Positions 1-64,000 of a stretch of 64,000 nucleotides of DNA are shown piece by piece. The stretch's first letter is position 1; the number at the start of each line of letters is the position of its first letter. Under the pieces are notes generated by a model. It was not told the DNA's origin, made no database searches, and saw nothing but the letters and a program-made list of their open reading frames with translations. Origin of the DNA: a virus; IMG/VR virus record IMGVR_UViG_3300033145_001255, positions 1-64,000 of that record. The stretch is one strand, 5' to 3'. The translations under genes and the position numbers were made by a program.

Positions 1-243
1 CAACTAAATACAATACTTAACGAGGAATGCATTGTCATCAAGGGCGGCGAGGAACAACCAAGCGCGTTTCTGAAAGTCGAGTGCATAAAGGCAATGACGT
101 CTGAGAACAAGGAGGTTGCTAATCTATTATTCAAGCTCGGCAAGATAAAGGAAGCGCCCAAGGAAGTCGCGGGCAAGATTACACTCGGCTGGCAGACTTA
201 TACAGAAGAGCCGGAGAAAGACAAGAAGAAAAAGGATTCATAG
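1..243 (+). CDS. 3' end of a hypothetical protein
   Basis: Open from the first base in frame 1 and ending with TAG at 241-243; the start lies outside the window. The visible 80 residues are charged, with a Lys-rich tail (KDKKKKDS). No family is recognised. It runs in the same direction as the packaging genes that follow. Confidence 0.7.
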   Translation, partial: QLNTILNEECIVIKGGEEQPSAFLKVECIKAMTSENKEVANLLFKLGKIKEAPKEVAGKITLGWQTYTEEPEKDKKKKDS

Positions 244-329
244 TCTTCACCAGAGGACAAGCTGGCATGCGCGTATTCCCATGTGCGTGTGCCGGCATTC
301 ATAGTCTCCCATTCTTTGGGAGATCCCCT

Positions 330-358
330 GCGGGACAGGTTTCATATTCCTGTCCCGC
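330..358 (+). terminator. Perfect 10-bp hairpin
   Basis: GCGGGACAGG at 330-339 pairs with CCTGTCCCGC at 349-358 around a 9-nt AT-rich loop. It lies between the stop at 243 and the next start at 369. It has no long T-run, so it could be a terminator or a structured leader. Confidence 0.5.
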
Positions 359-368
359 GCTATTCATA

Positions 369-767
369 ATGAACGTAGAGACTCAAACGCGCACTCACAA
401 CGGAATGCTGAAAGAGCAGGAAATTAAGAAACTGTTGAAAGAGATAGAGTTCAAGACCGGCTCGTGGCAGGACTTGCAGGCAGACTATAAGAAGAACCAG
501 AGCAAGGAACTGACTCAGTCTGGCTTGGCAGGTATGTACGTAGTCTGGGTGAACTATTCCGACAGGACAGTATTCGCACAGGCTAAGCGCATATACGAGA
601 ACGAGGACAGGCATAATGATTTCCTGTTCAGGATTATTCTGAACGCGCTCAGTAAGATGGCAGTGTTCTATGACTTACTCGAGCTGTACGAGTTCGCGCG
701 CTATGGCGAGCTATTGCGCGAGCATCTAAAAGAGATTGGGATGTTGAAGAAGAACGCGGTTGATTAA
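369..767 (+). CDS. Hypothetical protein, mostly helical
   Basis: 132 residues from ATG 369; an in-frame ATG at 405 is also possible, and there is no clear SD. The frame is open upstream to 267, but that part crosses the hairpin at 330-358 and looks noncoding. The protein is rich in Lys and Glu with long amphipathic stretches. Its position just before a small gene, DUF3310 and the terminase would suit a packaging accessory such as a small terminase, but no motif shows this. Confidence 0.6.
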   Translation: MNVETQTRTHNGMLKEQEIKKLLKEIEFKTGSWQDLQADYKKNQSKELTQSGLAGMYVVWVNYSDRTVFAQAKRIYENEDRHNDFLFRIILNALSKMAVFYDLLELYEFARYGELLREHLKEIGMLKKNAVD

Positions 768-768
768 G

Positions 769-876
769 ATGGCGGCAGTAAGAGAATTTTTCGGGCCTGG
801 CGGGTCTGTGTTGATTGATATTGAAACTGGAAATATTATTGAACAGAAAAAGGAGTTGATGAACAATGACATGTAG
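769..876 (+). CDS. Small hypothetical protein (35 aa)
   Basis: Starts one base after the previous stop and overlaps the next gene by 11 nt. It encodes MAAVREFFGPGG followed by a short Ile-rich stretch. It is supported only by tight packing and neighbouring gene style. Confidence 0.4.
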   Translation: MAAVREFFGPGGSVLIDIETGNIIEQKKELMNNDM

Positions 877-1414
877 TTTAACAGACGAGCAGAGGAAGAG
901 CGGGCTATTGTGTCGCGCTATGGATTGCGAGGCGTGCAAGAAATACCGAGATAACAGAGAGGATATTGTGAACAAACCAGCGCATTATAACATAGGCAAG
1001 ATTCAGGCCTCAGATTATATCGCGGATCAGAAACTGGATTACTTTGACGGCAATGTTGTCAAGTATATAGCTCGTGCCAAACATAAAGGCACTGAACCAA
1101 CAGACAGAGAGAAAGCGCTATGGTATGTAATACGCGGGATGATTGATTGTATTGGTATTGATTCTGCGCTTAAGAGTGTAGAGGTTACTTTGAAACATTT
1201 CAAAGATGAAGAAGTCAACGAGCATACAGTACGCGCATGCCATGACTCGGACTTCAATGGTATAAGATGTTTAGATGATGGAGAACGTTACGGTTTCTTC
1301 AAGAGCGAGGAAGACCAGAGACCTAGTTCGTGTACTTGGATTGAGAAAGATGAAGCATATAGTTTGTTTGAGATATTTGGTATGACTCAAAGGAAGGGTT
1401 TCTCGCGATCTTAG
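866..1414 (+). CDS. DUF3310-family protein
   Basis: 182 residues. Residues about 34-95 carry the DUF3310 signature: NKPAHY, then a phrase resembling ASDYIADQKL, then GNVVKYIARA and a KALWYV helix. The family is widespread in phages and its function is unknown. A Cys cluster (about residues 3-25) precedes it, and about 90 unassigned residues follow. The start is preceded by AGGAGTTGATGAACA, the same leader used by the early genes at 52-61 kb. Confidence 0.85.
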   Translation: MTCSLTDEQRKSGLLCRAMDCEACKKYRDNREDIVNKPAHYNIGKIQASDYIADQKLDYFDGNVVKYIARAKHKGTEPTDREKALWYVIRGMIDCIGIDSALKSVEVTLKHFKDEEVNEHTVRACHDSDFNGIRCLDDGERYGFFKSEEDQRPSSCTWIEKDEAYSLFEIFGMTQRKGFSRS

Positions 1415-1563
1415 ACCATTCATCATAATGGAAATTAGCAGTAAGTCCTATCCGACCTAAGTCCAAGTATGCTATCTGATACTGATAGCTGCGGAATGAC
1501 GACGGGCAGCAGTTGAACTGGGGTGGCGCATGCGCCCCCCCACCAATAATTACGAGTGATATC
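1415..1563 (+). other. Structured leader before the terminase
   Basis: GCTATC 1471-1476 pairs with GATAGC 1484-1489. The perfect palindrome GGCGCATGCGCC lies at 1525-1536, followed by a C-run. A frame open from 1513 crosses this hairpin, so ATG 1564 is preferred as the terminase start. A role as terminator or 5' leader is inferred. Confidence 0.4.
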
Positions 1564-3213
1564 ATGCCAGAAGTACTACAGATAAAACTGGACTACAAGC
1601 CGCACAAGTTCCAGCAGCAATTCCACGCCAGCCAGAAGATGATACGACTTATGAGTAGCGGGATTCGCGGCGGGAAAAGTGTCGGATTAGTTATGGAAGC
1701 TATCAAGCTCGCGCATGCGGGCTGGCTTACATTCAAAGTACCAAATGAAGGATGTATAGTCTCACCAACCTTCCCGATGCAAAGGGATATCTTGCTACCT
1801 ATTTTTAATAGTGTAATAGAAAAGGCAGAAGCTCAAAGCGGATTTAAACTAGTCAGACAGTTCAACAAGAACGAGATGATATGCAACTTCGCAAACGGCA
1901 GTAGGATACTATTCAGAAGTGCCGAGTTCCCCGACAGACTGCGCGGTCCTAAGTTCCAGTGGTTCGCACTCGACGAGCCGCGCGAGATGAAGAAGGAAAT
2001 CTACCCTGTCATGCATGGGCGTATCGCAGACTCGGACGGATGCGGCATCCTGGCGACAACGACAAAAGGGCATGATTGGGTTTATAATGATATTATAAAA
2101 CCGTTCAACGAGAAGACAGACATGGACCTGGATGTTATCAGGTGGACGTCTTACGACAATCCGTACTTCCCGAAGCACAGGATAGAGAAGCTAAAGCAGT
2201 TATACACCGAAGAGTTCTTCAAGCAGGAATGCATGGCGGATATCATTGCCATCAAGGGCGTGGTCTATAAGGACTTCTCGCGCTTCAAGCATGTGCAGGA
2301 CTTCTCACTCGACAGGCTGCGCGGGTTCATTGCCGGGGTTGACTTCGGCTATAACCAGCCCGCGATTGTATTGGTGGGTTTCGATGCTGACGGCGCGGCC
2401 TATGTCTGCGACGAATGGTACGAGTCCGAGAAACTCACGTCTGATATTATCGGGGTCTTGAAATCATGGCAGCAGCAGTACAAGCTTGATATTGTGCTGT
2501 GTGATCCTGCCGACCCGGGCGCTATCAAGGAATTGCAGGACGCTAACCTGCCGGCAGTGCCAGCCAATAACGCGGTGGCAGTCGGTATCAATAAGGTAAG
2601 TGAATACCTGCGCCCCGGCAGGCTGACTATCCACTCGCAATGCGTCAATCTGATTAAAGAGATTGAGGTCTATCATTACCGCGAGGGGACTGACGCGCCA
2701 GTTAAGGTTTATGACCATGCGTGCTTCCCGGCAGGTACTATGATAAATTTGAAGGACGGTGACAAGCCAATCGAGAAGGTTGAAGTTGGTGACATGGCGC
2801 TGACTCGCAAGGGCTACAGGAAGGTATTGGTTAGCGGAATGACAGGCAAACACGAAGCATTAGTTAGAATAGACCTAGACTTTGGCACTGTTCTTAGATG
2901 TACTGCCAACCATCCTATCTTTGCCTGGCGCGGTGAAGACGTGCAAGGTAGATTCATACGCGCGGATAACCTCACACTTAATGATTTTGTAATGCTGCAA
3001 CCTAAACTTTCTCAAATTGCTCAACAGATAAATATCAATAAATTGAGTCATCTGGATAAATTTGAGCCAGTCTATAACCTCGAAGTTGAAGACATGCACG
3101 AATATTTCGCCAATGGCATACTGGTTTCAAATTGTGACGCGCTCAGGTATAGCCTCGTTGGCGCCAAGAAAGAGGAAGAAGCCAAGCAGCCGGATTATGT
3201 TGTTAGCTGGTAA
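1564..3213 (+). CDS. terL: Terminase large subunit with mini-intein
   Basis: 549 residues including a 137-residue intein; the spliced product would be 412 aa, normal for TerL. It is the packaging motor: an N-terminal ATPase and a C-terminal nuclease that cuts concatemers. Walker A-like SSGIRGGKS is at residues 31-39 and the Walker B-like phrase is WFALDEP. ATTTKG looks like the coupling motif. The nuclease shows GVDFGYNQPA and LCDPADPG, with the last acidic site in DHA/CDALRYSL, which the intein splits. ATG 1564 is chosen over 1513 because the earlier frame crosses a GC-rich palindrome. Confidence 0.93.
   Translation: MPEVLQIKLDYKPHKFQQQFHASQKMIRLMSSGIRGGKSVGLVMEAIKLAHAGWLTFKVPNEGCIVSPTFPMQRDILLPIFNSVIEKAEAQSGFKLVRQFNKNEMICNFANGSRILFRSAEFPDRLRGPKFQWFALDEPREMKKEIYPVMHGRIADSDGCGILATTTKGHDWVYNDIIKPFNEKTDMDLDVIRWTSYDNPYFPKHRIEKLKQLYTEEFFKQECMADIIAIKGVVYKDFSRFKHVQDFSLDRLRGFIAGVDFGYNQPAIVLVGFDADGAAYVCDEWYESEKLTSDIIGVLKSWQQQYKLDIVLCDPADPGAIKELQDANLPAVPANNAVAVGINKVSEYLRPGRLTIHSQCVNLIKEIEVYHYREGTDAPVKVYDHACFPAGTMINLKDGDKPIEKVEVGDMALTRKGYRKVLVSGMTGKHEALVRIDLDFGTVLRCTANHPIFAWRGEDVQGRFIRADNLTLNDFVMLQPKLSQIAQQININKLSHLDKFEPVYNLEVEDMHEYFANGILVSNCDALRYSLVGAKKEEEAKQPDYVVSW
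2722..3132 (+). other. Mini-intein in the TerL nuclease domain
   Basis: 137 residues from Cys (TGC 2722) to Asn (AAT 3130), followed by Cys as the +1 nucleophile. Hint features are CFPAGTMINLKDG at the N-terminus, the block-B-like CTANHPIFAW and the C-terminal block ending ANGILVSN. No homing endonuclease fits in this length. The penultimate residue is Ser instead of the usual His. Removal restores DHACDALRYS, which carries the conserved nuclease Asp. Confidence 0.92.
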
Positions 3214-3296
3214 ACTCCCACAGTTTTACAAATATCCCATAGTTTGACAGAACTCCTACAGTTTGACAAAACTCCCAACCTTTGTCTAAACTCACA
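3214..3296. repeat. Iteron family 1, 19-nt period
   Basis: Four degenerate direct repeats of ACTCCCAYAGTTTKACAAA, with their CCCA-like core at 3217, 3236, 3255 and 3274, exactly 19 nt apart. A partial fifth core lies near 3293. The array starts immediately after the terminase stop. Such spacing is typical of initiator, partition or repressor binding arrays. Confidence 0.75.
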
Positions 3297-3299
3297 TGT

Positions 3300-3760
3300 T
3301 AGTTACTGCGCGTGATTAATACTGCACGTTTGTCATAACTGTCAAGCTTTTGTATAACTATCAATGCACAACTCTTGTGCATTTATGGGAAACTATGTGT
3401 AGTATTTTGACAATATTATATGGATGTTCTAAACAGAATCCTCAGATAATATATTAATTTCACCAATCGCATACATAGACCGCACTCGCGCTTCAACGGA
3501 ATTTATCTATTTGATATTTTATGATTTGATATCTCCATCATTTTCAAATTCATCCACAAAATTACAGCACCATAATTTGTGTGATTCAGAACAAAGAACA
3601 AAATATTTTCTCGAATAATTAAATACATTGCTTGTAGTGAATTTTTAGAATCTAAAATTTCAAGACACAGTAACAGTTAGTTATATACTTTAATATATAT
3701 ATATATAACATAATAATATAATAATATATATATATATAATAATGTTCTTGAAAGGGCAAT
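3300..3760. other. AT-rich noncoding region, candidate unwinding element
   Basis: No credible gene. It contains the palindrome AATGCACAActcTTGTGCATT (about 3363-3383), whose right half continues as an inverted copy of iteron family 2 (3376-3388). The alternating TA tracts at 3690-3745 are the most AT-rich DNA in the window. Between two iteron arrays this suggests an origin or partition locus. Confidence 0.6.
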
Positions 3761-3783
3761 AATCGTACTCCCCACTATGTTCC

Positions 3784-3870
3784 CCATAAATGCACAACCT
3801 CCCCATAAATGCACACCTTACCCATAAATGCACAACTATCTAACAGAAGATATTTAAAGATAAATGCACA
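3784..3870. repeat. Iteron family 2, CCATAAATGCACA
   Basis: Exact copies start at 3784, 3803 and 3822 (19-nt period). A partial copy is at 3860-3870 and an inverted copy lies at 3376-3388. The array ends 11 nt before the start of the winged-helix-like gene at 3881, so that protein may bind here and control itself. Confidence 0.85.
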
Positions 3871-3880
3871 ACTGTTGAAC

Positions 3881-4144
3881 ATGGTAAAATATAGTGGTGC
3901 TGTCCAATATGGTGAAGATACAGAAGAATACGTTTTAACTGTAGTTGACAGCATGCCGAAAACGTGCAACAAGATAACCGAGCTTGCACGAGTAAATTAT
4001 TCTGATGATATAAGTCGCCGGGTCATAAATCGCATTCTGAATAAGTTACACAAGCAAAACAGAATAGGATGTATTACAGGTGTGAGTAAGTGGAAGTTAT
4101 GGACAGACAATGCAACAGCAAAACAACTGAACTCGAAGTACTAG
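3881..4144 (+). CDS. Small winged-helix-like DNA-binding protein
   Basis: 87 residues from ATG 3881, just after the iterons. A longer frame from 3809 runs through the repeats and is rejected. The middle (KITELARVNYSDDISRRVIN, then ILNKLHKQNRIG) resembles a helix-turn-helix plus wing. It could be a repressor, partition or initiator protein for the adjacent sites. The 3' end overlaps the next gene by 46 nt. Confidence 0.65.
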   Translation: MVKYSGAVQYGEDTEEYVLTVVDSMPKTCNKITELARVNYSDDISRRVINRILNKLHKQNRIGCITGVSKWKLWTDNATAKQLNSKY

Positions 4145-4365
4145 AGGTCAAGGAATCTATTGCCCTTTACAGGCATGGTTCGGACATAGTATGTCAGAAG
4201 ATTCTCGAAAGGATTTATTCAATGGACAAATATAGATCCTGGACTGCGAGCCAGTTCTATGATTATGGCAAGCGCGAGAAGGTCCGGCTTGCGCTAGAGA
4301 AATTGGTTAAGAAAGGATACTTAATAAAAGTCAAATCGTTGCCAGTATTCTACAACAGGAAGTAA
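4099..4365 (+). CDS. Second small winged-helix-like protein
   Basis: 88 residues. GTG 4090 is an alternative start. The C-terminal half (WTASQFYDYGKREKVRLALE, then LVKKGYLIKV) has the helix-turn-helix and basic wing pattern of small archaeal regulators. It overlaps the preceding gene, suggesting coupled expression and possibly a two-protein complex on the iterons. Confidence 0.65.
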   Translation: MDRQCNSKTTELEVLEVKESIALYRHGSDIVCQKILERIYSMDKYRSWTASQFYDYGKREKVRLALEKLVKKGYLIKVKSLPVFYNRK

Positions 4366-4369
4366 TCTT

Positions 4370-4624
4370 ATGGACGCGCCAATCATGAGCGAGCAGGAAC
4401 TGTTCGAGTCTGAACACTGGCAGGAAATAGCCAGTCGAGTTATAGTCAGCAGGCGCTATGCCATCGGCAGCGTGGTATTATTGCGCAATATGTACGGCAT
4501 CATCATGTCGCCAGCCGAGATCATTATGCATGCAAAAGAAACAATCAAGACTCCTGTAACGCGCCCAGTGAATAAGGGCAAGAGTATCCCGCAAATGTTA
4601 TCTGAGATGAAGGTGAAATCATGA
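4370..4624 (+). CDS. Hypothetical protein
   Basis: 84 residues, no recognised family. It begins 5 nt after the previous stop and ends in an ATGA overlap with the next start, so it belongs to the same operon. Confidence 0.6.
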   Translation: MDAPIMSEQELFESEHWQEIASRVIVSRRYAIGSVVLLRNMYGIIMSPAEIIMHAKETIKTPVTRPVNKGKSIPQMLSEMKVKS

Positions 4625-5109
4625 AAATAGATATTGATGAGAAAGACATTCTGTGGGTTGAGTCTGTCTTGCGCAAGTTAGACTTCGTGAAGTGGGACAG
4701 ATACGGCGCAGATGTAAATAAAAATGTAGCAGTGTATGGATGGATTGACAGACCAAAAGACAATTACAAAGATTTTATAGTATTGGATTTCAAAACATCA
4801 AATCCATTACATATAGATTATATTTCTTCAAGCGCCAGATACGCAACAAAGATACACAAATTATTGTATGGAACAACTGCAAAACTCGGCGAGTGCCTGC
4901 GCGTCGAGGACAAGTTTAAAATCAAGAACTGTATTAAGCTATGCCCGGATGATGCAGACACAACACCATATGATAAGTGGTGTTCTGAAAGCAAAGACGG
5001 ATATTTTTGCTCTCGCAAAAGAGGACACAAAAAAGACAAAACACTAAAGAATCCAGAAGAACATCATGCTCATGCATCTCATGGAGAATGTAAACTGGTG
5101 TGGAAATGA
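4621..5109 (+). CDS. Hypothetical protein with C-terminal Cys/His motif
   Basis: 162 residues. The N-terminal 100 are not recognised. The C-terminus holds WCSESKDGYFCSRKRGH, then HHAHASHGECKLVW, a likely metal-binding module. The same pattern (Cys-x-Arg-Lys-x-Gly-His, HHAHA, Gly-x-Cys, Val-Trp) forms the entire 55-aa protein at 59839-60006. Start and stop overlap the neighbours (ATGA on both sides). Confidence 0.7.
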   Translation: MKIDIDEKDILWVESVLRKLDFVKWDRYGADVNKNVAVYGWIDRPKDNYKDFIVLDFKTSNPLHIDYISSSARYATKIHKLLYGTTAKLGECLRVEDKFKIKNCIKLCPDDADTTPYDKWCSESKDGYFCSRKRGHKKDKTLKNPEEHHAHASHGECKLVWK

Positions 5110-5255
5110 TATGCAAATTCTGCAAGGCATCCTCGAAGGACTCGAACATGTGGACAACCGCGCACTTGAAGACAGGCAAGATACACTCGTGCCCGAAGTG
5201 CTATCCGAGAATGGAGAAGTATTTGTTCGAGTTGCGGCGCGCAAACAAGAATTAA
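5106..5255 (+). CDS. Zinc-ribbon-like protein (49 aa)
   Basis: Starts in an ATGA overlap with the previous stop. CKFC near the N-terminus and CPKC near residue 30 form a two-CxxC ribbon, followed by a basic helix. This frame is preferred to the longer frame 5066-5266, which has no cysteine pattern and overlaps deeply. The target is unknown. Confidence 0.65.
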   Translation: MICKFCKASSKDSNMWTTAHLKTGKIHSCPKCYPRMEKYLFELRRANKN

Positions 5256-5300
5256 TTTATTTCTAACGCCTGCGGCGGTATAGCCCTAACACGTCGCCCA

Positions 5301-5420
5301 AAGCTTAATCTTCCTTTCGGTCTGCGGACACGAAACGAAGTTAAGCTTACATAAATTCCATTGGCTCGGTCTGGTTCAGTGGAATTTAATGTGCGCCATA
5401 TTCGGAGCTTGGATTCAAGC
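5301..5420 (+). ncRNA. Three-stem structured element, copy 1
   Basis: Stem 1 (5301-5348): AAGCTTAA pairs with TTAAGCTT, inside which lie CTTC/GAAG, TTTCG/CGAAA and GTC-TGCG-GAC. Stem 2 (5353-5387): AAATTCCA with TGGAATTT. Stem 3 (5407-5420): GCTTG-GATT-CAAGC. The same architecture with changed but still paired stem bases occurs at 28237-28364. It could be an RNA motif, a riboswitch-like leader or a folded DNA site. No known class is recognised. Confidence 0.7.
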
Positions 5421-5450
5421 GTCTCGAAGAAGGCGCGGATTCGGAGGTTG

Positions 5451-5582
5451 ATGAACATGAGTTTGAAAACAGATGTAGTATGTCAGTGTTGCGGTTGTTT
5501 AACTAATAATCCTGTGCCTGTTGGCAGGCATAATATTTGCCAGACATGTGCTGATTTAAAATTACCATGGGTGGTCGCATGA
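5451..5582 (+). CDS. Cys-rich zinc-ribbon-like protein (43 aa)
   Basis: ATG 5451 directly follows the SD GGAGGTTG. CQCCGC and CQTC form a likely metal-binding ribbon. It is absent from the second copy of the element at 28 kb. Its stop overlaps the next ORF (ATGA). Confidence 0.65.
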   Translation: MNMSLKTDVVCQCCGCLTNNPVPVGRHNICQTCADLKLPWVVA

Positions 5583-5695
5583 TAGTCAATCGCAAATACA
5601 TGCGCCAGTTCAAAGACTATAACTGGAACACCAGGAATGATATCCTCGACATGGTAAGTACGCAGTGCGTGCATAACATATTCAGCAGTAATTGA
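5579..5695 (+). CDS. 38-aa conserved micro-protein, copy 1
   Basis: Encodes a peptide ending VSTQCVHNIFSSN. The paralogue at 28392-28508 has the same length and shares VNR-x-YM, FKDY-x-W and the C-terminal 13 residues. The 5' halves differ in DNA yet keep these residues, which suggests selection on the peptide. No known family. Confidence 0.65.
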   Translation: MIVNRKYMRQFKDYNWNTRNDILDMVSTQCVHNIFSSN

Positions 5696-5764
5696 TTCTG
5701 CTTTATTTTTTTTATATTTAAATGATAAGCGCCAATAGACCTTGGCTCGATTGGTGAGGGCGCA
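5652..5764. repeat. 113-nt direct repeat, copy 1 (end of micro-ORF to hairpin)
   Basis: Identical to 28465-28577 except for three bases at 5734-5736. It covers the 3' end of the 38-aa ORF, a T8 tract, an AT-rich stretch and a hairpin with GCGCC 5729-5733 pairing GGCGC 5759-5763 around a 25-nt loop. The hairpin recurs at 61518-61556. Confidence 0.9.
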
Positions 5765-5860
5765 ATCATACGCGCCCTGTCAACCAGTGCCATTGGCTCG
5801 GGCGCGCAATAACAATAAAAAGATATCCACTAATATACTACTGTTCATAAACTCTGAAAT

Positions 5861-5911
5861 GGCAGGGGTTGTTTTCGCTTCCTCACCGAAGTTTTTGCCC
5901 CTGCTTTTCTT
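5861..5911 (+). terminator. GC hairpin followed by TTTTCTT
   Basis: GCAGGGG near 5862 pairs with CCCCTGC ending at 5904, with an inner CTTC/GAAG stem, then TTTTCTT. It separates the element operon from the virion operon. Confidence 0.75.
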
Positions 5912-5926
5912 ATCACAAAAACAGAA

Positions 5927-5939
5927 CTTATAAATACTA
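5927..5939 (+). promoter_or_regulatory. Archaeal TATA box for the portal operon
   Basis: CTTATAAATACTA, with the start codon 22 nt downstream, so the message is nearly leaderless. The same sequence precedes several other transcription units. Confidence 0.8.
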
Positions 5940-5960
5940 CTAAACTATAAAGTTACTTCT

Positions 5961-7205
5961 ATGTCGTTATATTCCAGGTTTTCTCAGTTCGCGCGCAATT
6001 TCAGCAAGACTCAACCAAAGGCATTAATCACGTCAGGCCCGAACCTGAACGAGTTCTCAATGAGCGACCAGAAAAACGAACGGATATCAATGGAGGACCT
6101 AGAGAAATGGTATATCAAAAGCCCGCTGGTATTCTCGTCAATCAATATCTTCTCGGATATGTGTTTCGGTAAGGGCGGGTACTGCAAGTCTGACGACCCG
6201 GAAGCTGAGAAACTATGCGAGCGCTCGGTACAGGTAACGAGTTTCAAGCCGACTACTATATCGTGTATCGGTCATACAATTCTATACGGTCAGGCATTCC
6301 AGGAGATACTGTGGTCGAACGAGGGCGAGGGCACAGAGATTGAAGGCTATGTACTAATGGACCCGAAGTCAATCGAGCCTAAGTGGGATAACCATGCGAC
6401 CATACTCCGTTACGAGCAGAAGATTGAAGGCGCTATTGACCATGACAAAGCGCCTAAATGGATTATCTACGAAGAGAACGAGGACGGGACAGTGGGCGAG
6501 AAGAACCAGAACCCATCTATGATATATTATCGGTTCTTTCGGATAGCAGACAACATGCGCGGTATCGGATTTGTCGAGCCGATTTTTCGGAAACTGGAAA
6601 TATACGAAGATATCCTGTTATCTACTAAGGAGATATTCCACAAGTTCGCGTATCCGATGATGCATATAACCAGTAGTTCCGCAAAGTCTAAGTCGGAGAT
6701 GGATAACTTGACGAAGATGTTCAGAGGATTCTGGCGCAAGTCATTCCACGCGACAGGCGAGTCTATCAAGTTTAATCTGCTGAGTGCAAACAGTAAGATC
6801 CCGCAGCTTAAAGGCGAGCGAGAGTCTATTCTGGACGAAATCATTACCGGCTTACGGATACCTAAGCCATTCTTATTAGGCAAGTCAGAATCTTCTGGCT
6901 TGGGCCAGGGTGATATCAAAACTCTACGCGAGAATATAGCAACAGAAGTTTCAATGCTGCAACCGAAATTATCTCAGATAATCGAGGAACAGATTTTCAA
7001 GCCATTACTGGCGAAGAATGATATCAATGCAACTGTCAAGTGGAACTGGCATCCTGTCCGCGCTAAGGACGAGGCAGCTGAGATTGATATTACTATCAAG
7101 AAAATCAAGGAAATCTCAGACGCGAAGATGGCCGGGCTTATGACAGACGAGCAAGGGCAGGCAGCGTTCGATAAATACGTAGAGAACAAAAAAGACACGG
7201 TGTAA
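5961..7205 (+). CDS. Portal protein
   Basis: 414 residues, normal for an HK97/SPP1-type portal, the dodecameric DNA channel at the capsid vertex. The family-like core is MRGIGFVEPIF (about residues 194-204) followed by a helical stem region and LRIPKPFLLGKSE near residue 300. It lies between terminase and protease, as in many tailed viruses. It has its own TATA box and ends 4 nt before the next gene. The phrase MLQPKLSQI also occurs in the intein. Confidence 0.9.
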   Translation: MSLYSRFSQFARNFSKTQPKALITSGPNLNEFSMSDQKNERISMEDLEKWYIKSPLVFSSINIFSDMCFGKGGYCKSDDPEAEKLCERSVQVTSFKPTTISCIGHTILYGQAFQEILWSNEGEGTEIEGYVLMDPKSIEPKWDNHATILRYEQKIEGAIDHDKAPKWIIYEENEDGTVGEKNQNPSMIYYRFFRIADNMRGIGFVEPIFRKLEIYEDILLSTKEIFHKFAYPMMHITSSSAKSKSEMDNLTKMFRGFWRKSFHATGESIKFNLLSANSKIPQLKGERESILDEIITGLRIPKPFLLGKSESSGLGQGDIKTLRENIATEVSMLQPKLSQIIEEQIFKPLLAKNDINATVKWNWHPVRAKDEAAEIDITIKKIKEISDAKMAGLMTDEQGQAAFDKYVENKKDTV

Positions 7206-7209
7206 AATC

Positions 7210-10134
7210 ATGACGACCAAGACAAGAGGAATATACATTGAACCAGCACATGCAAAGCTTATACACAATAATAGCAAGAACCTTATCATCAAGGATAAAT
7301 TCTTCAAGATAAACCAGGATGATATGGTATTGATTACAACCGAGAACGGGCAGGACAAGGCATTAGGCATGATAAGACTGCAACGGCCTGCATCTATCAA
7401 CATTAAAGAGTTCAAGCAATACCGGAAATATCACAAAATTTCAGACGAGACCAGGCGCAGCCAGTGGCCGCACGCGCAGAAGCTATTCGCGTATAAGGTC
7501 AAGCAATACTGCGGGTTCCAGTCACCGAAAGACATAGACGTTATAGTGCATAACGATATTGTAAGTGATGTAAATCTATCTGCTAAGCGCAACATCAATA
7601 TAAAGGTATCAGATTACACGCCCGCCAATATCCCGGACGACAGGCTTAAGTCCGATTTCAGGCAGCTATGCGCTATCAGTACCCGCCGCCAGACAAGGTT
7701 TTCAAATGATGATATCATACTGCTCGGCAGGAAGATAATGCCGGAGCTGATGAGGCGCGGCATAAAGTTCAATAAGACCGGCATGCAGCCTGCAACCTTA
7801 AAGTTAATCAACAAGATTACCAACGATAAAGAGTTCAACATGAAATTCAACTTCAATGCCGACAAGCCGAAATCAGACGGCGAGAATTATTCAACTGCAT
7901 TAAAGTACGACCTGTCAGACATCAAAGACATGGACGGGTTCAGGCAGATAGAACACGCGGAAACAACTGAGGGGCAAGACCAGCACACATACGACCTGTA
8001 CTTCGCAGGTAACGAGTACTGGCTTGCAGATGATAGTATAATCAAATGGCGCAGTCTGAAAGACAGACCGCACGAGGCAGTCGAGGAATGGCACAGGATT
8101 ACCGGGCTGAGGTTGAAGCTTGAAGATTGCGCGCAATACGACGCAGGCTATATCGTACACGACCCCGACAAGATATACGACAATGCATCAGCATACATCA
8201 TATCCAACCCTGACGAGTGCGGGTTCCTCAAAGAAGCAAGTCCCATATCAATACCTGTCTTCGTCCCGGAAGACAAGGCAGACATTGTAAAGGACTGGCA
8301 TCTCGAAGACCTGCGCGTCCTGAAGAAAGGCACAGCTCAGGAATACGAGGGCTATTCAATCAAGTGGACTGGCGACGAGGTAGAGATTATAGATATCAAG
8401 CCGGCAGCGAAGATTGAATCTGAGTTCTCCAAGTGCCGGATATTCACCAGGAGCACAATCGAGCTGGACTTCATCAAGCCCACCAAGCCATATCTCGATA
8501 TGGACGCGCATGTATCCAACGAGTTCTTCGTACTGGAAGACATGAAAGACTTTGACTACACGAACAAGACTCTTGAAAAGAAATACGACGGGCAGCGCCT
8601 GCAAATCCATAAGCGCGGTAACTCGGTCAAGTGCTATACTGCCTACGGCAACCAGATATCACTCAACAAGCTTGGTAATATCCCGAACGAAATCCGGGCA
8701 ATAAACTCACATGCATTCATACTGGACGGCGAGCTGATACTGCCGAACTTAGACCGTGATTACGTGCATGACGCGGTTACAACCGAAGGCTCGGACGAGT
8801 TGGAATACCGAGTATTCGATATCCTGCAGGTAAATGATTCACGTTTGATAGATAAACCTCTATGCCAGCGCAGGCAAATCTTAGAGCGACTTCCACCTTC
8901 GTCGCATGTAAAGGTTTCGCCTGCGCTCAAAGTCACCAAGGACAATATCAAGGGCATGCTAAAGGAAATCCACAAGCGCGGCTACGAGGGCGCGGTCATC
9001 AAGGATACAAACTCTCTATACCAGGACAGGAAGGCATGGCATAAGTTTGTATTCATTACCAACTACCTGAAAAAGACAGAGGACATGCAGAACATGACAG
9101 AAGACGAGTCAAGGGATTATAGGATTACACTTAATAGATTAGACCGCAAGCTGCGCGAGGGCAAGCGCATACCGATGGCAGTAACAGAACTATACGAGCA
9201 AAATACTATCATCCAGAATAATTCTGCCAAGCCGATAAGCGCGCCTAAGTTTACACTCACACGCAGGTTCTGCTGGTGGTATCACCCCAAGAAGAAGAAG
9301 CGCACCCGTAACAGTAAGGACTATCACCTTAAGATGGAATGCCCGTCTGCCTATAAGTTCCATCTCGATAAGAACCCGCAGACTGATACCGAGATAAGCG
9401 CTACTGCATTCACAGAAGGCGGTAAGTATTTCAGGCCCGGCGAATATCAGCCGGGAACAGACCTCAACCAAGACAATCAGGAATCAGTACATATCGAGAA
9501 GATATGCGAGGGCGGGTTCGACATGATCCAAGAAGAGCAGGACATGATGGAGATTAAGTTCAAGGGCAGGAAGTTCAATGGCACGTTCATCTTCAAGCGC
9601 AACGGCGAGACATGGACCATGACGAAAGTCACCAAGAGCAAACAGCTAAGTAAATTACAGTTCGGGTTCAAGGATTTCAGGAACACCACAAGCCCCGTAC
9701 TGGCGAATGATATCAAGTTCCCGTATAGACGCAGGACAATCGCATTCGCGCCCGGGTTCTGGCATCATACAGTATATACATGGGACATCATCAAGGAAGC
9801 GGCAATGAAGATGAAAGGAATACCAATGGTGATGGAACATTCAGACGAGATACTGGACGATTTGGGTACTGTTACTGACGTGTTCATCAACGAGCAAGAC
9901 CAGCGCATCGAGGTCGAGTTCGAGTTGATAGACACTGTCAACGGCAAGGACGCGGCTATACTATTGGAGAACGGCAAGATACCTGCTGTCTCGGTCGCAT
10001 TAGAGGAATGGAGTGACGAGATAGACGGCAAGAACACATGCACGCAGATAGTCGGGTTCGGGCATGTAGCGCTGGTGAAATATCCCGAATGCGCGCCGGC
10101 ACTGATATGCGACAAGGACGGGACTTGCGGTTAG
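7210..10134 (+). CDS. Fusion: ATP-dependent ligase-like domain plus capsid maturation protease
   Basis: 974 residues. Residues about 1-400 are unassigned. Residues about 440-620 carry nucleotidyltransferase motifs: KYDGQR (Lys458), FILDGEL (Asp506-Glu508), YRVFDIL, YEGAVIK (Glu593-Lys598) and WHK (610-612). No clear OB-fold follows. The last 170 residues resemble an S78/HK97 prohead protease, with His877 in VMEHSDE and Ser928 in VSVAL. The position between portal and scaffold/capsid is the usual place for that protease. Lys458 should be adenylated if active; the substrate is unknown. The frame is uninterrupted, so the fusion is real in the sequence. Confidence 0.85.
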   Translation: MTTKTRGIYIEPAHAKLIHNNSKNLIIKDKFFKINQDDMVLITTENGQDKALGMIRLQRPASINIKEFKQYRKYHKISDETRRSQWPHAQKLFAYKVKQYCGFQSPKDIDVIVHNDIVSDVNLSAKRNINIKVSDYTPANIPDDRLKSDFRQLCAISTRRQTRFSNDDIILLGRKIMPELMRRGIKFNKTGMQPATLKLINKITNDKEFNMKFNFNADKPKSDGENYSTALKYDLSDIKDMDGFRQIEHAETTEGQDQHTYDLYFAGNEYWLADDSIIKWRSLKDRPHEAVEEWHRITGLRLKLEDCAQYDAGYIVHDPDKIYDNASAYIISNPDECGFLKEASPISIPVFVPEDKADIVKDWHLEDLRVLKKGTAQEYEGYSIKWTGDEVEIIDIKPAAKIESEFSKCRIFTRSTIELDFIKPTKPYLDMDAHVSNEFFVLEDMKDFDYTNKTLEKKYDGQRLQIHKRGNSVKCYTAYGNQISLNKLGNIPNEIRAINSHAFILDGELILPNLDRDYVHDAVTTEGSDELEYRVFDILQVNDSRLIDKPLCQRRQILERLPPSSHVKVSPALKVTKDNIKGMLKEIHKRGYEGAVIKDTNSLYQDRKAWHKFVFITNYLKKTEDMQNMTEDESRDYRITLNRLDRKLREGKRIPMAVTELYEQNTIIQNNSAKPISAPKFTLTRRFCWWYHPKKKKRTRNSKDYHLKMECPSAYKFHLDKNPQTDTEISATAFTEGGKYFRPGEYQPGTDLNQDNQESVHIEKICEGGFDMIQEEQDMMEIKFKGRKFNGTFIFKRNGETWTMTKVTKSKQLSKLQFGFKDFRNTTSPVLANDIKFPYRRRTIAFAPGFWHHTVYTWDIIKEAAMKMKGIPMVMEHSDEILDDLGTVTDVFINEQDQRIEVEFELIDTVNGKDAAILLENGKIPAVSVALEEWSDEIDGKNTCTQIVGFGHVALVKYPECAPALICDKDGTCG

Positions 10135-10156
10135 AATAAAAATGGGAGTGGTTGAA

Positions 10157-11806
10157 ATGGCTATCAACAGGATTCTTGGCGGGGGATTGTTCGCGTTATT
10201 AGTAATTGCACTTATTGCGCATGCAGTAGATTATCCTATGACGCCGAAGGCTAACATCGACATGCAAGACCATGAGATTCAGAATGTATCTACTATGTAC
10301 GTTGACGTCCTGAATGTCTCGAACTCTACCAACATGCCTATCAATTGGACGATGTTGCAGAACTTCCCGCCATGCTCGTCTACTGGCTATGCCATTACAT
10401 GTCTTGGTGATTCGCTCACGTCTACTTATTTCGGGCTTGACGGCGCGACATTCATGGAGGACTTCAATGCGATGGGCTATTCACTTTTCAACTTGACCAA
10501 CGTAACCGCTGATATCCTGACTGACGGGACAATGCAATGCACGGGCGGGGATTGTATAGACATAGACGACTTGAACGCGACAGAATCATATCTGACAAGA
10601 TTAGTCACATCATTCATACAGCTATCAGGAATGTTTGAGACAGATGTTGATGTAGGTGGTAATAATATCGACAATGCAACAAACATTACCGTAACAGGCA
10701 ACTTCAAAGTAAACGAATACATATTGAACTCGTCACACATACCAGACCATAACGGGCATAGTATATCTAAGACCTTCGAGCATATCATCAACCGCGGTAA
10801 GGCATCAGCTGTGACAGTCGCGCTAACAGGCGGGCTCGGTATCAACTGGACAGCAGGCGAGATATACGACACATCAACAGATACATTCATAAAGACTACA
10901 GCAGGCAGCGGTAATCTAAACGATAACGTAGTGAATTATCTTAAGTGGGTTAGCGGGACAGGACTTACAATTACTACTTCATCTTCTTCAAGCAATGAGA
11001 TACAGATTGCCACATTCTCAACTTATGCAGGGGTAATAAATACATTCAGGGAACATAGCCTCATAAGTGAATCTATTGCAGATACAAGACGCGGGTTAAG
11101 AATAGCATTTCCTATTCGTATCATAAGCGGGATGGCAGTTACAGAAGATGCAAATGTTACTTACGACCTTGACGTTTCAATGAGCGCAGGCGAAGCAATC
11201 AAAGACGGTATAGAGAGGAAGACCCCGTCGGCGATTGATTCGAGGACAACCCCATTAATAAGGCATTTCCATACCGGCGGCGTGTGGGACTATGATACTA
11301 ATGTAGAAATCAGCACTACTCACTACGACGACGGGAATAATCTCGTAGCAATACCTGGCAATAAATGGGCTAAGGCATATTTCATATTCATGAACGGGAA
11401 GTTAGGATTTATATTCCCGAATGAGTATTTCAATAACGAAGCGCAAGCGCAGGACGCGGCATTGCCTGCAATCCCTCCCGGGCTAAGTTTAATCCCGAAA
11501 CTGACTGCAATAGTATATAAATCTAGTGTAAGCGATTTCAACGAAGTTACATGGCAGGATATCAGACCGGGCATAAGCGAGGAATCATTCAATATAGTTA
11601 CAGACCACGGCGCATTAGCAGGACTCGGTGACGACGACCATCCACAATATCTATTAGTTGACGGTACGCGCAACATGACAGGAACCCTAGTGATGTCAGA
11701 TGCAGGCGCGCAGGTAAACACAACAATGATTTCTTCCGGCGGTAATGTCGGATGCTGCGGCATGAACGACGATTACTCGTTATCGTGTACTGCTGGCGCG
11801 TGCTAA
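10157..11806 (+). CDS. Exported fibre-like protein
   Basis: 549 residues. ATG 10157 is chosen because GGGAGTGGTTGAA precedes it; ATG 10142 is possible. A signal peptide (ILGGGLFALLVIALIAHA) is followed by YPMTPKANIDMQDHEIQN, Asn-x-Ser/Thr-rich regions and a C-terminal GCCGMNDDYSLSC motif. The protein at 31499 shares both ends. TDHGALAGLGDDDHPQYL is a motif common in tail fibre-type proteins. It is probably a virion or host-surface protein, although a signal peptide on a virion component is unusual. Confidence 0.7.
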   Translation: MAINRILGGGLFALLVIALIAHAVDYPMTPKANIDMQDHEIQNVSTMYVDVLNVSNSTNMPINWTMLQNFPPCSSTGYAITCLGDSLTSTYFGLDGATFMEDFNAMGYSLFNLTNVTADILTDGTMQCTGGDCIDIDDLNATESYLTRLVTSFIQLSGMFETDVDVGGNNIDNATNITVTGNFKVNEYILNSSHIPDHNGHSISKTFEHIINRGKASAVTVALTGGLGINWTAGEIYDTSTDTFIKTTAGSGNLNDNVVNYLKWVSGTGLTITTSSSSSNEIQIATFSTYAGVINTFREHSLISESIADTRRGLRIAFPIRIISGMAVTEDANVTYDLDVSMSAGEAIKDGIERKTPSAIDSRTTPLIRHFHTGGVWDYDTNVEISTTHYDDGNNLVAIPGNKWAKAYFIFMNGKLGFIFPNEYFNNEAQAQDAALPAIPPGLSLIPKLTAIVYKSSVSDFNEVTWQDIRPGISEESFNIVTDHGALAGLGDDDHPQYLLVDGTRNMTGTLVMSDAGAQVNTTMISSGGNVGCCGMNDDYSLSCTAGAC

Positions 11807-11837
11807 GCAATAGCTTTATTAACACGTTCCAACCTAT

Positions 11838-12455
11838 ATGCGCCGCATGACAAACCCAGACTTATTTGGAGATACAACCGACGGAGCCGCAGGTATTGCG
11901 GCTATGGCAGAAGCTATAAAGGGAATCCAGAACTCAGTCTCAAAACTTGCTGAAAAAGTTGACGATATAACCAAGAAGAAAAAAGTCGACGACGAAGACT
12001 CCGAGCCAGGTCTTCCAGGCAAGATGCAGGCAGAGTTCGAGAAAACGATTTCCGAACAAAAAGAGAAACTCGAGCAGTTCGAGAAGGATCAGGAAGCGCT
12101 CAAAACCGAGCTAGGCACATTCCAGGCAAAAGAACATACAGAACATATTGCAGGCATTGTTGACGCTCAGTTCGAGAAAGGACTCATAACAGAAGACAAG
12201 AAAGTCGCAAGCGCTGAATCCCTAAAGGACTTCACGAAAGAACAGTTGACCGCGTTCGGTAAACAGATAGAACTCATGAACAGCGAGCCAACCAAGAGCA
12301 AGGCCTTCAAGCAATCCGAGCCAGGCAGTGCAGGCGCAGCAGGCGCAGCAACAGACGCAGCCAAGCTCGAAGCCAAGAAGAAAGAGTTTAGCGCAATGGG
12401 ACTCAAACCCGAGACCGCTGAGTTAATGAAAGCAATGGAGGTCGAGGCCGTATGA
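11838..12455 (+). CDS. Scaffold-like protein
   Basis: 205 residues, almost entirely charged and helical with a coiled-coil centre (about 60-115) and an Ala/Gly-rich spacer (about 158-170). Composition and position just before decoration and capsid genes fit a capsid scaffolding protein, which the protease would later degrade. AT-rich sequence GCTTTATTAAC upstream may be its promoter. Assignment is by context. Confidence 0.65.
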   Translation: MRRMTNPDLFGDTTDGAAGIAAMAEAIKGIQNSVSKLAEKVDDITKKKKVDDEDSEPGLPGKMQAEFEKTISEQKEKLEQFEKDQEALKTELGTFQAKEHTEHIAGIVDAQFEKGLITEDKKVASAESLKDFTKEQLTAFGKQIELMNSEPTKSKAFKQSEPGSAGAAGAATDAAKLEAKKKEFSAMGLKPETAELMKAMEVEAV

Positions 12456-12874
12456 GTGAAGGACTAGTAATCGGATACCAGACAACTTCTGACACTGTGC
12501 CAATCAAAGTGAACAAGATAGTAGTCCGTAACTCGTCAGGCGATGTACTGGCGACAACTGTTGCAGCAGCAGATACACCTATAGTCGGTGTGACCCAGGG
12601 CGCGGTAGCGGCAAGGACAACAGCCTCTCAGAAGGACATACCTGTAAAGATGCAGGGCTTGGCGCGAGTACCGAAACCAACTGACTTGGCAATGAAAGTA
12701 GGATTCATTGTGACTACAAACGGTACGACTACCGTTGGAACAGGTGACGGCTCGACTGTCATCATGGCAACAACAGCTACAACTCTCGGCGGCGGATACA
12801 ACACGCTCGGCAGGGTAGCGAAAGATGCAGCGACAACAGACACGGAAGTTCTGATTGCGCTGAACATAAGATAA
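12452..12874 (+). CDS. Capsid decoration or stabilisation protein
   Basis: 140 residues, beta-rich, Thr/Ala/Val-rich, with PIVGVTQGAV, a VKMQGLARV strand and a terminal LGRVAKDA...VLIALN pattern like DUF2190-type head decoration proteins. It overlaps the scaffold stop by ATGA and immediately precedes the major capsid gene. Confidence 0.7.
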   Translation: MSEGLVIGYQTTSDTVPIKVNKIVVRNSSGDVLATTVAAADTPIVGVTQGAVAARTTASQKDIPVKMQGLARVPKPTDLAMKVGFIVTTNGTTTVGTGDGSTVIMATTATTLGGGYNTLGRVAKDAATTDTEVLIALNIR

Positions 12875-12887
12875 GGAGGAGATGAAA

Positions 12888-13766
12888 ATGTCAGACTACA
12901 ATATTAAAAACTTCTCCGCTATCGTCGATACGTCACAGCTACCTACCAAATTATCGGAAGGCATTAAAGCTGCTGCAATCGAGAGATTGATGGAGGTAGT
13001 ACTGCTTAGGAAACATTTCTATGTAGACACAGGCACAATGGACGAGGGTTCAACCACCTTTACCTACAATGTGATGGACAGGTCTACAGCAGCTTACGAC
13101 AGGGTACAGGGCACAGACGTCACACTCGATAACGAGGACGTGAGCGAGAGTTCCGTGACTGTCTCTGAGATTACGAAAGGATTCTCAATGTCATGGCCGG
13201 CAGACAATCTAAAGAAAATCAACCTGCGCGTCGCCAAGACAAAGGAATACGTCAATCTCGTCAAAGACCGCGAGGACTTGAAGATTGCGACTGCACTGAT
13301 AGCATCAGGCGCGCTAACGTCAACTGTCTCCGCGAGCGCGGCACTGAGCGCGTCAGACGCCAACCCTATCAAGAACATCAAGGAAGCCAAGAGAAAGGTA
13401 AGAGCGCTGATGGGCGGCCAGAACCCGAACTTACTGTTAATCGAAGATGAGAATCTCGAAGAGCTTGCAGTCATTGTCGGGTCGAACGACTGGTACAAGA
13501 TGACCGAAGAGTCAGTGCGCACAGGCGAACTGCCTACATTCATGGGCTTGAAGATTGTGGCACTACCAACAGGCAAACTCACACACGGAACAGCAGTTGT
13601 ATGTATGGGCGGGCCTAACGGATGCTTGCATCTCGGTCAGGCGCATGATACTCGAATCAAGATATTCGACGACCCCAAGAAACACGCGACAGAAGTGCAC
13701 GTGTACGAGCGCGTAGTACCGGCAGTTATCCGGGCCGATGCGGGAGCCAAAATCACAGGATGGTAA
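12888..13766 (+). CDS. Major capsid protein, HK97 fold
   Basis: 292 residues from ATG 12888, 7 nt after AGGAGG; ATG 12882 is too close to the SD. Signs are an N-terminal helix, the FYVDTG and TFTYNVMDRS strands, a spine-helix-like DREDLKIATALI segment, LLIEDENLEELA (A-domain) and a C-terminal beta strand ending RADAGAKITGW. The strong SD fits a highly expressed virion protein. The N-terminus is short, so no large delta domain is evident. Confidence 0.88.
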   Translation: MSDYNIKNFSAIVDTSQLPTKLSEGIKAAAIERLMEVVLLRKHFYVDTGTMDEGSTTFTYNVMDRSTAAYDRVQGTDVTLDNEDVSESSVTVSEITKGFSMSWPADNLKKINLRVAKTKEYVNLVKDREDLKIATALIASGALTSTVSASAALSASDANPIKNIKEAKRKVRALMGGQNPNLLLIEDENLEELAVIVGSNDWYKMTEESVRTGELPTFMGLKIVALPTGKLTHGTAVVCMGGPNGCLHLGQAHDTRIKIFDDPKKHATEVHVYERVVPAVIRADAGAKITGW

Positions 13767-13803
13767 GTTTGCCATCCCTGTATTTATACGGAAGTGATTA
13801 TGA

Positions 13804-14274
13804 ATGCCACACGGAGGAATAACAACTAAGCGCAAGTTCGAGCGTCAGGCGCAGGATTCATCTCCTGAACTCGCGTCAGCGGCTATTGACCGCGACGAGG
13901 TAGAGGCAGAACTGCATACCAGACGGATAATCGTCCAGCAGACAGCAGACTCTGTAACATCATACCTCGACCCGGTAGGATACCCGATAACCATAACGGA
14001 AGTCGGGCTGATAGGCAAGTCTGACACATCGCCGACAACCACCACAACCGCGTACCTGTCTGCCGACCTGAACCTGATCGACTCGAATCTCGTTGCCACA
14101 ACCACAATACTGACAGCGCAGATATCAGCCACTACATCCAGCAAAATCTACAACGAGACAACAACAGGTGTTGCCCAGGCAGTAGCGGCAAACGAGCAGC
14201 TATCGGTTACATGGGACGCGACAACGAACGTGGACGACGGGGCAAGCCTGTGCATCCAGTACACAGTAGACTAA
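13804..14274 (+). CDS. Virion-associated beta-rich protein
   Basis: 156 residues, very rich in Thr and Ala, with alternating beta pattern after residue 45. TATTTATAC upstream may be a weak promoter. The position after the capsid gene suggests a head-fibre or accessory decoration role. No family was recognised. Confidence 0.5.
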   Translation: MPHGGITTKRKFERQAQDSSPELASAAIDRDEVEAELHTRRIIVQQTADSVTSYLDPVGYPITITEVGLIGKSDTSPTTTTTAYLSADLNLIDSNLVATTTILTAQISATTSSKIYNETTTGVAQAVAANEQLSVTWDATTNVDDGASLCIQYTVD

Positions 14275-14275
14275 A

Positions 14276-14286
14276 ACTATATAAAC
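14276..14286 (+). promoter_or_regulatory. Archaeal TATA box
   Basis: ACTATATAAAC 22 nt before ATG 14308. The spacing implies a leaderless message and supports that ATG over GTG 14299. Confidence 0.7.
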
Positions 14287-14307
14287 ATGTAAGTCCAAGT
14301 GAACTGT

Positions 14308-14655
14308 ATGCCAGTTATTAAGAGCTTGAAAGTGCGCGTATATTGCGGACCTAAATTTGAAAAGCTCTGGCTTAAGAAAGGAGAATCTATGATGATCCGG
14401 CCAGAGCAGATTTCTTTTTTTCAGAAACTTCTCGACAGCAACGACATGGTACTTCTCGATAAACCAAGCGCGCTTGAATTAAGTAATGACTCGACACTCG
14501 TCGAATCTGTTTCGCCAGCGCCCGTACATTGTCCTGTTGTGACAATGCATGAGATGGCGCCAGCCAAAAAAGAGAACAAACCCGTAACAGGCATCGAGCT
14601 TCCTAAAATTAACTTAAAAAAAAACAAATTCAAGCACAAGGGCAAGCGCAAGTGA
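14308..14655 (+). CDS. Hypothetical protein
   Basis: 115 residues. A small folded N-terminal domain (LKKGESMMIRP pattern) precedes a Pro/Lys-rich basic tail (KKNKFKHKGKRK). A similar KGE-containing domain lies at the C-terminus of the protein at 38573. Function unknown. Confidence 0.6.
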   Translation: MPVIKSLKVRVYCGPKFEKLWLKKGESMMIRPEQISFFQKLLDSNDMVLLDKPSALELSNDSTLVESVSPAPVHCPVVTMHEMAPAKKENKPVTGIELPKINLKKNKFKHKGKRK

Positions 14656-14801
14656 CCGAGCTTCCGTTCATGAAGATTCTTAATAAGTATGACGAGCTTA
14701 ACTCTCGTTCTGAATCGTGGCGCGTGTGGAATATCTCTACATTCTCGGATAAGGCGCGCCTATGTATTGGCATACTAAGAGAAAGATATATAAAGGTGTA
14801 A
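14652..14801 (+). CDS. Small hypothetical protein (49 aa)
   Basis: GTG 14652 overlaps the preceding stop (GTGA); ATG 14670 is an alternative. The promoter of the next gene lies inside its last codons. No family. Confidence 0.45.
   Translation: MTELPFMKILNKYDELNSRSESWRVWNISTFSDKARLCIGILRERYIKV
14785..14796 (+). promoter_or_regulatory. Internal TATA box
   Basis: GATATATAAAGG 23 nt before ATG 14819, within the end of the preceding gene. It supports a leaderless start for the YopX-family gene. Confidence 0.6.
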
Positions 14802-14818
14802 GTTTACTAGAGTTTACT

Positions 14819-15433
14819 ATGGGAAACTTATTATATTCCGATTATGAAAGCATTGATTTCATGGGCGCAAACTGTACGTGTTCTAGCGGAACTATCAACA
14901 GGCGCTATAAAGACATTGTTAAGCTAAGCGATAAAGAATGTATCGTCACACTTGACGGCAAGGATATTACTTCTCAGACAAGGATAGAAAATCATGACGT
15001 TGTATTCTTAGGCACAGTGTTTAATCATGACTCGATAACTATTTATTATAAGGACAAGTGCAACAGACAAATCAAGTTCAATGCGTGGGACGAGAAGGGC
15101 AAGCGCATGATTCTATGGGATGATATTGAAGCGATAGAGCGCGACCGGGTTTGGCTGCGCGGCTCTCAGCAGTTCACGGCTTTTGTCAAGCTGTTGCAGT
15201 TAATAGGACGAAAAGATAAAGGTTCAAAAGAGATTTGTGAAGGCGACATTCTGGAATCTTCAAATGGACTAAAGTGTATTGTAATCTGGAATGATTATAC
15301 ATTATCATTTCTTGCTAAGTATCCATATCATAATGGATTTAGGCTCGATAATATTTTTGAGGATTATGATAAAGAGGATTATCTAATAATCGGAAACAGA
15401 TACCAAGACAAGGAGAAGATGCATAATGAGTGA
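14819..15433 (+). CDS. YopX-family protein
   Basis: 204 residues from ATG 14819, chosen from the TATA box; the frame is open from 14762. The C-terminal 75 residues match YopX (LQLIGRKDKGSKEICEGDIL...IIGNRYQD), a common phage family of unknown function. The N-terminal part has a Cys pair (NCTCSSG) and no recognised domain. Confidence 0.75.
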   Translation: MGNLLYSDYESIDFMGANCTCSSGTINRRYKDIVKLSDKECIVTLDGKDITSQTRIENHDVVFLGTVFNHDSITIYYKDKCNRQIKFNAWDEKGKRMILWDDIEAIERDRVWLRGSQQFTAFVKLLQLIGRKDKGSKEICEGDILESSNGLKCIVIWNDYTLSFLAKYPYHNGFRLDNIFEDYDKEDYLIIGNRYQDKEKMHNE

Positions 15434-15920
15434 ACCGCTAGATATATTCAGAATTGAAGAAATATTACCTAAAGTAATTCGACATAAATTTCCAAATGAT
15501 TCTAAGCTTATCCAGAATCACTTTGATATAGATTATAAAACGCGCAACGTAGGCGGCTTTAATAAATCGGATATTGTTATAAGCTACAACATAAAGCAAG
15601 TAGTGACATTAGACCCAGAGGTTATTATGGATGCGCGCAACAAACCCGCACTAATTCAATCTTTCATACTGAACAGTTTCGAGAAATTGATATACGAAAT
15701 CAAGAGACAGATGTTATTGACTGTAAAAAAAAGGTTCCAACTTAAACAGTTTTACGCGAGTTACAAGAGTACAGGACAGATGGATATTAAGTTTGTAGAA
15801 GATGTAACTGTTGACGAAGGAGTGATTATAATTCACCCTGAAACACTAAACGAACTTAGAAGGAGTTCGCTTTACGGCGAGCAGATACTTGAAATTAAAA
15901 ACGGAGAAGACCAGAAATGA
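15426..15920 (+). CDS. Hypothetical protein
   Basis: 164 residues, mixed alpha/beta, overlapping both neighbours. A long helix near residues 75-105 is rich in Lys and Arg. No family recognised. Confidence 0.6.
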   Translation: MSEPLDIFRIEEILPKVIRHKFPNDSKLIQNHFDIDYKTRNVGGFNKSDIVISYNIKQVVTLDPEVIMDARNKPALIQSFILNSFEKLIYEIKRQMLLTVKKRFQLKQFYASYKSTGQMDIKFVEDVTVDEGVIIIHPETLNELRRSSLYGEQILEIKNGEDQK

Positions 15921-16048
15921 AACCTCTTGACGGGCACATGAAATGCCAGAAGGATATGCTGTTCGTACTGGACAAGCTAAAAGTCCACCCGCGCGAGAGC
16001 AATAACTCGGCACTGTGCAGGCTGATGTTCGGGACTACGGAGTTGTAG
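15917..16048 (+). CDS. Small hypothetical protein (43 aa)
   Basis: ATGA overlap with the previous stop. It encodes a compact peptide with HPRESNNSALCRLMFG near its end, resembling a small adaptor or inhibitor; this is only an impression. Confidence 0.45.
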   Translation: MKPLDGHMKCQKDMLFVLDKLKVHPRESNNSALCRLMFGTTEL

Positions 16049-16052
16049 AATT

Positions 16053-16160
16053 ATGATATCTTTGGATGAATGGGGATTTTTTGCAGCAGGGATGACGTTT
16101 GGTTTATCGGTCGCCGTAATCATACTGGATCCAGCCGGATTGCGAAGAAATGGGGATTAA
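16053..16160 (+). CDS. Single-pass membrane peptide (35 aa)
   Basis: A hydrophobic helix (FFAAGMTFGLSVAVIIL) is followed by a basic tail. It is one of several very small membrane proteins in this island. Confidence 0.5.
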   Translation: MISLDEWGFFAAGMTFGLSVAVIILDPAGLRRNGD

Positions 16161-16161
16161 T

Positions 16162-16581
16162 ATGGATACAAGCGAGAAATATATCGAGATGTGCAAGCAA
16201 GCGAAAGAGATACAGGACTCTTGGAAAACTCACTGCGGGGATACTGTAACTTGTGACAATCCCAAAGATGGACGTATAGTAATTGTTATTACGGGTCAAA
16301 AGGATTTAGACAGAGATTGCGAATTTCTTGATGTAATTTTTCCACATTCTTACGGACAAAATAGAGATTATAAAAGAAAAGACTTGATGGTATATCTACC
16401 ACGCCAGGACCAACTGCAAGAAATGATTGGCGACTTCTCGACATGCTTACAGATTATGATTGATTTCCCGCCAGGAATATATATGGCTGACTCAGGCGAG
16501 CAATTATGGCTTAGTAAACTTATGGAAATCAAGTATCGGAAACTATGGGACGAGGGCAAGAGCGAGTGGGTGGATATCTGA
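16162..16581 (+). CDS. Hypothetical protein ending DEGKSEWVDI
   Basis: 139 residues from ATG 16162; ATG 16150 is possible. Contains a Pro-rich stretch after IMIDF and no known motif. The last 36 nt, including TGATG to the next gene, are duplicated at 16804-16839. Confidence 0.6.
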   Translation: MDTSEKYIEMCKQAKEIQDSWKTHCGDTVTCDNPKDGRIVIVITGQKDLDRDCEFLDVIFPHSYGQNRDYKRKDLMVYLPRQDQLQEMIGDFSTCLQIMIDFPPGIYMADSGEQLWLSKLMEIKYRKLWDEGKSEWVDI

Positions 16582-16802
16582 TGGAACTTATAGGTTGGAC
16601 GTTAATCGAATGGGGTACATTCATTGTTACAATAGTAATTGGAATCATTTCGGCAAAAGTAATATTCGGAACTATGAACAAACTGAAGTTTGAAAATATA
16701 GCAGCTAAGTATTGGTTTATATTTAAAATCATAATGATAACCGCAATTTATTTCATTGTCATATTTTCGATAATGGTGGTAATAACGAGGTTTTTATTAT
16801 GA
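16581..16802 (+). CDS. Two-helix membrane protein (73 aa)
   Basis: Start overlaps the previous stop (TGATG). Two hydrophobic helices (about 13-28 and 46-70) flank a short basic loop. Function unknown. Confidence 0.55.
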   Translation: MELIGWTLIEWGTFIVTIVIGIISAKVIFGTMNKLKFENIAAKYWFIFKIIMITAIYFIVIFSIMVVITRFLL

Positions 16803-16837
16803 TGGACGAGGGCAAGAGCGAGTGGGTGGATATCTGA
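16799..16837 (+). pseudogene. Duplicated C-terminal remnant (MMDEGKSEWVDI)
   Basis: Bases 16804-16839 repeat 16548-16583 exactly (36 nt). This 12-codon frame is only the tail of the gene ending at 16581 and keeps the TGATG coupling to the next membrane gene. It is best read as debris of a cassette insertion or tandem duplication. Confidence 0.7.
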
Positions 16838-16947
16838 TGTTTGATACTATATTGCAGGCAGTACTCGAAACCATTGGATTGATTATTGGAGTAGCTATGG
16901 GTATCGTTATAGCAAATTGTATAATTGATTGGTTGGAGAAGAGATGA
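16837..16947 (+). CDS. Single-pass membrane peptide (36 aa)
   Basis: Start coupled to the duplicated remnant. One hydrophobic helix (TIGLIIGVAMGIVIA) precedes a short charged end. Adjacent to the glycosyltransferase start at 16949. Confidence 0.5.
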   Translation: MFDTILQAVLETIGLIIGVAMGIVIANCIIDWLEKR

Positions 16948-16948
16948 T

Positions 16949-18040
16949 ATGACAAACAAACTAAACTTCTGCTATTGCGCGTATAACGTCTTCTCGGACA
17001 TATTTGATGCAGACCCAAATATGAGCGGTTGCTATCAGTGGATACGAGCATTCAACGGCAAGGCAATGAACCTGCGCGATTTCTATAAGGACAAGAAAGG
17101 ACTGCCAAAAGCATGCCGGTCAGACCAGAGATTACTGCGCAAGGAAATCAAGGCTCGAATAGAGGAGTTCGACGTCGTCATGGTAAATTCTGATCCTGCG
17201 GATTGCAGGCTCATGCAGGAACTCAGAGAAATACTCGGGCATAACTCGTCAACGCAATTAGTCCTGAACCAAGACCATGCACCTGAACTATGGGCTGGCG
17301 CCTACGAGTTCCCGCAGGATTTCAAGGAACCGATATTCGCGGCTGATAAAGTATTCGCAACCAGCCCGACAGCGCAGAAGTGCATGCAGGCATTGGTCGG
17401 GTTCGATTCAAAGACCAAAATCCATCTATGCCCGCACCCATGCGAGACTCACGTCATCAAGCATATGCGCTCGGTGTTCGAGTCAGACCACTTACTGGTG
17501 TTCTGGCATCGTTACGGCGGGGGTGAGAACTTCCTGCCCTATATAGTTGCCAGTCAGTGTTATGATAATGTTACCCTGTGCGGGCATATGGAAGGAGACG
17601 ACAAGCACCTGCGTAGGACGCGTTGTACTTTCAAGCAGGTGATACCTGCATTGAACTATCCTTCATTTGTTAAACTGCTCGTCGAGGCTAAGTTCGCGTT
17701 CGAGCCGTTCCAGAGCTATAGCTTCGGGCGCAATACCTGTGACTCGGCAGCAGTTGGCTTGCCGGTGGTCGGCAACAGGAACATATATTCCATGCAGATA
17801 AACTATCCCATGACCTGCGTTGACCCGTATGACGCGACAAAGATATACGCGCTGTTCGACAGGTTGAAGAAAGACCCTGCGTTCTACTCGGACGTTTCGC
17901 AAGTTGCGAGCTTCAATAGCAATTACTTCGGGCATGATATGTGCAGACAGAGGTTCATGGCAATGCTGGAATCTGACAAGCCGAGCATGGTCGAGAACGT
18001 GGAGAAGCACGCTATGAGAGGGGAGGCTGATGCGTTATGA
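16949..18040 (+). CDS. GT-B glycosyltransferase-like protein
   Basis: 363 residues. Motifs are LVLNQDHAPELW, VFATSPTAQ, PHPCETHVIK and the GT4-type C-terminal phrase YSFGRNTCDSAAVGLPVVG, where donor-binding residues usually lie. The paralogue at 37040-37981 shares all four. It probably transfers a sugar from a nucleotide donor to a virion or surface acceptor. ATG 16949 follows GGAGAAGAGATGAT. The stop lies in a conserved coupling cassette giving the tail EADAL. Confidence 0.8.
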   Translation: MTNKLNFCYCAYNVFSDIFDADPNMSGCYQWIRAFNGKAMNLRDFYKDKKGLPKACRSDQRLLRKEIKARIEEFDVVMVNSDPADCRLMQELREILGHNSSTQLVLNQDHAPELWAGAYEFPQDFKEPIFAADKVFATSPTAQKCMQALVGFDSKTKIHLCPHPCETHVIKHMRSVFESDHLLVFWHRYGGGENFLPYIVASQCYDNVTLCGHMEGDDKHLRRTRCTFKQVIPALNYPSFVKLLVEAKFAFEPFQSYSFGRNTCDSAAVGLPVVGNRNIYSMQINYPMTCVDPYDATKIYALFDRLKKDPAFYSDVSQVASFNSNYFGHDMCRQRFMAMLESDKPSMVENVEKHAMRGEADAL

Positions 18041-18264
18041 ATTCTAAAACTAAACTTACGATTGTAAATGATAAAGATGATGACCGCCGTCTAATAAGAA
18101 TTGATATCGAACTAAAAGAAGATTTGAAAAAAGGATATCATCGGTTTGATATTGCTGATTGCATCAGTTTACGCGACGTTGAGTGCGGCCTGACTTATCT
18201 TGATTTAGTTCCAGAAGTAAAGAAGAAGAAACCTGCATGCGCTAAGGAGGCTGATGCGTTATGA
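18037..18264 (+). CDS. Small hypothetical protein ending EADAL
   Basis: 75 residues, beta-rich N-terminus and Lys-rich tail. Starts and ends in the GAGGCTGATGCGTTATGA cassette, so translation is probably coupled on both sides. Confidence 0.6.
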   Translation: MNSKTKLTIVNDKDDDRRLIRIDIELKEDLKKGYHRFDIADCISLRDVECGLTYLDLVPEVKKKKPACAKEADAL

Positions 18265-18521
18265 ATGAACTAAAGATATATTGCGTACTAATTCAACTTG
18301 GACTGACATATGTGATAATTGGCATTTCCAAATGCATTTCTTCGCAGGGTGCATTTGTCCTAACAATCGCGACGATTGGAGTCATAGGAGGACTTATTGA
18401 TATGGTAATTGATCGTTATTCAAATTGCAATATTTCACTTCTTACATGTTTATTTTGGCCGCTGACTCTAATATGGATTTTTTCAAGAATATCAGAAGAT
18501 GAGGAGGCTGATTCGTTATGA
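18261..18521 (+). CDS. Membrane protein (86 aa)
   Basis: About three hydrophobic helices (residues 7-23, 30-50 and 57-75). The C-terminus EEADSL is dictated by the coupling cassette. Function unknown. Confidence 0.6.
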   Translation: MNELKIYCVLIQLGLTYVIIGISKCISSQGAFVLTIATIGVIGGLIDMVIDRYSNCNISLLTCLFWPLTLIWIFSRISEDEEADSL

Positions 18522-18703
18522 TATCTGAAATAATAACACTCGTATTATCTCTGCTGTTGGGCTTTGCCCTGCTCGGGATTGTAGTTGCCGTATGCGGGAC
18601 AGTGTTTGTAATTACGTTGATTTATTCGCTTAACATAATAGAGAATATTCTTGATTGGGTGAATGAGAAACTCGAAAAGAAGAAGGATAATGATGCGTTA
18701 TGA
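18518..18703 (+). CDS. Membrane protein (61 aa)
   Basis: A long hydrophobic N-terminal half with two probable helices, then a charged tail ending DNDAL from a degenerate coupling cassette. Confidence 0.55.
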   Translation: MISEIITLVLSLLLGFALLGIVVAVCGTVFVITLIYSLNIIENILDWVNEKLEKKKDNDAL

Positions 18704-18933
18704 TAGACCACATTACCAACGCCAAGAACATAAACGAGCTGCCGAGTTTCGACGCTGACGATTATCCAAAGATATCGCGCTCTGACCTGCGCTCGTTTGG
18801 AATCTCGAAAGTCAAGCAGTTGCGCGCAAAGTATGATTCAGATGTGTTTGACTCTGTGGCAGAAGTAGTAGGCGCTGATAAGATGCTAAAGATAATATTC
18901 AATTTAAGCGAGGATGATATCCGTGAAGATTAA
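18700..18933 (+). CDS. Hypothetical protein (77 aa)
   Basis: Acidic, helical, no recognised family. It overlaps the following gene by 11 nt. Confidence 0.55.
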   Translation: MIDHITNAKNINELPSFDADDYPKISRSDLRSFGISKVKQLRAKYDSDVFDSVAEVVGADKMLKIIFNLSEDDIRED

Positions 18934-19759
18934 GACCAGAACAGAATTAAAGGATGGCGATATCAAGCCGGAAGCGTTTGTAGGATTGCCTCTGAAATAT
19001 AAAGGCAAAACTGTCGGCAAATGCGTTGCTGCGCAATATACTAACGGCGAAGGCTTCGCTGAAATGGAATATGAAATATCAGACAAAGAAATCATGAAAG
19101 AACTTACCACTGGTAATAAGGGTGGCAAGTCTATTGAATTTGATAATATATCATTGCCAATGCAGATTCCAGAACTATCGACAGCCAGCAAGCCATTCAA
19201 GCAGGCGCGCATCAAGATAGTCCTATCGTTAGTCTATGACTTCATGCAGGTCCCGTATGTAAAAAGCCTGATGAACCTAAAGAAGCCGGGCTATACCAAC
19301 CTCGACATATCGCGCGGACCGCAGATACTCGCAATGAACAATTCAATGAGTGACTTCGAGGACTACGACGCTATCTTATTGACTGAGTGGGACCATGACT
19401 TCGAGCCGGACGCGCTCGAGAAACTATGGAACATGAACGTGCCTGTTGCCAGTGCATTGTTCAAGTCGAGAAATGGCGACCATAACTGGCTATTGATAGA
19501 CGAGTCAGGCGAGGAGAACATGTACGTGTCGCCAGTAAGCATGACAGACCCGTTCAGGATTGACTGTACTGGCTTGGGTTTTATGCTGATAAGGAAAGAA
19601 GTATTGGCGAAGATAGGCAGGCCTATATTCAAGCCGTTCCTGGAACTGCATAATAATATTGACAGGCAGCTATGCCGCGATATCAAGACGGCGGGCTTTG
19701 ATGTGATGATCAACCCGCAAGTCAGGCTCGGGCACTACGGCACGGAGAGGATTTTTTGA
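18923..19759 (+). CDS. Two-domain protein: small N-terminal domain plus GT-A glycosyltransferase
   Basis: 278 residues from GTG 18923, 9 nt after GAGG; ATG 18914 sits directly on that SD. Residues about 1-80 match the free-standing 88-aa protein at 20561 (EAFVGLPLKYKGK versus QAFIGLPLMWKG). The rest resembles a GT2-like transferase: WDHDFEPDALEKLW (acidic metal motif), GLGFMLIRKEVL, NIDRQLCRDIKTAGFDV and VRLGHYG. It probably decorates a surface glycan. Confidence 0.75.
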   Translation: MKIKTRTELKDGDIKPEAFVGLPLKYKGKTVGKCVAAQYTNGEGFAEMEYEISDKEIMKELTTGNKGGKSIEFDNISLPMQIPELSTASKPFKQARIKIVLSLVYDFMQVPYVKSLMNLKKPGYTNLDISRGPQILAMNNSMSDFEDYDAILLTEWDHDFEPDALEKLWNMNVPVASALFKSRNGDHNWLLIDESGEENMYVSPVSMTDPFRIDCTGLGFMLIRKEVLAKIGRPIFKPFLELHNNIDRQLCRDIKTAGFDVMINPQVRLGHYGTERIF

Positions 19760-20028
19760 TGAATCTTAAAAGCGAGAAAGAAGAAGTAGACTTCAAGAAA
19801 GAACGCGAATTTGGTGGTACGGAAGCGCCGCCAAAAACAACGCGCGACAAGGTAGAGGCATGGCTAAAGGCAATGCCGAAAGAACTTATACTTTCCAGTG
19901 GTGTTGAGTTAAGGAAAATAACAACAACAGAACAATCAGTAGATGAACGTACACCATTTATTGTTGACAATGGGTACGAGATTACAATGAACTTCAAGAC
20001 CGCGACATGGGAGGAAGATTTGAAATGA
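19759..20028 (+). CDS. Hypothetical protein (89 aa)
   Basis: Starts on the preceding stop (TGATG). Charged N-terminus, no family. The end carries a degenerate coupling cassette (GAGGAAGATTTGAAATGA). Confidence 0.55.
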   Translation: MNLKSEKEEVDFKKEREFGGTEAPPKTTRDKVEAWLKAMPKELILSSGVELRKITTTEQSVDERTPFIVDNGYEITMNFKTATWEEDLK

Positions 20029-20564
20029 AAACGCTAGAAGATTTACGAGAAAGTGAACCCGCAGTAGGAATACTGTTTTCAGAAAGACTTAAAATTAATA
20101 GGGCAGCAACAGTGTTATCCGAACAGGAAACAAAAGCGTATAATGCAGGATTCAAGAAAGGCAATGATGCACTGTGGTTTGAAGCGAGACAGTCAGCGAT
20201 AAGGCAAGTCAAATTATTAAATAAGATTCTTGTTATGGTTCCGCATAGCACGGTGAATACTTCTATTGATGGAACACATTATAGACCTATTTACGAATTA
20301 TTAAATCACGAAACAGATATCTCTGACAGTCATTTAGGTAGTTATGCAAAAAGAAATAAAATATCTAAAGAGGATGCATTGCGAAAACTAAATAATATTA
20401 TGGTTGTCATCTCTGAGAAAAAGAAAGAGCAGGAGATGCTTATGGCTTTATTCGGATTAAAAAGAGAAGAAGAAGATTTCGGAAACGAAACATTCTTGCA
20501 CGTTGAGACTCTCAGAGATTATCTGATTAAATTTAACAATATAAGTGAGGCTGATTTGAAATGA
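20025..20564 (+). CDS. Hypothetical protein (179 aa)
   Basis: Helical and charged, with a Lys/Glu-rich C-terminal half. Ends ISEADLK, again dictated by the SD-start cassette of the next gene. No recognised domain. Confidence 0.6.
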   Translation: MKTLEDLRESEPAVGILFSERLKINRAATVLSEQETKAYNAGFKKGNDALWFEARQSAIRQVKLLNKILVMVPHSTVNTSIDGTHYRPIYELLNHETDISDSHLGSYAKRNKISKEDALRKLNNIMVVISEKKKEQEMLMALFGLKREEEDFGNETFLHVETLRDYLIKFNNISEADLK

Positions 20565-20827
20565 GGATTTCAACTATAGCTGAATTAAATATTTGTGTTG
20601 ACCCACAAGCGTTTATAGGTCTACCTCTAATGTGGAAAGGTGTAGATAGAGGTATTGTGTTGGCAGCACATTATATCCGCGACACAGATAAAATTACCAT
20701 CGAAACAGAAGTAACCGACAAAGAAATGATTAAAGAGATTGATAAGGGACTCATAGAAAAGTTGAAGGTATTGGATAGGCATAACTTAACTCAATCAGAA
20801 ATATATGATATTATTAAATTAACATAA
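20561..20827 (+). CDS. Stand-alone PQAFIGLPL-domain protein
   Basis: 88 residues, homologous in sight to the N-terminal domain of the glycosyltransferase at 18923: QAFIGLPLMWKG, then VLAAHY, then EVTDKEMIKEI. It may be an accessory or targeting module. No known family name is assigned. Confidence 0.65.
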   Translation: MRISTIAELNICVDPQAFIGLPLMWKGVDRGIVLAAHYIRDTDKITIETEVTDKEMIKEIDKGLIEKLKVLDRHNLTQSEIYDIIKLT

Positions 20828-20843
20828 GCGAGGCTGATTTAAA

Positions 20844-21020
20844 ATGACCGTCTGCAACCTATGCGGCTACGACAACGAGAAGCCAATAGGGCGCGTAGCC
20901 GAGGACTCGAAGGAAGGAGAAGATGTGGCAGTTACATTAAACGACAATGGCTTGAAGGCAATGTTTTGCCTTAAGGGTCACATGAAAGACAAGATGAAGA
21001 AGACGAGGATATCATTATGA
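20844..21020 (+). CDS. Small Cys-containing protein (58 aa)
   Basis: Preceded by the coupling-cassette sequence GAGGCTGATTTAAA. CNLCGY near the N-terminus and a later FCLKGH could form a zinc site. Overlaps the next start by ATGA. Confidence 0.55.
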   Translation: MTVCNLCGYDNEKPIGRVAEDSKEGEDVAVTLNDNGLKAMFCLKGHMKDKMKKTRISL

Positions 21021-22078
21021 AAACAGCAATAGTAATACCGACAATCAAGACAGTACCAGACTGCATACTCACATTAAATGCAGATATAATCATAGTACGC
21101 GACAAGGGCAGACCACAACAAAGCGACGAGTTCGATACAATCACAAAGCGCAAGCAATGGCTAAACAAGCACGTAGGTTTCGCGCCTGATTTCCTGTTGA
21201 GGAAGCAGGGCGACAGCGCAAGGAACTTCGGGCTATTAGTGGCATACCAGCGCGGCTATGACAGAGTAATCTCGATGGACGATGATGTCGAGGTCAAGGA
21301 CGGGTTCCTGACAAGTCATAATGTTGGCAAGACAGATTCGGAATTATCCAGTATTGCATCGTGTAAGTTTCTGGATGTCATGGATTATATGGATGTTGAT
21401 ACTGAGAGTAATATCAAGCAACGCGGATATCCATTCGAGCTTAGAGATGAACATTCAGATTCGTTCAATTCAACGAGGAAGGGCAACGTAAAGATGAATA
21501 TAGGGCTATGGTCTGGCATACCAGACTGCGGCGCGATTGATAAGATACTCGGCATTGACTGGAAGTGCAAGTGCGATCTCAAAGAGCAGATAGCAATACC
21601 TATCGGCACAGACGCGGCTACATGCACAATGAACCTGAGCATGACGAGAGATGTCATTCCCGCTTTCTACCAGCCGGACATGGGAGTAGAAATAATGCCT
21701 GGCATGAAGCTTGACAGATTCGGCGATATGTGGGCTGGATACATCCTAAAGAAACTCATAGACATCAAGGGCGATATCATGACATTTGGAGCGCCCGTAG
21801 TCGAGCATCTGAAAGAGGGCGAGCTGAATAAAGAACTCGTAGGCGAGTATGTCGGCAATATGATGTATCGTGATTTTAGGGATATTGTTGACATATCAAT
21901 TTCGCGTGTACGTGAAGATAGTTATCTGAATATGTATAAGGAATTTGTGTACGAGTTCAGTGAACGCGCAAGTAACATATGTACTCGACCTGATGCTTAT
22001 CTTAAATATTTCCAGTTACTATCGCGCAATATGCTAGTCTGGATTAAGTGCATCGAGATGATAGACGAGGGGAATTGA
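21017..22078 (+). CDS. RGP/UDP-arabinopyranose mutase-like protein (GT75)
   Basis: 353 residues. It resembles reversibly glycosylated polypeptides: SMDDDVEV (acidic metal/nucleotide motif), RGYPFELRDEH, GLWSGIPDCGAID and RFGDMWAGYILKKL. In plants and some microbes this family interconverts UDP-arabinopyranose and furanose and self-glycosylates. The archaeal-virus role is inferred: supplying a furanose or other sugar to the transferases nearby. Confidence 0.75.
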   Translation: MKTAIVIPTIKTVPDCILTLNADIIIVRDKGRPQQSDEFDTITKRKQWLNKHVGFAPDFLLRKQGDSARNFGLLVAYQRGYDRVISMDDDVEVKDGFLTSHNVGKTDSELSSIASCKFLDVMDYMDVDTESNIKQRGYPFELRDEHSDSFNSTRKGNVKMNIGLWSGIPDCGAIDKILGIDWKCKCDLKEQIAIPIGTDAATCTMNLSMTRDVIPAFYQPDMGVEIMPGMKLDRFGDMWAGYILKKLIDIKGDIMTFGAPVVEHLKEGELNKELVGEYVGNMMYRDFRDIVDISISRVREDSYLNMYKEFVYEFSERASNICTRPDAYLKYFQLLSRNMLVWIKCIEMIDEGN

Positions 22079-22079
22079 C

Positions 22080-22532
22080 ATGGAAAAACATAAATTGAAA
22101 TGTAAGAACTGTGGAGAGAGAGCGAACGTGGTTGAGATTTGTCCTGATGCTAACGACGAGTATTTCTGCTCGCAGGAATGCATTGACAAAATCAACAGCA
22201 AAGAAGGGCGCGCTTATCGTCTGCTCGGCGTGTTCGCGCTGAATGATGATGGCTCGACAGGCAAGAGATTGAGCAGGCAAGAGACAACTTACGACGACGA
22301 CCTTAAGCTATTGGCGAAGTTCAAACCAAGCCTACTATTGAGAATCGGGTGGTGGATGACAGGCAAGGCAGATTCGTTGGCATCACAGGGAGACTTACAG
22401 TATAACTTAGATAAAATCCATAAGCCAAACCCTGACGAGATTGATTTCCTAAAGGCATACTATGCCAAGCGCGAACTCGACAGGCGGGCACGCAATCAGA
22501 AGAAGTTTATCGAGGGCTTGAAGAAGAAGTGA
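22080..22532 (+). CDS. Zinc-finger-like protein (150 aa)
   Basis: The N-terminus has CKNCGE and later CSQEC, an FCS- or TRASH-like ribbon. The remainder is helical and basic. No known family; it is cotranscribed with the sugar genes. Confidence 0.6.
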   Translation: MEKHKLKCKNCGERANVVEICPDANDEYFCSQECIDKINSKEGRAYRLLGVFALNDDGSTGKRLSRQETTYDDDLKLLAKFKPSLLLRIGWWMTGKADSLASQGDLQYNLDKIHKPNPDEIDFLKAYYAKRELDRRARNQKKFIEGLKKK

Positions 22533-22537
22533 TTATA

Positions 22538-23635
22538 ATGGAAAGGCAACCAGTGAAAGTAGAGAAAGTAGATAATGGCGTATTACGGTGGTTCAAATGC
22601 GAGTCATGCGGTAAAACATCAGAAGACTGGATAGATACAAAAACCTCTAACTGCTTTGCTAATACTGGCCTATGTCATAGGTGTTATTATGATAGCCTAA
22701 AACCAATCCAGGGATTCACGCTGATAGCAGAAAAAGATATGATTAAAGTTCCATACCGAACTGTCGGAAAAGAGAAGGAGGAGAACATTATGGACAAGAT
22801 GATAAAAGGAATAAGCAAAGTCCTAAACCCGAAGAAGCAGGGCAAGACCGCGCGCGAGGACAAGTGCGTGGTAATCGGGCATATGGGTGAAGTTGGTTCT
22901 GCGCTAAAGAAGATGATTGAAGGAGCAGACTATTGGTGCGCAGGCTTCGACCTAAGCTGCAGCGAGAAGATAGCTAACGATACCGAAGTAAAGTTCATGC
23001 ACATAACCATCCCGTACATCAACCAGAAGCAGTTCACAAGCGCAGTTCTTGGCTACGCAAAAGAAATCAAGCCTGAGATAATGATAATACACTCGACAGT
23101 CATCCCGGGCACAACTAGACACATCCGAAAGCAGATGGAGAAATGGGCTGGCAGGCCTCAGCTCGCATACTCGCCATGCAGGGGCCAGCATACTAAGCTC
23201 ATGGAAGACTTCAAGCGCTACGACAAGTGGGTTGCCAGCGAGCAGAAATGCAGGGAGTCTGTTGAGTTCCATCTCAAACATCTCGGCATGCGCGCTATCG
23301 GATTCTCAGACAGGCAATGGGAACATCTCGAAGTCAGCAAGCTTATAGACACAAGCCAGTACGGGATACTCATCACATACGCGCAGGTTGCCAACAGGCT
23401 CGCCAGTAAATACAATGTTCCTTATAGTATGGTGCGCGACTTCATGAGCCAGACAAACGAGCTATACAATAACAGGCCAGATATAACCCCCGGCTATGTG
23501 GGCGGTAAGTGCGTGAGGCAGAACATAGACCTACTAAAGCGCATCATGCCGCACGAGCTATGGCGTGTATTCGAGCAGAGCAACAGACAGCGCGCTAAGG
23601 AGTTGGGCTTAAGCCCGGACGAGATGAAAGAGTAA
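22538..23635 (+). CDS. Zn-ribbon fused to nucleotide-sugar-dehydrogenase-like protein
   Basis: 365 residues. Residues about 18-50 form a CxxC...CxxC ribbon. After a linker comes a Rossmann segment VVIGHMGEVGSALKKM, then IIHSTVIPGTT and GGKCVRQNIDLL, reminiscent of UDP-glucose/GDP-mannose dehydrogenases with the catalytic Cys in GGxC. An ideal internal start exists at ATG 22790 after AAGGAGGAGAACATT; it would give a 281-aa enzyme without the ribbon. Two products are possible. Confidence 0.65.
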   Translation: MERQPVKVEKVDNGVLRWFKCESCGKTSEDWIDTKTSNCFANTGLCHRCYYDSLKPIQGFTLIAEKDMIKVPYRTVGKEKEENIMDKMIKGISKVLNPKKQGKTAREDKCVVIGHMGEVGSALKKMIEGADYWCAGFDLSCSEKIANDTEVKFMHITIPYINQKQFTSAVLGYAKEIKPEIMIIHSTVIPGTTRHIRKQMEKWAGRPQLAYSPCRGQHTKLMEDFKRYDKWVASEQKCRESVEFHLKHLGMRAIGFSDRQWEHLEVSKLIDTSQYGILITYAQVANRLASKYNVPYSMVRDFMSQTNELYNNRPDITPGYVGGKCVRQNIDLLKRIMPHELWRVFEQSNRQRAKELGLSPDEMKE

Positions 23636-23641
23636 ATCATA

Positions 23642-23706
23642 GTTAAGGCCAGCCACCTTAACGGCGTAGAGTTTAGGGTTGGTTAATCTCCCTCCATACC
23701 CTAAAC
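23642..23706 (+). terminator. Two tandem hairpins
   Basis: GTTAAGG 23642 pairs with CCTTAAC ending 23662; GTTTAGGGT 23671 pairs with ACCCTAAAC ending 23706. They fill the gap after the dehydrogenase-like gene. Terminator or processed structure; no T-run follows. Confidence 0.55.
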
Positions 23707-23741
23707 CCTACATTATTGTTACGAGAATAAATAACTATCGG

Positions 23742-23990
23742 ATGGTGGAAATTATGAGAGAGTTTATGGCAATGGATGTTTCAGAGACAGTCAAGATGAC
23801 AAAGAACGCGCAGGACGAGCTTGTACGCGCCAAGAAGTTCAAGACAAATTTCCTTAACGGCGATTTGATTAAGATTACTGTAACAGAAGAAAATGTAGAA
23901 AATTGCAGTTTCACAATAGGAGACAGGTACGACTTCAAGGCAATCGAGACGCAGAAGAAACTAAAGGTGAAGAAGAAAGATGACTCTTGA
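23742..23990 (+). CDS. Hypothetical protein (82 aa)
   Basis: Starts at ATG 23742 or 23754. Lys-rich with a small beta core (NGDLIKITVTEEN). No family. Confidence 0.5.
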   Translation: MVEIMREFMAMDVSETVKMTKNAQDELVRAKKFKTNFLNGDLIKITVTEENVENCSFTIGDRYDFKAIETQKKLKVKKKDDS

Positions 23991-24057
23991 AGATGATGAA
24001 CGCGCACGCGTATAGCATAGCATAAGACTAAATTATGAATGAAATAGGAGATGAAGA

Positions 24058-24138
24058 ATGATGGAACTAGTATGGTGCTGCACAGTAGATGTGCTTGATG
24101 ACTTGAAGAGAATAATGGAACAGGAGTTGAAAGAATGA
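24058..24138 (+). CDS. Micro-protein (26 aa)
   Basis: Preceded by AGGAGATGAAG. It includes CC and an acidic helix, and its stop overlaps the next start. Possibly a translational leader. Confidence 0.4.
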   Translation: MMELVWCCTVDVLDDLKRIMEQELKE

Positions 24139-24293
24139 AACCCGATTTGGAAGCTAAACTTAAAGAGGCAGAAAGAGTATCCAAAGAAATTGAAGAGATT
24201 GATTCATTGTCTGCTGATTTAAAGTCATGCAAGCGTGTGAGCAAGAAGATGAACAACAGATTTATAGCGATATTGACAGGTGATAATAAATGA
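24135..24293 (+). CDS. Small helical protein (52 aa)
   Basis: Charged helix with a heptad-like pattern; ATGA overlaps at both ends. Function unknown. Confidence 0.5.
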   Translation: MKPDLEAKLKEAERVSKEIEEIDSLSADLKSCKRVSKKMNNRFIAILTGDNK

Positions 24294-24565
24294 CAACTTC
24301 AGAACAGAAATTGTCTGGCGAGTTCGACGCGAAAGTATGGACTGAGGAATTTGTGAAGATGGTAAAGGCAAAGCCAGAAATAGCAACAGACGAAGGCACA
24401 ATGCTCGGCTGGTTCGCGAATGCAATCATGACGGGTTACGACAAGCGCGCCAGTGAGGAAGAGCTTGAAGAGTTCCCATCTGAGTCAGTACGGGCGCGCA
24501 ACAAGGCAGGCTCGGATATGGACGAGAGATGGTGTCCGTGGAAGAAAGATATATGCAGGAGATGA
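24290..24565 (+). CDS. Hypothetical protein (91 aa)
   Basis: Helical N-terminal region with GTMLGWFANAIMTGYD, a pattern common in small phage proteins of unknown role. Ends 5 nt before the DHH gene start. Confidence 0.6.
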   Translation: MTTSEQKLSGEFDAKVWTEEFVKMVKAKPEIATDEGTMLGWFANAIMTGYDKRASEEELEEFPSESVRARNKAGSDMDERWCPWKKDICRR

Positions 24566-24570
24566 TTGAT

Positions 24571-25425
24571 ATGAAGACGACAATAATTTATCATAGGGAC
24601 ATGGATGGAATTGCATCAGCAGTTATAGCACAAAGAAAATATCCAGATGCAGAATTAAGATGTATTGACTACAATGAACGTGCAGATTTCGAGTTTGGAA
24701 ATTTACATGACAACAGAATAGTCATTGTAGATTTCTCATTCGATAATGAAACTATGAGTATGTTGCACAGAAAGGCAGGAGAATTAATCTGGATAGACCA
24801 CCATAAAACAGCCAAAGAGATGAGCGCCTGGGATTCAAAAATACCTGGCAAACGGTCAATAGATGAAGCTGCTTGTAAATTGACATGGCAGTACTTCAAT
24901 AAAGAAGATGTGCCTTATGCTATTGAACTTATTGCTGATTGGGATATGTGGCTGTTCAAGTTCAAAGAAGACACGAAAGCATTTCACGAATATTGCAACC
25001 TGTTTGATATTGAAGACATAGGAGACATAATCCAATTATCTAATCTGCTACTGGTTGGAAACAGAGGGGTGATTGATGACTGCATCAAAGAAGGAATAAC
25101 TCTCTTGAAATACAAACTAGCGCACGTTAAACGCATCGTGAAAAAAGGGCGTATGTTACAGAATGAATCGGGTATCATGACATTTGAAGTTATGTGCCCT
25201 CTATTCATATCGGACATCGGCGATTATATTCTTAAGACTTATGCTGGTGTTGACATTGCCATAATCAAACAACGAGTCTGGAACGACAAGAAAGATATTT
25301 GGGATGAGATTGTTTCTCTACGCAGCAGGAAAGATAGTGACGTGGATGTATCTCTGATTGCCAAAGAGCGCGGTGGTGGCGGGCATAAACACGCAGCAGG
25401 TTATGTTGTGTTTTGGAGGGATTGA
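24571..25425 (+). CDS. DHH-family phosphoesterase
   Basis: 284 residues from ATG 24571, 8 nt after AGGAG. Metal-binding motifs are HRDMDGIASA, IVDFSF and IDHHKT, and GGGGHKHAAG is the DHHA1 substrate motif. Relatives cleave short oligonucleotides, cyclic dinucleotides or pApA. In a virus it could recycle nanoRNA or degrade a cyclic-nucleotide defence signal; that role is inference. Confidence 0.88.
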   Translation: MKTTIIYHRDMDGIASAVIAQRKYPDAELRCIDYNERADFEFGNLHDNRIVIVDFSFDNETMSMLHRKAGELIWIDHHKTAKEMSAWDSKIPGKRSIDEAACKLTWQYFNKEDVPYAIELIADWDMWLFKFKEDTKAFHEYCNLFDIEDIGDIIQLSNLLLVGNRGVIDDCIKEGITLLKYKLAHVKRIVKKGRMLQNESGIMTFEVMCPLFISDIGDYILKTYAGVDIAIIKQRVWNDKKDIWDEIVSLRSRKDSDVDVSLIAKERGGGGHKHAAGYVVFWRD

Positions 25426-25426
25426 T

Positions 25427-25723
25427 ATGATTAAGAAATTCAGGAAGAAACCAGTGATAATTGAAGCAATACAATGGGACGGAACAGAACAATCTGCACT
25501 AGAAATTGTAAGATGGATGAACGGTAACTCTACTCGATTTGAACGAGTTGCTAAAGGCTTGGCTAAAACTTGTGTTGAAATCGGGAAAATAAACATACAT
25601 ACAAAAGAAGGAGTTATGACTGCGATTCCTTATAACTGGGTTATCAAAGGCATAGTAGGTGAATTTTATCCTTGTCGTGCAGACATATTCGCGCAGACTT
25701 ACGAGCCAGTGGAGGACGAGTAG
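25427..25723 (+). CDS. PGDYG-type conserved phage protein
   Basis: 98 residues. The common phage pattern KFRKKPVIIEAIQW, then NWVIKGIVGEFYPC and DIFAQTYEPV is evident. Function unknown. Start chosen after GGAGGGATTGAT. Confidence 0.8.
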   Translation: MIKKFRKKPVIIEAIQWDGTEQSALEIVRWMNGNSTRFERVAKGLAKTCVEIGKINIHTKEGVMTAIPYNWVIKGIVGEFYPCRADIFAQTYEPVEDE

Positions 25724-26314
25724 ATGAACAAAATTTCAACGGATGATTTAGCCCCGTGTCACATGCCATTCTTCAAGCGCCACATAGATCCACTGCGCAA
25801 GCAATACCCGAACTTCAAGATACTGGCGTTCACTACGCCAGACTGGAATTACACAATCCCGAAAGGCGAGGAAGATACAGACAATAACATCCTTACAAAC
25901 GAGAAGTTCCAGAGGTTCTGTAAGAGCAGGAAGGACTGGCTATACTTAGGCATGCATGGCTATCACCACACCGAGAACTTCACAGGCTTGAAGGCAGACA
26001 TGCAACCGCTATTCGACCATGCCCGCAAGTGTCTCGACTTCATGGCAGATAAAGGCGCGTCTGTCGTCAATGCCTTCAAGGTCCCTTTTTATCACTGGAA
26101 CGAGAGCGCGGCGTTATGCGCCAAGCAGGCAGGGTTCAGGTGGTTCTATATAACTAACGGCGTGATAGACCTAGATACATTTAGATTCTATTCGCGCGCT
26201 GAGCTCGGGCTTGTTGACTCGCACACCAACCCCAAGAAAGATGTTAATCTTGTTGACAGGATAGACCTGCAACCGTTCAGGTTTATAGATGATATGTTCG
26301 AGGTGATTAGATGA
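25724..26314 (+). CDS. Polysaccharide deacetylase-like protein
   Basis: 196 residues. LGMHGYHHTENF matches the metal-binding HGxHH element of NodB/DUF2334-like deacetylases; an Asp in TTPDWN and the APF-like FKVPFYHWN fit the fold. It could deacetylate a cell-envelope or virion glycan. It starts immediately after the preceding stop. Confidence 0.7.
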   Translation: MNKISTDDLAPCHMPFFKRHIDPLRKQYPNFKILAFTTPDWNYTIPKGEEDTDNNILTNEKFQRFCKSRKDWLYLGMHGYHHTENFTGLKADMQPLFDHARKCLDFMADKGASVVNAFKVPFYHWNESAALCAKQAGFRWFYITNGVIDLDTFRFYSRAELGLVDSHTNPKKDVNLVDRIDLQPFRFIDDMFEVIR

Positions 26315-26901
26315 ACTGGAAATGTTTTTTATTCGGGCATAAAAAAGAAGTTGCCGAAGATATAATCAAGCGGCGCTTCAATAGATGCGCGAGATGCAAG
26401 ACTAAATTACCGTATGATGGGCTAATTGTAAATCAAAATTGTTATAATAACTTCATGCTGCTGTCATTCCATCTAGATACTTTTGAGAATAAGTATAACA
26501 TCAGAGTAAACAGCTTATCGTCATTACGTTTAGAAACTAAAATAATTCGCTTTCATGGCGAGTGTATTGACAAATATTCTGAATGGGTATCAGGAAATAG
26601 AAGCAATACTATAGTATATCAATTTATAACTATTGATTCTGTAAACAGGCGCCACTTCATCAGGCACAATACGATTAGTCTTATAGCGCTTAATAGCACT
26701 GTGCTTGAAGACTTGACATCAACCGCAGATATGGTGGCGCGTGATGTATTTGCATGCTATAACAATGCAGTGATGATAGCAAAGAAAGACATGACAACCG
26801 ATTTTTATATCAATGACATCAGGCAGTTAAGACCTATGAACGTGCCAGCTGCGAAAGAACTGAATCATGATGCGTTGCCAGTTGAAATAGAATATGTTTA
26901 G
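26311..26901 (+). CDS. Hypothetical protein with N-terminal Cys/His ribbon
   Basis: 196 residues. The first 35 residues (CFLFGHK ... RCARCK) look like the short zinc ribbon found in prophage proteins. The rest is not recognised. Overlaps its upstream neighbour by ATGA. Confidence 0.6.
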   Translation: MNWKCFLFGHKKEVAEDIIKRRFNRCARCKTKLPYDGLIVNQNCYNNFMLLSFHLDTFENKYNIRVNSLSSLRLETKIIRFHGECIDKYSEWVSGNRSNTIVYQFITIDSVNRRHFIRHNTISLIALNSTVLEDLTSTADMVARDVFACYNNAVMIAKKDMTTDFYINDIRQLRPMNVPAAKELNHDALPVEIEYV

Positions 26902-26912
26902 GAGATGATTAA

Positions 26913-27497
26913 ATGACTGACCAAGACACAGACTTCAATGACTTCTTCGACGAGATAGAACTGACTTACGAACAGCGAGTCACACTCAAGGCATACAATT
27001 ACTTCTTCACAATGGAGCGGATAGTCCTGACTATGAAGAAGACAGCGAGCATACTGGACGTGGGCTGCGCCGACGGTATGTTCTACCAGCACTTGCGCGA
27101 CGAGCAGTTCACAGGCATTATAGACGGGGTCGAGATTTCGCCGAAGGGCAGGAAGGAATACTATAAACGCCACCCGAAAGATACTGTACTGTTTGATAGC
27201 ATTGACAATATCCAGGGCAAGTATGATATCGTGACGGCCCTGCAGACACTGGAACACCAGGCGAAACCAGAAGAGCTATTGAAGAAGATGTACGACTGCG
27301 CTAAGCACATGGTAATCTTCACAGTCCCGAACAACGACTCCATCAAGAGCAAGACCCACAGGTCGGTCATCGGCTATTACAAGGTCTGCGAGATGTGCGA
27401 GTCGTTATGCGCGAAAGACTATCACATCTATATGATCAACCGCGACAGGAAATTCGCGCCTGACATGACATGTCTCGGAGTGGTGATTCTCAAATGA
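26913..27497 (+). CDS. Class I SAM-dependent methyltransferase
   Basis: 194 residues. SAM-binding motif I is ILDVGCADGMFY, the acidic motif lies near GVEISPKG, and the ALQTLEH motif follows. It closely parallels the methyltransferase at 37978 (VLDVGCADGQF, SLQTIEHV). Both occur beside glycosyltransferase genes, so glycan methylation is plausible. Confidence 0.82.
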   Translation: MTDQDTDFNDFFDEIELTYEQRVTLKAYNYFFTMERIVLTMKKTASILDVGCADGMFYQHLRDEQFTGIIDGVEISPKGRKEYYKRHPKDTVLFDSIDNIQGKYDIVTALQTLEHQAKPEELLKKMYDCAKHMVIFTVPNNDSIKSKTHRSVIGYYKVCEMCESLCAKDYHIYMINRDRKFAPDMTCLGVVILK

Positions 27498-27979
27498 CAC
27501 ACCAGATAATCCCGTCTGTCCTGCAGGACGAGCAGCAAGATAGGTTTACATGGTCCGAGTTCGCGGCCATGTTCTTGATACTTGTCGCCGCGTCACTGCT
27601 CGGTAATATACTGTTCACTGCGCTATATGTCACAGACGCGTCAGACCATAAATACCAGTTCGAGAAGATAGCCCGTAACGTGGCAGGCGACTACGAATAT
27701 GAGATACATGTATTCGACTGCTCGGAATTTTCTGAGGAGTTATATCACAGGCTGATAGAGGCGGGCTATGAGCATGTGCGAGTAGAGGGCGGGTGCATGC
27801 CTGACAAGAACAACAGCGCAACCGCAGACTATGACGCGTGTCATGCCTGGGTTGTGCTTACGCTCGGGCATGAAGAGATATTCATCGAGTCTGTAACGGG
27901 TGCTATCAAGACGAAGGCACACTACAGGAAGAACTTCCCATTTATCAATCACATAGTCAAATCAAGCGAGGCGATATAA
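27494..27979 (+). CDS. Membrane-anchored transglutaminase-like protein
   Basis: 161 residues. One TM helix (about 25-48) precedes an extracytoplasmic domain with Cys in HVFDCSEFS, His in YDACHAWVVL and Glu in IFIESVTG, the Cys-His-acid order of transglutaminase-like peptidases. It may cut or crosslink surface proteins. Low similarity, so function is tentative. Confidence 0.6.
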   Translation: MTHQIIPSVLQDEQQDRFTWSEFAAMFLILVAASLLGNILFTALYVTDASDHKYQFEKIARNVAGDYEYEIHVFDCSEFSEELYHRLIEAGYEHVRVEGGCMPDKNNSATADYDACHAWVVLTLGHEEIFIESVTGAIKTKAHYRKNFPFINHIVKSSEAI

Positions 27980-28194
27980 TGGAAATGAAAGAGCATATCC
28001 TGAACACGATTAAGGCAAGCCCGCACAGGGACGAGGACGGCTGGGTAAGTTCGTACTACTTGGCGAAAGACGCTAAAGTTTCAAATACAACTATCATGAT
28101 GCGCGCCTCTGACCTGGCACTAGACGGCAAGCTCGAGCGCAAGGAAGAGACTGTCAAGAACGTGCGCAGGATTATGTGGCGGGTCAAGTTGTAG
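27979..28194 (+). CDS. Winged-helix-like regulator (71 aa)
   Basis: SSYYLAKDAKVSNTTIMMRA forms a helix-turn-helix and the end a basic wing. It is the last gene before the structured element copy 2, which may be a target. Confidence 0.6.
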   Translation: MEMKEHILNTIKASPHRDEDGWVSSYYLAKDAKVSNTTIMMRASDLALDGKLERKEETVKNVRRIMWRVKL

Positions 28195-28236
28195 TTCTAA
28201 TGCGCAAGCGCAATCTAGCCCTAGATCCGTCTGGCA

Positions 28237-28364
28237 AAGCTTAATCCCCCTTTCGGTCTGCGGACACGAAACGCGGTTAAGCTTACATAAAATCATTTGG
28301 TTCAGTCTGGTGAAGATGATTTTAATGCCAGCCATATTCGGAGATTAACTGAGCCGCAAGCGGC
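28237..28364 (+). ncRNA. Three-stem structured element, copy 2
   Basis: Same order and spacing as 5301-5420. Stem 1 (28237-28284) is 48 nt, as in copy 1. Stem 2 (28289-28323) pairs AAAATCAT with ATGATTTT, replacing AAATTCCA/TGGAATTT. Stem 3 (28353-28364) is GCCGC-AA-GCGGC, replacing GCTTG/CAAGC. The tetraloop region and the phrase GCCATATTCGGAG are unchanged. Confidence 0.72.
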
Positions 28365-28391
28365 TTTAGTAAAACGAATTGGTGATGAGAC

Positions 28392-28508
28392 ATGAGTGTG
28401 AACAGGGAGTACATGGAGAAGTTTAAGGATTACAGTTGGGCTAGTTCCAACATGATACACGCATTGGTAAGTACGCAGTGCGTGCATAACATATTCAGCA
28501 GTAATTGA
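28392..28508 (+). CDS. 38-aa conserved micro-protein, copy 2
   Basis: Paralogue of 5579-5695 with identical length and C-terminus. The preceding ribbon gene of copy 1 is missing. It ends in the 113-nt repeat. Confidence 0.65.
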   Translation: MSVNREYMEKFKDYSWASSNMIHALVSTQCVHNIFSSN

Positions 28509-28577
28509 TTCTGCTTTATTTTTTTTATATTTAAATGATAAGCGCCTTAAGACCTTGGCTCGATTGGTGAGGGCGCA
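28465..28577. repeat. 113-nt direct repeat, copy 2
   Basis: Matches 5652-5764 at a constant offset of 22813 with three differences. Includes the T8 tract and the GCGCC/GGCGC hairpin. The two repeats flank the portal-to-regulator segment in direct orientation. Confidence 0.9.
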
Positions 28578-28586
28578 GAAGCAAAA

Positions 28587-28598
28587 CTATAAATACAA
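28587..28598 (+). promoter_or_regulatory. TATA box
   Basis: CTATAAATACAA 21 nt before the ATG at 28620, same form as the portal promoter. Confidence 0.75.
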
Positions 28599-28619
28599 CC
28601 TCGACATAAAGTAGAGTCT

Positions 28620-29063
28620 ATGAGCGTAGCAGCAGACCAGCTTCTAAGATGGGCACTGAACTTCCATCACCCTGACTTCAAAGAGATATGGATTAAACAT
28701 AAAGAAGCATCACTAGCAACTGGCGTGCAATCATTTGATATTGATATATCCAAACTAGGCACGACAAGAATAGTCAAGGAAGTAAGAATCTCTGTCGGGG
28801 CAGACGGCTCGGAACAGGGCGCTGGTTCATACGCGCAGTTCCATAATAAAGCAACAGCACCATCAGGCGACGACTTGACACCTGGCACGTCAACTACACT
28901 GATGGGCGAGGCATATTTCATCAACGATACTTCTGATACATGTCTCAAGATGAAATTCAAGCGCATTAAAGAAACGATACTAGACAAGCAATATATCTAT
29001 ATGAACCATGCCAAAGGCTCGTCAGCAGATGTATATGTATCACTTCTGATAATGTATAAATAA
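28620..29063 (+). CDS. Virion-type hypothetical protein (147 aa)
   Basis: Leaderless start. Beta-rich with Gly/Ser/Thr-rich loops, followed by connector genes, so a head or head-tail role is likely. No family recognised. Confidence 0.6.
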   Translation: MSVAADQLLRWALNFHHPDFKEIWIKHKEASLATGVQSFDIDISKLGTTRIVKEVRISVGADGSEQGAGSYAQFHNKATAPSGDDLTPGTSTTLMGEAYFINDTSDTCLKMKFKRIKETILDKQYIYMNHAKGSSADVYVSLLIMYK

Positions 29064-29095
29064 TTATATATACTGGCTAATACTATTTTCTATTC

Positions 29096-30409
29096 ATGTA
29101 CTGCACAATCACGGAAGTAAGGAACTCAATCAACCTCGAAGCAGAGGAACCAGACGACGATATCATAACAGACTTCATCGAGCGGGCAGACGCGGAGATA
29201 GATCTCTGGAACTCGGGCGACGCCGCCAACCATACAGACTCGATTGAATACTCGCTCAACAGGTCAGTCTATAAGCTCAACCACGATTTCAAGAAAGTGC
29301 GCGCAGTCAGAATAGCAATCAATACCCTGGACGAGTTCAACGAGAATAACATCATAGCCAATGCCTACGTGGAGTCCGCGTCCAACGGCGAGGATGTAGA
29401 CTGGTGGACGGACGAGGCAGGCACAGGCGATACACTGGCATGGTCGCAGGACTACTCGTTCACAATGGACAGGTCATTGAAGATTACCAAGGCCGCGGCT
29501 GTAAACTCGTACTGGGAGTCAGACGGTCAGTCTGTTAAAACAACTGCCGAGTTCCGGGCATCAGCCAGAATAAAAGTAGATGCCAACACAACCGGCAAGG
29601 CATACCTCAAACTCGTGTTCGAGGACACGGCAGGCACAGCTATCAAGACATTCACATCCGAGGCAGTAAGCCAGGAGATAACACAGCCGTCAAGTGCGTC
29701 GGTAATCGCGTGCGTGTCAGACTCGACATCAGACACAACGCAGGTAATGACTGTCGAAGGCACAGCCAACGGCATAAACACAGTCGAGACAGTCGAGCTT
29801 ACCGGCACAGACTCGGTATCTACCGCAAACTCGTTCAGCTACATCAGGGGCATACGCAAGTCGTCAGACAGCGCAGGCACAGTAACAGCCACAAGCAATT
29901 CAGGCGCGGTAACAAACGCGACCTTCACCGCCAAGCAGTCAGAGAAGTCAGACTGGATTAAGGCAGAGGTCGAGGGCAGTGCCAGCCCGGAAGGGTACGT
30001 GGCTAAATTGCAGTTCTACGTCTCGTCGAGTGCAACCACAGGCTCGGCATACGCAGACTCGTTCACACTCAAACAGCGCAACTTCAAGCCATTATACGCT
30101 ACGCGCGAGATTAAGCTATATGAAACCTATACTGATAATGTTCAGTTTGAAGTTGATTACACGCGCTCGGAGAGATCCAAGCTGGTCAGGCAATTATCTA
30201 AAGACCTGGCCTCATTCTACATCATCGGCTTGCATTTCGGGATTGAGACTTCGTGCAAGTCTTACGACGATATGCGCATGAGATTCTACGGCGGGAAACT
30301 GGCAAGCCCGAAACTGGTTGTCATATTCCTGCGCATAGAAGACAACAAGACGCAGCTATTGAAATACGATAATATCTGTACTGACTATGTAATGGGCGAG
30401 TCACCATGA
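29096..30409 (+). CDS. Head-tail connector-like protein with inserted beta domain
   Basis: 437 residues; TATA sequence AATTATATATACTGG lies at 29062. The first 45 residues (TITEVRNSINLEAEEPDDD) and the last 100 (IKLYETYTDNVQFEVDYT, then LSKDLASFYIIGLHFG) resemble head-tail adaptors of gp6 type. Between them sit about 250 Ser/Thr-rich residues with carbohydrate-binding or Ig-like character. The insertion would project from the neck. Confidence 0.65.
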   Translation: MYCTITEVRNSINLEAEEPDDDIITDFIERADAEIDLWNSGDAANHTDSIEYSLNRSVYKLNHDFKKVRAVRIAINTLDEFNENNIIANAYVESASNGEDVDWWTDEAGTGDTLAWSQDYSFTMDRSLKITKAAAVNSYWESDGQSVKTTAEFRASARIKVDANTTGKAYLKLVFEDTAGTAIKTFTSEAVSQEITQPSSASVIACVSDSTSDTTQVMTVEGTANGINTVETVELTGTDSVSTANSFSYIRGIRKSSDSAGTVTATSNSGAVTNATFTAKQSEKSDWIKAEVEGSASPEGYVAKLQFYVSSSATTGSAYADSFTLKQRNFKPLYATREIKLYETYTDNVQFEVDYTRSERSKLVRQLSKDLASFYIIGLHFGIETSCKSYDDMRMRFYGGKLASPKLVVIFLRIEDNKTQLLKYDNICTDYVMGESP

Positions 30410-30897
30410 CAGCCAACGACCATATCAGGCTCGCCGTCCGGGGCTTAAGAGACGACCTGCGCAAGCTGACAGACCCGATTTCCACGACGCGTAAAGGCTC
30501 GTGGATTATTATCGGCAGGCATTGTAACAAGGACGCGCAGACCCCGCAGGTCTATATCAGGATGACAGACGAGCAGCCGGGCGAGCAGTACCAGGGCTCG
30601 GGCCCGAGAAGCTACAGGCCGATTATCCAGCTGGATATCAGGGTGCGCGACCAGACCAAAGGCACTGTAAATTCTGTGGAATATACCGGCCATGAACTGC
30701 AACTGGCAATCTTCGACTTGGTGAGCAACAGGATAGACTCGCACAACAAGGAACTGCAAGTCACAGACGGGGCAGTACAGAGGACAGCGTATAACTTTAT
30801 ATGGCGGGTAAGCGCGGGATACTGCGCGTACGACGAGAAGACGCAGAGCTGGACTATGAAGCCGACCTATATGTGCCACAAGCACAAGCCGACATAA
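30406..30897 (+). CDS. Tail terminator/completion-like protein
   Basis: 163 residues. QVYIRMTDEQPG, then RPIIQLDIRVRDQTKG, fits the beta sheet of small tail-terminator proteins. Overlaps the connector gene by ATGA. Assignment rests on context. Confidence 0.6.
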   Translation: MTANDHIRLAVRGLRDDLRKLTDPISTTRKGSWIIIGRHCNKDAQTPQVYIRMTDEQPGEQYQGSGPRSYRPIIQLDIRVRDQTKGTVNSVEYTGHELQLAIFDLVSNRIDSHNKELQVTDGAVQRTAYNFIWRVSAGYCAYDEKTQSWTMKPTYMCHKHKPT

Positions 30898-30930
30898 ACT
30901 ATTTATATGATATGATTCTAAGATGATATT

Positions 30931-31194
30931 ATGAACTTCGGCGGAATTACAATGTTGTTGAAGCGCAAGCGCACAGACTTACCTAATCGCGTATATTCCG
31001 GTTCTGATTGTACTGGCAGCAATAACGCAAAGGGCAGGACACTGACACATACCCATATCCTCGGCGACAACCACCTGGTGATTGTTGGCAGGGCGGTAAT
31101 GATGGAAGGAATAGACTATACTGTGTCAGATTGTGTTGTGACCTTTACAGAGATAGAGATTAGTAATTCAGATAAAATCATGTTACATTGCTAA
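30931..31194 (+). CDS. Small beta protein, tandem paralogue 1
   Basis: 87 residues, with a TATA-like ATTTATATGAT upstream. Shares SGSDCTGSNNAKGRTLT and a DYTVSDCVVTFT pattern with the next gene. Probably a small virion surface component. Confidence 0.6.
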   Translation: MNFGGITMLLKRKRTDLPNRVYSGSDCTGSNNAKGRTLTHTHILGDNHLVIVGRAVMMEGIDYTVSDCVVTFTEIEISNSDKIMLHC

Positions 31195-31235
31195 CCCATA
31201 GATTTAAATACTACTTCTATTTATATTATGTAAGT

Positions 31236-31493
31236 ATGACAGGCAATCCAGGACAGTGCGGGATATACAGAAATTCTACTCCTCCTCCACTCGAACATAC
31301 GGGAACTGAATGTACTGGCTCTGACAAGGCAGCTGACCGCGTACTGACAATCGCGCGCGAGACCACGCCCGACATGCAGGTACTGGCAGGCGGCAAGCCA
31401 CTGGCGAGAGATACAGAATACACTGCCACCGGCAAGACAATAACATTCCTCGTCAAGATATACAATACAGATAATATAGTTGTGAGGGTCTGA
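31236..31493 (+). CDS. Small beta protein, tandem paralogue 2
   Basis: 85 residues from ATG 31236, with TATA GATTTAAATACTAC at 31201. TECTGSDKAADRVLT and a TEYTATGKTITF pattern match the preceding gene. Each copy has its own promoter. Confidence 0.6.
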   Translation: MTGNPGQCGIYRNSTPPPLEHTGTECTGSDKAADRVLTIARETTPDMQVLAGGKPLARDTEYTATGKTITFLVKIYNTDNIVVRV

Positions 31494-31498
31494 TACTT

Positions 31499-33811
31499 AT
31501 GGCATTCAAAAAAATATTTATTCATTTCACGGTTGCGCTGGTGATGTTCGCCGCGCTCGCTCTGGCAGTAAATTACCCTATGACGCCGAAGGCCGACATC
31601 GACCTTCAAGGTCATCAGCTTCTCAATGCCGGTAATGTGACTGGCAATATCTCGTGGAAGAGTATCGACGACTGGCCGCCTAACTGCTCGGCTGGCTATT
31701 ACGTGTCGGGGCTGGATGACTCGGTGACATGCACTGACTCTGGCATGGTTGGAAGTACGTGGACAGATTCGCAGAACGCATCAGATAAGAATCTTACTGG
31801 TGTTAATGTGCTTGAAGCGGATGAATTTAATATGGTTCTATACGTTCCAGAAGGAGGTACCGATATGGACATACGAGCCAAGATAGAGGAATGTAATGTT
31901 TCGGGAGTTCAATCGTGTAAAATAATAATCCCTAAAGGTACGTTTAATGTTACTGATCAGATAGTGCCTTTGGAGAATATGACTATTGAAGGGGCAGGTA
32001 TGGGAATAACTATACTAAAAGCAATAAATACGATTGATGAAGCAGTAATTATTCCAAAAACATGGGGTGGGACAAATAGGGAAAGGATAACACTAAGAGA
32101 TTTCACAATAGATATGGATAATTATCAATATCATGGTATTCTGTTGCGTTATGCGAAATACAGTACTGTAGAGAACATCGAAATTAAGAACTCTAATGGG
32201 AGCGCATTGTATGTCAGTTCAGGTACGTGGTATTCTTATTTCAATAATATTCATATACTTGATAATGCTGATGGTTTTGGATTATATCTTGACACATCAC
32301 ACTACAATCGTTACAACAACATTCATATAAAAGGCGGTGCAGTTGATGGTTTAGTTGTTAGACAAGCTCGCAATAATGTGTTTACTAATTTTATAATCTC
32401 AAATACTGGAAAAGGTCAAAGTGCAGGTTATGGTTATGGTCATGGTGTACGTGTTATAGACAATGCACGGGAAAATACTTTTGTGAACTTTAAGATATAT
32501 GATACGTTTGCTAATGGTTTCAGACTAAATGGAGGGTATGGGAATGTCGTTATTGGTGCAAATATAATGGATACGGGTAGTACGGGTATCCGATTAAAAG
32601 AAGCAGCATATTCAACAATATCTTCGTGTTATGTTAGAAATTCAACTCATGCAATTCATGTTTCTGGTGATTATAATACTGTTGTCGGAAATACATTTAA
32701 AAGTATGAGAGATACACCGATATATCTAAGTCCAGATTCACCTTATGATTCAGAAAATAATATCATTTCGAGTAACGTTATTTGGAATAATGTTTCTACA
32801 GAACCTTTATATTATGGTATTCATTTAGCTTCTGGTTGTGATGATAATACAATTATTGGAAATAAAATATCTGGATATAACACTTCAATGATTTATGATT
32901 TAGGAGACGATACATTTATTGTTAATGAAGGAACTCTTAAAGCAACAAGTGCCGAAATTTCATCTATTGATACTGATGATATAATATCTTCAATTATATA
33001 CGATAAAACTACTCAGGGTGTTCAACTTGCAATGAACTTCAATAATGGTAGTGTATATGGCTCTTCGATACTGGATTCATCTTCAGAAAATCATCACGGA
33101 ATAGTTCATAATGCTATTCATAATTCTACAGGGGGATTCAATGGAGGGGGTGTATTTGATTTTGATGGAATTGACGATTATATTGAGATAACCAATGCTG
33201 CCGGATTCAACACGAGTATTACCGGAGAATTAACATTATCTGCGTGGGTGTACCCTCGTGGTTTTGGAGATGCTTTTGGAGGTATGATATCAAAAGGGAG
33301 CGGTGTACCTATATGTTATGCTTTTGCGCATGTGGATACTACGGCAGAATTATATTTCTCATATCGTGATGGTGGTGGATGGCATGATGTTAATAGCGGA
33401 TTGTATATGCAACAAGATAAGTGGAATTACATTGCAGTATCTTTTAATGGGACAAATGTAACATTTATAGTCAATGATACTTTTGTTGTTAAACCTTATT
33501 TACATACTCTTCCTACCTCAACGGGAAGTGTATTTATCGGGCATAACAACGTTAATTACTTTGATGGATTGATAGATGAGGTAGAAATATCTGACCAAGC
33601 AATTTCAACAGACATATTACTAGCAAAATATAGAACTCAGAAAGAAAACCCAAACTCATTCGTCTCCCAAAAAAACATCAAAGTAAACACAACAGCAATC
33701 TACCCGCAGAATGACATAAACTATGGAACTCACAATTTCACAATGACTGCATCAGATGGAACAATCGGAAACTGTGGAATGTTACCAGACAAAACAATAC
33801 AATGTAGTTAG
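31499..33811 (+). CDS. Exported beta-helix plus LamG protein
   Basis: 770 residues. Signal peptide, then YPMTPKADIDLQGHQLLN as in the 10157 protein. Residues about 130-460 are a right-handed parallel beta-helix (repeated NTF/NI/N-rich turns, pectate-lyase-like). Residues about 510-700 form a LamG/concanavalin domain (FNGGGVFDFDGIDDYIEI, LTLSAWVYP). The C-terminus GNCGMLPDKTIQC also matches. It probably binds or cleaves glycans. The central DNA is more AT-rich than its flanks, suggesting domain acquisition. Confidence 0.8.
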   Translation: MAFKKIFIHFTVALVMFAALALAVNYPMTPKADIDLQGHQLLNAGNVTGNISWKSIDDWPPNCSAGYYVSGLDDSVTCTDSGMVGSTWTDSQNASDKNLTGVNVLEADEFNMVLYVPEGGTDMDIRAKIEECNVSGVQSCKIIIPKGTFNVTDQIVPLENMTIEGAGMGITILKAINTIDEAVIIPKTWGGTNRERITLRDFTIDMDNYQYHGILLRYAKYSTVENIEIKNSNGSALYVSSGTWYSYFNNIHILDNADGFGLYLDTSHYNRYNNIHIKGGAVDGLVVRQARNNVFTNFIISNTGKGQSAGYGYGHGVRVIDNARENTFVNFKIYDTFANGFRLNGGYGNVVIGANIMDTGSTGIRLKEAAYSTISSCYVRNSTHAIHVSGDYNTVVGNTFKSMRDTPIYLSPDSPYDSENNIISSNVIWNNVSTEPLYYGIHLASGCDDNTIIGNKISGYNTSMIYDLGDDTFIVNEGTLKATSAEISSIDTDDIISSIIYDKTTQGVQLAMNFNNGSVYGSSILDSSSENHHGIVHNAIHNSTGGFNGGGVFDFDGIDDYIEITNAAGFNTSITGELTLSAWVYPRGFGDAFGGMISKGSGVPICYAFAHVDTTAELYFSYRDGGGWHDVNSGLYMQQDKWNYIAVSFNGTNVTFIVNDTFVVKPYLHTLPTSTGSVFIGHNNVNYFDGLIDEVEISDQAISTDILLAKYRTQKENPNSFVSQKNIKVNTTAIYPQNDINYGTHNFTMTASDGTIGNCGMLPDKTIQCS

Positions 33812-33859
33812 ATTTATAGGTGCGAATCTCATTGAGAGCTTTATTCTAAGGTGAAAAAG

Positions 33860-33964
33860 ATGCTGAAAACAATCGACAAAATCATGACCGGAATGTTCGC
33901 ACTAGTATGCGTGGGCGCGTGGTATGTATCTGGATTACTCGAAGGACAAGAGGAATACGATTAA
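33860..33964 (+). CDS. Small membrane peptide (34 aa)
   Basis: One hydrophobic helix (MFALVCVGAWYVSGLL) and an acidic end. It overlaps the 3' end of the opposite-strand recombinase by 4 nt. Confidence 0.5.
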   Translation: MLKTIDKIMTGMFALVCVGAWYVSGLLEGQEEYD

Positions 33965-34947
33965 TACCTCTTAACCTTATCCATTGCCTCGACTATATCT
34001 GATTTATTTATGTGTGCATAATGCGCGGGCATGTTCGAGTTCTTAGACCAGTTCATAATCTTCTTGACAACTGCATCAGAATGTACCTTGAACAATCTAG
34101 TTGCTGCGGTGTGCCTGAACATATGCGGGTGAATCCTATAGTCCAGACCTGCCAGCTTGACAGCTGCGTGCAGGCATTGCAGGAAATGACTATAAGAATA
34201 ATTGAATACATACTCGTCCTGATCCAACTTATCAATGTACTTCTTGAACTCGTCCACATACAGCGCAATGTAATACAGATACTTACCGTCACTCTTGCTC
34301 TTAGTGCGCTTGCCGCGAGTGTATATCCACGCGCATTTATAGCCAAACAGTCGAGGAGGCAGTTCAATACCGAACAGCTTGCGTTTGACGTATTGGATAT
34401 TCTCAGGTATGATATTGTATAGTTCTGTCACGCGCATGCCAGTTGAGAACAAGACCTTAGTCATCATGCCTAGCGCAGGGTTCGGCATGTTCTTGTATAT
34501 CTTCTTGAAGTCTGAATAGCTTACTACCTTGCCATACTCGTCTGAGTCGGGGTTGTCGTCCCGGACATTAGGCATTATCTTGATCAGGCTGTTGACTTCT
34601 TTGGTGCGCGCCTCGTCTGCCAATAGGTTCAGATAAGAACGTATGAACAACTGCATGGCTATCTTGGTCCCTGTCAGATATTTAGATTCAACTATCTTTC
34701 TATTAAGTTCTATAAGCTCATTAGCAGATAAGTCTTTCATGTTGTCAGACGGATATACTCGCATGACACGCTTGAACGCGCCCATGTGCTTAAGTATGGT
34801 AGGTAGTTTCCGATGTCTGCCAACCTGCCATGACTCGTAGGTGTTCCAGTCCTTGAAGTTTTTTTTGGACACGTCACGCGCTAGTTGCGCCTTCTGGTTT
34901 TCAAACCTTGCGTCCATGTAATGAATGTCTCTGATATCGTTTTTCAT
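33961..34947 (-). CDS. Tyrosine recombinase/integrase
   Basis: 328 residues with an N-terminal SAM-like core-binding domain and C-terminal catalytic domain. Catalytic signs are Arg in STGMRVTEL, the HxxR box HMFRHTAATR, and the C-terminal HYAHINKS with the Tyr nucleophile. It would integrate the genome or resolve multimers. No att core could be identified beside it. Strand switch relative to virion genes. Confidence 0.9.
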   Translation of the reverse strand: MKNDIRDIHYMDARFENQKAQLARDVSKKNFKDWNTYESWQVGRHRKLPTILKHMGAFKRVMRVYPSDNMKDLSANELIELNRKIVESKYLTGTKIAMQLFIRSYLNLLADEARTKEVNSLIKIMPNVRDDNPDSDEYGKVVSYSDFKKIYKNMPNPALGMMTKVLFSTGMRVTELYNIIPENIQYVKRKLFGIELPPRLFGYKCAWIYTRGKRTKSKSDGKYLYYIALYVDEFKKYIDKLDQDEYVFNYSYSHFLQCLHAAVKLAGLDYRIHPHMFRHTAATRLFKVHSDAVVKKIMNWSKNSNMPAHYAHINKSDIVEAMDKVKRY

Positions 34948-35000
34948 AATATCTCTTGTGACCGAAACTTTAATATACTGGTGTGTACCATAACCATGTA

Positions 35001-35399
35001 ATGGAATACAAAGAAGAAAAGATAGGTATTACAATCCTGATGATAATAGCCGCGCTAGTAGGCGCAGGCTCATCAACTCTCCTGACCGAAGATCAGTTCA
35101 AGGACGGGTTTGTATGCTCGTCAACAGGTGATGCCAAGTTCTGCACCGGCAACGAGAAACATCCCGCGCCATTATCAGGCTCGTTATCTTCATGCTACTG
35201 GACAGATGAAGCCGGCAAGGGCAGGAGAACATCTTGCAGTGAGGGCTACTGGCAGGGGCTGGACGAGTACTGCGAGATTAACAATGTAGACCCTAAGTCT
35301 GTAATCATGGGCATGGCAAACGAGCCAGTCCAGAGTTATACGGGCAGGGCTAAGACCGAGACTTGCACGCCGGGAGATCCGCGCTGTGTTGCTGACTAG
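35001..35399 (+). CDS. Exported Cys-rich protein
   Basis: 132 residues from ATG 35001, behind TATA TTTAATATACTGG at about 34970. A signal/TM helix (about residues 8-25) is followed by a domain with about eight cysteines. Probably acts at the cell surface; function unknown. Confidence 0.6.
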   Translation: MEYKEEKIGITILMIIAALVGAGSSTLLTEDQFKDGFVCSSTGDAKFCTGNEKHPAPLSGSLSSCYWTDEAGKGRRTSCSEGYWQGLDEYCEINNVDPKSVIMGMANEPVQSYTGRAKTETCTPGDPRCVAD

Positions 35400-35749
35400 T
35401 TCCAGAGAAAAGTCACGTTATCTTCTTCGTAAGTTTTGTTATGCCAGTGCATAGATTCTTCATAATAGATAATATCATAAACAGAACCGTTAGCGTAATA
35501 AAGGATTCCTGTATCATTATACATCATATGCGTAGTCCACTCACCAATACACCATTGGTTATCTTCCGCGCACAGCCCGTCGCACACGTCGGGATGGTCG
35601 GCAATGAACTGCTCGACAAGCTCGTCTGCGCAGTCGAGTACTAGCCGTTCCTGCGGGCAGCTCTCGGACATGGACTGCGGCGTGAAGATAAAGACTATGA
35701 TTAATGTTATTATTATTCCAATCATGAATCCCTTATTGACATCTTCCAT
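35396..35749 (-). CDS. Membrane-anchored extracytoplasmic protein
   Basis: 117 residues. N-terminal TM (MIGIIITLIIVFIF), then an acidic domain with paired Cys and Asn-x-Thr/Ser sequons. ATG preceded by GGGTGATTAG. Terminal gene of a minus-strand surface-protein operon. Confidence 0.6.
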   Translation of the reverse strand: MEDVNKGFMIGIIITLIIVFIFTPQSMSESCPQERLVLDCADELVEQFIADHPDVCDGLCAEDNQWCIGEWTTHMMYNDTGILYYANGSVYDIIYYEESMHWHNKTYEEDNVTFLWN

Positions 35750-36121
35750 CTAATCACCCTCGTTCAGTTCCTCGCACTCGAGGCAATACGCGCCCTCGAA
35801 CCCGCACGGGATTTCGTGGCATGTCGCGTTATACATTGTTATGTACTTCCATTCTTTGCCGCCAGCATTATAATGCAATGTTGCGCTTCTTATGTTGTCG
35901 TCCGGCGCAGCAGTCCATAACTCAGACAGCGGAATCTTTGTTGTATGTTCTTGACCTGTGACATCTATACCTTCTTCTAGATCGTCCGGCGCAGTAGTCC
36001 AATTCTCACTAAAATTTATCATTTGTATTCCGCCAGAAGCAGATATTATTCCTGCATCTTCATCTGTGCATCCGAGCGCGAGCATGACGAGCGCCAGCAC
36101 GAGTATAAGTTTTGGATTCAT
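35750..36121 (-). CDS. Lipoprotein
   Basis: 123 residues. The signal sequence ends in the lipobox LALGC, followed by an acidic region with an internal repeat (WTTAPDD / WTAAPDD) and four C-terminal cysteines. Probably displayed on the host surface. Overlaps its upstream neighbour by ATGA. Confidence 0.7.
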   Translation of the reverse strand: MNPKLILVLALVMLALGCTDEDAGIISASGGIQMINFSENWTTAPDDLEEGIDVTGQEHTTKIPLSELWTAAPDDNIRSATLHYNAGGKEWKYITMYNATCHEIPCGFEGAYCLECEELNEGD

Positions 36122-36354
36122 TCAATTACCTCTACATTATAATCAATCAGCTTAACACATGCTGAGAGATGTTTATTACAATCTGTTAGTAGATGAGAAC
36201 ATTTCTGAGAAGTTTCCACACAGCTTTGTGTTATCTCGATAGCATCACGAGTATTTTTAATACACGGCTCTGTCAATAATTTGTTTGTTACCATGCTTCC
36301 AATCGAAAGCGAAAGGCAGATTATAATCACTAACCAATACCATTTTATTTCCAT
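36118..36354 (-). CDS. Membrane protein (78 aa)
   Basis: ATG 36354 is chosen because GGAGTTGATGAACAG precedes it, the viral early leader. TM helix (WLVIIICLSLSIG) then a Cys-rich helix-forming tail. Confidence 0.6.
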   Translation of the reverse strand: MEIKWYWLVIIICLSLSIGSMVTNKLLTEPCIKNTRDAIEITQSCVETSQKCSHLLTDCNKHLSACVKLIDYNVEVIE

Positions 36355-36379
36355 CTGTTCATCAACTCCTTTTAGTTTT

Positions 36380-36634
36380 TCAATCACAGTATTTATTTAT
36401 CAAATCAGCATCACGAAAGCAGTGCATTGCATTACCGTGTCCTTCTCCGACAAAATAGCAGATCACTTTATCACTGCAATATGTGATGACAACGTAATTA
36501 TATTTTACACTGCCGTCTATTGTTCTTATGCTCTGCGCTTCATTAGGTCCAATCGTGATGACCATAGCTAATATACATACAATGAATCCAATTACAATAC
36601 CCATTGATCCAATGATTACTATTGTTCTGTTCAT
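36380..36634 (-). CDS. Membrane protein (84 aa)
   Basis: The same leader (GGAGTTGATGAACGG) precedes ATG 36634. N-terminal TM, then a short extracytoplasmic domain with three Cys. Confidence 0.6.
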   Translation of the reverse strand: MNRTIVIIGSMGIVIGFIVCILAMVITIGPNEAQSIRTIDGSVKYNYVVITYCSDKVICYFVGEGHGNAMHCFRDADLINKYCD

Positions 36635-36667
36635 CCGTTCATCAACTCCTTAAGTTTTTTCTATGCC

Positions 36668-36693
36668 GGTTGCGAGGCGCGCAAGTCGCAACC
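36668..36693 (-). terminator. 8-bp hairpin after the RHH gene
   Basis: GGTTGCGA at 36668-36675 pairs with TCGCAACC at 36686-36693. On the minus strand it follows the RHH gene and is succeeded by an A-rich stretch, so it may terminate or attenuate. Confidence 0.55.
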
Positions 36694-36725
36694 ACGTACG
36701 CGCCTGCCAGCATGTCGAATAGGTA

Positions 36726-36908
36726 TTACAACAATGATTTCTTATTGAGATCTTCTTCTTCACTATCATTAATATTCCAGCGCCGTGTTAAGTCATCACG
36801 TTTCTTATGCTCGTCAAGCCTGCGCTGCACGAACCGAGACAGGTTGATATCCTTGTCAGTCACGTACTTGTCCTGCGCGTCTGTGATTGTGATGTGCTTT
36901 TCTTTCAT
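36726..36908 (-). CDS. Ribbon-helix-helix-type regulator (60 aa)
   Basis: An N-terminal strand (KHITITDAQDKYV) followed by INLSRFVQRRLDEHKK matches the beta-strand and helix pattern of RHH/CopG repressors. Directly upstream are palindromic sites that could be its operator. Confidence 0.7.
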   Translation of the reverse strand: MKEKHITITDAQDKYVTDKDINLSRFVQRRLDEHKKRDDLTRRWNINDSEEEDLNKKSLL

Positions 36909-36970
36909 AGTCTATTATAGACATGATAGACTTTATAAACCTTTGCATCATAGAAAATTATAAATACTAC
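36909..36970. promoter_or_regulatory. Divergent promoters with operator palindrome
   Basis: GTCTATTATAGAC at about 36911-36923 is a palindrome, and GATAGAC repeats beside it. TTTATAAAG (minus strand, about 36930) drives the RHH gene; ATTATAAATACTAC (36957-36970) drives the plus-strand glycosyltransferase. RHH protein binding would control both. Confidence 0.65.
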
Positions 36971-36990
36971 TGCGCGCTAAGAATAACTTA

Positions 36991-37062
36991 ATGACATCAA
37001 AGCATGTCAGATTTTTGCACCTGTTGAGGCGCATGACCTATGAAGTACCTATTTACAGCTAA
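36991..37062 (+). CDS. Leader peptide (23 aa)
   Basis: ATG lies 21 nt after the TATA box, so this frame is the first translated. It overlaps the glycosyltransferase start by 23 nt and may couple its translation. TGACATCAAAGCATGTCA at the start is an inverted repeat. Confidence 0.4.
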   Translation: MTSKHVRFLHLLRRMTYEVPIYS

Positions 37063-37981
37063 GCGGATTTTTGAAGAATTACTCAATACCAATCCTCAGC
37101 CCACAGGCTCGTACCAGTGGTTCAAGGTCATGAAAGGAGACATCCTAAACTTCCAGCAGGTCGAGGATTTCGAGAAGTACGACGTCGTTCATATCAACAT
37201 GACGCAATACGACCAGCCTTATGTGCAGGACATCCGCACGAAACTAAAGAACTCGTCCACTAAGATAGTACTCAACCAAGACCACGTACCGCAGACGTGG
37301 GACAAGGCATTCATGCACCCGCTAACAATGCGCCAGGCATTCGAGCTGGGCGACTATGTATTCGCGACTACACCGCAGGCGCAGTCAATGTTACAGGCGC
37401 TCATGCCGAAAGACAGGAAAGTACACATGATGCCGCACCCCTGCGAGACACACATCCTTAAGAAGTTGAAATTTACCGGCTACGGCAAGGTCAATCACAT
37501 GCTCATCATGTATCACGTCTATGACAATCCTGTATTCCACCCGTTCTTCGCGACCTACGATCAGGGCATCACAACCGCGCTCGTAAACTATTTCCCGGAG
37601 AACGACCCGCGCACCAAGGCGACCACTGCCATGTATGACCATGCCTATCCGTCTGTCGCGTTCCCGGAATGGCTAAGGATGCTATCTGAGTGCAAGCTGA
37701 TCTACGAGCCTTATACCTGCCATTCGTTCGGCAGGATGTCGTGCGAGAGCGCGTGCCTGAAAGTACCGTGTGTGGGCTCGGACACTGTCGGCTCGATGCA
37801 GAGGCTATACCCAAACACGTCAGGCTCGATATGGGACGGCATGAAGATGCGCAGCTTAATAAGCAAGGTCTTGACTAATGTTAGTTTCAGGGACGAGATT
37901 GTCGAGCACGCGTATGATACAGTCGAGTATTATAATTTCAAGAACAGCAAAGAGAGGTTCATGGAGATGATTGAATCATGA
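37040..37981 (+). CDS. GT-B glycosyltransferase-like protein, second copy
   Basis: 313 residues. IVLNQDHVPQTW, VFATTPQAQ, PHPCETHILK and HSFGRMSCESACLKVPCVG correspond one by one to the 16949 protein. It is shorter by about 50 residues. Followed by a methyltransferase with ATGA overlap, a compact modification pair. Confidence 0.8.
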   Translation: MKYLFTAKRIFEELLNTNPQPTGSYQWFKVMKGDILNFQQVEDFEKYDVVHINMTQYDQPYVQDIRTKLKNSSTKIVLNQDHVPQTWDKAFMHPLTMRQAFELGDYVFATTPQAQSMLQALMPKDRKVHMMPHPCETHILKKLKFTGYGKVNHMLIMYHVYDNPVFHPFFATYDQGITTALVNYFPENDPRTKATTAMYDHAYPSVAFPEWLRMLSECKLIYEPYTCHSFGRMSCESACLKVPCVGSDTVGSMQRLYPNTSGSIWDGMKMRSLISKVLTNVSFRDEIVEHAYDTVEYYNFKNSKERFMEMIES

Positions 37982-38583
37982 CAGACGACCTACTAAACGC
38001 GGATTTCGAGAAGCATTTCGGCAAGTCCAGCCCTGAGCCTAACTTAGAGGCGCGCATGAGCAACCCGGACTATCGGTTCATCTGGTGCTTAAATCAGATA
38101 GCAGGCAAGACAGTACTGGACGTGGGCTGCGCAGACGGGCAGTTCCTTAAGATGATGAAGGCAGTTGACCTCGAGCCTGAGGGCTATGACATGAGTTCAA
38201 AGGCGAGAATTTCAGCGCAGAAAAACGCCAATGTCCCTATCTATTCCGCACTGGATATCATCAGAGCTGCGAGCTTTGACACGGTAGTATCACTGCAAAC
38301 AATAGAGCATGTAGATAAGCCGGAAGTATTCCTAAAAGATATAGGTGCTAAAGCAAAGGACATGATAATATTTACAACCCCTATCGAGAACGCGCTGCCA
38401 GACCCAATGCACAAGCACGGGTTCACAGTCTATTCCATCAACTCGTTAGTGACGCAGGTGTTCGGCGAGGATGCAGACTTTGATATATACTATCTCAACA
38501 AGTTCCAAGAAGGGCTGGCGCCTAACCTGTTCGGAGTTGTTATCAGGCTAAATAAAACGGAGGGAGAAAAGAATGACAGCTGA
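37978..38583 (+). CDS. Class I SAM-dependent methyltransferase, second copy
   Basis: 201 residues. VLDVGCADGQFL (motif I), GYDMS (acidic motif region) and SLQTIEHV. Paralogous to 26913 and coupled to the glycosyltransferase. It may methylate the transferred sugar. Confidence 0.82.
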   Translation: MTDDLLNADFEKHFGKSSPEPNLEARMSNPDYRFIWCLNQIAGKTVLDVGCADGQFLKMMKAVDLEPEGYDMSSKARISAQKNANVPIYSALDIIRAASFDTVVSLQTIEHVDKPEVFLKDIGAKAKDMIIFTTPIENALPDPMHKHGFTVYSINSLVTQVFGEDADFDIYYLNKFQEGLAPNLFGVVIRLNKTEGEKNDS

Positions 38584-38911
38584 AATATTCAAGACCGGTC
38601 ACAAACCCGGTAAGGGCAGATACGTGTGCGTGGCATGCAAGGAAGACTTATATCTGGATGACGATACTGACAGGCTGCCGCCATGCGCGTGCAAGGGCGT
38701 GGAGTTCACAAGAGAAGACAGGCCAGCCCCGAAAGCACAGAAACCCAAGCCTGCCAAAGACCAGATTAAAATCTCAGCGCAGGAGGGCGGGCGATTCTCG
38801 TCCAACCGCGACGGGGTACATATAGACTTCACTCTCGACAAGGGCGAGAACATAATCACTAAGGCGCAGTACGAGCTATGCAAGGACGCGCCCGGCATTA
38901 AAAAACAATAA
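38573..38911 (+). CDS. Zinc-ribbon protein with C-terminal small domain
   Basis: 112 residues. CVAC and CAC in a ribbon typical of small phage proteins, a Pro/Lys linker, then an IKISAQEGG...KGENII domain similar to that in the 14308 protein. Preceded by GGAGGGAGAAAAG. Role unknown. Confidence 0.65.
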   Translation: MTAEIFKTGHKPGKGRYVCVACKEDLYLDDDTDRLPPCACKGVEFTREDRPAPKAQKPKPAKDQIKISAQEGGRFSSNRDGVHIDFTLDKGENIITKAQYELCKDAPGIKKQ

Positions 38912-38927
38912 TCGGAGATGATATTTT

Positions 38928-39929
38928 ATGACAGGCACAGCAATTTCAAAACCAGAAATGGGATATAACGGATTACTACAGTTCGGGGTCGAGTCGAGCT
39001 ACGGCAAGGCAGTAGATGCCACAAGGAGATTGGCGTACGTGCGCCCGTCAGACCCGGAGATCTCAAACTCTCTGGACACAGAAAGATTCCTGGCGAACAA
39101 CGGCAGGGACATACCAACGCCACTGATGGGAAACCTGGACATCGCGTTCTCGTTCGAGCAGCGCGCGTCAGAGATGACATTATTGAAGTATGTCCTGGGC
39201 ACAGTCTCGTCAAGTACAGGCGCGCCAACTTATACGCATACCCTGACACCTGCCAATACTGTCAAGTCACTTACCATGTGGACCGGGCTGGATACTGATA
39301 CTAACCGCATGAAGAGGCTTGGCGGCTGCAAGATAGGCAGATATTCACTGTCAGGCTCGGAGGGCGCGCCCTGGGTAGAAAGGTTTGACATGATAGTATC
39401 GCACCCGAAATACTCGACGACTGTGACTTCATTATCGCAGACAACTGTAAGACCGTTTGAATGGTTCGACTCTAAATTTGAATGGTCATACGAAGGCTCG
39501 ACCTATACAGAGATACCGCATGTGCGCGGATTCGAGATGGTGTATGACAATGACCTGCGCGGCGAGCGATACCTGGCGACTTATGATAATGTTCCTAAGA
39601 GATGTATCAACGCTTGCCATGAAGGTGTTCGCGCTTATGCACTTACACTGACAAAGGACTTCACAGACATTACCGAGTTCACTCAGTTCTTGGGCTCGTC
39701 AACAGCCGCAGCTACTACGCCGAAGGTAACGCCGAAGAAAGGCAAGCTAAAGCTCACACTAACAAGAAGCGCGACTGATAATGTCGTGGTCGAGTTCACA
39801 AGCGTCTACATAGATAACCCTGGCTGGCGCAACCCTGACGCTGCCGGACCTGTCCAGTACAATCTAGTCATGGTCGGTGAGACACTCGGCAGTGTGGTCG
39901 TGACTAACACGACAGCCTCGTTTTGGTAG
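38928..39929 (+). CDS. Major tail protein (tail tube)
   Basis: 333 residues. Phrases such as GLLQFGVESSYGKAV, a long Ser/Thr beta region with LGGCKIGRYSLSGSEG and a C-terminal strand GPVQYNLVMVGET fit siphovirus tail-tube proteins. It directly precedes the frameshifted chaperone and tape-measure genes, the expected order. No sheath gene was found. Confidence 0.8.
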   Translation: MTGTAISKPEMGYNGLLQFGVESSYGKAVDATRRLAYVRPSDPEISNSLDTERFLANNGRDIPTPLMGNLDIAFSFEQRASEMTLLKYVLGTVSSSTGAPTYTHTLTPANTVKSLTMWTGLDTDTNRMKRLGGCKIGRYSLSGSEGAPWVERFDMIVSHPKYSTTVTSLSQTTVRPFEWFDSKFEWSYEGSTYTEIPHVRGFEMVYDNDLRGERYLATYDNVPKRCINACHEGVRAYALTLTKDFTDITEFTQFLGSSTAAATTPKVTPKKGKLKLTLTRSATDNVVVEFTSVYIDNPGWRNPDAAGPVQYNLVMVGETLGSVVVTNTTASFW

Positions 39930-39986
39930 TCTGGTGCAACGCGCCATACTACATATAGTATATTGGGAGATGGAGATTGATAGAAG

Positions 39987-40247
39987 ATGGATTACATGCA
40001 AGAGACAAAGGATTACACATTTAAGAGAATCAATAAGACAGTCAAGATAGGGCGCGTCACAGCTCATCAGTTCCTAAGCTCGGCGCAGTCTAATGTACCG
40101 TTCCCAGTATTGGCGATGGTCAAGATGTCGGAAGCTGAACGCAACGAACTGTTGAAGAAGATAACGTTCCCGGAATACCTGGACTACGCGCAGACTGCTA
40201 ACGCGTTCAACGGCAACCTGCCGGAAGAGGAAATGGAAAAAAAGTAA
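39987..40247 (+). CDS. Tail assembly chaperone, G-like product
   Basis: 86 residues. Its length, its position between tail tube and tape measure, and the slippery site at its end identify the G protein. Frame 0 ends GAA AAA AAG TAA. A -1 slip gives a 163-aa G-T fusion. Confidence 0.82.
   Translation: MDYMQETKDYTFKRINKTVKIGRVTAHQFLSSAQSNVPFPVLAMVKMSEAERNELLKKITFPEYLDYAQTANAFNGNLPEEEMEKK
40238..40244 (+). promoter_or_regulatory. Programmed -1 frameshift site A AAA AAG
   Basis: A canonical slippery heptamer in the correct phase (GAA AAA AAG), directly before UAA. The -1 frame is open from here into the T-like ORF. No strong downstream pseudoknot is obvious. Confidence 0.85.
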
Positions 40248-40264
40248 AAGGCTATGAAGGGTAT

Positions 40265-40477
40265 GTGCTGCTGACATTCCTCGAGCGCTGGAACAAATCT
40301 CCTGACGAAGTACGCAGGCAGAGCATGACAGATATATTCATTGTCATGAAGCGTCTTGAATGGGAGAAAGAGGAAGCAGACAAGAAGCGCAAGGAAGTTG
40401 AGGACAAGAACAAGCGCGCAGCAGACACGTCCGACAGCAGGCGCAGGATGGATACATTGATGAAGCAGATGAGATGA
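40265..40477 (+). CDS. Tail assembly chaperone, T-like extension
   Basis: Read in the -1 frame after the slip at 40244; GTG 40265 is only the first in-frame start-like codon. The charged helical tail (EKEEADKKRKEVEDKNKR) is typical of T domains that bind the tape measure. It is not expected to be made alone. Confidence 0.78.
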   Translation: MLLTFLERWNKSPDEVRRQSMTDIFIVMKRLEWEKEEADKKRKEVEDKNKRAADTSDSRRRMDTLMKQMR

Positions 40478-40481
40478 TACT

Positions 40482-41933
40482 ATGAACTCAGCTTACGACG
40501 TACTCGATATGGGCAAGAAAGGATTTGAATGGCTATTCGAGTCAGAGATAAAGATAGGCAGGTATTTGATGACTGGTGGTACTTCCGCTAAGCCTACTTC
40601 TATGGATTGCATCATGACCGCTATGAACTTTGTCGGGATAAGTTCTGCTGCCAAGATAGGGAAGCTCGGCTGGAAGATACTGATGAAGAAACCTATCGGC
40701 GTTATAGGTAAACTCGTACCGTTCGGCGCTAAGGAGATAGGTATTACTGGCGCAGCTATGGGCTATGGCGCTTTGACAAAGGGCTCAGAGCGCGGTGTGG
40801 CAGAAGCTTACTGGGGTCCGTCCGGCATGGCGCCAATGGCTATCTGGGGCGGTGTCAAGGAATCGGCAGAGGCACTGACGAAACCGATTGGCGCGGCATT
40901 ACGTGGCGGTCATCTCGACCTGGCAGAGCAAGGCATTGCCAATGCCCGTGAACAGCGCAAGAAGATAGTTGCATTACAGAAACTTACCGAACCTCTTACA
41001 CCGGAAGTAGGACCAGTCGGCGAATGGGCTATCAAGAGTCTCGACAGGACAATAGCGAAATACCAGAAGTCTCTTGACCATGCCAAATATGTCATGCCGA
41101 ACATCAAGCACCAACAGGAACAGCTTGACGAAGAACAGCGCGCTAAGCAATCCAACATCAAAGCGCTCGAGAGTTATAACGACGAGCTTAACAAACTTAA
41201 CACAATCGAGCAGCGGGTATTGAAAGCGCGGTTCACAACTCCCGCGGAGATAGGCGGCATAAAAGTTGACTCGGAACTGGCGGCTATGGAATCTGTCTGG
41301 GGGCAGAACATGGATATGATGACAACTGAACGGGCAATGCTGATAAGAGCAGATCCATACGCCAGGCATAAAGGCATGGTATCTGCTGAGAACCTGCACT
41401 CTAAAGGCGCTAAATTACAGATAGCCAAACTCAATCTTGGGTTCGTGCGCGCAACTACAGGCACAGAATCCAAAGACAGGGCAATGGTGGCATTACAGCA
41501 GGCTCATGCGCAGGAACAGTTAAGGTCTGCGCAGTCTGAACTTGGTATCGAGACCGAGAGACAGAAAGCAGAAGCTGGCGATACGCTTGCCGTTGCACTT
41601 GAAAAACAGCAGTTATTATTCCAGGCGTCGCAGATTGATTTCCAGTTGGCATATTCCATGCAGCATGAGCTTGTCATGATGACGCACGCCAAACAGCAGG
41701 ACGCATCAAGCGAGCAGCCCAAGACACTCGAAGCAGTCAAGGACAAGCTAACAGAGTTATGGGCTGAACAGTCTACTCTCGAAACATCTGTGACAGATTA
41801 CGCGAGCAAGATAAAAGGCAATGAGGAAACTGCTGTAGGCTATGCCAAGCAGTTAGTAGAACTGGAAAAGGAATATATCGACCCGCTGGAATTGTCAATG
41901 AGCGAGTTGAATAATTTGATAAGGATGATGTGA
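40482..41933 (+). CDS. Tape-measure-like protein, first part
   Basis: 483 residues. The hydrophobic N-terminal third (MKKPIGVIGKLVPFGAKEIG region) is followed by long coiled coil. Residues about 246-370 match the next protein (AEIGGIKVDSEL, NLGFVRATTG, KDRAMVALQQ, EQLRSAQSELGIETE). Together they would set tail length. Confidence 0.75.
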   Translation: MNSAYDVLDMGKKGFEWLFESEIKIGRYLMTGGTSAKPTSMDCIMTAMNFVGISSAAKIGKLGWKILMKKPIGVIGKLVPFGAKEIGITGAAMGYGALTKGSERGVAEAYWGPSGMAPMAIWGGVKESAEALTKPIGAALRGGHLDLAEQGIANAREQRKKIVALQKLTEPLTPEVGPVGEWAIKSLDRTIAKYQKSLDHAKYVMPNIKHQQEQLDEEQRAKQSNIKALESYNDELNKLNTIEQRVLKARFTTPAEIGGIKVDSELAAMESVWGQNMDMMTTERAMLIRADPYARHKGMVSAENLHSKGAKLQIAKLNLGFVRATTGTESKDRAMVALQQAHAQEQLRSAQSELGIETERQKAEAGDTLAVALEKQQLLFQASQIDFQLAYSMQHELVMMTHAKQQDASSEQPKTLEAVKDKLTELWAEQSTLETSVTDYASKIKGNEETAVGYAKQLVELEKEYIDPLELSMSELNNLIRMM

Positions 41934-41935
41934 TT

Positions 41936-44053
41936 ATGGCAGAAAGACCTGGACGTGGATTTTATAAAGGAATAACTTATACAGATTTTACTGAGATGGG
42001 AATGTCGCAGGCATATGATGAATCATTCTTATTTCCAAGAAAGTTTCCGCAACAAAGTACATTTCCATCAAAGAAAAGCTTTGAAGAATATCAGAGATTA
42101 TTATCTGGTACAAAATCATTGAACAAAGATAGAAAATGGCTTAATGCATTAGATATTCGTTCTGATGTATTATATGGAAAAGGTGGTCCTTCATCTTACG
42201 GCAATCGAATAACCAATCAAGTTTTTTCATATCGCGCAGAAGATATGATTGAAAAGATTAAACCTTCCTATTCTACCACCGGCGCAACTTTAGCTGATAC
42301 TATGCCACGAACAGCGGCGCGCATGAGTCGAGCGGATATATCCCGCCAATTACCAAAATATATTAATGCAGGAGAATTAGATTCGCGATTGACATCGACG
42401 TTGGATTCATTGAAAGGAAATAAATATCCCCGTGATTATTCTGGTAGAAGAGTTCTTGATTTCTTTGGCAAAGGCGAATCATACCTACAACAAAAACCCA
42501 GAGAGATTGTAGACTACTGGTCAACACGCGGCGCGTCAGACGTTACCGAGAAAGGCGCCGGAATCCTATCGCGCTTAAAGGGCATGATACCTGGCGGTGG
42601 TAGTGCAGGCGCATTAGGCAAGACCTACGGCGATTATTACAAGGACATACCCGGTGGTGCAGCGAGCAAGGGATTGGGAACATCAGGCAAGCTTGCGATA
42701 GCAGGAATTGTAGCTGGTTTAGCTACTATGGCGCTTACCACATCACCGAAAGGCAGAGAGGCAATAGAGACAGCAACTGGCGTTGAGGGCACGGAAGCAT
42801 TAAGCCCGTTCAGACGCGTTACAGCGCAGGCAATGTGGGGCGGGATTGAAGAGAAACCGCAAGTAGTCGGCATGCAGACTTACATGGCAATGACTAAAGG
42901 GTATAACGATATCGCGGCAGGAGGCTTCAAGGAACTGCGCAGACAGACCGCGGAGAGCACAACCTTTCTGCAGAAGTACGGGCAGGAAAACGAGATTATG
43001 ACACAGGCAATGACGCAGTTCAATGACTCGATGATAAAGTCTATTGATATTGGCGAGGCAGTCAACAAGCGCGAGATGGAACGCAAGCGAATAATCGAGA
43101 CTACCAAGCCAGTACGCGACCAGCTAAACCAGTCTCTCGACAATGAGAATATATTGATGGAAGCCAACAGGCGCGAACTGAAATACAAGCAGCAAGACCT
43201 GCAGCAAGTTGAGGGCACAATCGGCAAGCTCATGGGCGCACGGTTCCAGACCGGCGCGGAGATTGGCGGAGTACAGGTATCCAGCCAGCTTGGCGGCGAG
43301 AAGCACATGTGGGACTTGCAGAAGAATATGTTAGAGGCGCAGAGGGCGCAGTTATTAGCGCCTGATCCATACTCGCAATATAACCAGATGGTCGGTTCTG
43401 AGCGGATGGCAGGCGGCGCTGGTAGGGTCGGAGTTGCGCAGGCTAACTTATCTTTTGTGACAGCCGCATCTGGCACGTCTGCTAAGGACAGGGCAATGGT
43501 GGCAGTCCAGCAGCTGCGGGCAGAAGAGCAGTTACGTTCGGCGCAGGCAGGACTTGACATCGAGACAGAACACCAGCGCGCGCAAGCGGCAGACATCACA
43601 GGTCAAGCTTACGAGAACGCGTCTAAAGCATTTAATATCGCGCAGTTGGATATGCAGCTGACATACGGTAATATGGAGAAGCAGTTGCAGTTCTTTGTGG
43701 CGGCTCATCAGGACGCGGCTAATATCAAGGACGGGATACCCGGGTCGCTGGGCGCAATCGAGACAATGCTTAAATCTACATGGGCAAGCCAGACAGACTT
43801 AAACGATTCCATTGACGGGTTGAAGACATCCATATCAGGCAATGATGAATCAATAGCTGCATTCAAGGAGAACCTGCGCGACCTGAAAGAGAACGGGGTC
43901 GATTATCTTAACGCATCTCTGCGCGAACATAACAGGCTGAGAGAAGACCGGGAAGGCTACTCGCCGCTTACAGATGACGCGCCAGATCTCGTAGATGCGC
44001 CGACTTTCAATCCAAGCGCAGAAGAAATAAAGACATCGGGGTATTTGGTATGA
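41936..44053 (+). CDS. Tape-measure-like protein, second part
   Basis: 705 residues from ATG 41936; GTG 41930 overlaps the previous stop. One hydrophobic helix (LAIAGIVAGLATMAL, about residue 260). The C-terminal coiled coil shares a module of about 130 residues with the preceding protein. The first 200 residues are AT-rich and may be a later insertion. Confidence 0.75.
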   Translation: MAERPGRGFYKGITYTDFTEMGMSQAYDESFLFPRKFPQQSTFPSKKSFEEYQRLLSGTKSLNKDRKWLNALDIRSDVLYGKGGPSSYGNRITNQVFSYRAEDMIEKIKPSYSTTGATLADTMPRTAARMSRADISRQLPKYINAGELDSRLTSTLDSLKGNKYPRDYSGRRVLDFFGKGESYLQQKPREIVDYWSTRGASDVTEKGAGILSRLKGMIPGGGSAGALGKTYGDYYKDIPGGAASKGLGTSGKLAIAGIVAGLATMALTTSPKGREAIETATGVEGTEALSPFRRVTAQAMWGGIEEKPQVVGMQTYMAMTKGYNDIAAGGFKELRRQTAESTTFLQKYGQENEIMTQAMTQFNDSMIKSIDIGEAVNKREMERKRIIETTKPVRDQLNQSLDNENILMEANRRELKYKQQDLQQVEGTIGKLMGARFQTGAEIGGVQVSSQLGGEKHMWDLQKNMLEAQRAQLLAPDPYSQYNQMVGSERMAGGAGRVGVAQANLSFVTAASGTSAKDRAMVAVQQLRAEEQLRSAQAGLDIETEHQRAQAADITGQAYENASKAFNIAQLDMQLTYGNMEKQLQFFVAAHQDAANIKDGIPGSLGAIETMLKSTWASQTDLNDSIDGLKTSISGNDESIAAFKENLRDLKENGVDYLNASLREHNRLREDREGYSPLTDDAPDLVDAPTFNPSAEEIKTSGYLV

Positions 44054-44412
44054 CAGAGATTACATCAGTTACACTTGAGCAGTCCGGCACGACAGTAACA
44101 ATGAATACTGTATCAGCGCGCAAGCCAAAGACACCGATACTCGGCAAGATGGCAATCTACGGCGGGACTGAGATTGTGCAGGTTATCGGGTCACGAACCA
44201 AGGTCATAACACTGGCTGTCACATTGAAGGGCGCAGACAAGGATACTGACAAGGCGGCGCTTGAAGCCATGCGCGACTCGCTGGCAGTAGCAACATATAA
44301 TGATACCGAGGAAGGAGATGTAGATGTGTTCGTTGACTGCGAGTTCCCGCATATCGGGGGCACAGAGCCGGTATTCTATAAAGGGCGCGTAACGTGTACG
44401 AGGGCTGACTAG
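44050..44412 (+). CDS. Tail protein (distal-tail-like)
   Basis: 120 residues, beta-rich, with an ATGA overlap with the tape measure. Position and fold pattern (TVTMNTVSARKP, RTKVITLAVTLKG) suit a tail-tip or baseplate component. Confidence 0.6.
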   Translation: MTEITSVTLEQSGTTVTMNTVSARKPKTPILGKMAIYGGTEIVQVIGSRTKVITLAVTLKGADKDTDKAALEAMRDSLAVATYNDTEEGDVDVFVDCEFPHIGGTEPVFYKGRVTCTRAD

Positions 44413-44413
44413 T

Positions 44414-47400
44414 ATGAATGATTACATTAAGGTACTTGGAGTATTGGTGTTTCTGGCTTCTGCCAGTGCAGTCTACATCGTCTTCGAGGACGCAGGAGTT
44501 AAGATGCGCATAGATAACGACGTGTCAAAGTTCTATGTCCAGGACGGGCGCTGGCTCATATCGGGCGAGGAAAGGAATAAACTATACTCTGGCTCTAAGT
44601 TAGTTTATAAGGACGCGCGAAATGTCGAGCGCAATGAGGTCTATGACGGACTGAAAGGAACCATCACGCGCAGGACTCCATACAAGAACGGGGCTATGAT
44701 ATTGGATACCTACGAGTTCGACGGGGCATTGGAGGCTGTCGAGGATTTCCCGGTTGCGCATACCATTGAGATATTCGATGCCAAGGGTTTGATATACATG
44801 TACGAGGTCAAGCGGCTGGTATACACAGGCGCGAGTGTATGGGATGTCACAAGCCCGCAGAGTTTCGGGCGCAATATGAAAGTAGAGTTTGACGATGGCT
44901 ATTATTACTCGTCCATCTACAAATACAAGAACAAGGACGAGGGCAGGCTATGGGTGAAGTATAGAATCACAGAGGATTATGTCAAGCTGGACATGAGGCT
45001 GTTTGATCCTATCATCAGCGAGAATTGGTGCTATCAGGAAACTGCAACAACTTCAACCTCGTGTGGCGGGCTGGACTCCGGCAACTATTCTTTTGAAATT
45101 GATTATATGTATATTAATTATTCTAAACCAGTATATGCATTATCTGATAGTGTCTGGCGTGTTAAGCATGGCGCTCTGAGCGCATATAATATCTCGATAC
45201 CTACAGATTGCTGGGACTACGATTCATCATTTCTGATATTTAAGTTTGACTCTGATTTTGAATTTAATGTGCGCGGAAATTCTACTCCTTTCTGCTATAA
45301 CGGTTCATGGAAACAAATCGGTACTAATTCATATAGTGCTTGCGGTGATGCACATTACGGCGGCGCGGGGCAAGACCAGGCAAAGACGTATGACGGAGAT
45401 TGGGATACTGCCGCTGGCGAGATAGGTGTAGTCATGGACTGGCGAGACACATTAACCTCATGTGGAACTTACGCATATATCTATGAAGATGCAATGTGGT
45501 GGCACATGCAGGATCTTAAACTATATTTGAATGGAACATCAAGCGACAGGTATTATGAATATGGAAGTTATGCTAATTTAACTGTTGATACTAATACTGC
45601 CGAAAACGTCTGGCTCGACATAGACGCGCCCGGCTACGGCGTGAACTATACTAACAGTTCAACCGGTTACTTGGAATATGATTTCCTGACGTTCTCGGGG
45701 CTGGACAAGTTCAACGATACTGACAGCGCGCAGAACCATACTGCCAATGGCTCGTTCTATTTCACCTTGAATAAGTATGATGTACTGGACTATGCCTATG
45801 TGAACCTGACAGGATATAGTATGATTGAATTAGGTGGTGGCAACGCCGTTGACCCACCGTATGGCACACCTACGAGTAGTGGATCTATAATAGATTATAA
45901 TAATAACATTTCAATATCTGGTACTGTCACTAAATATGAAGTTGCATGCAACGTGCCCGGTGAATTTAAATTAAAGATATTTAGAGCAAATGGTACTCAT
46001 TATGTTTTTATCGGGGATGATACTGAAACGCTTAGCGTCGGTATTCATAATTATACATCAAGTATAGATGTTCAGAAAGGCGATCTGATTGGATGTTTCA
46101 TGCCTGATACTAGTATGAAAGTGGAACGATATTCAAGTGGAACGATAAAATATGTTTCACTACAGGACGTAAATACTTCTGCTTATGGAGATTGGAGTAC
46201 CAATAATGGATTTGCACTTGCTGTCAGAGTCTATGTTGACGAACATATTTATCCTGCCGATCTCAAGCTCGACGTGGGCGACGACGGCACGGACGATATC
46301 GTTCTGACCGGCTCTTTGAATGATATTACTGTCTGGCTCGACGAGGTTGACAACACGACCGCCAAGAACCTGACATATACACAGGCAGGAGGGCAGATAG
46401 TGTATCTCGATATCTACCAGAGCTCGACTGTCGATTATACCAAGATGAACTTCACCGGTCATGAGCATTACGGCGATACAGACCTTGAAGATGGCTACTC
46501 ATGCAGCGGTACATTTCACGGCAGTCATCAGTGCATTCTTGCAGTTGACGAAGATTGGTCTACTTATGCAGACGCATTTGACGCCTCGACGTGCTACATC
46601 TATACGAGCTATACTACACTCGGCGGTGCGGATATAAATCTTACGGCTAAAGTCCGATGCTGGAATGATGTAGGAATAACAGATTCGGATAGGTTCAATA
46701 TTTCATGCTGGAACTTTACGAGTACGGCATGGAGCGAGATTGCCAATAAGAAGACTATGGGCTGCGGTACCGGCAGTCCGAGTGTTTTGAATTACACTCA
46801 CGAACTCGATTCGTCGTGCGAGTCAGATGGTGATGTCAGATTCAAATATTATCTTTATTCAAAAGAAGGAGGATCTGAACAACTGTATGAGGATAAGGTT
46901 ACTGCAAAGAGTTATCCGCAAAATATCTCTTTCGATACCGGCAATGACCTGCACATAGATTATACGGGTACTACCGCGCTCACGACCGAGACACAGATAG
47001 ACCTGAACACAACCGCTATCCAGGACTGGATCGACGACGAATGCTCGACTGTGCCGTGCGCTGTGCCAATCTCGATTTATACGCAGACGTCTGGCATAAT
47101 CGAGCTGACGGATGTTGACGTGCGCAGTACAATAGACAACCCACTCGCGCTCGATATTGACCCGATGAATACATTTTTGGACAAGCCGATGGTGTTCAGG
47201 AATTACAGTACGATAACTGACGTGCTGATGAACGCGACAGAATCATTCTCGCACATAACAGAATTTCAATACGGCGGGACCAATATAATATCCGGTGAGT
47301 TTACAGGCGAGTTTTGGGGCTTTACATGGAACGGGTCTGGATGGTCTGCGAACAATTCGCTGGTTGCCGGATTGCCGGACGCTGGTTTCTATTCCAGCCC

Positions 47401-48535
47401 GCATGTGTTCTATCTCGATAATTATTATTGGTTGATGCTCGGTAATTATGATGATACGCCTGGATATAGGTTCAAAACATATAGGTGGTCTGGTTCTAAT
47501 TGGGCTGCTAATACCTCGATTGACGACGGGCTGAACTTCTCGTGCAATGCGCAATATACATCTGTCGAGACTTATAACCTGTCAGGTGATTTCTGCCTGT
47601 TCAGGGTGTGCAGGGATAATGTGCCTTATGTCAATACCTACATCTGGAACGGTTCAGGTTGGGATACGAGCGCGACATGGGATGCAGGCCTGTATCAGGA
47701 AGCGACTTATTCAACACCGGAGATATTCGAGGTTGATTCTGTAACTTATATGTTGACATCAAGAACTGACGGCGCTGTTCAGAAGCGCGCCCTGTATATC
47801 TTGTCAGGCCAGACTTGGACAGAAGATACTACTCTTTATGATATAGAACAGCCAACATTGGCGGGTTATGTCAGGCACAGTGTAATTGATATCTCAGGAA
47901 CTAAATATCTACTGGACGGAAACTATGACCAGCATCCGACAAATTATAGACCTAATGGATATATTATTGATGAATCTGATTATCAGGTTCCTGTTAGCTT
48001 TACAGCAGATACATTGGGCACTCTCGGGCTCGCAGGCCAGAACATATCATACTTCGGCTCGAAAGCCATTAATGTAACAGCGCATAACGACGACTCGTCT
48101 TATACAGATTCACATTTAATCAACGTGCGCTACGACAACTACACATCAGACTATCCGTACCAGTCTGACTATCTCACGTTCTGGCTGCCGCACGGCAATG
48201 CAAAGAACATCGAGCCGGTAGGCCAGACTTATTTCCAGAACGGGACAGATATAGAATCAACAACGTCATGGGACTGGAACTGGAACCTGTCAATATCTTT
48301 GAACCAATCGCTCGACTCGTGCCTCGCGCTGACAGTCAAGAACTCGACAGATGATTCAGATGCGGGGCAGGTAATAAATACAACCGCCCGTACATTATGG
48401 GAAATCAATAAGATGGACATGTTCGGGCTGGACTGGTATCTGGACGCTACAGACTGCAATCGGTCAGTACTTGGAATCTATAAGTTCTATCCGAAATTTG
48501 AATCTAACTGCGCGGAGTGTGTGCCGATATGGTGA
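44414..48535 (+). CDS. Giant exported surface or fibre protein
   Basis: 1373 residues. Signal peptide (VLGVLVFLASASAVYIV) then about 210 residues of compact beta domain, followed by repeated modules rich in Asn, Ser, Thr and Tyr with many N-x-S/T sequons. The phrase CYQETATTSTSCGGL and the beta-propeller-like WNGSGW repeats (NGSGWSANNSL, WSGSNWAANTS, NGSGWDTSATW) at residues about 975-1130 suggest host binding. Base composition varies along the gene, a sign of mosaic assembly. Confidence 0.72.
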   Translation: MNDYIKVLGVLVFLASASAVYIVFEDAGVKMRIDNDVSKFYVQDGRWLISGEERNKLYSGSKLVYKDARNVERNEVYDGLKGTITRRTPYKNGAMILDTYEFDGALEAVEDFPVAHTIEIFDAKGLIYMYEVKRLVYTGASVWDVTSPQSFGRNMKVEFDDGYYYSSIYKYKNKDEGRLWVKYRITEDYVKLDMRLFDPIISENWCYQETATTSTSCGGLDSGNYSFEIDYMYINYSKPVYALSDSVWRVKHGALSAYNISIPTDCWDYDSSFLIFKFDSDFEFNVRGNSTPFCYNGSWKQIGTNSYSACGDAHYGGAGQDQAKTYDGDWDTAAGEIGVVMDWRDTLTSCGTYAYIYEDAMWWHMQDLKLYLNGTSSDRYYEYGSYANLTVDTNTAENVWLDIDAPGYGVNYTNSSTGYLEYDFLTFSGLDKFNDTDSAQNHTANGSFYFTLNKYDVLDYAYVNLTGYSMIELGGGNAVDPPYGTPTSSGSIIDYNNNISISGTVTKYEVACNVPGEFKLKIFRANGTHYVFIGDDTETLSVGIHNYTSSIDVQKGDLIGCFMPDTSMKVERYSSGTIKYVSLQDVNTSAYGDWSTNNGFALAVRVYVDEHIYPADLKLDVGDDGTDDIVLTGSLNDITVWLDEVDNTTAKNLTYTQAGGQIVYLDIYQSSTVDYTKMNFTGHEHYGDTDLEDGYSCSGTFHGSHQCILAVDEDWSTYADAFDASTCYIYTSYTTLGGADINLTAKVRCWNDVGITDSDRFNISCWNFTSTAWSEIANKKTMGCGTGSPSVLNYTHELDSSCESDGDVRFKYYLYSKEGGSEQLYEDKVTAKSYPQNISFDTGNDLHIDYTGTTALTTETQIDLNTTAIQDWIDDECSTVPCAVPISIYTQTSGIIELTDVDVRSTIDNPLALDIDPMNTFLDKPMVFRNYSTITDVLMNATESFSHITEFQYGGTNIISGEFTGEFWGFTWNGSGWSANNSLVAGLPDAGFYSSPHVFYLDNYYWLMLGNYDDTPGYRFKTYRWSGSNWAANTSIDDGLNFSCNAQYTSVETYNLSGDFCLFRVCRDNVPYVNTYIWNGSGWDTSATWDAGLYQEATYSTPEIFEVDSVTYMLTSRTDGAVQKRALYILSGQTWTEDTTLYDIEQPTLAGYVRHSVIDISGTKYLLDGNYDQHPTNYRPNGYIIDESDYQVPVSFTADTLGTLGLAGQNISYFGSKAINVTAHNDDSSYTDSHLINVRYDNYTSDYPYQSDYLTFWLPHGNAKNIEPVGQTYFQNGTDIESTTSWDWNWNLSISLNQSLDSCLALTVKNSTDDSDAGQVINTTARTLWEINKMDMFGLDWYLDATDCNRSVLGIYKFYPKFESNCAECVPIW

Positions 48536-48678
48536 AGACAATCTGCGTGCGCTGCGGAGTTCAGGGCGAGATACCTGACAATGAAGTTGACATCAAGAGC
48601 TTGGATAAGATGGCGCGCTTGTCGTTCGAGGCAGGGATACTAAGAGTTGTATGTGATGAATGCGACGACACTGTTTGA
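48529..48678 (+). CDS. Zinc-ribbon protein (49 aa)
   Basis: CVRC near the N-terminus and CDEC near the end make a two-CxxC site. Overlaps both neighbours. Confidence 0.6.
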   Translation: MVKTICVRCGVQGEIPDNEVDIKSLDKMARLSFEAGILRVVCDECDDTV

Positions 48679-48814
48679 CTTGTATTTGATATTATTACTG
48701 GTATGTTTACTGGCAGTTGTTGCAGGATTATGCGCAGGCTATTACATGTGTATGACGAAAGAAACAATATTCGAGAAGTATAAGAGGAAGATGCGCAATG
48801 GTTTCACGAACTAA
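48656..48814 (+). CDS. Membrane peptide (52 aa)
   Basis: One long hydrophobic segment (LILLLVCLLAVVAGLCAG) and a basic tail. Overlaps its neighbours by 23 and 17 nt. Confidence 0.55.
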   Translation: MNATTLFDLYLILLLVCLLAVVAGLCAGYYMCMTKETIFEKYKRKMRNGFTN

Positions 48815-50324
48815 GAACGGGATAGTATTCCAGCAGCCGGACTATCGCTATCCGAAACTGGCAGTTGAGATAGACGGCGAGGATGTGACATCGTACGTGC
48901 ATGCGCATAACGTCGTGCGTAGATGTAATGGTGGCGTGTGCAGTGCCGGCATTACACTTGTCAACCACAAGGCGCGCTATACAAATAAATGGACTGGCGC
49001 GGAAGTTGTCAAGGTCTATCATGATTATGTAGACGCATCTCACCAAGTCTTCGAGGGCAGGATGGACGAGGGCGCTCTGGGCGCCGGCATGTCAGGCTTG
49101 ACGTTCAATGTATTCGCGCGCGATTACGGGGTCGAGGCATTGGAGAATCCTGTCTATAAGTTCTGGACTTCGCCTGTTACCTGCGATACGGTCTTCAAGG
49201 CATTGGTTGACGAGTATATGACAGGCTATACATATACCGGCGTTGAGGCAATGACCGAGACTATGCAGCCTGAATGGGAGGGTGTCATGCTATGGCAATG
49301 CCTGAAAGAGATAGCCGAGAAATGCGGGGCTTTGTTCTACTGCGGTGATCATACTCACGGATGGCGCGACTGGCAATTATTCAAGTCCGGGTCGCGCACA
49401 TGCCTGGACGAGATGATATCATTGAAAGGCAATATTAGCAGGTTCAATAATAAGTGGAGTATCCTGCCTATCAAGAACTTTGTGACTGTGCAGGCGCAGT
49501 CTGTCGAGGGGTTGCCGCTATACAGGTCTGCTGAGAATCTTATCTCGCAGAATACTTACTGGAAGAAATGGAAGTCCATCACCGAAAGTAATATACGCGG
49601 TAATGACTATTGCCAGGCGCGGGCAGATACTTATCTGGACGAGAACGACGATAAGAAATTCTACGGCGACTTCCAGTCCATATCACTGCCTAACCTATTG
49701 CCGGGCAGTCAGATGCTGGTGATAGCGCCCGAATGCGAGGTTGTCGGCTATAAGACAATCAGGAAGTTTTCATTAAGCCAGTCAGGCGCAAGCCCGTACA
49801 CGACTATGGCAAGCTTCGATGATATCAATAAGATAACTTTGATTAAGAGTTTGATAGATACGCGCAGGGATGTGACGAATATCCAGGCGCGCAGCAATCC
49901 CTACGGCATGAAGCACGGCTACTTATACAAGTTCTGGAAGTATGATACTGACGACAAGCAGGTCGACGATTCCTCGCAGCTTGACTCGTCATCTTCTGAT
50001 GTCGAGGTCTATGAGAAGCAGTTGGTATCTTCGGTGTCTGGCGGGACTGGTACTGCGATACTGGGCTCGCATACGCACAGCTCGGATATCGAGAGTATTG
50101 TTCTTAAGGTGCGCACTAACTACCGCAATAACGAGATTGGCTCATGCAAGGCGTATGTCTCGATTGATAACAAGCTCACATATACGCAGGTCAATCCGGG
50201 CTCGAAATACACTGCTGCTGATTTAGGCTCGACTGGCAAGATAATCAATGCCAAGATAGAGTATCATCCAGACGCGGCTAATACTGTTCCTCGTTTTGCT
50301 GCGCTCGGATTATATTTCTCGTAG
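48798..50324 (+). CDS. Tail hub/baseplate protein
   Basis: 508 residues. Tail-tip hub pattern: PKLAVEIDGEDVTSYV, VFEGRMDEG, FNVFARDYGVEALENP, CLKEIAEKCGALFYCG and LPNLLPGSQMLVI. It resembles gp27/late-control-D-like hubs that join tube and fibres. The C-terminal Ser-rich linker and beta domain may bind fibres. Confidence 0.78.
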   Translation: MVSRTKNGIVFQQPDYRYPKLAVEIDGEDVTSYVHAHNVVRRCNGGVCSAGITLVNHKARYTNKWTGAEVVKVYHDYVDASHQVFEGRMDEGALGAGMSGLTFNVFARDYGVEALENPVYKFWTSPVTCDTVFKALVDEYMTGYTYTGVEAMTETMQPEWEGVMLWQCLKEIAEKCGALFYCGDHTHGWRDWQLFKSGSRTCLDEMISLKGNISRFNNKWSILPIKNFVTVQAQSVEGLPLYRSAENLISQNTYWKKWKSITESNIRGNDYCQARADTYLDENDDKKFYGDFQSISLPNLLPGSQMLVIAPECEVVGYKTIRKFSLSQSGASPYTTMASFDDINKITLIKSLIDTRRDVTNIQARSNPYGMKHGYLYKFWKYDTDDKQVDDSSQLDSSSSDVEVYEKQLVSSVSGGTGTAILGSHTHSSDIESIVLKVRTNYRNNEIGSCKAYVSIDNKLTYTQVNPGSKYTAADLGSTGKIINAKIEYHPDAANTVPRFAALGLYFS

Positions 50325-50331
50325 AACCAAA

Positions 50332-50346
50332 ACACTTATATACTGG
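50332..50346 (+). promoter_or_regulatory. TATA box for the holin-like genes
   Basis: ACACTTATATACTGG, 18 nt before ATG 50365; the same TATATACTGG form occurs at 29066 and 34973. Confidence 0.7.
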
Positions 50347-50364
50347 TTCGTCCATTTAGGGAGT

Positions 50365-50562
50365 ATGACTTATCAACCAACTAAGACAGTGACTCGGGGC
50401 GCGTACAGCTTTCTATTGACAGGCGCTTCTTCACTTGCAGGCATGCTACTGTTTATACCTGAGATGTGCAACGATCCATATACAATGAGCGCTATCGCGG
50501 CTATCGGGACAGGGCTTACCAGGATGATAGCTAACTTTGCCAAACATCACAACGATGCGTGA
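50365..50562 (+). CDS. Holin-like membrane protein 1 (65 aa)
   Basis: Two hydrophobic segments and a short basic C-terminus. Position after the tail genes fits a lysis role, but archaeal lysis proteins are poorly known and no endolysin was found. Confidence 0.55.
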   Translation: MTYQPTKTVTRGAYSFLLTGASSLAGMLLFIPEMCNDPYTMSAIAAIGTGLTRMIANFAKHHNDA

Positions 50563-50567
50563 ACGCT

Positions 50568-50831
50568 ATGTCTGACCGTGAATTACTGGAACGTATAGTG
50601 AAGGTAGATGAAGATATAGCTCGTACTATGAAGCGGCTCGATACTAGTTTCGACAGGCGCATGGAACCCATCAGGATTCAGATGGAATATAACCAGAAAA
50701 TAATATTTAAGATTATCATACCTATTGTTGTCGGGCTTGTGCTTTTGGTTGCGGCTTCTTCTGAGCCTGGCTCGACTGTTGTTAGCGGCGCGGGTAATGT
50801 GATTAAGAGCTTTGTCGGGCAGGGAATATAG
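50568..50831 (+). CDS. Holin/XhlA-like membrane protein 2 (87 aa)
   Basis: An N-terminal charged helix (ERIVKVDEDIARTMKRLDTS), one TM (IIIPIVVGLVLLVAA), and a Gly/Ser tail. This topology resembles XhlA-type lysis accessory proteins. ATG 50568 preferred to GTG 50559. Confidence 0.55.
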   Translation: MSDRELLERIVKVDEDIARTMKRLDTSFDRRMEPIRIQMEYNQKIIFKIIIPIVVGLVLLVAASSEPGSTVVSGAGNVIKSFVGQGI

Positions 50832-51037
50832 TGGCTTCTGGTAATACGGAGAGTGTTTCACGCAAACCCAAACTGCACCCCGAGGGGCCAGCCCCCGTTT
50901 GGGTTGCGACGGACAGTTCAATTACTTATTATCATGCGCGCTCTTGTTACGCAAATCGACTTAGGCACAATGGGTCGGGCGTAACTGACCTGTGCATGGG
51001 CGAGTCAGGCACGCCCCTATGCGAGCTTCGTGCCTAA
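50831..51037 (+). CDS. Possible small protein (68 aa)
   Basis: GTG start overlaps the previous stop. It encodes a Cys-containing peptide, but its end holds the hairpin AGGCACG...CGTGCCT, so it may instead be noncoding. Confidence 0.3.
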   Translation: MASGNTESVSRKPKLHPEGPAPVWVATDSSITYYHARSCYANRLRHNGSGVTDLCMGESGTPLCELRA

Positions 51038-51455
51038 GTAACGATTTCTGTTTCTCGACTGCGTTTCCTTGCACTATTCCATTGGTTCCTGCGTCTCCTA
51101 CGTCAAGAACCAGTCATGCGAGCGCATCAATCTTTATCCATTACGCCCTAGTGACTTGATGATATTGGCTCGGGCGAGAGATAGCGCCTGCGGCGAGTAT
51201 GACAACGGACTCATCCTGCGCGCCGGCAGTGATTATCTAGCCCATCTTCTATGAAGTTTATTTCAATTCATTTATGCGCACCTCTGGATATGCAATTGTT
51301 TTCAAGCGGTCTATTTATGAAGTTGGTTCAGACTGCACCCTAACTATATTCTAATTTCGGCTAGCTATGCGTGGGCTCGGGCTAGCTCGAAATCAGATAT
51401 AGCCAGGGCGCACCCAATGGCGCATGAAAAAAATTGCACTTGGAGGTGCTTGAAT
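50832..51455. other. Structured, largely noncoding region
   Basis: No convincing gene; a 61-codon frame at 51069-51254 lacks support. It holds AGGCACG...CGTGCCT (near 51007-51035), GGTTC...GAACC (near 51080-51105), the long hairpin at 51335-51411, several TTGGYTCRG-like phrases and GCGCCTGCGGCG, which also precedes element copy 1 at 5276. Probably boundary DNA between late and early regions. Confidence 0.5.
51335..51411 (+). ncRNA. Long imperfect hairpin
   Basis: The 5' arm contains CCCT, CTATAT, ATTTCG and CTAGC; the 3' arm contains GCTAG, CGAAAT, ATATAG and AGGG in matching order. The loop includes GTGGGCTCGG. It could be a terminator, RNA or cruciform just upstream of the early gene block. 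Confidence 0.65.
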
Positions 51456-51830
51456 ATGAATGTGAAAGTAAACTTTGGCGATGATGGAAATGTAATAATC
51501 CCTGCAGGCTTGCCGCGCGGGACAATCAAAAAGTCATTCTGTAAGGATGACAGTTATTTTATGAGGTCTGGATTCTCTGAGATTCCGCAGCCGATGTTCG
51601 CGGATGGTCGCGAGGTCGAGGTTGAAGTGCGCGGTGTTGCGGTTCCTCGACAGGTCTTGCACAAGGATAAAATCATAGAGTCGTTTGAGGCATGGGAAAT
51701 GTTCGGTGAACATAACCAAATGATGCCCGTTGCAGTAGACATCAACAAGCTGATGGTTCTCTGCGAGGTTCACTCGTTTGTCGCGCAGATTGAGTCTGAC
51801 GCGCGCAGAATTGGAGGTCTATTATTTTAG
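51456..51830 (+). CDS. Hypothetical early protein (124 aa)
   Basis: ATG 51456 follows GGAGGTGCTTGAAT. Mixed alpha/beta with an EVEVEVRG strand and a terminal helix. No family. Confidence 0.65.
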   Translation: MNVKVNFGDDGNVIIPAGLPRGTIKKSFCKDDSYFMRSGFSEIPQPMFADGREVEVEVRGVAVPRQVLHKDKIIESFEAWEMFGEHNQMMPVAVDINKLMVLCEVHSFVAQIESDARRIGGLLF

Positions 51831-51842
51831 GCGTCACTGCCT

Positions 51843-51881
51843 AAATTTCTTTTTTTTATCTTTGTGAAAAAAAAATAAATT
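51843..51881. terminator. T-tract/A-tract stem-loop A
   Basis: TTTCTTTTTTTTAT pairs imperfectly with AAAAAAAAATAAA. First and least regular member of a five-copy family (also 53358, 54048, 54912 and 56572). Confidence 0.6.
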
Positions 51882-51900
51882 GTTTATGAGGTGAATGAAG

Positions 51901-51972
51901 ATGTATATGATATATAACCTAACTCAGTTGGCAGGCGCGTTGATAATAATAATTATCGGCATGGTCATGTGA
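51901..51972 (+). CDS. Membrane micro-peptide (23 aa)
   Basis: SD GAGGTGAATGAAG precedes ATG. Almost wholly hydrophobic (LAGALIIIIIGMVM). A good SD supports translation. Confidence 0.45.
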   Translation: MYMIYNLTQLAGALIIIIIGMVM

Positions 51973-51983
51973 ATGATTATTCT

Positions 51984-52016
51984 ATCGGCAAGGCACGTAT
52001 TGGTAAAGCATATATG
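51984..52016 (+). promoter_or_regulatory. 33-nt early promoter element, copy 1
   Basis: ATCGGCAAGGCACGTAT, then NNN, then TAAAGCATATATG; matches 59018-59050 at all but about five positions. The end resembles a TATA box, and an early gene starts 37 nt downstream. Confidence 0.65.
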
Positions 52017-52052
52017 CTGCTGTCGGTATTAAATAAATACGAGGTGTAAACT

Positions 52053-52301
52053 ATGGACAAAGTGAAGGTGTGGTTTAAGACATACAAAAGGATTGAAGTT
52101 ACAGACGATGATGAGAATCCAACTTATCGTGAAGAAGGAAAGATGAATGTTGAAACAATGGATTATAATGTCGAATTTCTGCGCGATTGGGTTGGAATGA
52201 AATCAGTTCAACATGGAGAAGACGGTGGTTCTTTCGATGTTGTTTGTATTACTAATATGGACGACAGCATCATTGATGGATGGAAAGGTATGGTTAAATA
52301 A
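52053..52301 (+). CDS. Hypothetical early protein (82 aa)
   Basis: Preceded by GAGGTGTAAACT. Small alpha/beta protein with acidic loop DDDENP. No family. Confidence 0.6.
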   Translation: MDKVKVWFKTYKRIEVTDDDENPTYREEGKMNVETMDYNVEFLRDWVGMKSVQHGEDGGSFDVVCITNMDDSIIDGWKGMVK

Positions 52302-52315
52302 GGAGTTGGTGAACT

Positions 52316-52546
52316 ATGAAGAAAATAAATATGAAAAAAGATCTGAAAAATATCTTCTATAACAAGAAAGTTATAGAAGCAAAACCACCGAGCATTGCGG
52401 GGGAAAAATTCTACTTTGCCTTTGAAGTAGAACTGTTGGAACTGAATAGTGGGATTATTGGCAATCTTACAAATTTAGCAAAGACTCATGATATGGTATT
52501 GTCATGGGCATATAATAGAGGTAAGTTGAGATTTGCCTTTATATAA
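52316..52546 (+). CDS. Hypothetical early protein (76 aa)
   Basis: Preceded by AAGGAGTTGGTGAACT. N-terminal Lys-rich segment and a beta/alpha end. Overall AT-rich. Confidence 0.6.
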   Translation: MKKINMKKDLKNIFYNKKVIEAKPPSIAGEKFYFAFEVELLELNSGIIGNLTNLAKTHDMVLSWAYNRGKLRFAFI

Positions 52547-52556
52547 TGGTGAACAA

Positions 52557-53354
52557 ATGAAAAACAATAAAGTAGGTGAACTAATCGAGTCTGCGCAGGC
52601 TCAGTTACTCGAGAAGATAAAGGACGGCGCGACAATAGAAAAGGTCAGGTCATTCCTGGACATAAGCGCAAGCTTCTGTAATTACAGTTTCAGGAACCAG
52701 ATACTGATATGGTCGCAGAACAGGAAAGCTACGCGCGTTGCAGGATTCCATTCATGGAAGAAATTGGGGCGCAGTATAACAGCAGGATCCAGAAGTATAA
52801 AGATAATCGCGCCATGCCCGTACACGAAGAAAGACGCGGACGGCATCGAGGAAGAGTATATCAACTTCCGGGCAGTCTCTGTATTCGATGTCGAGCAGAC
52901 ACACGGCAGGGAATTGCCTGACATCTGCGACGTGCAGGGCAATTCAGAAGCAGATACATTAGATGATACTGTGAAGTATGCTGAACTATCGGGCGCGAAG
53001 GTCGAGTTCTGCAAGACAGGGCGCGCTGACGGCTGGGTTGACGGCAACAGTGACATATCAATCAGTGACAACATGGCGCCCAACAAGCAGCTGATAACAT
53101 TGTTCCATGAACTGTCGCATATCAGGCTCGGTCATATCGGCTCGAAAGAGGATAAGCAGAAGAAAGAAATTGAGGCTGAGGTCTGCGCGTATGTGGTCTC
53201 GAAACACTTCGGGATTGACGCGAAGTCAGAGGAATATCTCTTGACATACAAAGCCGAAGACGAGCAGATAATGGACGCGTTCTCGCATGCCACTAAGACA
53301 GCAGGCGCGATAATTGCAGGGGTCGAGCAGCAGCGTGTTGCCTGCTCTGCTTAA
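52557..53354 (+). CDS. ArdC-like antirestriction protein
   Basis: 265 residues. N-terminal ArdC/DUF1738-like ssDNA-binding phrase (FLDISASFCNYSFRNQILIW) and C-terminal metallopeptidase-like TLFHELSHIRLGH with a downstream Glu in EAEVCAYVVSKHF. ArdC proteins protect incoming DNA from restriction, so an early anti-defence role is likely. Confidence 0.85.
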   Translation: MKNNKVGELIESAQAQLLEKIKDGATIEKVRSFLDISASFCNYSFRNQILIWSQNRKATRVAGFHSWKKLGRSITAGSRSIKIIAPCPYTKKDADGIEEEYINFRAVSVFDVEQTHGRELPDICDVQGNSEADTLDDTVKYAELSGAKVEFCKTGRADGWVDGNSDISISDNMAPNKQLITLFHELSHIRLGHIGSKEDKQKKEIEAEVCAYVVSKHFGIDAKSEEYLLTYKAEDEQIMDAFSHATKTAGAIIAGVEQQRVACSA

Positions 53355-53357
53355 TGC

Positions 53358-53397
53358 AATTTATTTTTTTTTAGACTGGGTAGAAAAAAAATAAATT
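53358..53397. terminator. T-tract/A-tract stem-loop B
   Basis: AATTTATTTTTTTTT, loop AGACTGGGTAG, then AAAAAAAATAAATT. The same loop occurs in copy C. T-run favours archaeal termination. Confidence 0.75.
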
Positions 53398-53410
53398 TGA
53401 GGTGAATGTT

Positions 53411-53479
53411 ATGGATGAAAATATGAACGGCCTTGATGAGTATGCGCACATCGTATATAAACAGGAGAGGATGTTATGA
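53411..53479 (+). CDS. Micro-protein (22 aa)
   Basis: SD TGAGGTGAATGTT; ends in an ATGA overlap with the P-loop-like gene. May be a coupling leader. Confidence 0.4.
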   Translation: MDENMNGLDEYAHIVYKQERML

Positions 53480-53814
53480 CTCTGCATAACGGTCAGAAAA
53501 AGTTATATAAATTATTCAATGAGAATAAAAAAACAGTTGCATACAGACCTGTCAGGTGGGGAAAAACTTTTCTGCTTGCGCATATTGCAGTTGAACAAAT
53601 CAATAAGGGCAAAGTTGTTTACATCGGTACAAATGAACATCTAAAAGATGAAATTGATTATATGCTGTCCGAACAGAATATAAAATATCGTGGAACTCAA
53701 ATCTTGATGCGTGATGAATATATTGGAAAGGATGTCGATGTCTGTTTGCTCATGTCAGATAAATGTCCTTATCCTGTTGAATGTAAGAAAATTTTTAGGT
53801 TGTGTTTATTATGA
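53476..53814 (+). CDS. P-loop-like protein (112 aa)
   Basis: AYRPVRWGKTFLLAHIAVEQ has the GKT and following helix of a Walker A site but lacks the canonical first Gly. The protein stops before a full ATPase domain. It could be a truncated packaging or helicase-like ATPase. Confidence 0.6.
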   Translation: MTLHNGQKKLYKLFNENKKTVAYRPVRWGKTFLLAHIAVEQINKGKVVYIGTNEHLKDEIDYMLSEQNIKYRGTQILMRDEYIGKDVDVCLLMSDKCPYPVECKKIFRLCLL

Positions 53815-54044
53815 GTTCGGAAGTCTATGTTATGTTGCTGATTGCATTGATGGGTGGGATGTTGTTCTACCTTATTATGATTGCACTTATTGAATACCAA
53901 AATGAAAAAGAAAAGAAGCGTGCAATAGAGATATCAGACGATGAGTTTGATAAGTCAATGAACTGCGGCGGCTTACCTGTAGGTTTGCCATGTAATGACA
54001 AGACATGCGCGCATTACAATCTATGCAAAGCAATAACAGGTTAA
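53811..54044 (+). CDS. Membrane protein with Cys-rich tail (77 aa)
   Basis: TM helices near residues 6-28, an acidic/basic region, then CGGLPVGLPCNDKTCAHYNLC. Starts with an ATGA overlap. Confidence 0.6.
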   Translation: MSSEVYVMLLIALMGGMLFYLIMIALIEYQNEKEKKRAIEISDDEFDKSMNCGGLPVGLPCNDKTCAHYNLCKAITG

Positions 54045-54047
54045 TGC

Positions 54048-54088
54048 AATTTATTTTTTTTTAGACTGGGTAGAAAAAAAAACAAATT
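54048..54088. terminator. T-tract/A-tract stem-loop C
   Basis: Near identical to copy B, with the same loop AGACTGGGTAG and one base change in the A arm. Its A arm runs straight into a GGAGTTGGTGAAC leader. Confidence 0.75.
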
Positions 54089-54102
54089 TGGAGTTGGTGA
54101 AC

Positions 54103-54222
54103 ATGAAAGTAACAGTAGAAATGAACGACGGTGCGCATGTGCGTACAGGCGCTATGAAACCTTTTGATGCAGTGCATGCATTATTGAGAGGCGCGACAAT
54201 CAGGATGGGTGGCTGTGTATGA
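54103..54222 (+). CDS. Small hypothetical protein (39 aa)
   Basis: GGAGTTGGTGAAC directly before ATG. No motif. ATGA overlap with the next gene. Confidence 0.5.
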   Translation: MKVTVEMNDGAHVRTGAMKPFDAVHALLRGATIRMGGCV

Positions 54223-54407
54223 AGCCGAACAACGAGCGCATCCGTGAGTTGCAGGCTTTGATGTCGGCTAACTCGCGCAGGAACAACGAGATATTCCAGA
54301 AGACAGACCATCTCGACCAGCATATCCTGTTTGATAATATCAGGATTAAGGACGAGATTGGCAGGCTGTCGTCTGCGAAGAATATGGACGTGTCGGCATT
54401 GGCTTGA
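54219..54407 (+). CDS. Coiled-coil protein (62 aa)
   Basis: Charged helix throughout, suited to dimerisation. No family. Confidence 0.55.
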   Translation: MKPNNERIRELQALMSANSRRNNEIFQKTDHLDQHILFDNIRIKDEIGRLSSAKNMDVSALA

Positions 54408-54424
54408 TATTGGCATCTCCAAAC

Positions 54425-54444
54425 GCGGGCGTGCAAGCGCCCGC
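54425..54444 (+). terminator. GC hairpin with AT-rich tail
   Basis: GCGGGCG pairs with CGCCCGC around a 6-nt loop, followed by ATTATTATCTTATTT. A convincing terminator. Confidence 0.75.
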
Positions 54445-54507
54445 ATTATTATCTTATTTCGCGCTGCTGACTCTATGAAGTTGGCGCGGCGCGGGGAGTT
54501 GAAAACT

Positions 54508-54909
54508 ATGAAAGAAATGGTAGATGAATTGAAAACACAACGAGTTGAACTTGAAGATGCAAAAGAAGAATACAAATCAGAAATGATTAAGTTCGACGAA
54601 GATCATAAAAAGCTTATTGAAAAAAAGATTGAGTTACAGAAATCAATGTCTGACTTGGTAATTAATATCCAGACAGCCGCGCTCAAAGAGTACAAAGAGA
54701 CAGAGAACAAGAAACCATATCCGGGAATCGGCATACGCGTGATACCTAAACTCGAATATGACGAGGGCAATGCTATGGCGTGGGCTAAGAAACATGACCT
54801 GGCATTATGTCTCGACAAGCGCGCGTTCGAGAACTTGGCAAAGACGCAGCCATTTGATTTTGTTAAGATTAAGGATAACCCGAAGGTAACTATCTCAGCT
54901 AACCTCTAA
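54508..54909 (+). CDS. Coiled-coil phage-type protein
   Basis: 133 residues. N-terminal coiled coil (about 1-55), then a compact domain with GIGIRVIPKLEYDEGNAMAW and LDKRAFENLAK, seen in phage proteins of the Gp157-like style. Function unknown. GGGGAGTTGAAAACT precedes ATG. Confidence 0.65.
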   Translation: MKEMVDELKTQRVELEDAKEEYKSEMIKFDEDHKKLIEKKIELQKSMSDLVINIQTAALKEYKETENKKPYPGIGIRVIPKLEYDEGNAMAWAKKHDLALCLDKRAFENLAKTQPFDFVKIKDNPKVTISANL

Positions 54910-54911
54910 GC

Positions 54912-54948
54912 AAATTTATTTTTTTACTATGGGTAGAAAAAAATAAAT
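54912..54948. terminator. T-tract/A-tract stem-loop D
   Basis: AAATTTATTTTTTT, ACTA, TGGGTAG, AAAAAAATAAAT. The TGGGTAG part of the loop is conserved in copies B-E. Confidence 0.75.
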
Positions 54949-54980
54949 CTGGTATGGCCGGATAAAGGAGTTGGTGAACA

Positions 54981-55127
54981 ATGAAAGAAGAAAACGATTT
55001 GAGAAAAGTGTGCAACGGGCTAGGCGTGCGCCACCTGAACACAGACAGGATAGAGTATCAGCGCACACATCTGCTGGAAAGCCCTATGGCATTCCTGGCA
55101 AGAGAGACAGGGGTTGATTTTATATGA
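54981..55127 (+). CDS. Small hypothetical protein (48 aa)
   Basis: AAGGAGTTGGTGAACA leader. Ends in an ATGA overlap. No motif. Confidence 0.5.
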   Translation: MKEENDLRKVCNGLGVRHLNTDRIEYQRTHLLESPMAFLARETGVDFI

Positions 55128-55201
55128 CCTCTGAGACTGGCTATGATTTGGCGCGGGGTCTGCTCGCGCTTGTTAATCCGAGTATGGATGAGGAAGATTG
55201 A
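55124..55201 (+). CDS. Micro-protein (25 aa)
   Basis: Acidic C-terminus; packed between overlapping neighbours, which is its only support. Confidence 0.35.
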   Translation: MTSETGYDLARGLLALVNPSMDEED

Positions 55202-55202
55202 T

Positions 55203-55322
55203 ATGTTCAACAGAATAGTTAGAGGACTGTCGCAGGGCGAGCTTGACAAGCTCACGGACAGTCAGCTAGAAACATATAACCACAGGCTTGATTGTTTAAG
55301 GCATGGGAGTATGAGCGCATGA
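55203..55322 (+). CDS. Small helical protein (39 aa)
   Basis: GAGGAAGATTGAT precedes ATG. The sequence LSQGELDKLTDSQLETYNHR is helical. ATGA overlap with the next gene. Confidence 0.5.
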   Translation: MFNRIVRGLSQGELDKLTDSQLETYNHRLDCLRHGSMSA

Positions 55323-55453
55323 AAGCAGAACACTACATACTAAGCAAGACCATCCGCATCACGGGAATCGCAGATGCGGATGTTCATAACATCAAGAGCG
55401 CGCTTGCCATGTGCGGCGTGCCAGTTAAGACTGCAAAATTCGGAGGTTGTTGA
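55319..55453 (+). CDS. Small hypothetical protein ending GGC
   Basis: 44 residues. Its last codons GGA GGT TGT TGA contain the SD of the RadC-like gene 3 nt downstream, so the terminal GGC is set by the regulatory sequence. Confidence 0.5.
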   Translation: MKAEHYILSKTIRITGIADADVHNIKSALAMCGVPVKTAKFGGC

Positions 55454-55456
55454 ACT

Positions 55457-55879
55457 ATGAGAACATTCAGGACAATGTTGGTGAGAGAAGGGTCGGGCGT
55501 AGAGAAAGCAGATAATGCAAGCTGTATCGCTAAGTTGTGTTCGGACATGCAAGACTTAGACCATGAAGAGTTCCGTGTGTTGATGTTGTCATCTCGTAAT
55601 GAAGTAATCGGCAAGCAGACAGTAAGCATGGGTACATTGGATCAGACTTTAATCCATCCGCGTGAAGTGTTCAAGGCTGCTATTCTCGCCAGTGCCGCAG
55701 GTATAATCTTGGTGCATAACCATCCAAGCGGTGACTCGAAGCCGAGTGAAGATGATAAATCTGCAACCAGAAAATTGAACAAGGCATCGGAGATATTGGG
55801 TATCGAATTGTTAGACCATTTGATTATCGGTTGTGGTAATCACACGTCTTTAAAAGAAGAAGGATTAATGGGGTGTTGA
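55457..55879 (+). CDS. RadC-like JAB/MPN metalloprotein
   Basis: 140 residues containing only the JAB domain: HNHPSGDSKPSEDD provides the zinc ligands. The helix-hairpin-helix part of bacterial RadC is missing. Such short RadC-like proteins are frequent on phages and plasmids, often near antirestriction genes. Precise activity is unproven. Confidence 0.88.
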   Translation: MRTFRTMLVREGSGVEKADNASCIAKLCSDMQDLDHEEFRVLMLSSRNEVIGKQTVSMGTLDQTLIHPREVFKAAILASAAGIILVHNHPSGDSKPSEDDKSATRKLNKASEILGIELLDHLIIGCGNHTSLKEEGLMGC

Positions 55880-55882
55880 ACT

Positions 55883-56002
55883 ATGAACCAGCGAGTACAG
55901 AACGAGATGCGCGACATGACTCAAAAGGAGTTGCGCGAAGTTGAAGAGGAAGCCAGACGGTTATTGTTTCTTTCAAAAAGTATGAAACTTGGAGGTTGTT
56001 GA
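55883..56002 (+). CDS. Small helical protein ending GGC (39 aa)
   Basis: Charged helix. The terminal GGAGGTTGTTGA again contains the SD for the following start. Confidence 0.5.
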   Translation: MNQRVQNEMRDMTQKELREVEEEARRLLFLSKSMKLGGC

Positions 56003-56004
56003 AT

Positions 56005-56148
56005 ATGTATAAACGAGAAGTGATAGAGAAAGAGATAGATGATACATTGATTATGGGTACTGACCCTGCTGAACGTACAGCGCAAGCGTTATCCGCATTG
56101 GCAATGCTTGAGTACAACAAGCAATATGGACAGAAGGTGATGGATTGA
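56005..56148 (+). CDS. Small hypothetical protein (47 aa)
   Basis: GGAGGTTGTTGAAT leader. Helical, no motif. Ends TGATG, coupled to the next gene. Confidence 0.5.
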   Translation: MYKREVIEKEIDDTLIMGTDPAERTAQALSALAMLEYNKQYGQKVMD

Positions 56149-56333
56149 TGGAAGACAATACATTCGCAGCTGCATGCTATAACGAGAACTCGACAGACGA
56201 GTTGATAGATGCATTGCTTCAAAACAGCGCAGATGAATACGACTGCAAGCAATGGAGTATTTCTCCTACGAAATGGAGGAAAGATATTGCAGAAGCATTG
56301 CGCGAGAAAATAAAAGACATGGAGGAGAAGTAG
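56148..56333 (+). CDS. Hypothetical protein (61 aa)
   Basis: Acidic and helical. Ends with GGAGGAG, the SD for the next ORF. Confidence 0.55.
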   Translation: MEDNTFAAACYNENSTDELIDALLQNSADEYDCKQWSISPTKWRKDIAEALREKIKDMEEK

Positions 56334-56334
56334 T

Positions 56335-56463
56335 ATGACAGAAAAAACATTTGAGCAAGTCCTAGAAGAAGAATGCGAGGACGATGCTTACGAGCACGCA
56401 ATGGACGACAAGGCAGAGGAGAAGCGCAAGCTCGCGCAAGAGGTAGAGCATGAGGATGATTGA
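56335..56463 (+). CDS. Highly acidic small protein (42 aa)
   Basis: Over one third Asp and Glu. It could be a DNA-mimic or regulator, but composition alone does not show that. Confidence 0.5.
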   Translation: MTEKTFEQVLEEECEDDAYEHAMDDKAEEKRKLAQEVEHEDD

Positions 56464-56464
56464 T

Positions 56465-56572
56465 ATGCAGATGCAACTAGGCGATCTCGTAAAGCCCAAG
56501 CGCAATGAGCCGGAACCAGAAGACGAGGAGAACGAGGGCGCGGTTGCATGGCAGCCTGATAAGAAGTATTGA
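56465..56572 (+). CDS. Acidic small protein (35 aa)
   Basis: Pro/Glu-rich; its stop overlaps the start of stem-loop E. No family. Confidence 0.45.
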   Translation: MQMQLGDLVKPKRNEPEPEDEENEGAVAWQPDKKY

Positions 56573-56607
56573 ATTTATTTTTTTATAATGGGTAGAAAAA
56601 AATAAAT
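56572..56607. terminator. T-tract/A-tract stem-loop E
   Basis: AATTTATTTTTTT, ATAA, TGGGTAG, AAAAAAATAAAT. Placed directly after a stop codon, supporting a terminator role. Confidence 0.75.
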
Positions 56608-56635
56608 CCTTATCGAAGGATGGAGTTGGTGAACA

Positions 56636-57091
56636 GTGAGTGGAAAATACAAAGTAGAAACCGTCGTAATGAAGGTCGATGAGAAAGTGACTAAGCAGGG
56701 CAAGAAGTATCAGCGCATACAGACTACGCAGGATAACTTCTGGCGCTCGAACTTCGGCGACAAGCTGGAAGAAGGCGACAGGATATCATGCGAGTTCGAG
56801 GATACCGAGCAGGGATATCACAATATGGGTAGTGCCAAGAAGCTAGGCAAACTCGCTATCCCGAAAGACAAGCCAGAACCAAAGGCAGACTTCAAGCAGG
56901 CGAGCAATATCAAGCCGCGCCCTGAACTGGCAGAACTGAAAGATGCAGCCAAGCAGATGTTCGGGGATAGTGCGAGCATAGTCCGTGAAGTGCTTGACGT
57001 CGATAAGTTGCCGCCAGACGCGCTTAGGTGCGTGAACTCTGTGTTCATCTTCATAACGAACCAGAGATATCCAAATGGAAAAAGGTATTGA
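56636..57091 (+). CDS. OB-fold-like, possible ssDNA-binding protein
   Basis: 151 residues from GTG 56636 after GGAGTTGGTGAACA. The first 75 residues (ETVVMKVDEKV, then YQRIQTTQDNFWRSNFG, then GDRISCEFEDTEQ) have the strand pattern and aromatics of an OB fold. A Pro/Lys linker and helical tail follow. SSB-like function is inferred. Confidence 0.6.
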   Translation: MSGKYKVETVVMKVDEKVTKQGKKYQRIQTTQDNFWRSNFGDKLEEGDRISCEFEDTEQGYHNMGSAKKLGKLAIPKDKPEPKADFKQASNIKPRPELAELKDAAKQMFGDSASIVREVLDVDKLPPDALRCVNSVFIFITNQRYPNGKRY

Positions 57092-57362
57092 GGTGATACT
57101 AACGAAAACATTAAAACAAATTCAGAATGACACAGCAGAAGAACATAACTGTATGCCTACACAATTCACTCCGTTTATAGATGCATTGCGTAAGGAAGCT
57201 ATTGACGAATTGGAATCGCTACGAAAATATTATCCTGCATATATGATTGACCCGTCAATAGATATAGATTGCCTGCCTGATACAAAAAATGTAACTATAA
57301 TGAAATTGCTGATTCGAATATTTGATATCAAACCAGATGAACTGATAAACATGGGCGGTTAA
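57075..57362 (+). CDS. Hypothetical protein (95 aa)
   Basis: Overlaps the OB-fold gene by 17 nt. Helical, one Cys pair. No family. Confidence 0.55.
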   Translation: MEKGIEVILTKTLKQIQNDTAEEHNCMPTQFTPFIDALRKEAIDELESLRKYYPAYMIDPSIDIDCLPDTKNVTIMKLLIRIFDIKPDELINMGG

Positions 57363-57363
57363 G

Positions 57364-57555
57364 ATGTTAGGCAAAGACTGGAAGGCATGGGCGCGCAAGT
57401 TGCCCGTGCAGGCATTGAAATCATACTGTGACGCGCTCGCAAGTCTGCACCCGCTAATCAAGGAACAGTTCGAGGGGTTGGAGACTGTGCATGGTATCTT
57501 GCAGTTGGAGATGCGCAGAAGGTTCAAGAAACAGGAGGATGAAGATTATGAATAA
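57364..57555 (+). CDS. Hypothetical protein (63 aa)
   Basis: Helical and basic (LGKDWKAWARKLPVQ, LEMRRRFKKQ), possible nucleic-acid contact. Contains the AGGAG SD of the next gene at its end. Confidence 0.55.
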   Translation: MLGKDWKAWARKLPVQALKSYCDALASLHPLIKEQFEGLETVHGILQLEMRRRFKKQEDEDYE

Positions 57556-57751
57556 TGAAAGTGTTGATAAGATAAAAGAGATTCGATGTTTGATAGATAA
57601 AGCGCAGGATATCTACAATGCGTTACCTGATGAAGATCAAAACGAAATCTTCAAAGAACATCATGAGAATTATAGTATGGGCTATTGTTTGAGATGGGGT
57701 TTAACTGCGGCTGATGATATAATACGTTTATGTCAAGAGGCAAAGCAATGA
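57548..57751 (+). CDS. Hypothetical protein (67 aa)
   Basis: Starts after ACAGGAGGATGAAGATT. Helical acidic protein; ends in an ATGA overlap. Confidence 0.55.
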   Translation: MNNESVDKIKEIRCLIDKAQDIYNALPDEDQNEIFKEHHENYSMGYCLRWGLTAADDIIRLCQEAKQ

Positions 57752-58014
57752 ACCCGACAATGCTAGCCTATGTCAGCAAGCACGGGCATTACGACAAGTT
57801 CGTAGCGCTCGCGGTCCTCTGGCACCAAGCACATCCACATGTTGACATGCACGATATCTCAGAGGGCATGGCGCATAGGTTCAACGAGTTCCTGTGCGGT
57901 CAGCCGCAGACTCTGCACATACCAGACAATAAAGACTTATGCGCAATGTTTCTTTTGGTAGAACATGTGCGCATCTACAGCGGGCTGAGTATGGCTCGGT
58001 TGAGCGCGTATTAA
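57748..58014 (+). CDS. Hypothetical protein (88 aa)
   Basis: His-rich in the first half (HGHYDKF, WHQAHPHVDMHD), which might bind metal. No family. Confidence 0.55.
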   Translation: MNPTMLAYVSKHGHYDKFVALAVLWHQAHPHVDMHDISEGMAHRFNEFLCGQPQTLHIPDNKDLCAMFLLVEHVRIYSGLSMARLSAY

Positions 58015-58037
58015 AAAAATATATGGAGTTGGTGAAC

Positions 58038-58145
58038 GTGAATTTGAAAGACAGAGAAACATTTGCATGTGATTTAATCGCTGCTATTGATTGTGGTGAA
58101 GTTGAAAACTCAGAGGAAGCTAAACAGTTTGCTCGGGACTATTGA
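58038..58145 (+). CDS. Small acidic protein (35 aa), GTG start
   Basis: The leader GGAGTTGGTGAAC abuts GTG 58038. An in-frame ATG 58023 would translate the leader itself and is considered less likely. Confidence 0.5.
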   Translation: MNLKDRETFACDLIAAIDCGEVENSEEAKQFARDY

Positions 58146-58167
58146 ATAATAAATGGAGTTGGTGAAC

Positions 58168-58566
58168 GTGAAGAACATAAACAAAGCAGCTACGGCTGTG
58201 ATGAATAAATTAGTTGAAGGATTGAGCATGACAAATTCGCATAAGAAGATAAATAATTCCAGTGCGTTTATGCCTGTAACAATCGAGCGCATAGGAGACA
58301 TATCAGGCAATAGGTGTTTTAGTGTGGCTCATTACTACGAGCAGAACGGCGACTTGATGCGCGACCCGGAAGTGACATTTGTGCAGATAGATGACAGGTT
58401 CGTACCGCTTACATTCACGCAGGATAATCTCGGTATATATCGGGAATCTGTTGTCTATGAATCAGGTGTGTTCAAAGGTTATTATCCGAAAGAGCAGAGC
58501 AGCCTCACAAGCTTCTCGAATATGTGGATGAAGAATATCGGCTGCCAGCAAGGCATAACTGCGTGA
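58168..58566 (+). CDS. DUF6908-like protein
   Basis: 132 residues from GTG 58168 after the same leader. PVTIERIGD, then VAHYYEQNGDLMRDPEVTF, matches the DUF6908 pattern common on archaeal and bacterial plasmids and viruses. Function unknown. Confidence 0.75.
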   Translation: MKNINKAATAVMNKLVEGLSMTNSHKKINNSSAFMPVTIERIGDISGNRCFSVAHYYEQNGDLMRDPEVTFVQIDDRFVPLTFTQDNLGIYRESVVYESGVFKGYYPKEQSSLTSFSNMWMKNIGCQQGITA

Positions 58567-58571
58567 TTGTA

Positions 58572-58946
58572 ATGTCAGATTCAATAAACATAGAATACCT
58601 GTCAGTCGACCTCGAGAAGAACGAGTGCAACATGGACGACTTACTCAGAATCGAGCGCGCGTTGAAGCTCAACGTCAAAGGGGCGCGCAAGTTCGGCTCG
58701 GTATGGGTTGTGTATGTAAATTGCTATAACGTCTGGGTTGATGTCGAGAAGAAGATTGCCAGCTGCGAGTGTATAGACTTCAACAAGCACAGCATGCGCA
58801 AGCCATGCAAGCATATCTATGCAGCTGTGTTCTACGCAATGGCGAGGCAGGACATGACGAGCGCGCATCATTACACTTTGAATAGGTTGGGCGTTGATGC
58901 CTGGACTCAGCATTGTGAGAGCCAGGCAATCGAGGTAGTTGCATAA
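58572..58946 (+). CDS. SWIM zinc-finger protein
   Basis: 124 residues. KIASCECIDF followed by KPCKHIYAAVFYA gives the SWIM CxC...CxH pattern. SWIM proteins bind DNA or partners in recombination and other complexes. It is widespread in archaea. Confidence 0.8.
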   Translation: MSDSINIEYLSVDLEKNECNMDDLLRIERALKLNVKGARKFGSVWVVYVNCYNVWVDVEKKIASCECIDFNKHSMRKPCKHIYAAVFYAMARQDMTSAHHYTLNRLGVDAWTQHCESQAIEVVA

Positions 58947-58960
58947 TATATCGGCACATT

Positions 58961-59050
58961 AGCAAAGCAACAGACAGTCTATAAGGCTTTGCTGTGTCCT
59001 AAATTAAAATTTAGGATATCGGCAAGGTACGTATGCATAAAGTATATATG
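58961..59050 (+). promoter_or_regulatory. Hairpin, palindrome and early promoter copy 2
   Basis: AGCAAAGC/GCTTTGCT (58961-58993) is a terminator-like hairpin. CCTAAATTAAAATTTAGG (58998-59015) is a perfect operator-like palindrome. The element at 59018-59050 repeats 51984-52016 and ends in a TATA-like AAAGTATATATG, 37 nt before the next start. Confidence 0.65.
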
Positions 59051-59086
59051 AGAGTAAAACAAAATTAAAATGGAGTTGATGAATGA

Positions 59087-59383
59087 ATGGATAAGATTAA
59101 GTTTGGTGGAAAAGAGTTACTGGTGAAGTATAGCCATCTACGCGCTAAAAGCAAAGACAAAAAAACAGTTCTGGAAAAGGGCGGCGTTACGCTTGCGCGT
59201 GTTTATATAGACTTACCAGAGACAGAGTATATTGAGGGGATTGCCAGTTGCAGTCCACTGGATAACTTCTCGAAGAAGCGCGGCAGGACAATCGCTCTCG
59301 GCAGGTTGAAGAAAGAGCTGCGCATGAACGAGGCTAAGTATCTGAAAATGATAGGTGATGTTGGTGAACCAAAAAACAAATGA
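59087..59383 (+). CDS. Hypothetical early protein (98 aa)
   Basis: Leader GGAGTTGATGAATGA. Basic, with IKFGGKELLVKY at the N-terminus. No family. Confidence 0.6.
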   Translation: MDKIKFGGKELLVKYSHLRAKSKDKKTVLEKGGVTLARVYIDLPETEYIEGIASCSPLDNFSKKRGRTIALGRLKKELRMNEAKYLKMIGDVGEPKNK

Positions 59384-59582
59384 AGATATATGGGAGAGTT
59401 ATGCGGGCAAGACTATAAACGCTAAGAACGATGTCTTTGAGATGATGAATCTCGCCCGTGCATCTGAACGCAAGCGCATCCGGGACGAGTGCAAGGAAAA
59501 ACGATTTGAAGTTGAACTGCCGGATAGCGACGGTTGGGTCAAGGTCGTCAACCCGGAAGATATTGACATGTGGAAAGATTAA
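59358..59582 (+). CDS. Hypothetical protein (74 aa)
   Basis: ATG 59358 or GTG 59355; the exact start is uncertain because the start area itself resembles the GGTGAAC leader. Acidic helical protein. Confidence 0.5.
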   Translation: MLVNQKTNEDIWESYAGKTINAKNDVFEMMNLARASERKRIRDECKEKRFEVELPDSDGWVKVVNPEDIDMWKD

Positions 59583-59603
59583 ATATAAGGAGTTGGTGAA
59601 CGA

Positions 59604-59741
59604 ATGACAGAAAAGAAAAACGGAATTACCGCGCTGTGCGAGGCGCTCGAGGAGTCAGGCAAGCTCGAGGAGATCCAGCAGTCTATGCGCGAGCAAAAGC
59701 TTGATAAGGAAATGCGAAGGTTGAGGAGGAGTTGTCGATGA
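59604..59741 (+). CDS. Small helical protein (45 aa)
   Basis: AAGGAGTTGGTGAACGA leader. Glu/Arg-rich helix; ends in ATGA overlap. Confidence 0.5.
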   Translation: MTEKKNGITALCEALEESGKLEEIQQSMREQKLDKEMRRLRRSCR

Positions 59742-59842
59742 ACCGCGAACAGATACTCGACATGAAAGCAAAGATGGCAAAGCGCGGCAACTGGAAAGAG
59801 GTCCAGCGACTGAACAAGATGTTGACGTGGTGTCCTAAATGA
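59738..59842 (+). CDS. Small basic protein (34 aa)
   Basis: Preceded by GAGGAGGAGTTGTCG. Basic helical; ATGA overlaps on both ends. Confidence 0.5.
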   Translation: MNREQILDMKAKMAKRGNWKEVQRLNKMLTWCPK

Positions 59843-60006
59843 AAGACAAAACTAAATGCCCTAAAGATGCCGACGAAACAACTATACGTATGTGTAATGC
59901 TGTATTTCATGGTAAACACTACGCCTGGGGGTGTACCCGCAAAGCAGGACATAAAGGCAAACATCACGCTCACGCGGCAGATGGCACATGCTGCAAGGTG
60001 TGGTAA
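59839..60006 (+). CDS. Stand-alone HHAHA Cys/His module (55 aa)
   Basis: CTRKAGHKGKHHAHAADGTC and the final KVW repeat the C-terminal motif of the 162-aa protein at 4621. Likely a small metal-binding fold of unknown family. ATGA overlap selects this frame over the longer frame from 59867. Confidence 0.65.
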   Translation: MKDKTKCPKDADETTIRMCNAVFHGKHYAWGCTRKAGHKGKHHAHAADGTCCKVW

Positions 60007-60007
60007 G

Positions 60008-60106
60008 ATGATACCTCCAATGATATGTTCTAAATGCGGAAAGGTAGAACCGTATTGCCTGTGCGCGGGCTTGTGCATCCACTGTTTTGTTGGTGGTTCA
60101 TCATGA
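60008..60106 (+). CDS. Cys-rich micro-protein (32 aa)
   Basis: CSKCGKVEPYCLC and a later CIHC suggest one zinc site. Starts 2 nt after the preceding stop. Confidence 0.55.
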   Translation: MIPPMICSKCGKVEPYCLCAGLCIHCFVGGSS

Positions 60107-60225
60107 AACAATACTACAAGCTAGGCGAGATATGCCCGGGGCTCGGCTCGTCGTGCGAGGGCAGGTGCAGATGGGATAAAGAGAAGCAAGCATTTGAATG
60201 CGCGCTTTTCAAGAAAACTAAGTAG
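60103..60225 (+). CDS. Cys-rich small protein (40 aa)
   Basis: CPGLGSSCEGRCRWDKEKQ and FECALFK give four cysteines. A broken second copy of its end lies at 60404. Confidence 0.55.
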   Translation: MKQYYKLGEICPGLGSSCEGRCRWDKEKQAFECALFKKTK

Positions 60226-60240
60226 AAGAGGTGATACAAC

Positions 60241-60405
60241 TTGGATACAAGAGATGAAATCGAATTAAGCGAATGTATAGATCGTGAGACTATAAGAACA
60301 AAGAATACTATTATCACCGCGATTAACAACTCTGAAAAGAGTATTGATAAAGACATCTTAGCTGAGCGAAAGAGAATAATACGGTTAATACGAAAATGTG
60401 AATGA
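60241..60405 (+). CDS. Small helical protein (54 aa), TTG start
   Basis: AGAGGTGATACAAC precedes TTG 60241, the only suitable start in this open frame. Charged helices, no family. Confidence 0.5.
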   Translation: MDTRDEIELSECIDRETIRTKNTIITAINNSEKSIDKDILAERKRIIRLIRKCE

Positions 60406-60472
60406 ATGCGCACTGTTCAAGCCAAAAGAGTTATCGCCTGATAGTATCCGCTTTGGGCGCGCGAAAAAATAG
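60404..60472 (+). pseudogene. Remnant of an ECALFK-family gene
   Basis: The frame reads ECALFKPKELSPD and ends at TAG 60472, matching the ECALFK end of the 60103 gene. The N-terminal Cys region is missing. The TTG-start gene appears to have replaced it. Confidence 0.55.
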
Positions 60473-60484
60473 GAGTTGATGAAT

Positions 60485-60835
60485 ATGTCAAAACAAAACA
60501 ATGATTTTCCAGAATGGGAAGAATTAGATAAATTCATAATAAATGATCATAGACCAAAAAAGATGGAGAAGAAACTAATTGAAGCTGCTCGCAAATGGCT
60601 TCCTTACGCTTTAAAAGGACGTCATGGTACGGCTTCATATGGTGATTATTTATGGACTTTCTGTGTTAAATTAGAACAGGAAAGAATATGGAATTTTCCA
60701 GAGTTTTCACTTGGTATGAAATATGGTATTACTTCAAGGAATCCAAGCAGAGATGCTAATCCTTATAATGAACGTTCACGACATCGAAGTTGGGATTGTG
60801 GATATATTCTGGGTTTAGAAAAAAAAAGGAGTTGA
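60485..60835 (+). CDS. Hypothetical protein (116 aa)
   Basis: GGAGTTGATGAAT leader. AT-rich. Aromatic-rich with SYGDYLWTF. No family. Confidence 0.6.
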   Translation: MSKQNNDFPEWEELDKFIINDHRPKKMEKKLIEAARKWLPYALKGRHGTASYGDYLWTFCVKLEQERIWNFPEFSLGMKYGITSRNPSRDANPYNERSRHRSWDCGYILGLEKKRS

Positions 60836-60840
60836 TGAAT

Positions 60841-61059
60841 ATGGAAATATATACGAAAACAATAAGAGATAATCTCGGAATCGAGAGCCTGATGATATAC
60901 GAGAAGGGCAGGATGGAAACGCCGCTGGTCGTGCTCGACTGGCTCGGGCTGAAAGATTTACTGGTAGAACTTCCCAATAATAAAATGCTTTCGACCATTA
61001 AGCAGTCTCGCCCTGCGGTAATCGAGGAATTGAAGAAGGAGATTGATTCCCTTGAATAA
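60841..61059 (+). CDS. Hypothetical protein (72 aa)
   Basis: GGAGTTGATGAAT leader. Small alpha/beta protein. Overlaps the next by 8 nt. Confidence 0.55.
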   Translation: MEIYTKTIRDNLGIESLMIYEKGRMETPLVVLDWLGLKDLLVELPNNKMLSTIKQSRPAVIEELKKEIDSLE

Positions 61060-61324
61060 GAAAGTATTAATCCAGATTACGACTGGCGACTGTTACGATA
61101 AATCCGTAACAGACAAAGGCGGCAAGCCATTTACTTCCGTTGATTATGGCTGTCGTTTAGATGGTTGTGCAGGACAATATGGTGGCGCAAGCCCATGCAA
61201 TAACGAGGAACAAGTCCAGCGAGCAGTCAAGAACGCGCGCGAAACAATCAATCAAGAAGGAGATATTGTTGTCTTTGAAGACCTGCGCGTCAGGCAGACG
61301 GGGTTGATGTGTTATGCAAACTAA
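61052..61324 (+). CDS. Hypothetical protein (90 aa), TTG start
   Basis: TTG 61052 follows GAAGGAGATTGATTCCC at good spacing; TTG 61043 is too close. Four Cys and a Gly-rich loop (CAGQYGGASPC). No family. Confidence 0.55.
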   Translation: MNKKVLIQITTGDCYDKSVTDKGGKPFTSVDYGCRLDGCAGQYGGASPCNNEEQVQRAVKNARETINQEGDIVVFEDLRVRQTGLMCYAN

Positions 61325-61529
61325 AACATATACAGAATATATGGTCTGTTCTTACGAGGGCGAGAATCATTTCGAGACAAGATATACAGAAGAACTCGAT
61401 GATGTACCACGCGTTATCAGATGCATGCAAGATGATTACAAATTGCGAAAACTATACCCGAATAGCTTTGTCTATAAGCTGTTTGAACGCAAGGTAACAA
61501 ACTGGAAAAAGATTAATCCGCGCCATTAG
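61314..61529 (+). CDS. Hypothetical protein (71 aa)
   Basis: Last plus-strand early gene. Its final codons form the 5' arm of the hairpin at 61518. Confidence 0.55.
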   Translation: MQTKTYTEYMVCSYEGENHFETRYTEELDDVPRVIRCMQDDYKLRKLYPNSFVYKLFERKVTNWKKINPRH

Positions 61530-61556
61530 ACCTCGGTTCAATTGGTGAGGGCGCGG
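61518..61556. repeat. Third copy of the GCGCC/GGCGC hairpin, att-site candidate
   Basis: CCGCGCC pairs GGCGCGG around a 25-nt loop, the same loop length as at 5729-5763 and 28542-28576, with GACCTCGGTTCAATTGGTGAG against GACCTTGGCTCGATTGGTGAG. It lies 26 nt from the 3' end of the short recombinase, a usual place for an attachment site; a terminator is the alternative. Confidence 0.6.
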
Positions 61557-61581
61557 GAAAATTCAAACCCGAATGTGAGAG

Positions 61582-62190
61582 CTAGACATTAGCCACGATA
61601 CTGCGCGCTTGTTTCTCGATAATGAATATGTCCGAGTGGTCGTATGTGCTCAGGCTCGCCAGTGACGAGTGACCAGTTAATTTCTGGATGTCCTCGTATG
61701 GCATGCCGCGCGACTTGCAGTATGTAATAAAGAAGTGACGGAACGAGTGGCACATGACACATTTCTTTATGCCTGCCATCTTTGCGTACTTGGCTGGCAA
61801 TCTTTGCAGGGCGCGGTATGACTTGCGCCTGAAGATATGATCTTCCGGCCCGAGCTTGTATTTCTTGATGTGCCTCTGTATCAATAGCATAGTGCCGGGG
61901 TCGAGGAACGCCAGCTTGCGCCTGTATGACCTGCGCTTCAAGATGAATGTCTCGAACGAGTTTGTATTGAAATCGAAGTCCTGTACTATCACGCCGTACT
62001 TCCATTTATGCTCGCGCTTGATATAGAGCCCGTATAGTTCGCCGAGCCTGCGCCCGCACTTGCGCAGTACTCTTAAGAACATATAGTCGAACGCGTCTGT
62101 TGCCCGGGCATGTTGCAGGATGGAGTCTATCTCTGCTCGGGTTAACGGGGTCGGGGCTTGCTTCGGCATGATAGTCACAACATCCGGCAT
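61582..62190 (-). CDS. Short tyrosine recombinase
   Basis: 202 residues, essentially the catalytic domain alone. Catalytic signs are KCGRRLGELYG (Arg), CHSFRHFFITY (HxxR), TGHSSLASLSTYDHSD (His and Tyr). No core-binding domain. Convergent with the early genes and close to the repeated hairpin. It may act as Xer-like resolvase or as integrase. Confidence 0.88.
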   Translation of the reverse strand: MPDVVTIMPKQAPTPLTRAEIDSILQHARATDAFDYMFLRVLRKCGRRLGELYGLYIKREHKWKYGVIVQDFDFNTNSFETFILKRRSYRRKLAFLDPGTMLLIQRHIKKYKLGPEDHIFRRKSYRALQRLPAKYAKMAGIKKCVMCHSFRHFFITYCKSRGMPYEDIQKLTGHSSLASLSTYDHSDIFIIEKQARSIVANV

Positions 62191-62336
62191 ACAACATAGG
62201 CTATCATGCCCGCAACAATGACAAGTGCAATATAGAAATCTGCAACTTGAACTGGATTAGTCTCCGTTATTTGAATCTCAGGGTCGCATAAGGGATTTGA
62301 CTTCTTTGAACTCTCACATTTCTTGGCTGGTTTCAT
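62175..62336 (-). CDS. Small membrane protein (53 aa)
   Basis: C-terminal TM (FYIALVIVAGMIAYVV). Overlaps the recombinase start by 16 nt. Confidence 0.5.
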   Translation of the reverse strand: MKPAKKCESSKKSNPLCDPEIQITETNPVQVADFYIALVIVAGMIAYVVCRML

Positions 62337-62340
62337 TGTA

Positions 62341-62484
62341 TCACAACGCATGTTTCAGGCAATACCAGAAGTCATCAAACTTCTCCATACATATTCCATA
62401 TTGCCAGTATGAATAATACATACCTAGCGCTATCATTATTACTAGAAGTGCAGCCATAATCAAATCGTTTTTTTCTATTTTCAT
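62341..62484 (-). CDS. Small membrane protein (47 aa)
   Basis: One TM (IMAALLVIMIALGMYYS) and aromatic-rich tail. AGGACATGTGATGAA precedes ATG. Confidence 0.5.
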   Translation of the reverse strand: MKIEKNDLIMAALLVIMIALGMYYSYWQYGICMEKFDDFWYCLKHAL

Positions 62485-62508
62485 TTCATCACATGTCCTG
62501 TGTTTTTT

Positions 62509-62775
62509 TTAATAAATTATTTCAACCTTTTTGCTATAGTAGTCAACTTGATCATTTACTATATGCACAGTCCAGCCGTCCTCTCTTCCTTGTGGTACGG
62601 TATTCTGGCAGATTGTTAACTCAAATTTACTATGACCCAAATCATTATGCTCAACTAATCTTAAGAAATTACATGGCAGTTGTAGCTTCTTTCTATCTCT
62701 TGGATAATCTAGTTTAATTGGATTTGTAAGTATGTCTTTTATTTCTAATATTTTATTTCTTAGTTCTTTCATCAT
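62509..62775 (-). CDS. Hypothetical protein (88 aa)
   Basis: ATG 62775 after AGGAGACGTGAT; the frame extends upstream to 62808. Lys-rich N-terminal helix then beta region. No family. Confidence 0.55.
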   Translation of the reverse strand: MMKELRNKILEIKDILTNPIKLDYPRDRKKLQLPCNFLRLVEHNDLGHSKFELTICQNTVPQGREDGWTVHIVNDQVDYYSKKVEIIY

Positions 62776-62776
62776 A

Positions 62777-63007
62777 TCACGTCTCCTGTATTTCGATAGC
62801 AATAGCAATAGATTTCTTGCCTACTCTCTTGATAATCCTTATTGATGTTTCAACAGGTCCAACGAGCCCGCGCTCAATGTTATCCATGTTCTTGTTGATA
62901 TCAAATCTCTCGATAGTCACATCTGTAGGAATCACTATGCCGAAGTCGTCTTTGATTCCCTTAAGAATCATCTCGTTCATCTTAACCTTGCTTACTGTCA
63001 TTGCCAT
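62777..63007 (-). CDS. Hypothetical protein (76 aa)
   Basis: SD TTGAGGTGTGACAC. A beta-strand-rich end (SIRIIKRVGKKSIAIAIEI). No family. Confidence 0.6.
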   Translation of the reverse strand: MAMTVSKVKMNEMILKGIKDDFGIVIPTDVTIERFDINKNMDNIERGLVGPVETSIRIIKRVGKKSIAIAIEIQET

Positions 63008-63380
63008 GTGTCACACCTCAATACTAAATATATTTTACTTCGCGCGAATAACACCCGCGCTTTTCGTCGCGCTTGTACTCGTTTCCGCCCTCGGGAAAGG
63101 GGCGCTGTCATATAATTATTATTATATGACAACTTTATTTTTATGGCTTTACTGATACCGATAAAAAATTATGTCGTTATCGCTATGTAGCGCCACTATT
63201 GAAACCGCTATCCCGTAGTCACGTTATATGCACTAAAGGTCTGTGCCTTGCGGGACTGCGTTTTGACTTTCGCTTCCTGTGGAACTTTTGGGTAGGTAGG
63301 CTTCCAGTGGAACATTAGGTATTTGAAAATATAATATATGAAAGCTTTATAAACTCGGGTTTTGTTTGTTACTTAATAGT
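63008..63380 (-). promoter_or_regulatory. Long leader or noncoding region with palindrome
   Basis: No gene seen. TTTATAAAG on the minus strand near 63350 would give a leader of about 300 nt before the gene starting at 63007. It holds the perfect palindrome TGTCATATAAT/ATTATATGACA (63106-63131) and a duplicated GTTCCAC-N-GGAAG phrase. A regulatory RNA or operator region is possible. Confidence 0.5.
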
Positions 63381-63821
63381 TTAGTCCATCTCATCTAAAT
63401 CCTTATCTGTTATTTCAATACAGTTTATCTTGTCGAAATCAGGACAGTCAAGTATTATGTGCAGGAATGGCATGTTGATTCTAGGACACAAGCCTCTAAT
63501 GAACACATGACCTTTATCGTTCTTGTACTTCCAGACTGGTATATTGAACTTGCAGTAACCCCACAATTTAATTTGCGCAGTCTGATTCGGAAATATGTTT
63601 ATCTTAGTATCCGAATCACCAATACGGTTAAATCCTTTAGGCATACCTAAAAAGAATTTACCTACATTGGGAACTTCCATTGTTCCAGCCACATGTTTGC
63701 TACAACTTAAATCGCCCTCAGACTCTTGCGCTTCAAAGCATTCCGTGTCGGACCCGCAGACGCAACCAGGGCATTGATACTTCTCTATAATCTCTTTATG
63801 TTTTTCATCTATGTTTATCAC
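63381..63821 (-). CDS. Cys-rich hypothetical protein (146 aa)
   Basis: GTG start at 63821 after AGATATAG. Cysteines in CPGCVCGSDTEC suggest a metal site. No family. Confidence 0.6.
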   Translation of the reverse strand: MINIDEKHKEIIEKYQCPGCVCGSDTECFEAQESEGDLSCSKHVAGTMEVPNVGKFFLGMPKGFNRIGDSDTKINIFPNQTAQIKLWGYCKFNIPVWKYKNDKGHVFIRGLCPRINMPFLHIILDCPDFDKINCIEITDKDLDEMD

Positions 63822-64000
63822 CTATATCTTGTTCAAGTTTCTTGCGCGCCTTGGATGCTTGCACGATTGATATTATGTGCTCGCGGTTATTCTCGTAATA
63901 CTCTCGAGCATAACATGCGGCACATTGGACCCTACCTCCACGCACTCGATACGTGATTTTCCCGCACTTGCATCTAGGCGCGCATTGGTGGTTTGGTATT
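63805..64000 (-). CDS. Partial zinc-finger protein
   Basis: Open to the window edge, 65 codons visible. CKCGKITYRV and CAACYAREYYENNREH give a CxC...CxxC site and basic helix seen in phage HNH-adjacent or ribbon proteins. The N-terminus is missing. Confidence 0.55.
   Translation of the reverse strand, partial: IPNHQCAPRCKCGKITYRVRGGRVQCAACYAREYYENNREHIISIVQASKARKKLEQDIGDKHR

Follow-up and report, generated by a model that had tools for sequence, protein, structure and literature searches.

A candidate virion polyvalent protein with a DNA ligase-like core and a capsid maturation protease in a probable archaeal tailed virus

Introduction

Why should a virus make a DNA ligase-like domain in the same polypeptide chain as its capsid maturation protease? 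This question is raised by a reading frame at the left end of the window, by which we mean the 64 kb analyzed here out of a virus record of 69,215 bases. A sequence-only reading of this stretch had found the adenylation motifs of a ligase upstream of an S78-like protease and had considered a packaged ligase that seals ends or an internal ligase released by the protease. The virus is tailed and its host is probably an archaeon. Matches of the major capsid protein and of the tail tube in archaeal genomes are weak (tblastn for the major capsid protein), and an archaeon is our best guess for the host.

Results

Translation confirmed that the window is open from 7210 to 10134 as one uninterrupted, stop-free frame of 974 codons. 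The ATG at 7210 lies 4 nt past the stop of the portal gene (7205), and the base composition is even along the frame. A chance ORF was considered and set aside. An assembly artefact behind the fusion is very unlikely because the same architecture, when sought in other viruses, was found on independent contigs. The genes at the left end follow each other in the order terL, portal, 974-aa frame, fibre-like protein, coiled-coil protein, small protein and major capsid protein (Table 1). The polyprotein is encoded among virion genes, between the portal and the scaffold/major capsid genes, which is where a protease gene belongs, as had been proposed.

Two further observations concern the surrounding genes. 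An intein-like Hint domain is present toward the C-terminal end of the terminase large subunit (1513-3213; Pfam Intein_splicing, E 4e-9). At 21017-22078 and 22529-23635 lie a reversibly-glycosylated-polypeptide family protein (Pfam RGP, E 2e-16) and, close by, a weak match resembling UDP-glucose dehydrogenase, as would suit a virus that modifies glycans.

Table 1. Features at the left end of the window and domains of the 974-aa polyprotein (residue numbers refer to the polyprotein).
Feature	Position	Strand	Basis
Terminase large subunit	1513..3213	+	phrog_2 E 2e-41, Pfam Terminase_6N; packaging context
Portal protein	5961..7205	+	phrog_9232 E 2e-13, Pfam Portal_Mu
974-aa polyprotein: N-terminal, helical, unassigned, ligase core, phosphoesterase-like, assemblin-like protease	7210..10134	+	
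N-terminal domain, residues 3-111, common to L096, L069 and a 1880-aa ORF	7216..7542	+	phmmer, tblastn
Helical domain, residues 134-202	7609..7815	+	phmmer to L096, E 6e-5
DNA-ligase nucleotidyltransferase domain, residues 420-615	8467..9054	+	Pfam PF01068, model, PDB matches, alignment
Residues 616-678, OB-fold position in relatives, none predicted here	9055..9243	+	model, alignment
LigD 3'-phosphoesterase-like (PE) domain, residues 679-810	9244..9639	+	PDB 3p43/3p4h, alignments, motif audit
Assemblin/S78-like capsid maturation protease, residues 846-966 (H877, S928, possibly H952)	9745..10107	+	
554-aa protein, secreted or fibre-like	10142..11806	+	no family match
Coiled-coil protein, likely scaffold	11838..12455	+	position and composition only
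Small protein, likely capsid decoration	12452..12874	+	position
Major capsid protein	12882..13766	+	phrog_1650 E 2e-9; weak tblastn matches in archaeal genomes

The residues on which the sequence-only reading had been based (K458, DGE 506-508, E593, K598, WHK 610-612, H877 and S928) are all present, and its ligase-like half was borne out by profile search and structure prediction. Pfam DNA_ligase_A_M (PF01068) matched residues 443-612 with an E-value of 5e-26 and a score of 92 (cut-off 26.2), and DNA ligase 3 in the PDB was matched by sequence with E 1e-11. An AlphaFold model of residues 397-693, built from a 20-sequence alignment, reached pLDDT values of 81-97 across most of 437-611 and matched human ligase III, archaeal ligases and ligase I (best E 5e-13, probability 1.00); the nucleotidyltransferase fold was found. 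In the same alignment motifs I (K458-YDGQR), III (E508), IIIa (F536-D537) and IV (E593-G594, K598) and residue K612 are conserved with the relatives. Most relatives also retain the OB fold and motif V, whereas in the window copy motif V is incomplete and the C-terminal OB fold, with motif VI, is not seen: in the alignment motif V (KxK) has no second lysine, and the model predicts no OB fold, with pLDDT <50 for residues 617-693. Because of these two losses the window copy probably cannot seal nicks alone. Its core can probably still bind ATP and perhaps adenylate itself or bind DNA. The packaged ligase sealing ends that had been considered is therefore weakest for the window copy; the relatives have both elements.

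Two parts of the protein had been overlooked in the sequence-only reading, a phosphoesterase domain at residues 680-807 and the N-terminal domain that is common to other members (residues 3-111). The ligase and the PE/protease parts were modeled separately, from two shorter alignments. The model of residues 669-974 has a mean pLDDT of 72 and was built from an alignment of only 8 sequences; its first PDB matches are the archaeal LigD phosphoesterases 3p43 and 3p4h (E 4e-5, probability 1.00), and 3n9d, 3n9b and 2lj6 are also among the top matches; the domain thus has a PE fold. Alignments and a motif audit revealed that the conserved His and the His-x-Asp-x-Arg active-site motif of LigD PE are absent from the window copy, which reads KDYHLKM compared with HHDLRL in L007 and HFDLRF in L169 (L numbers denote our viral lineages and contigs). 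The strict PE motif was found in L007, L084, L091, L095, L097, L098 and L169. Taken together, the cargo in the window copy looks partly degenerate.

The same model matches herpesvirus assemblins in the PDB (E 0.009-0.02, probability 1.00) and capsid or prohead proteases in BFVD (best E 2e-6), and the catalytic His and Ser follow each other in order, H877 and S928 aligning with the relatives. The match to Pfam Peptidase_S78 (PF04586) stays below the cut-off (12.7 bits vs 21, E 0.15), and the curated libraries gave a weak match to the protease half (phrog_2263, E 3e-5). A fair test was provided by an HMM made from three relatives with the window protein left out, since the window's own score in a protease survey of 17 lineages is circular: this HMM found the window protease at E 5e-6 among 6882 ORFs and scored it with 29.5 bits, compared with at most 5.9 in 500 shuffles. 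The window protease also aligns with stand-alone head proteases encoded beside ligase polyproteins (L084, L086) and with the C-terminus of L091; a tblastn search with it in phage records gave no match. The earlier calls of a fusion and of an S78-like C-terminal protease, here assemblin-like, were right.

The N-terminal domain was matched by phmmer inside the ligase polyproteins L096 (E 4e-10) and L069 (E 1e-8), and by tblastn in a 1880-aa ORF of the Thermoproteota assembly G625 (E 2e-11). Residues 203-419 are a possible degenerate polymerase-beta-like nucleotidyltransferase, judged solely by alignment position. The N-terminus of the 1652-aa protein of L091 (4270-9225) shows a weak Pyr_excise (pyrimidine-dimer DNA glycosylase) match (E 8e-4, below the Pfam cut-off), and a helical segment resembling it occurs in other members, perhaps also in residues 134-202 of the window protein.

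Relatives were gathered by two scans of viral contigs with ligase-motif alignments, one scan of genome contigs and searches of archaeal genomes. Only the ligase-motif alignments worked in IMG/VR; single-sequence scans with the 974-aa polyprotein, the terminase and the protease found no relatives there. The genome-contig scan with the ligase-motif alignment returned mostly cellular ligases of Verrucomicrobiota. Clustering at 40% identity resulted in 17 divergent lineages of long ligase polyproteins located in structural clusters of tailed viruses, and the order terL-portal-polyprotein-scaffold-MCP of the window recurs in relatives. In 9 of the 17 the fused protease lies at the C-terminus or close to it (L026, L091, L007, L095, L096, L097, L100, L169 and the window), and in six it is encoded downstream of the ligase as the next gene or nearly so (L099, L084, L086, L098, L236, L069). 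Within L099 it lies at most 300 nt downstream in 46 of 62 loci, and in L069 the ORF after the ligase polyprotein is a protease-MCP fusion. An ANMV-1-like provirus (L237) has the protease two genes from the ligase, and L008, read by eye only, may carry it N-terminally. A scaffold-like tail follows the protease in L007 and L169, so that "C-terminal" is not to be taken literally everywhere.

An HMM search of the flanks of stand-alone ligase loci detected such a protease in none of 69, a control limited by the fact that these loci mostly resemble Bacillus SPbeta-like phages, whose protease type the HMMs may miss. The proteases of the polyprotein lineages differ in type (XkdF (PF14550), S78, the window/L091 type and the L169/L007 type), from which it appears that ligase and protease were coupled, or their coupling reshuffled, on more than one occasion. 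The contig L215 has a portal-like gene, the protease and the decoration gene without a ligase; its protease, 48% identical to that of L169, directly follows the portal-like gene, and the ligase module is therefore optional. A 799-aa protein at the same position in vir519 (Methanofastidiosa) was rejected as a member: it is protease-like, but has no ligase and no significant similarity.

Concerning hosts, L169 was found in a Candidatus Methanoperedens assembly, whereas the assemblies that contain L236 and a 1761-aa ligase ORF share phylum and class with a Nitrososphaerales genome. L197, binned as Ignavibacteria, is 91% identical to L169, and this contig may be misbinned.

Several relatives contain additional domains. 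The 2845-aa ORF of L100 (1385-9919) seems to combine four C5-methyltransferase-like repeats, read by eye, with nucleotidyltransferase-like, ligase, PE-like and XkdF protease parts in a single chain, and the ligase polyprotein of L098 (6491-12354) has, again by eye, Nudix-like, uracil-glycosylase-like and methyltransferase-like stretches. The gene after the latter encodes a methyltransferase (phrog_56, E 2e-49) joined with XkdF. Methyltransferase cargo in these relatives fits genome protection. In the marine viral contigs L110, L099 and L163 many proteins of the structural cluster begin with an MSW(K/E/F)(D/E)(I/L)LK-like sequence, which by analogy with T4 internal proteins looks like a common capsid-targeting signal; the ligase polyprotein does not begin with it.

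Discussion

Our best reading places the window protein in a branch of the known polyvalent proteins that belongs to archaeal viruses. We consider it fairly probable that the product of this gene is a polyvalent protein of the virion, namely a capsid maturation protease with DNA-end-repair cargo at its N-terminus. From the observed domains, gene order and recurrence we infer a course of packaging, cleavage, injection and repair. The protease part would draw the polyprotein into the procapsid, an entry for which the chain of L007 and L169, running on into its scaffold-like tail, can be cited. At maturation the protease would cut itself and the scaffold and thereby free the cargo inside the head, where it would remain until it enters the cell with the DNA. 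In relatives with intact domains the two enzymes would then act on the incoming genome, the PE domain by cleaning 3' ends and the ligase by sealing nicks or joined ends. With its OB fold and PE motifs lost, the cargo of the window copy likely does no more than bind DNA or serve the capsid interior, or it works together with another ligase. The earlier idea of an internal ligase set free by the protease came close to this reading, except that the cargo comprises more than a ligase, a LigD-type phosphoesterase being present as well.

The coupling of ligase and protease in many unrelated archaeal-type viruses suggests that a repair kit is packed with the DNA. More generally, tailed archaeal viruses of many lineages might package a DNA-end-repair kit that the capsid protease both tethers and sets free, which would make maturation and entry repair one genetic unit; this wider proposal, in which the kit consists of a ligase, a LigD-type PE, often a polymerase-beta-like nucleotidyltransferase and sometimes methyltransferases, we put forward tentatively, with about as much doubt as confidence or slightly more.

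Several points weigh against our best reading: the OB fold, the second motif-V lysine and the PE motif missing from the window copy, the S78 score below the cut-off, and the tails that follow the protease in L007 and L169. A further one is that a ligase placed ahead of a protease may instead meet a need of head assembly, nick repair before packaging, without any injection. Nick-free DNA is important for packaging in other phages. In this alternative, which we regard as unlikely, the ligase and PE domains would mend nicks or ends of the DNA at the portal, either ahead of packaging or while it proceeds, and their fusion with the protease would reflect only that the procapsid requires both. The position of the polyprotein gene directly after the portal gene agrees with it, but the fusion with the protease implies a place inside the shell and away from the terminase, and the methyltransferase domains of relatives would be more useful for shielding incoming DNA.

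It is rather improbable that the ligase-like and PE-like domains of the window are decayed relics kept as structural parts, forming an arm on the N-terminal side of the protease that binds DNA or fills space. The unpredicted OB fold, the missing second motif-V lysine and the degenerate PE motif would be expected of such an arm; conservation of motifs I, III, IIIa and IV together with K612 is not what a pure relic usually shows. An ordinary replicative ligase that came to lie beside the protease and to be fused with it by chance was set aside as very improbable: ATP-dependent ligases of marine archaeal viruses are listed among replication genes (PMC10160649, PMC10768690), although those are not necessarily the present polyprotein genes, and the repeated coupling in unrelated lineages with none in the 69 stand-alone controls, the PE and other cargo and the position in the structural cluster all speak against it.

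If the reading as a virion polyvalent protein is true, some viral ligases shift from the list of replication genes to the virion, and a repair enzyme made within the capsid protease offers a testable answer to the question how viral genomes survive entry.

Comparison with known systems

No paper describing a ligase-PE-protease polyprotein was found among the open-licence papers searched. When L091 was compared with 50,697 annotated phage records, the archaeal virus ANMV-1 (KP703175) was the sole match at E <1e-10; the family is for this reason nearly invisible in current annotation. The 866-aa ANMV-1 protein AJP62006.1, annotated simply as "ATP-dependent DNA ligase", is a similar polyprotein with nucleotidyltransferase-like, ligase and PE-like stretches directly after a portal-like gene, but unlike the window protein it has no protease in the chain. 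The "MutT-like phage hydrolase" of the same record (L087; 1913-3193) reads as a portal by eye and by its position upstream of the ligase polyprotein.

As in LigD of prokaryotic NHEJ and the archaeal stand-alone PE (3p43, 3p4h), an ATP-dependent ligase core occurs with a PE of the same fold. The window protein differs from LigD in its ligase-PE order and in its fused capsid protease, no primase-polymerase domain was detected among the Pfam matches of the polyprotein, and it lacks the OB fold and intact PE motifs. With the XkdF/Peptidase_S78_2 and S78 head proteases it shares the assemblin-like fold, the His/Ser pair and a gene between portal and MCP, but its protease is preceded by about 800 residues of cargo. 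PHROGs already contains families in which XkdF is combined with a methyltransferase (phrog_1530) or an "RNA ligase" (phrog_14859); fusions of ligase-like domains with XkdF sit unremarked in family libraries.

A close likeness is to the phage polyvalent proteins defined by Iyer et al. (2017; PMC5512222), whose assemblin-like peptidases are noted there to be always at the C-termini and for which processing during virion assembly was proposed. The window protein is likewise a large multi-domain protein of a virion gene cluster with enzymatic cargo and a C-terminal head-type protease, and it combines several disparate domains in one chain (the ligase core, the PE-like fold, the protease and the shared N-terminal domain). 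The ligase passages of PMC5512222 considered here deal with RNA ligases, whereas in the window a DNA ligase core is found with a LigD-type PE. The paper also states a "particular paucity" of polyvalent proteins in archaea, whereas the present family occurs in archaeal-type viruses, to which, if our reading is true, the polyvalent proteins would be extended.
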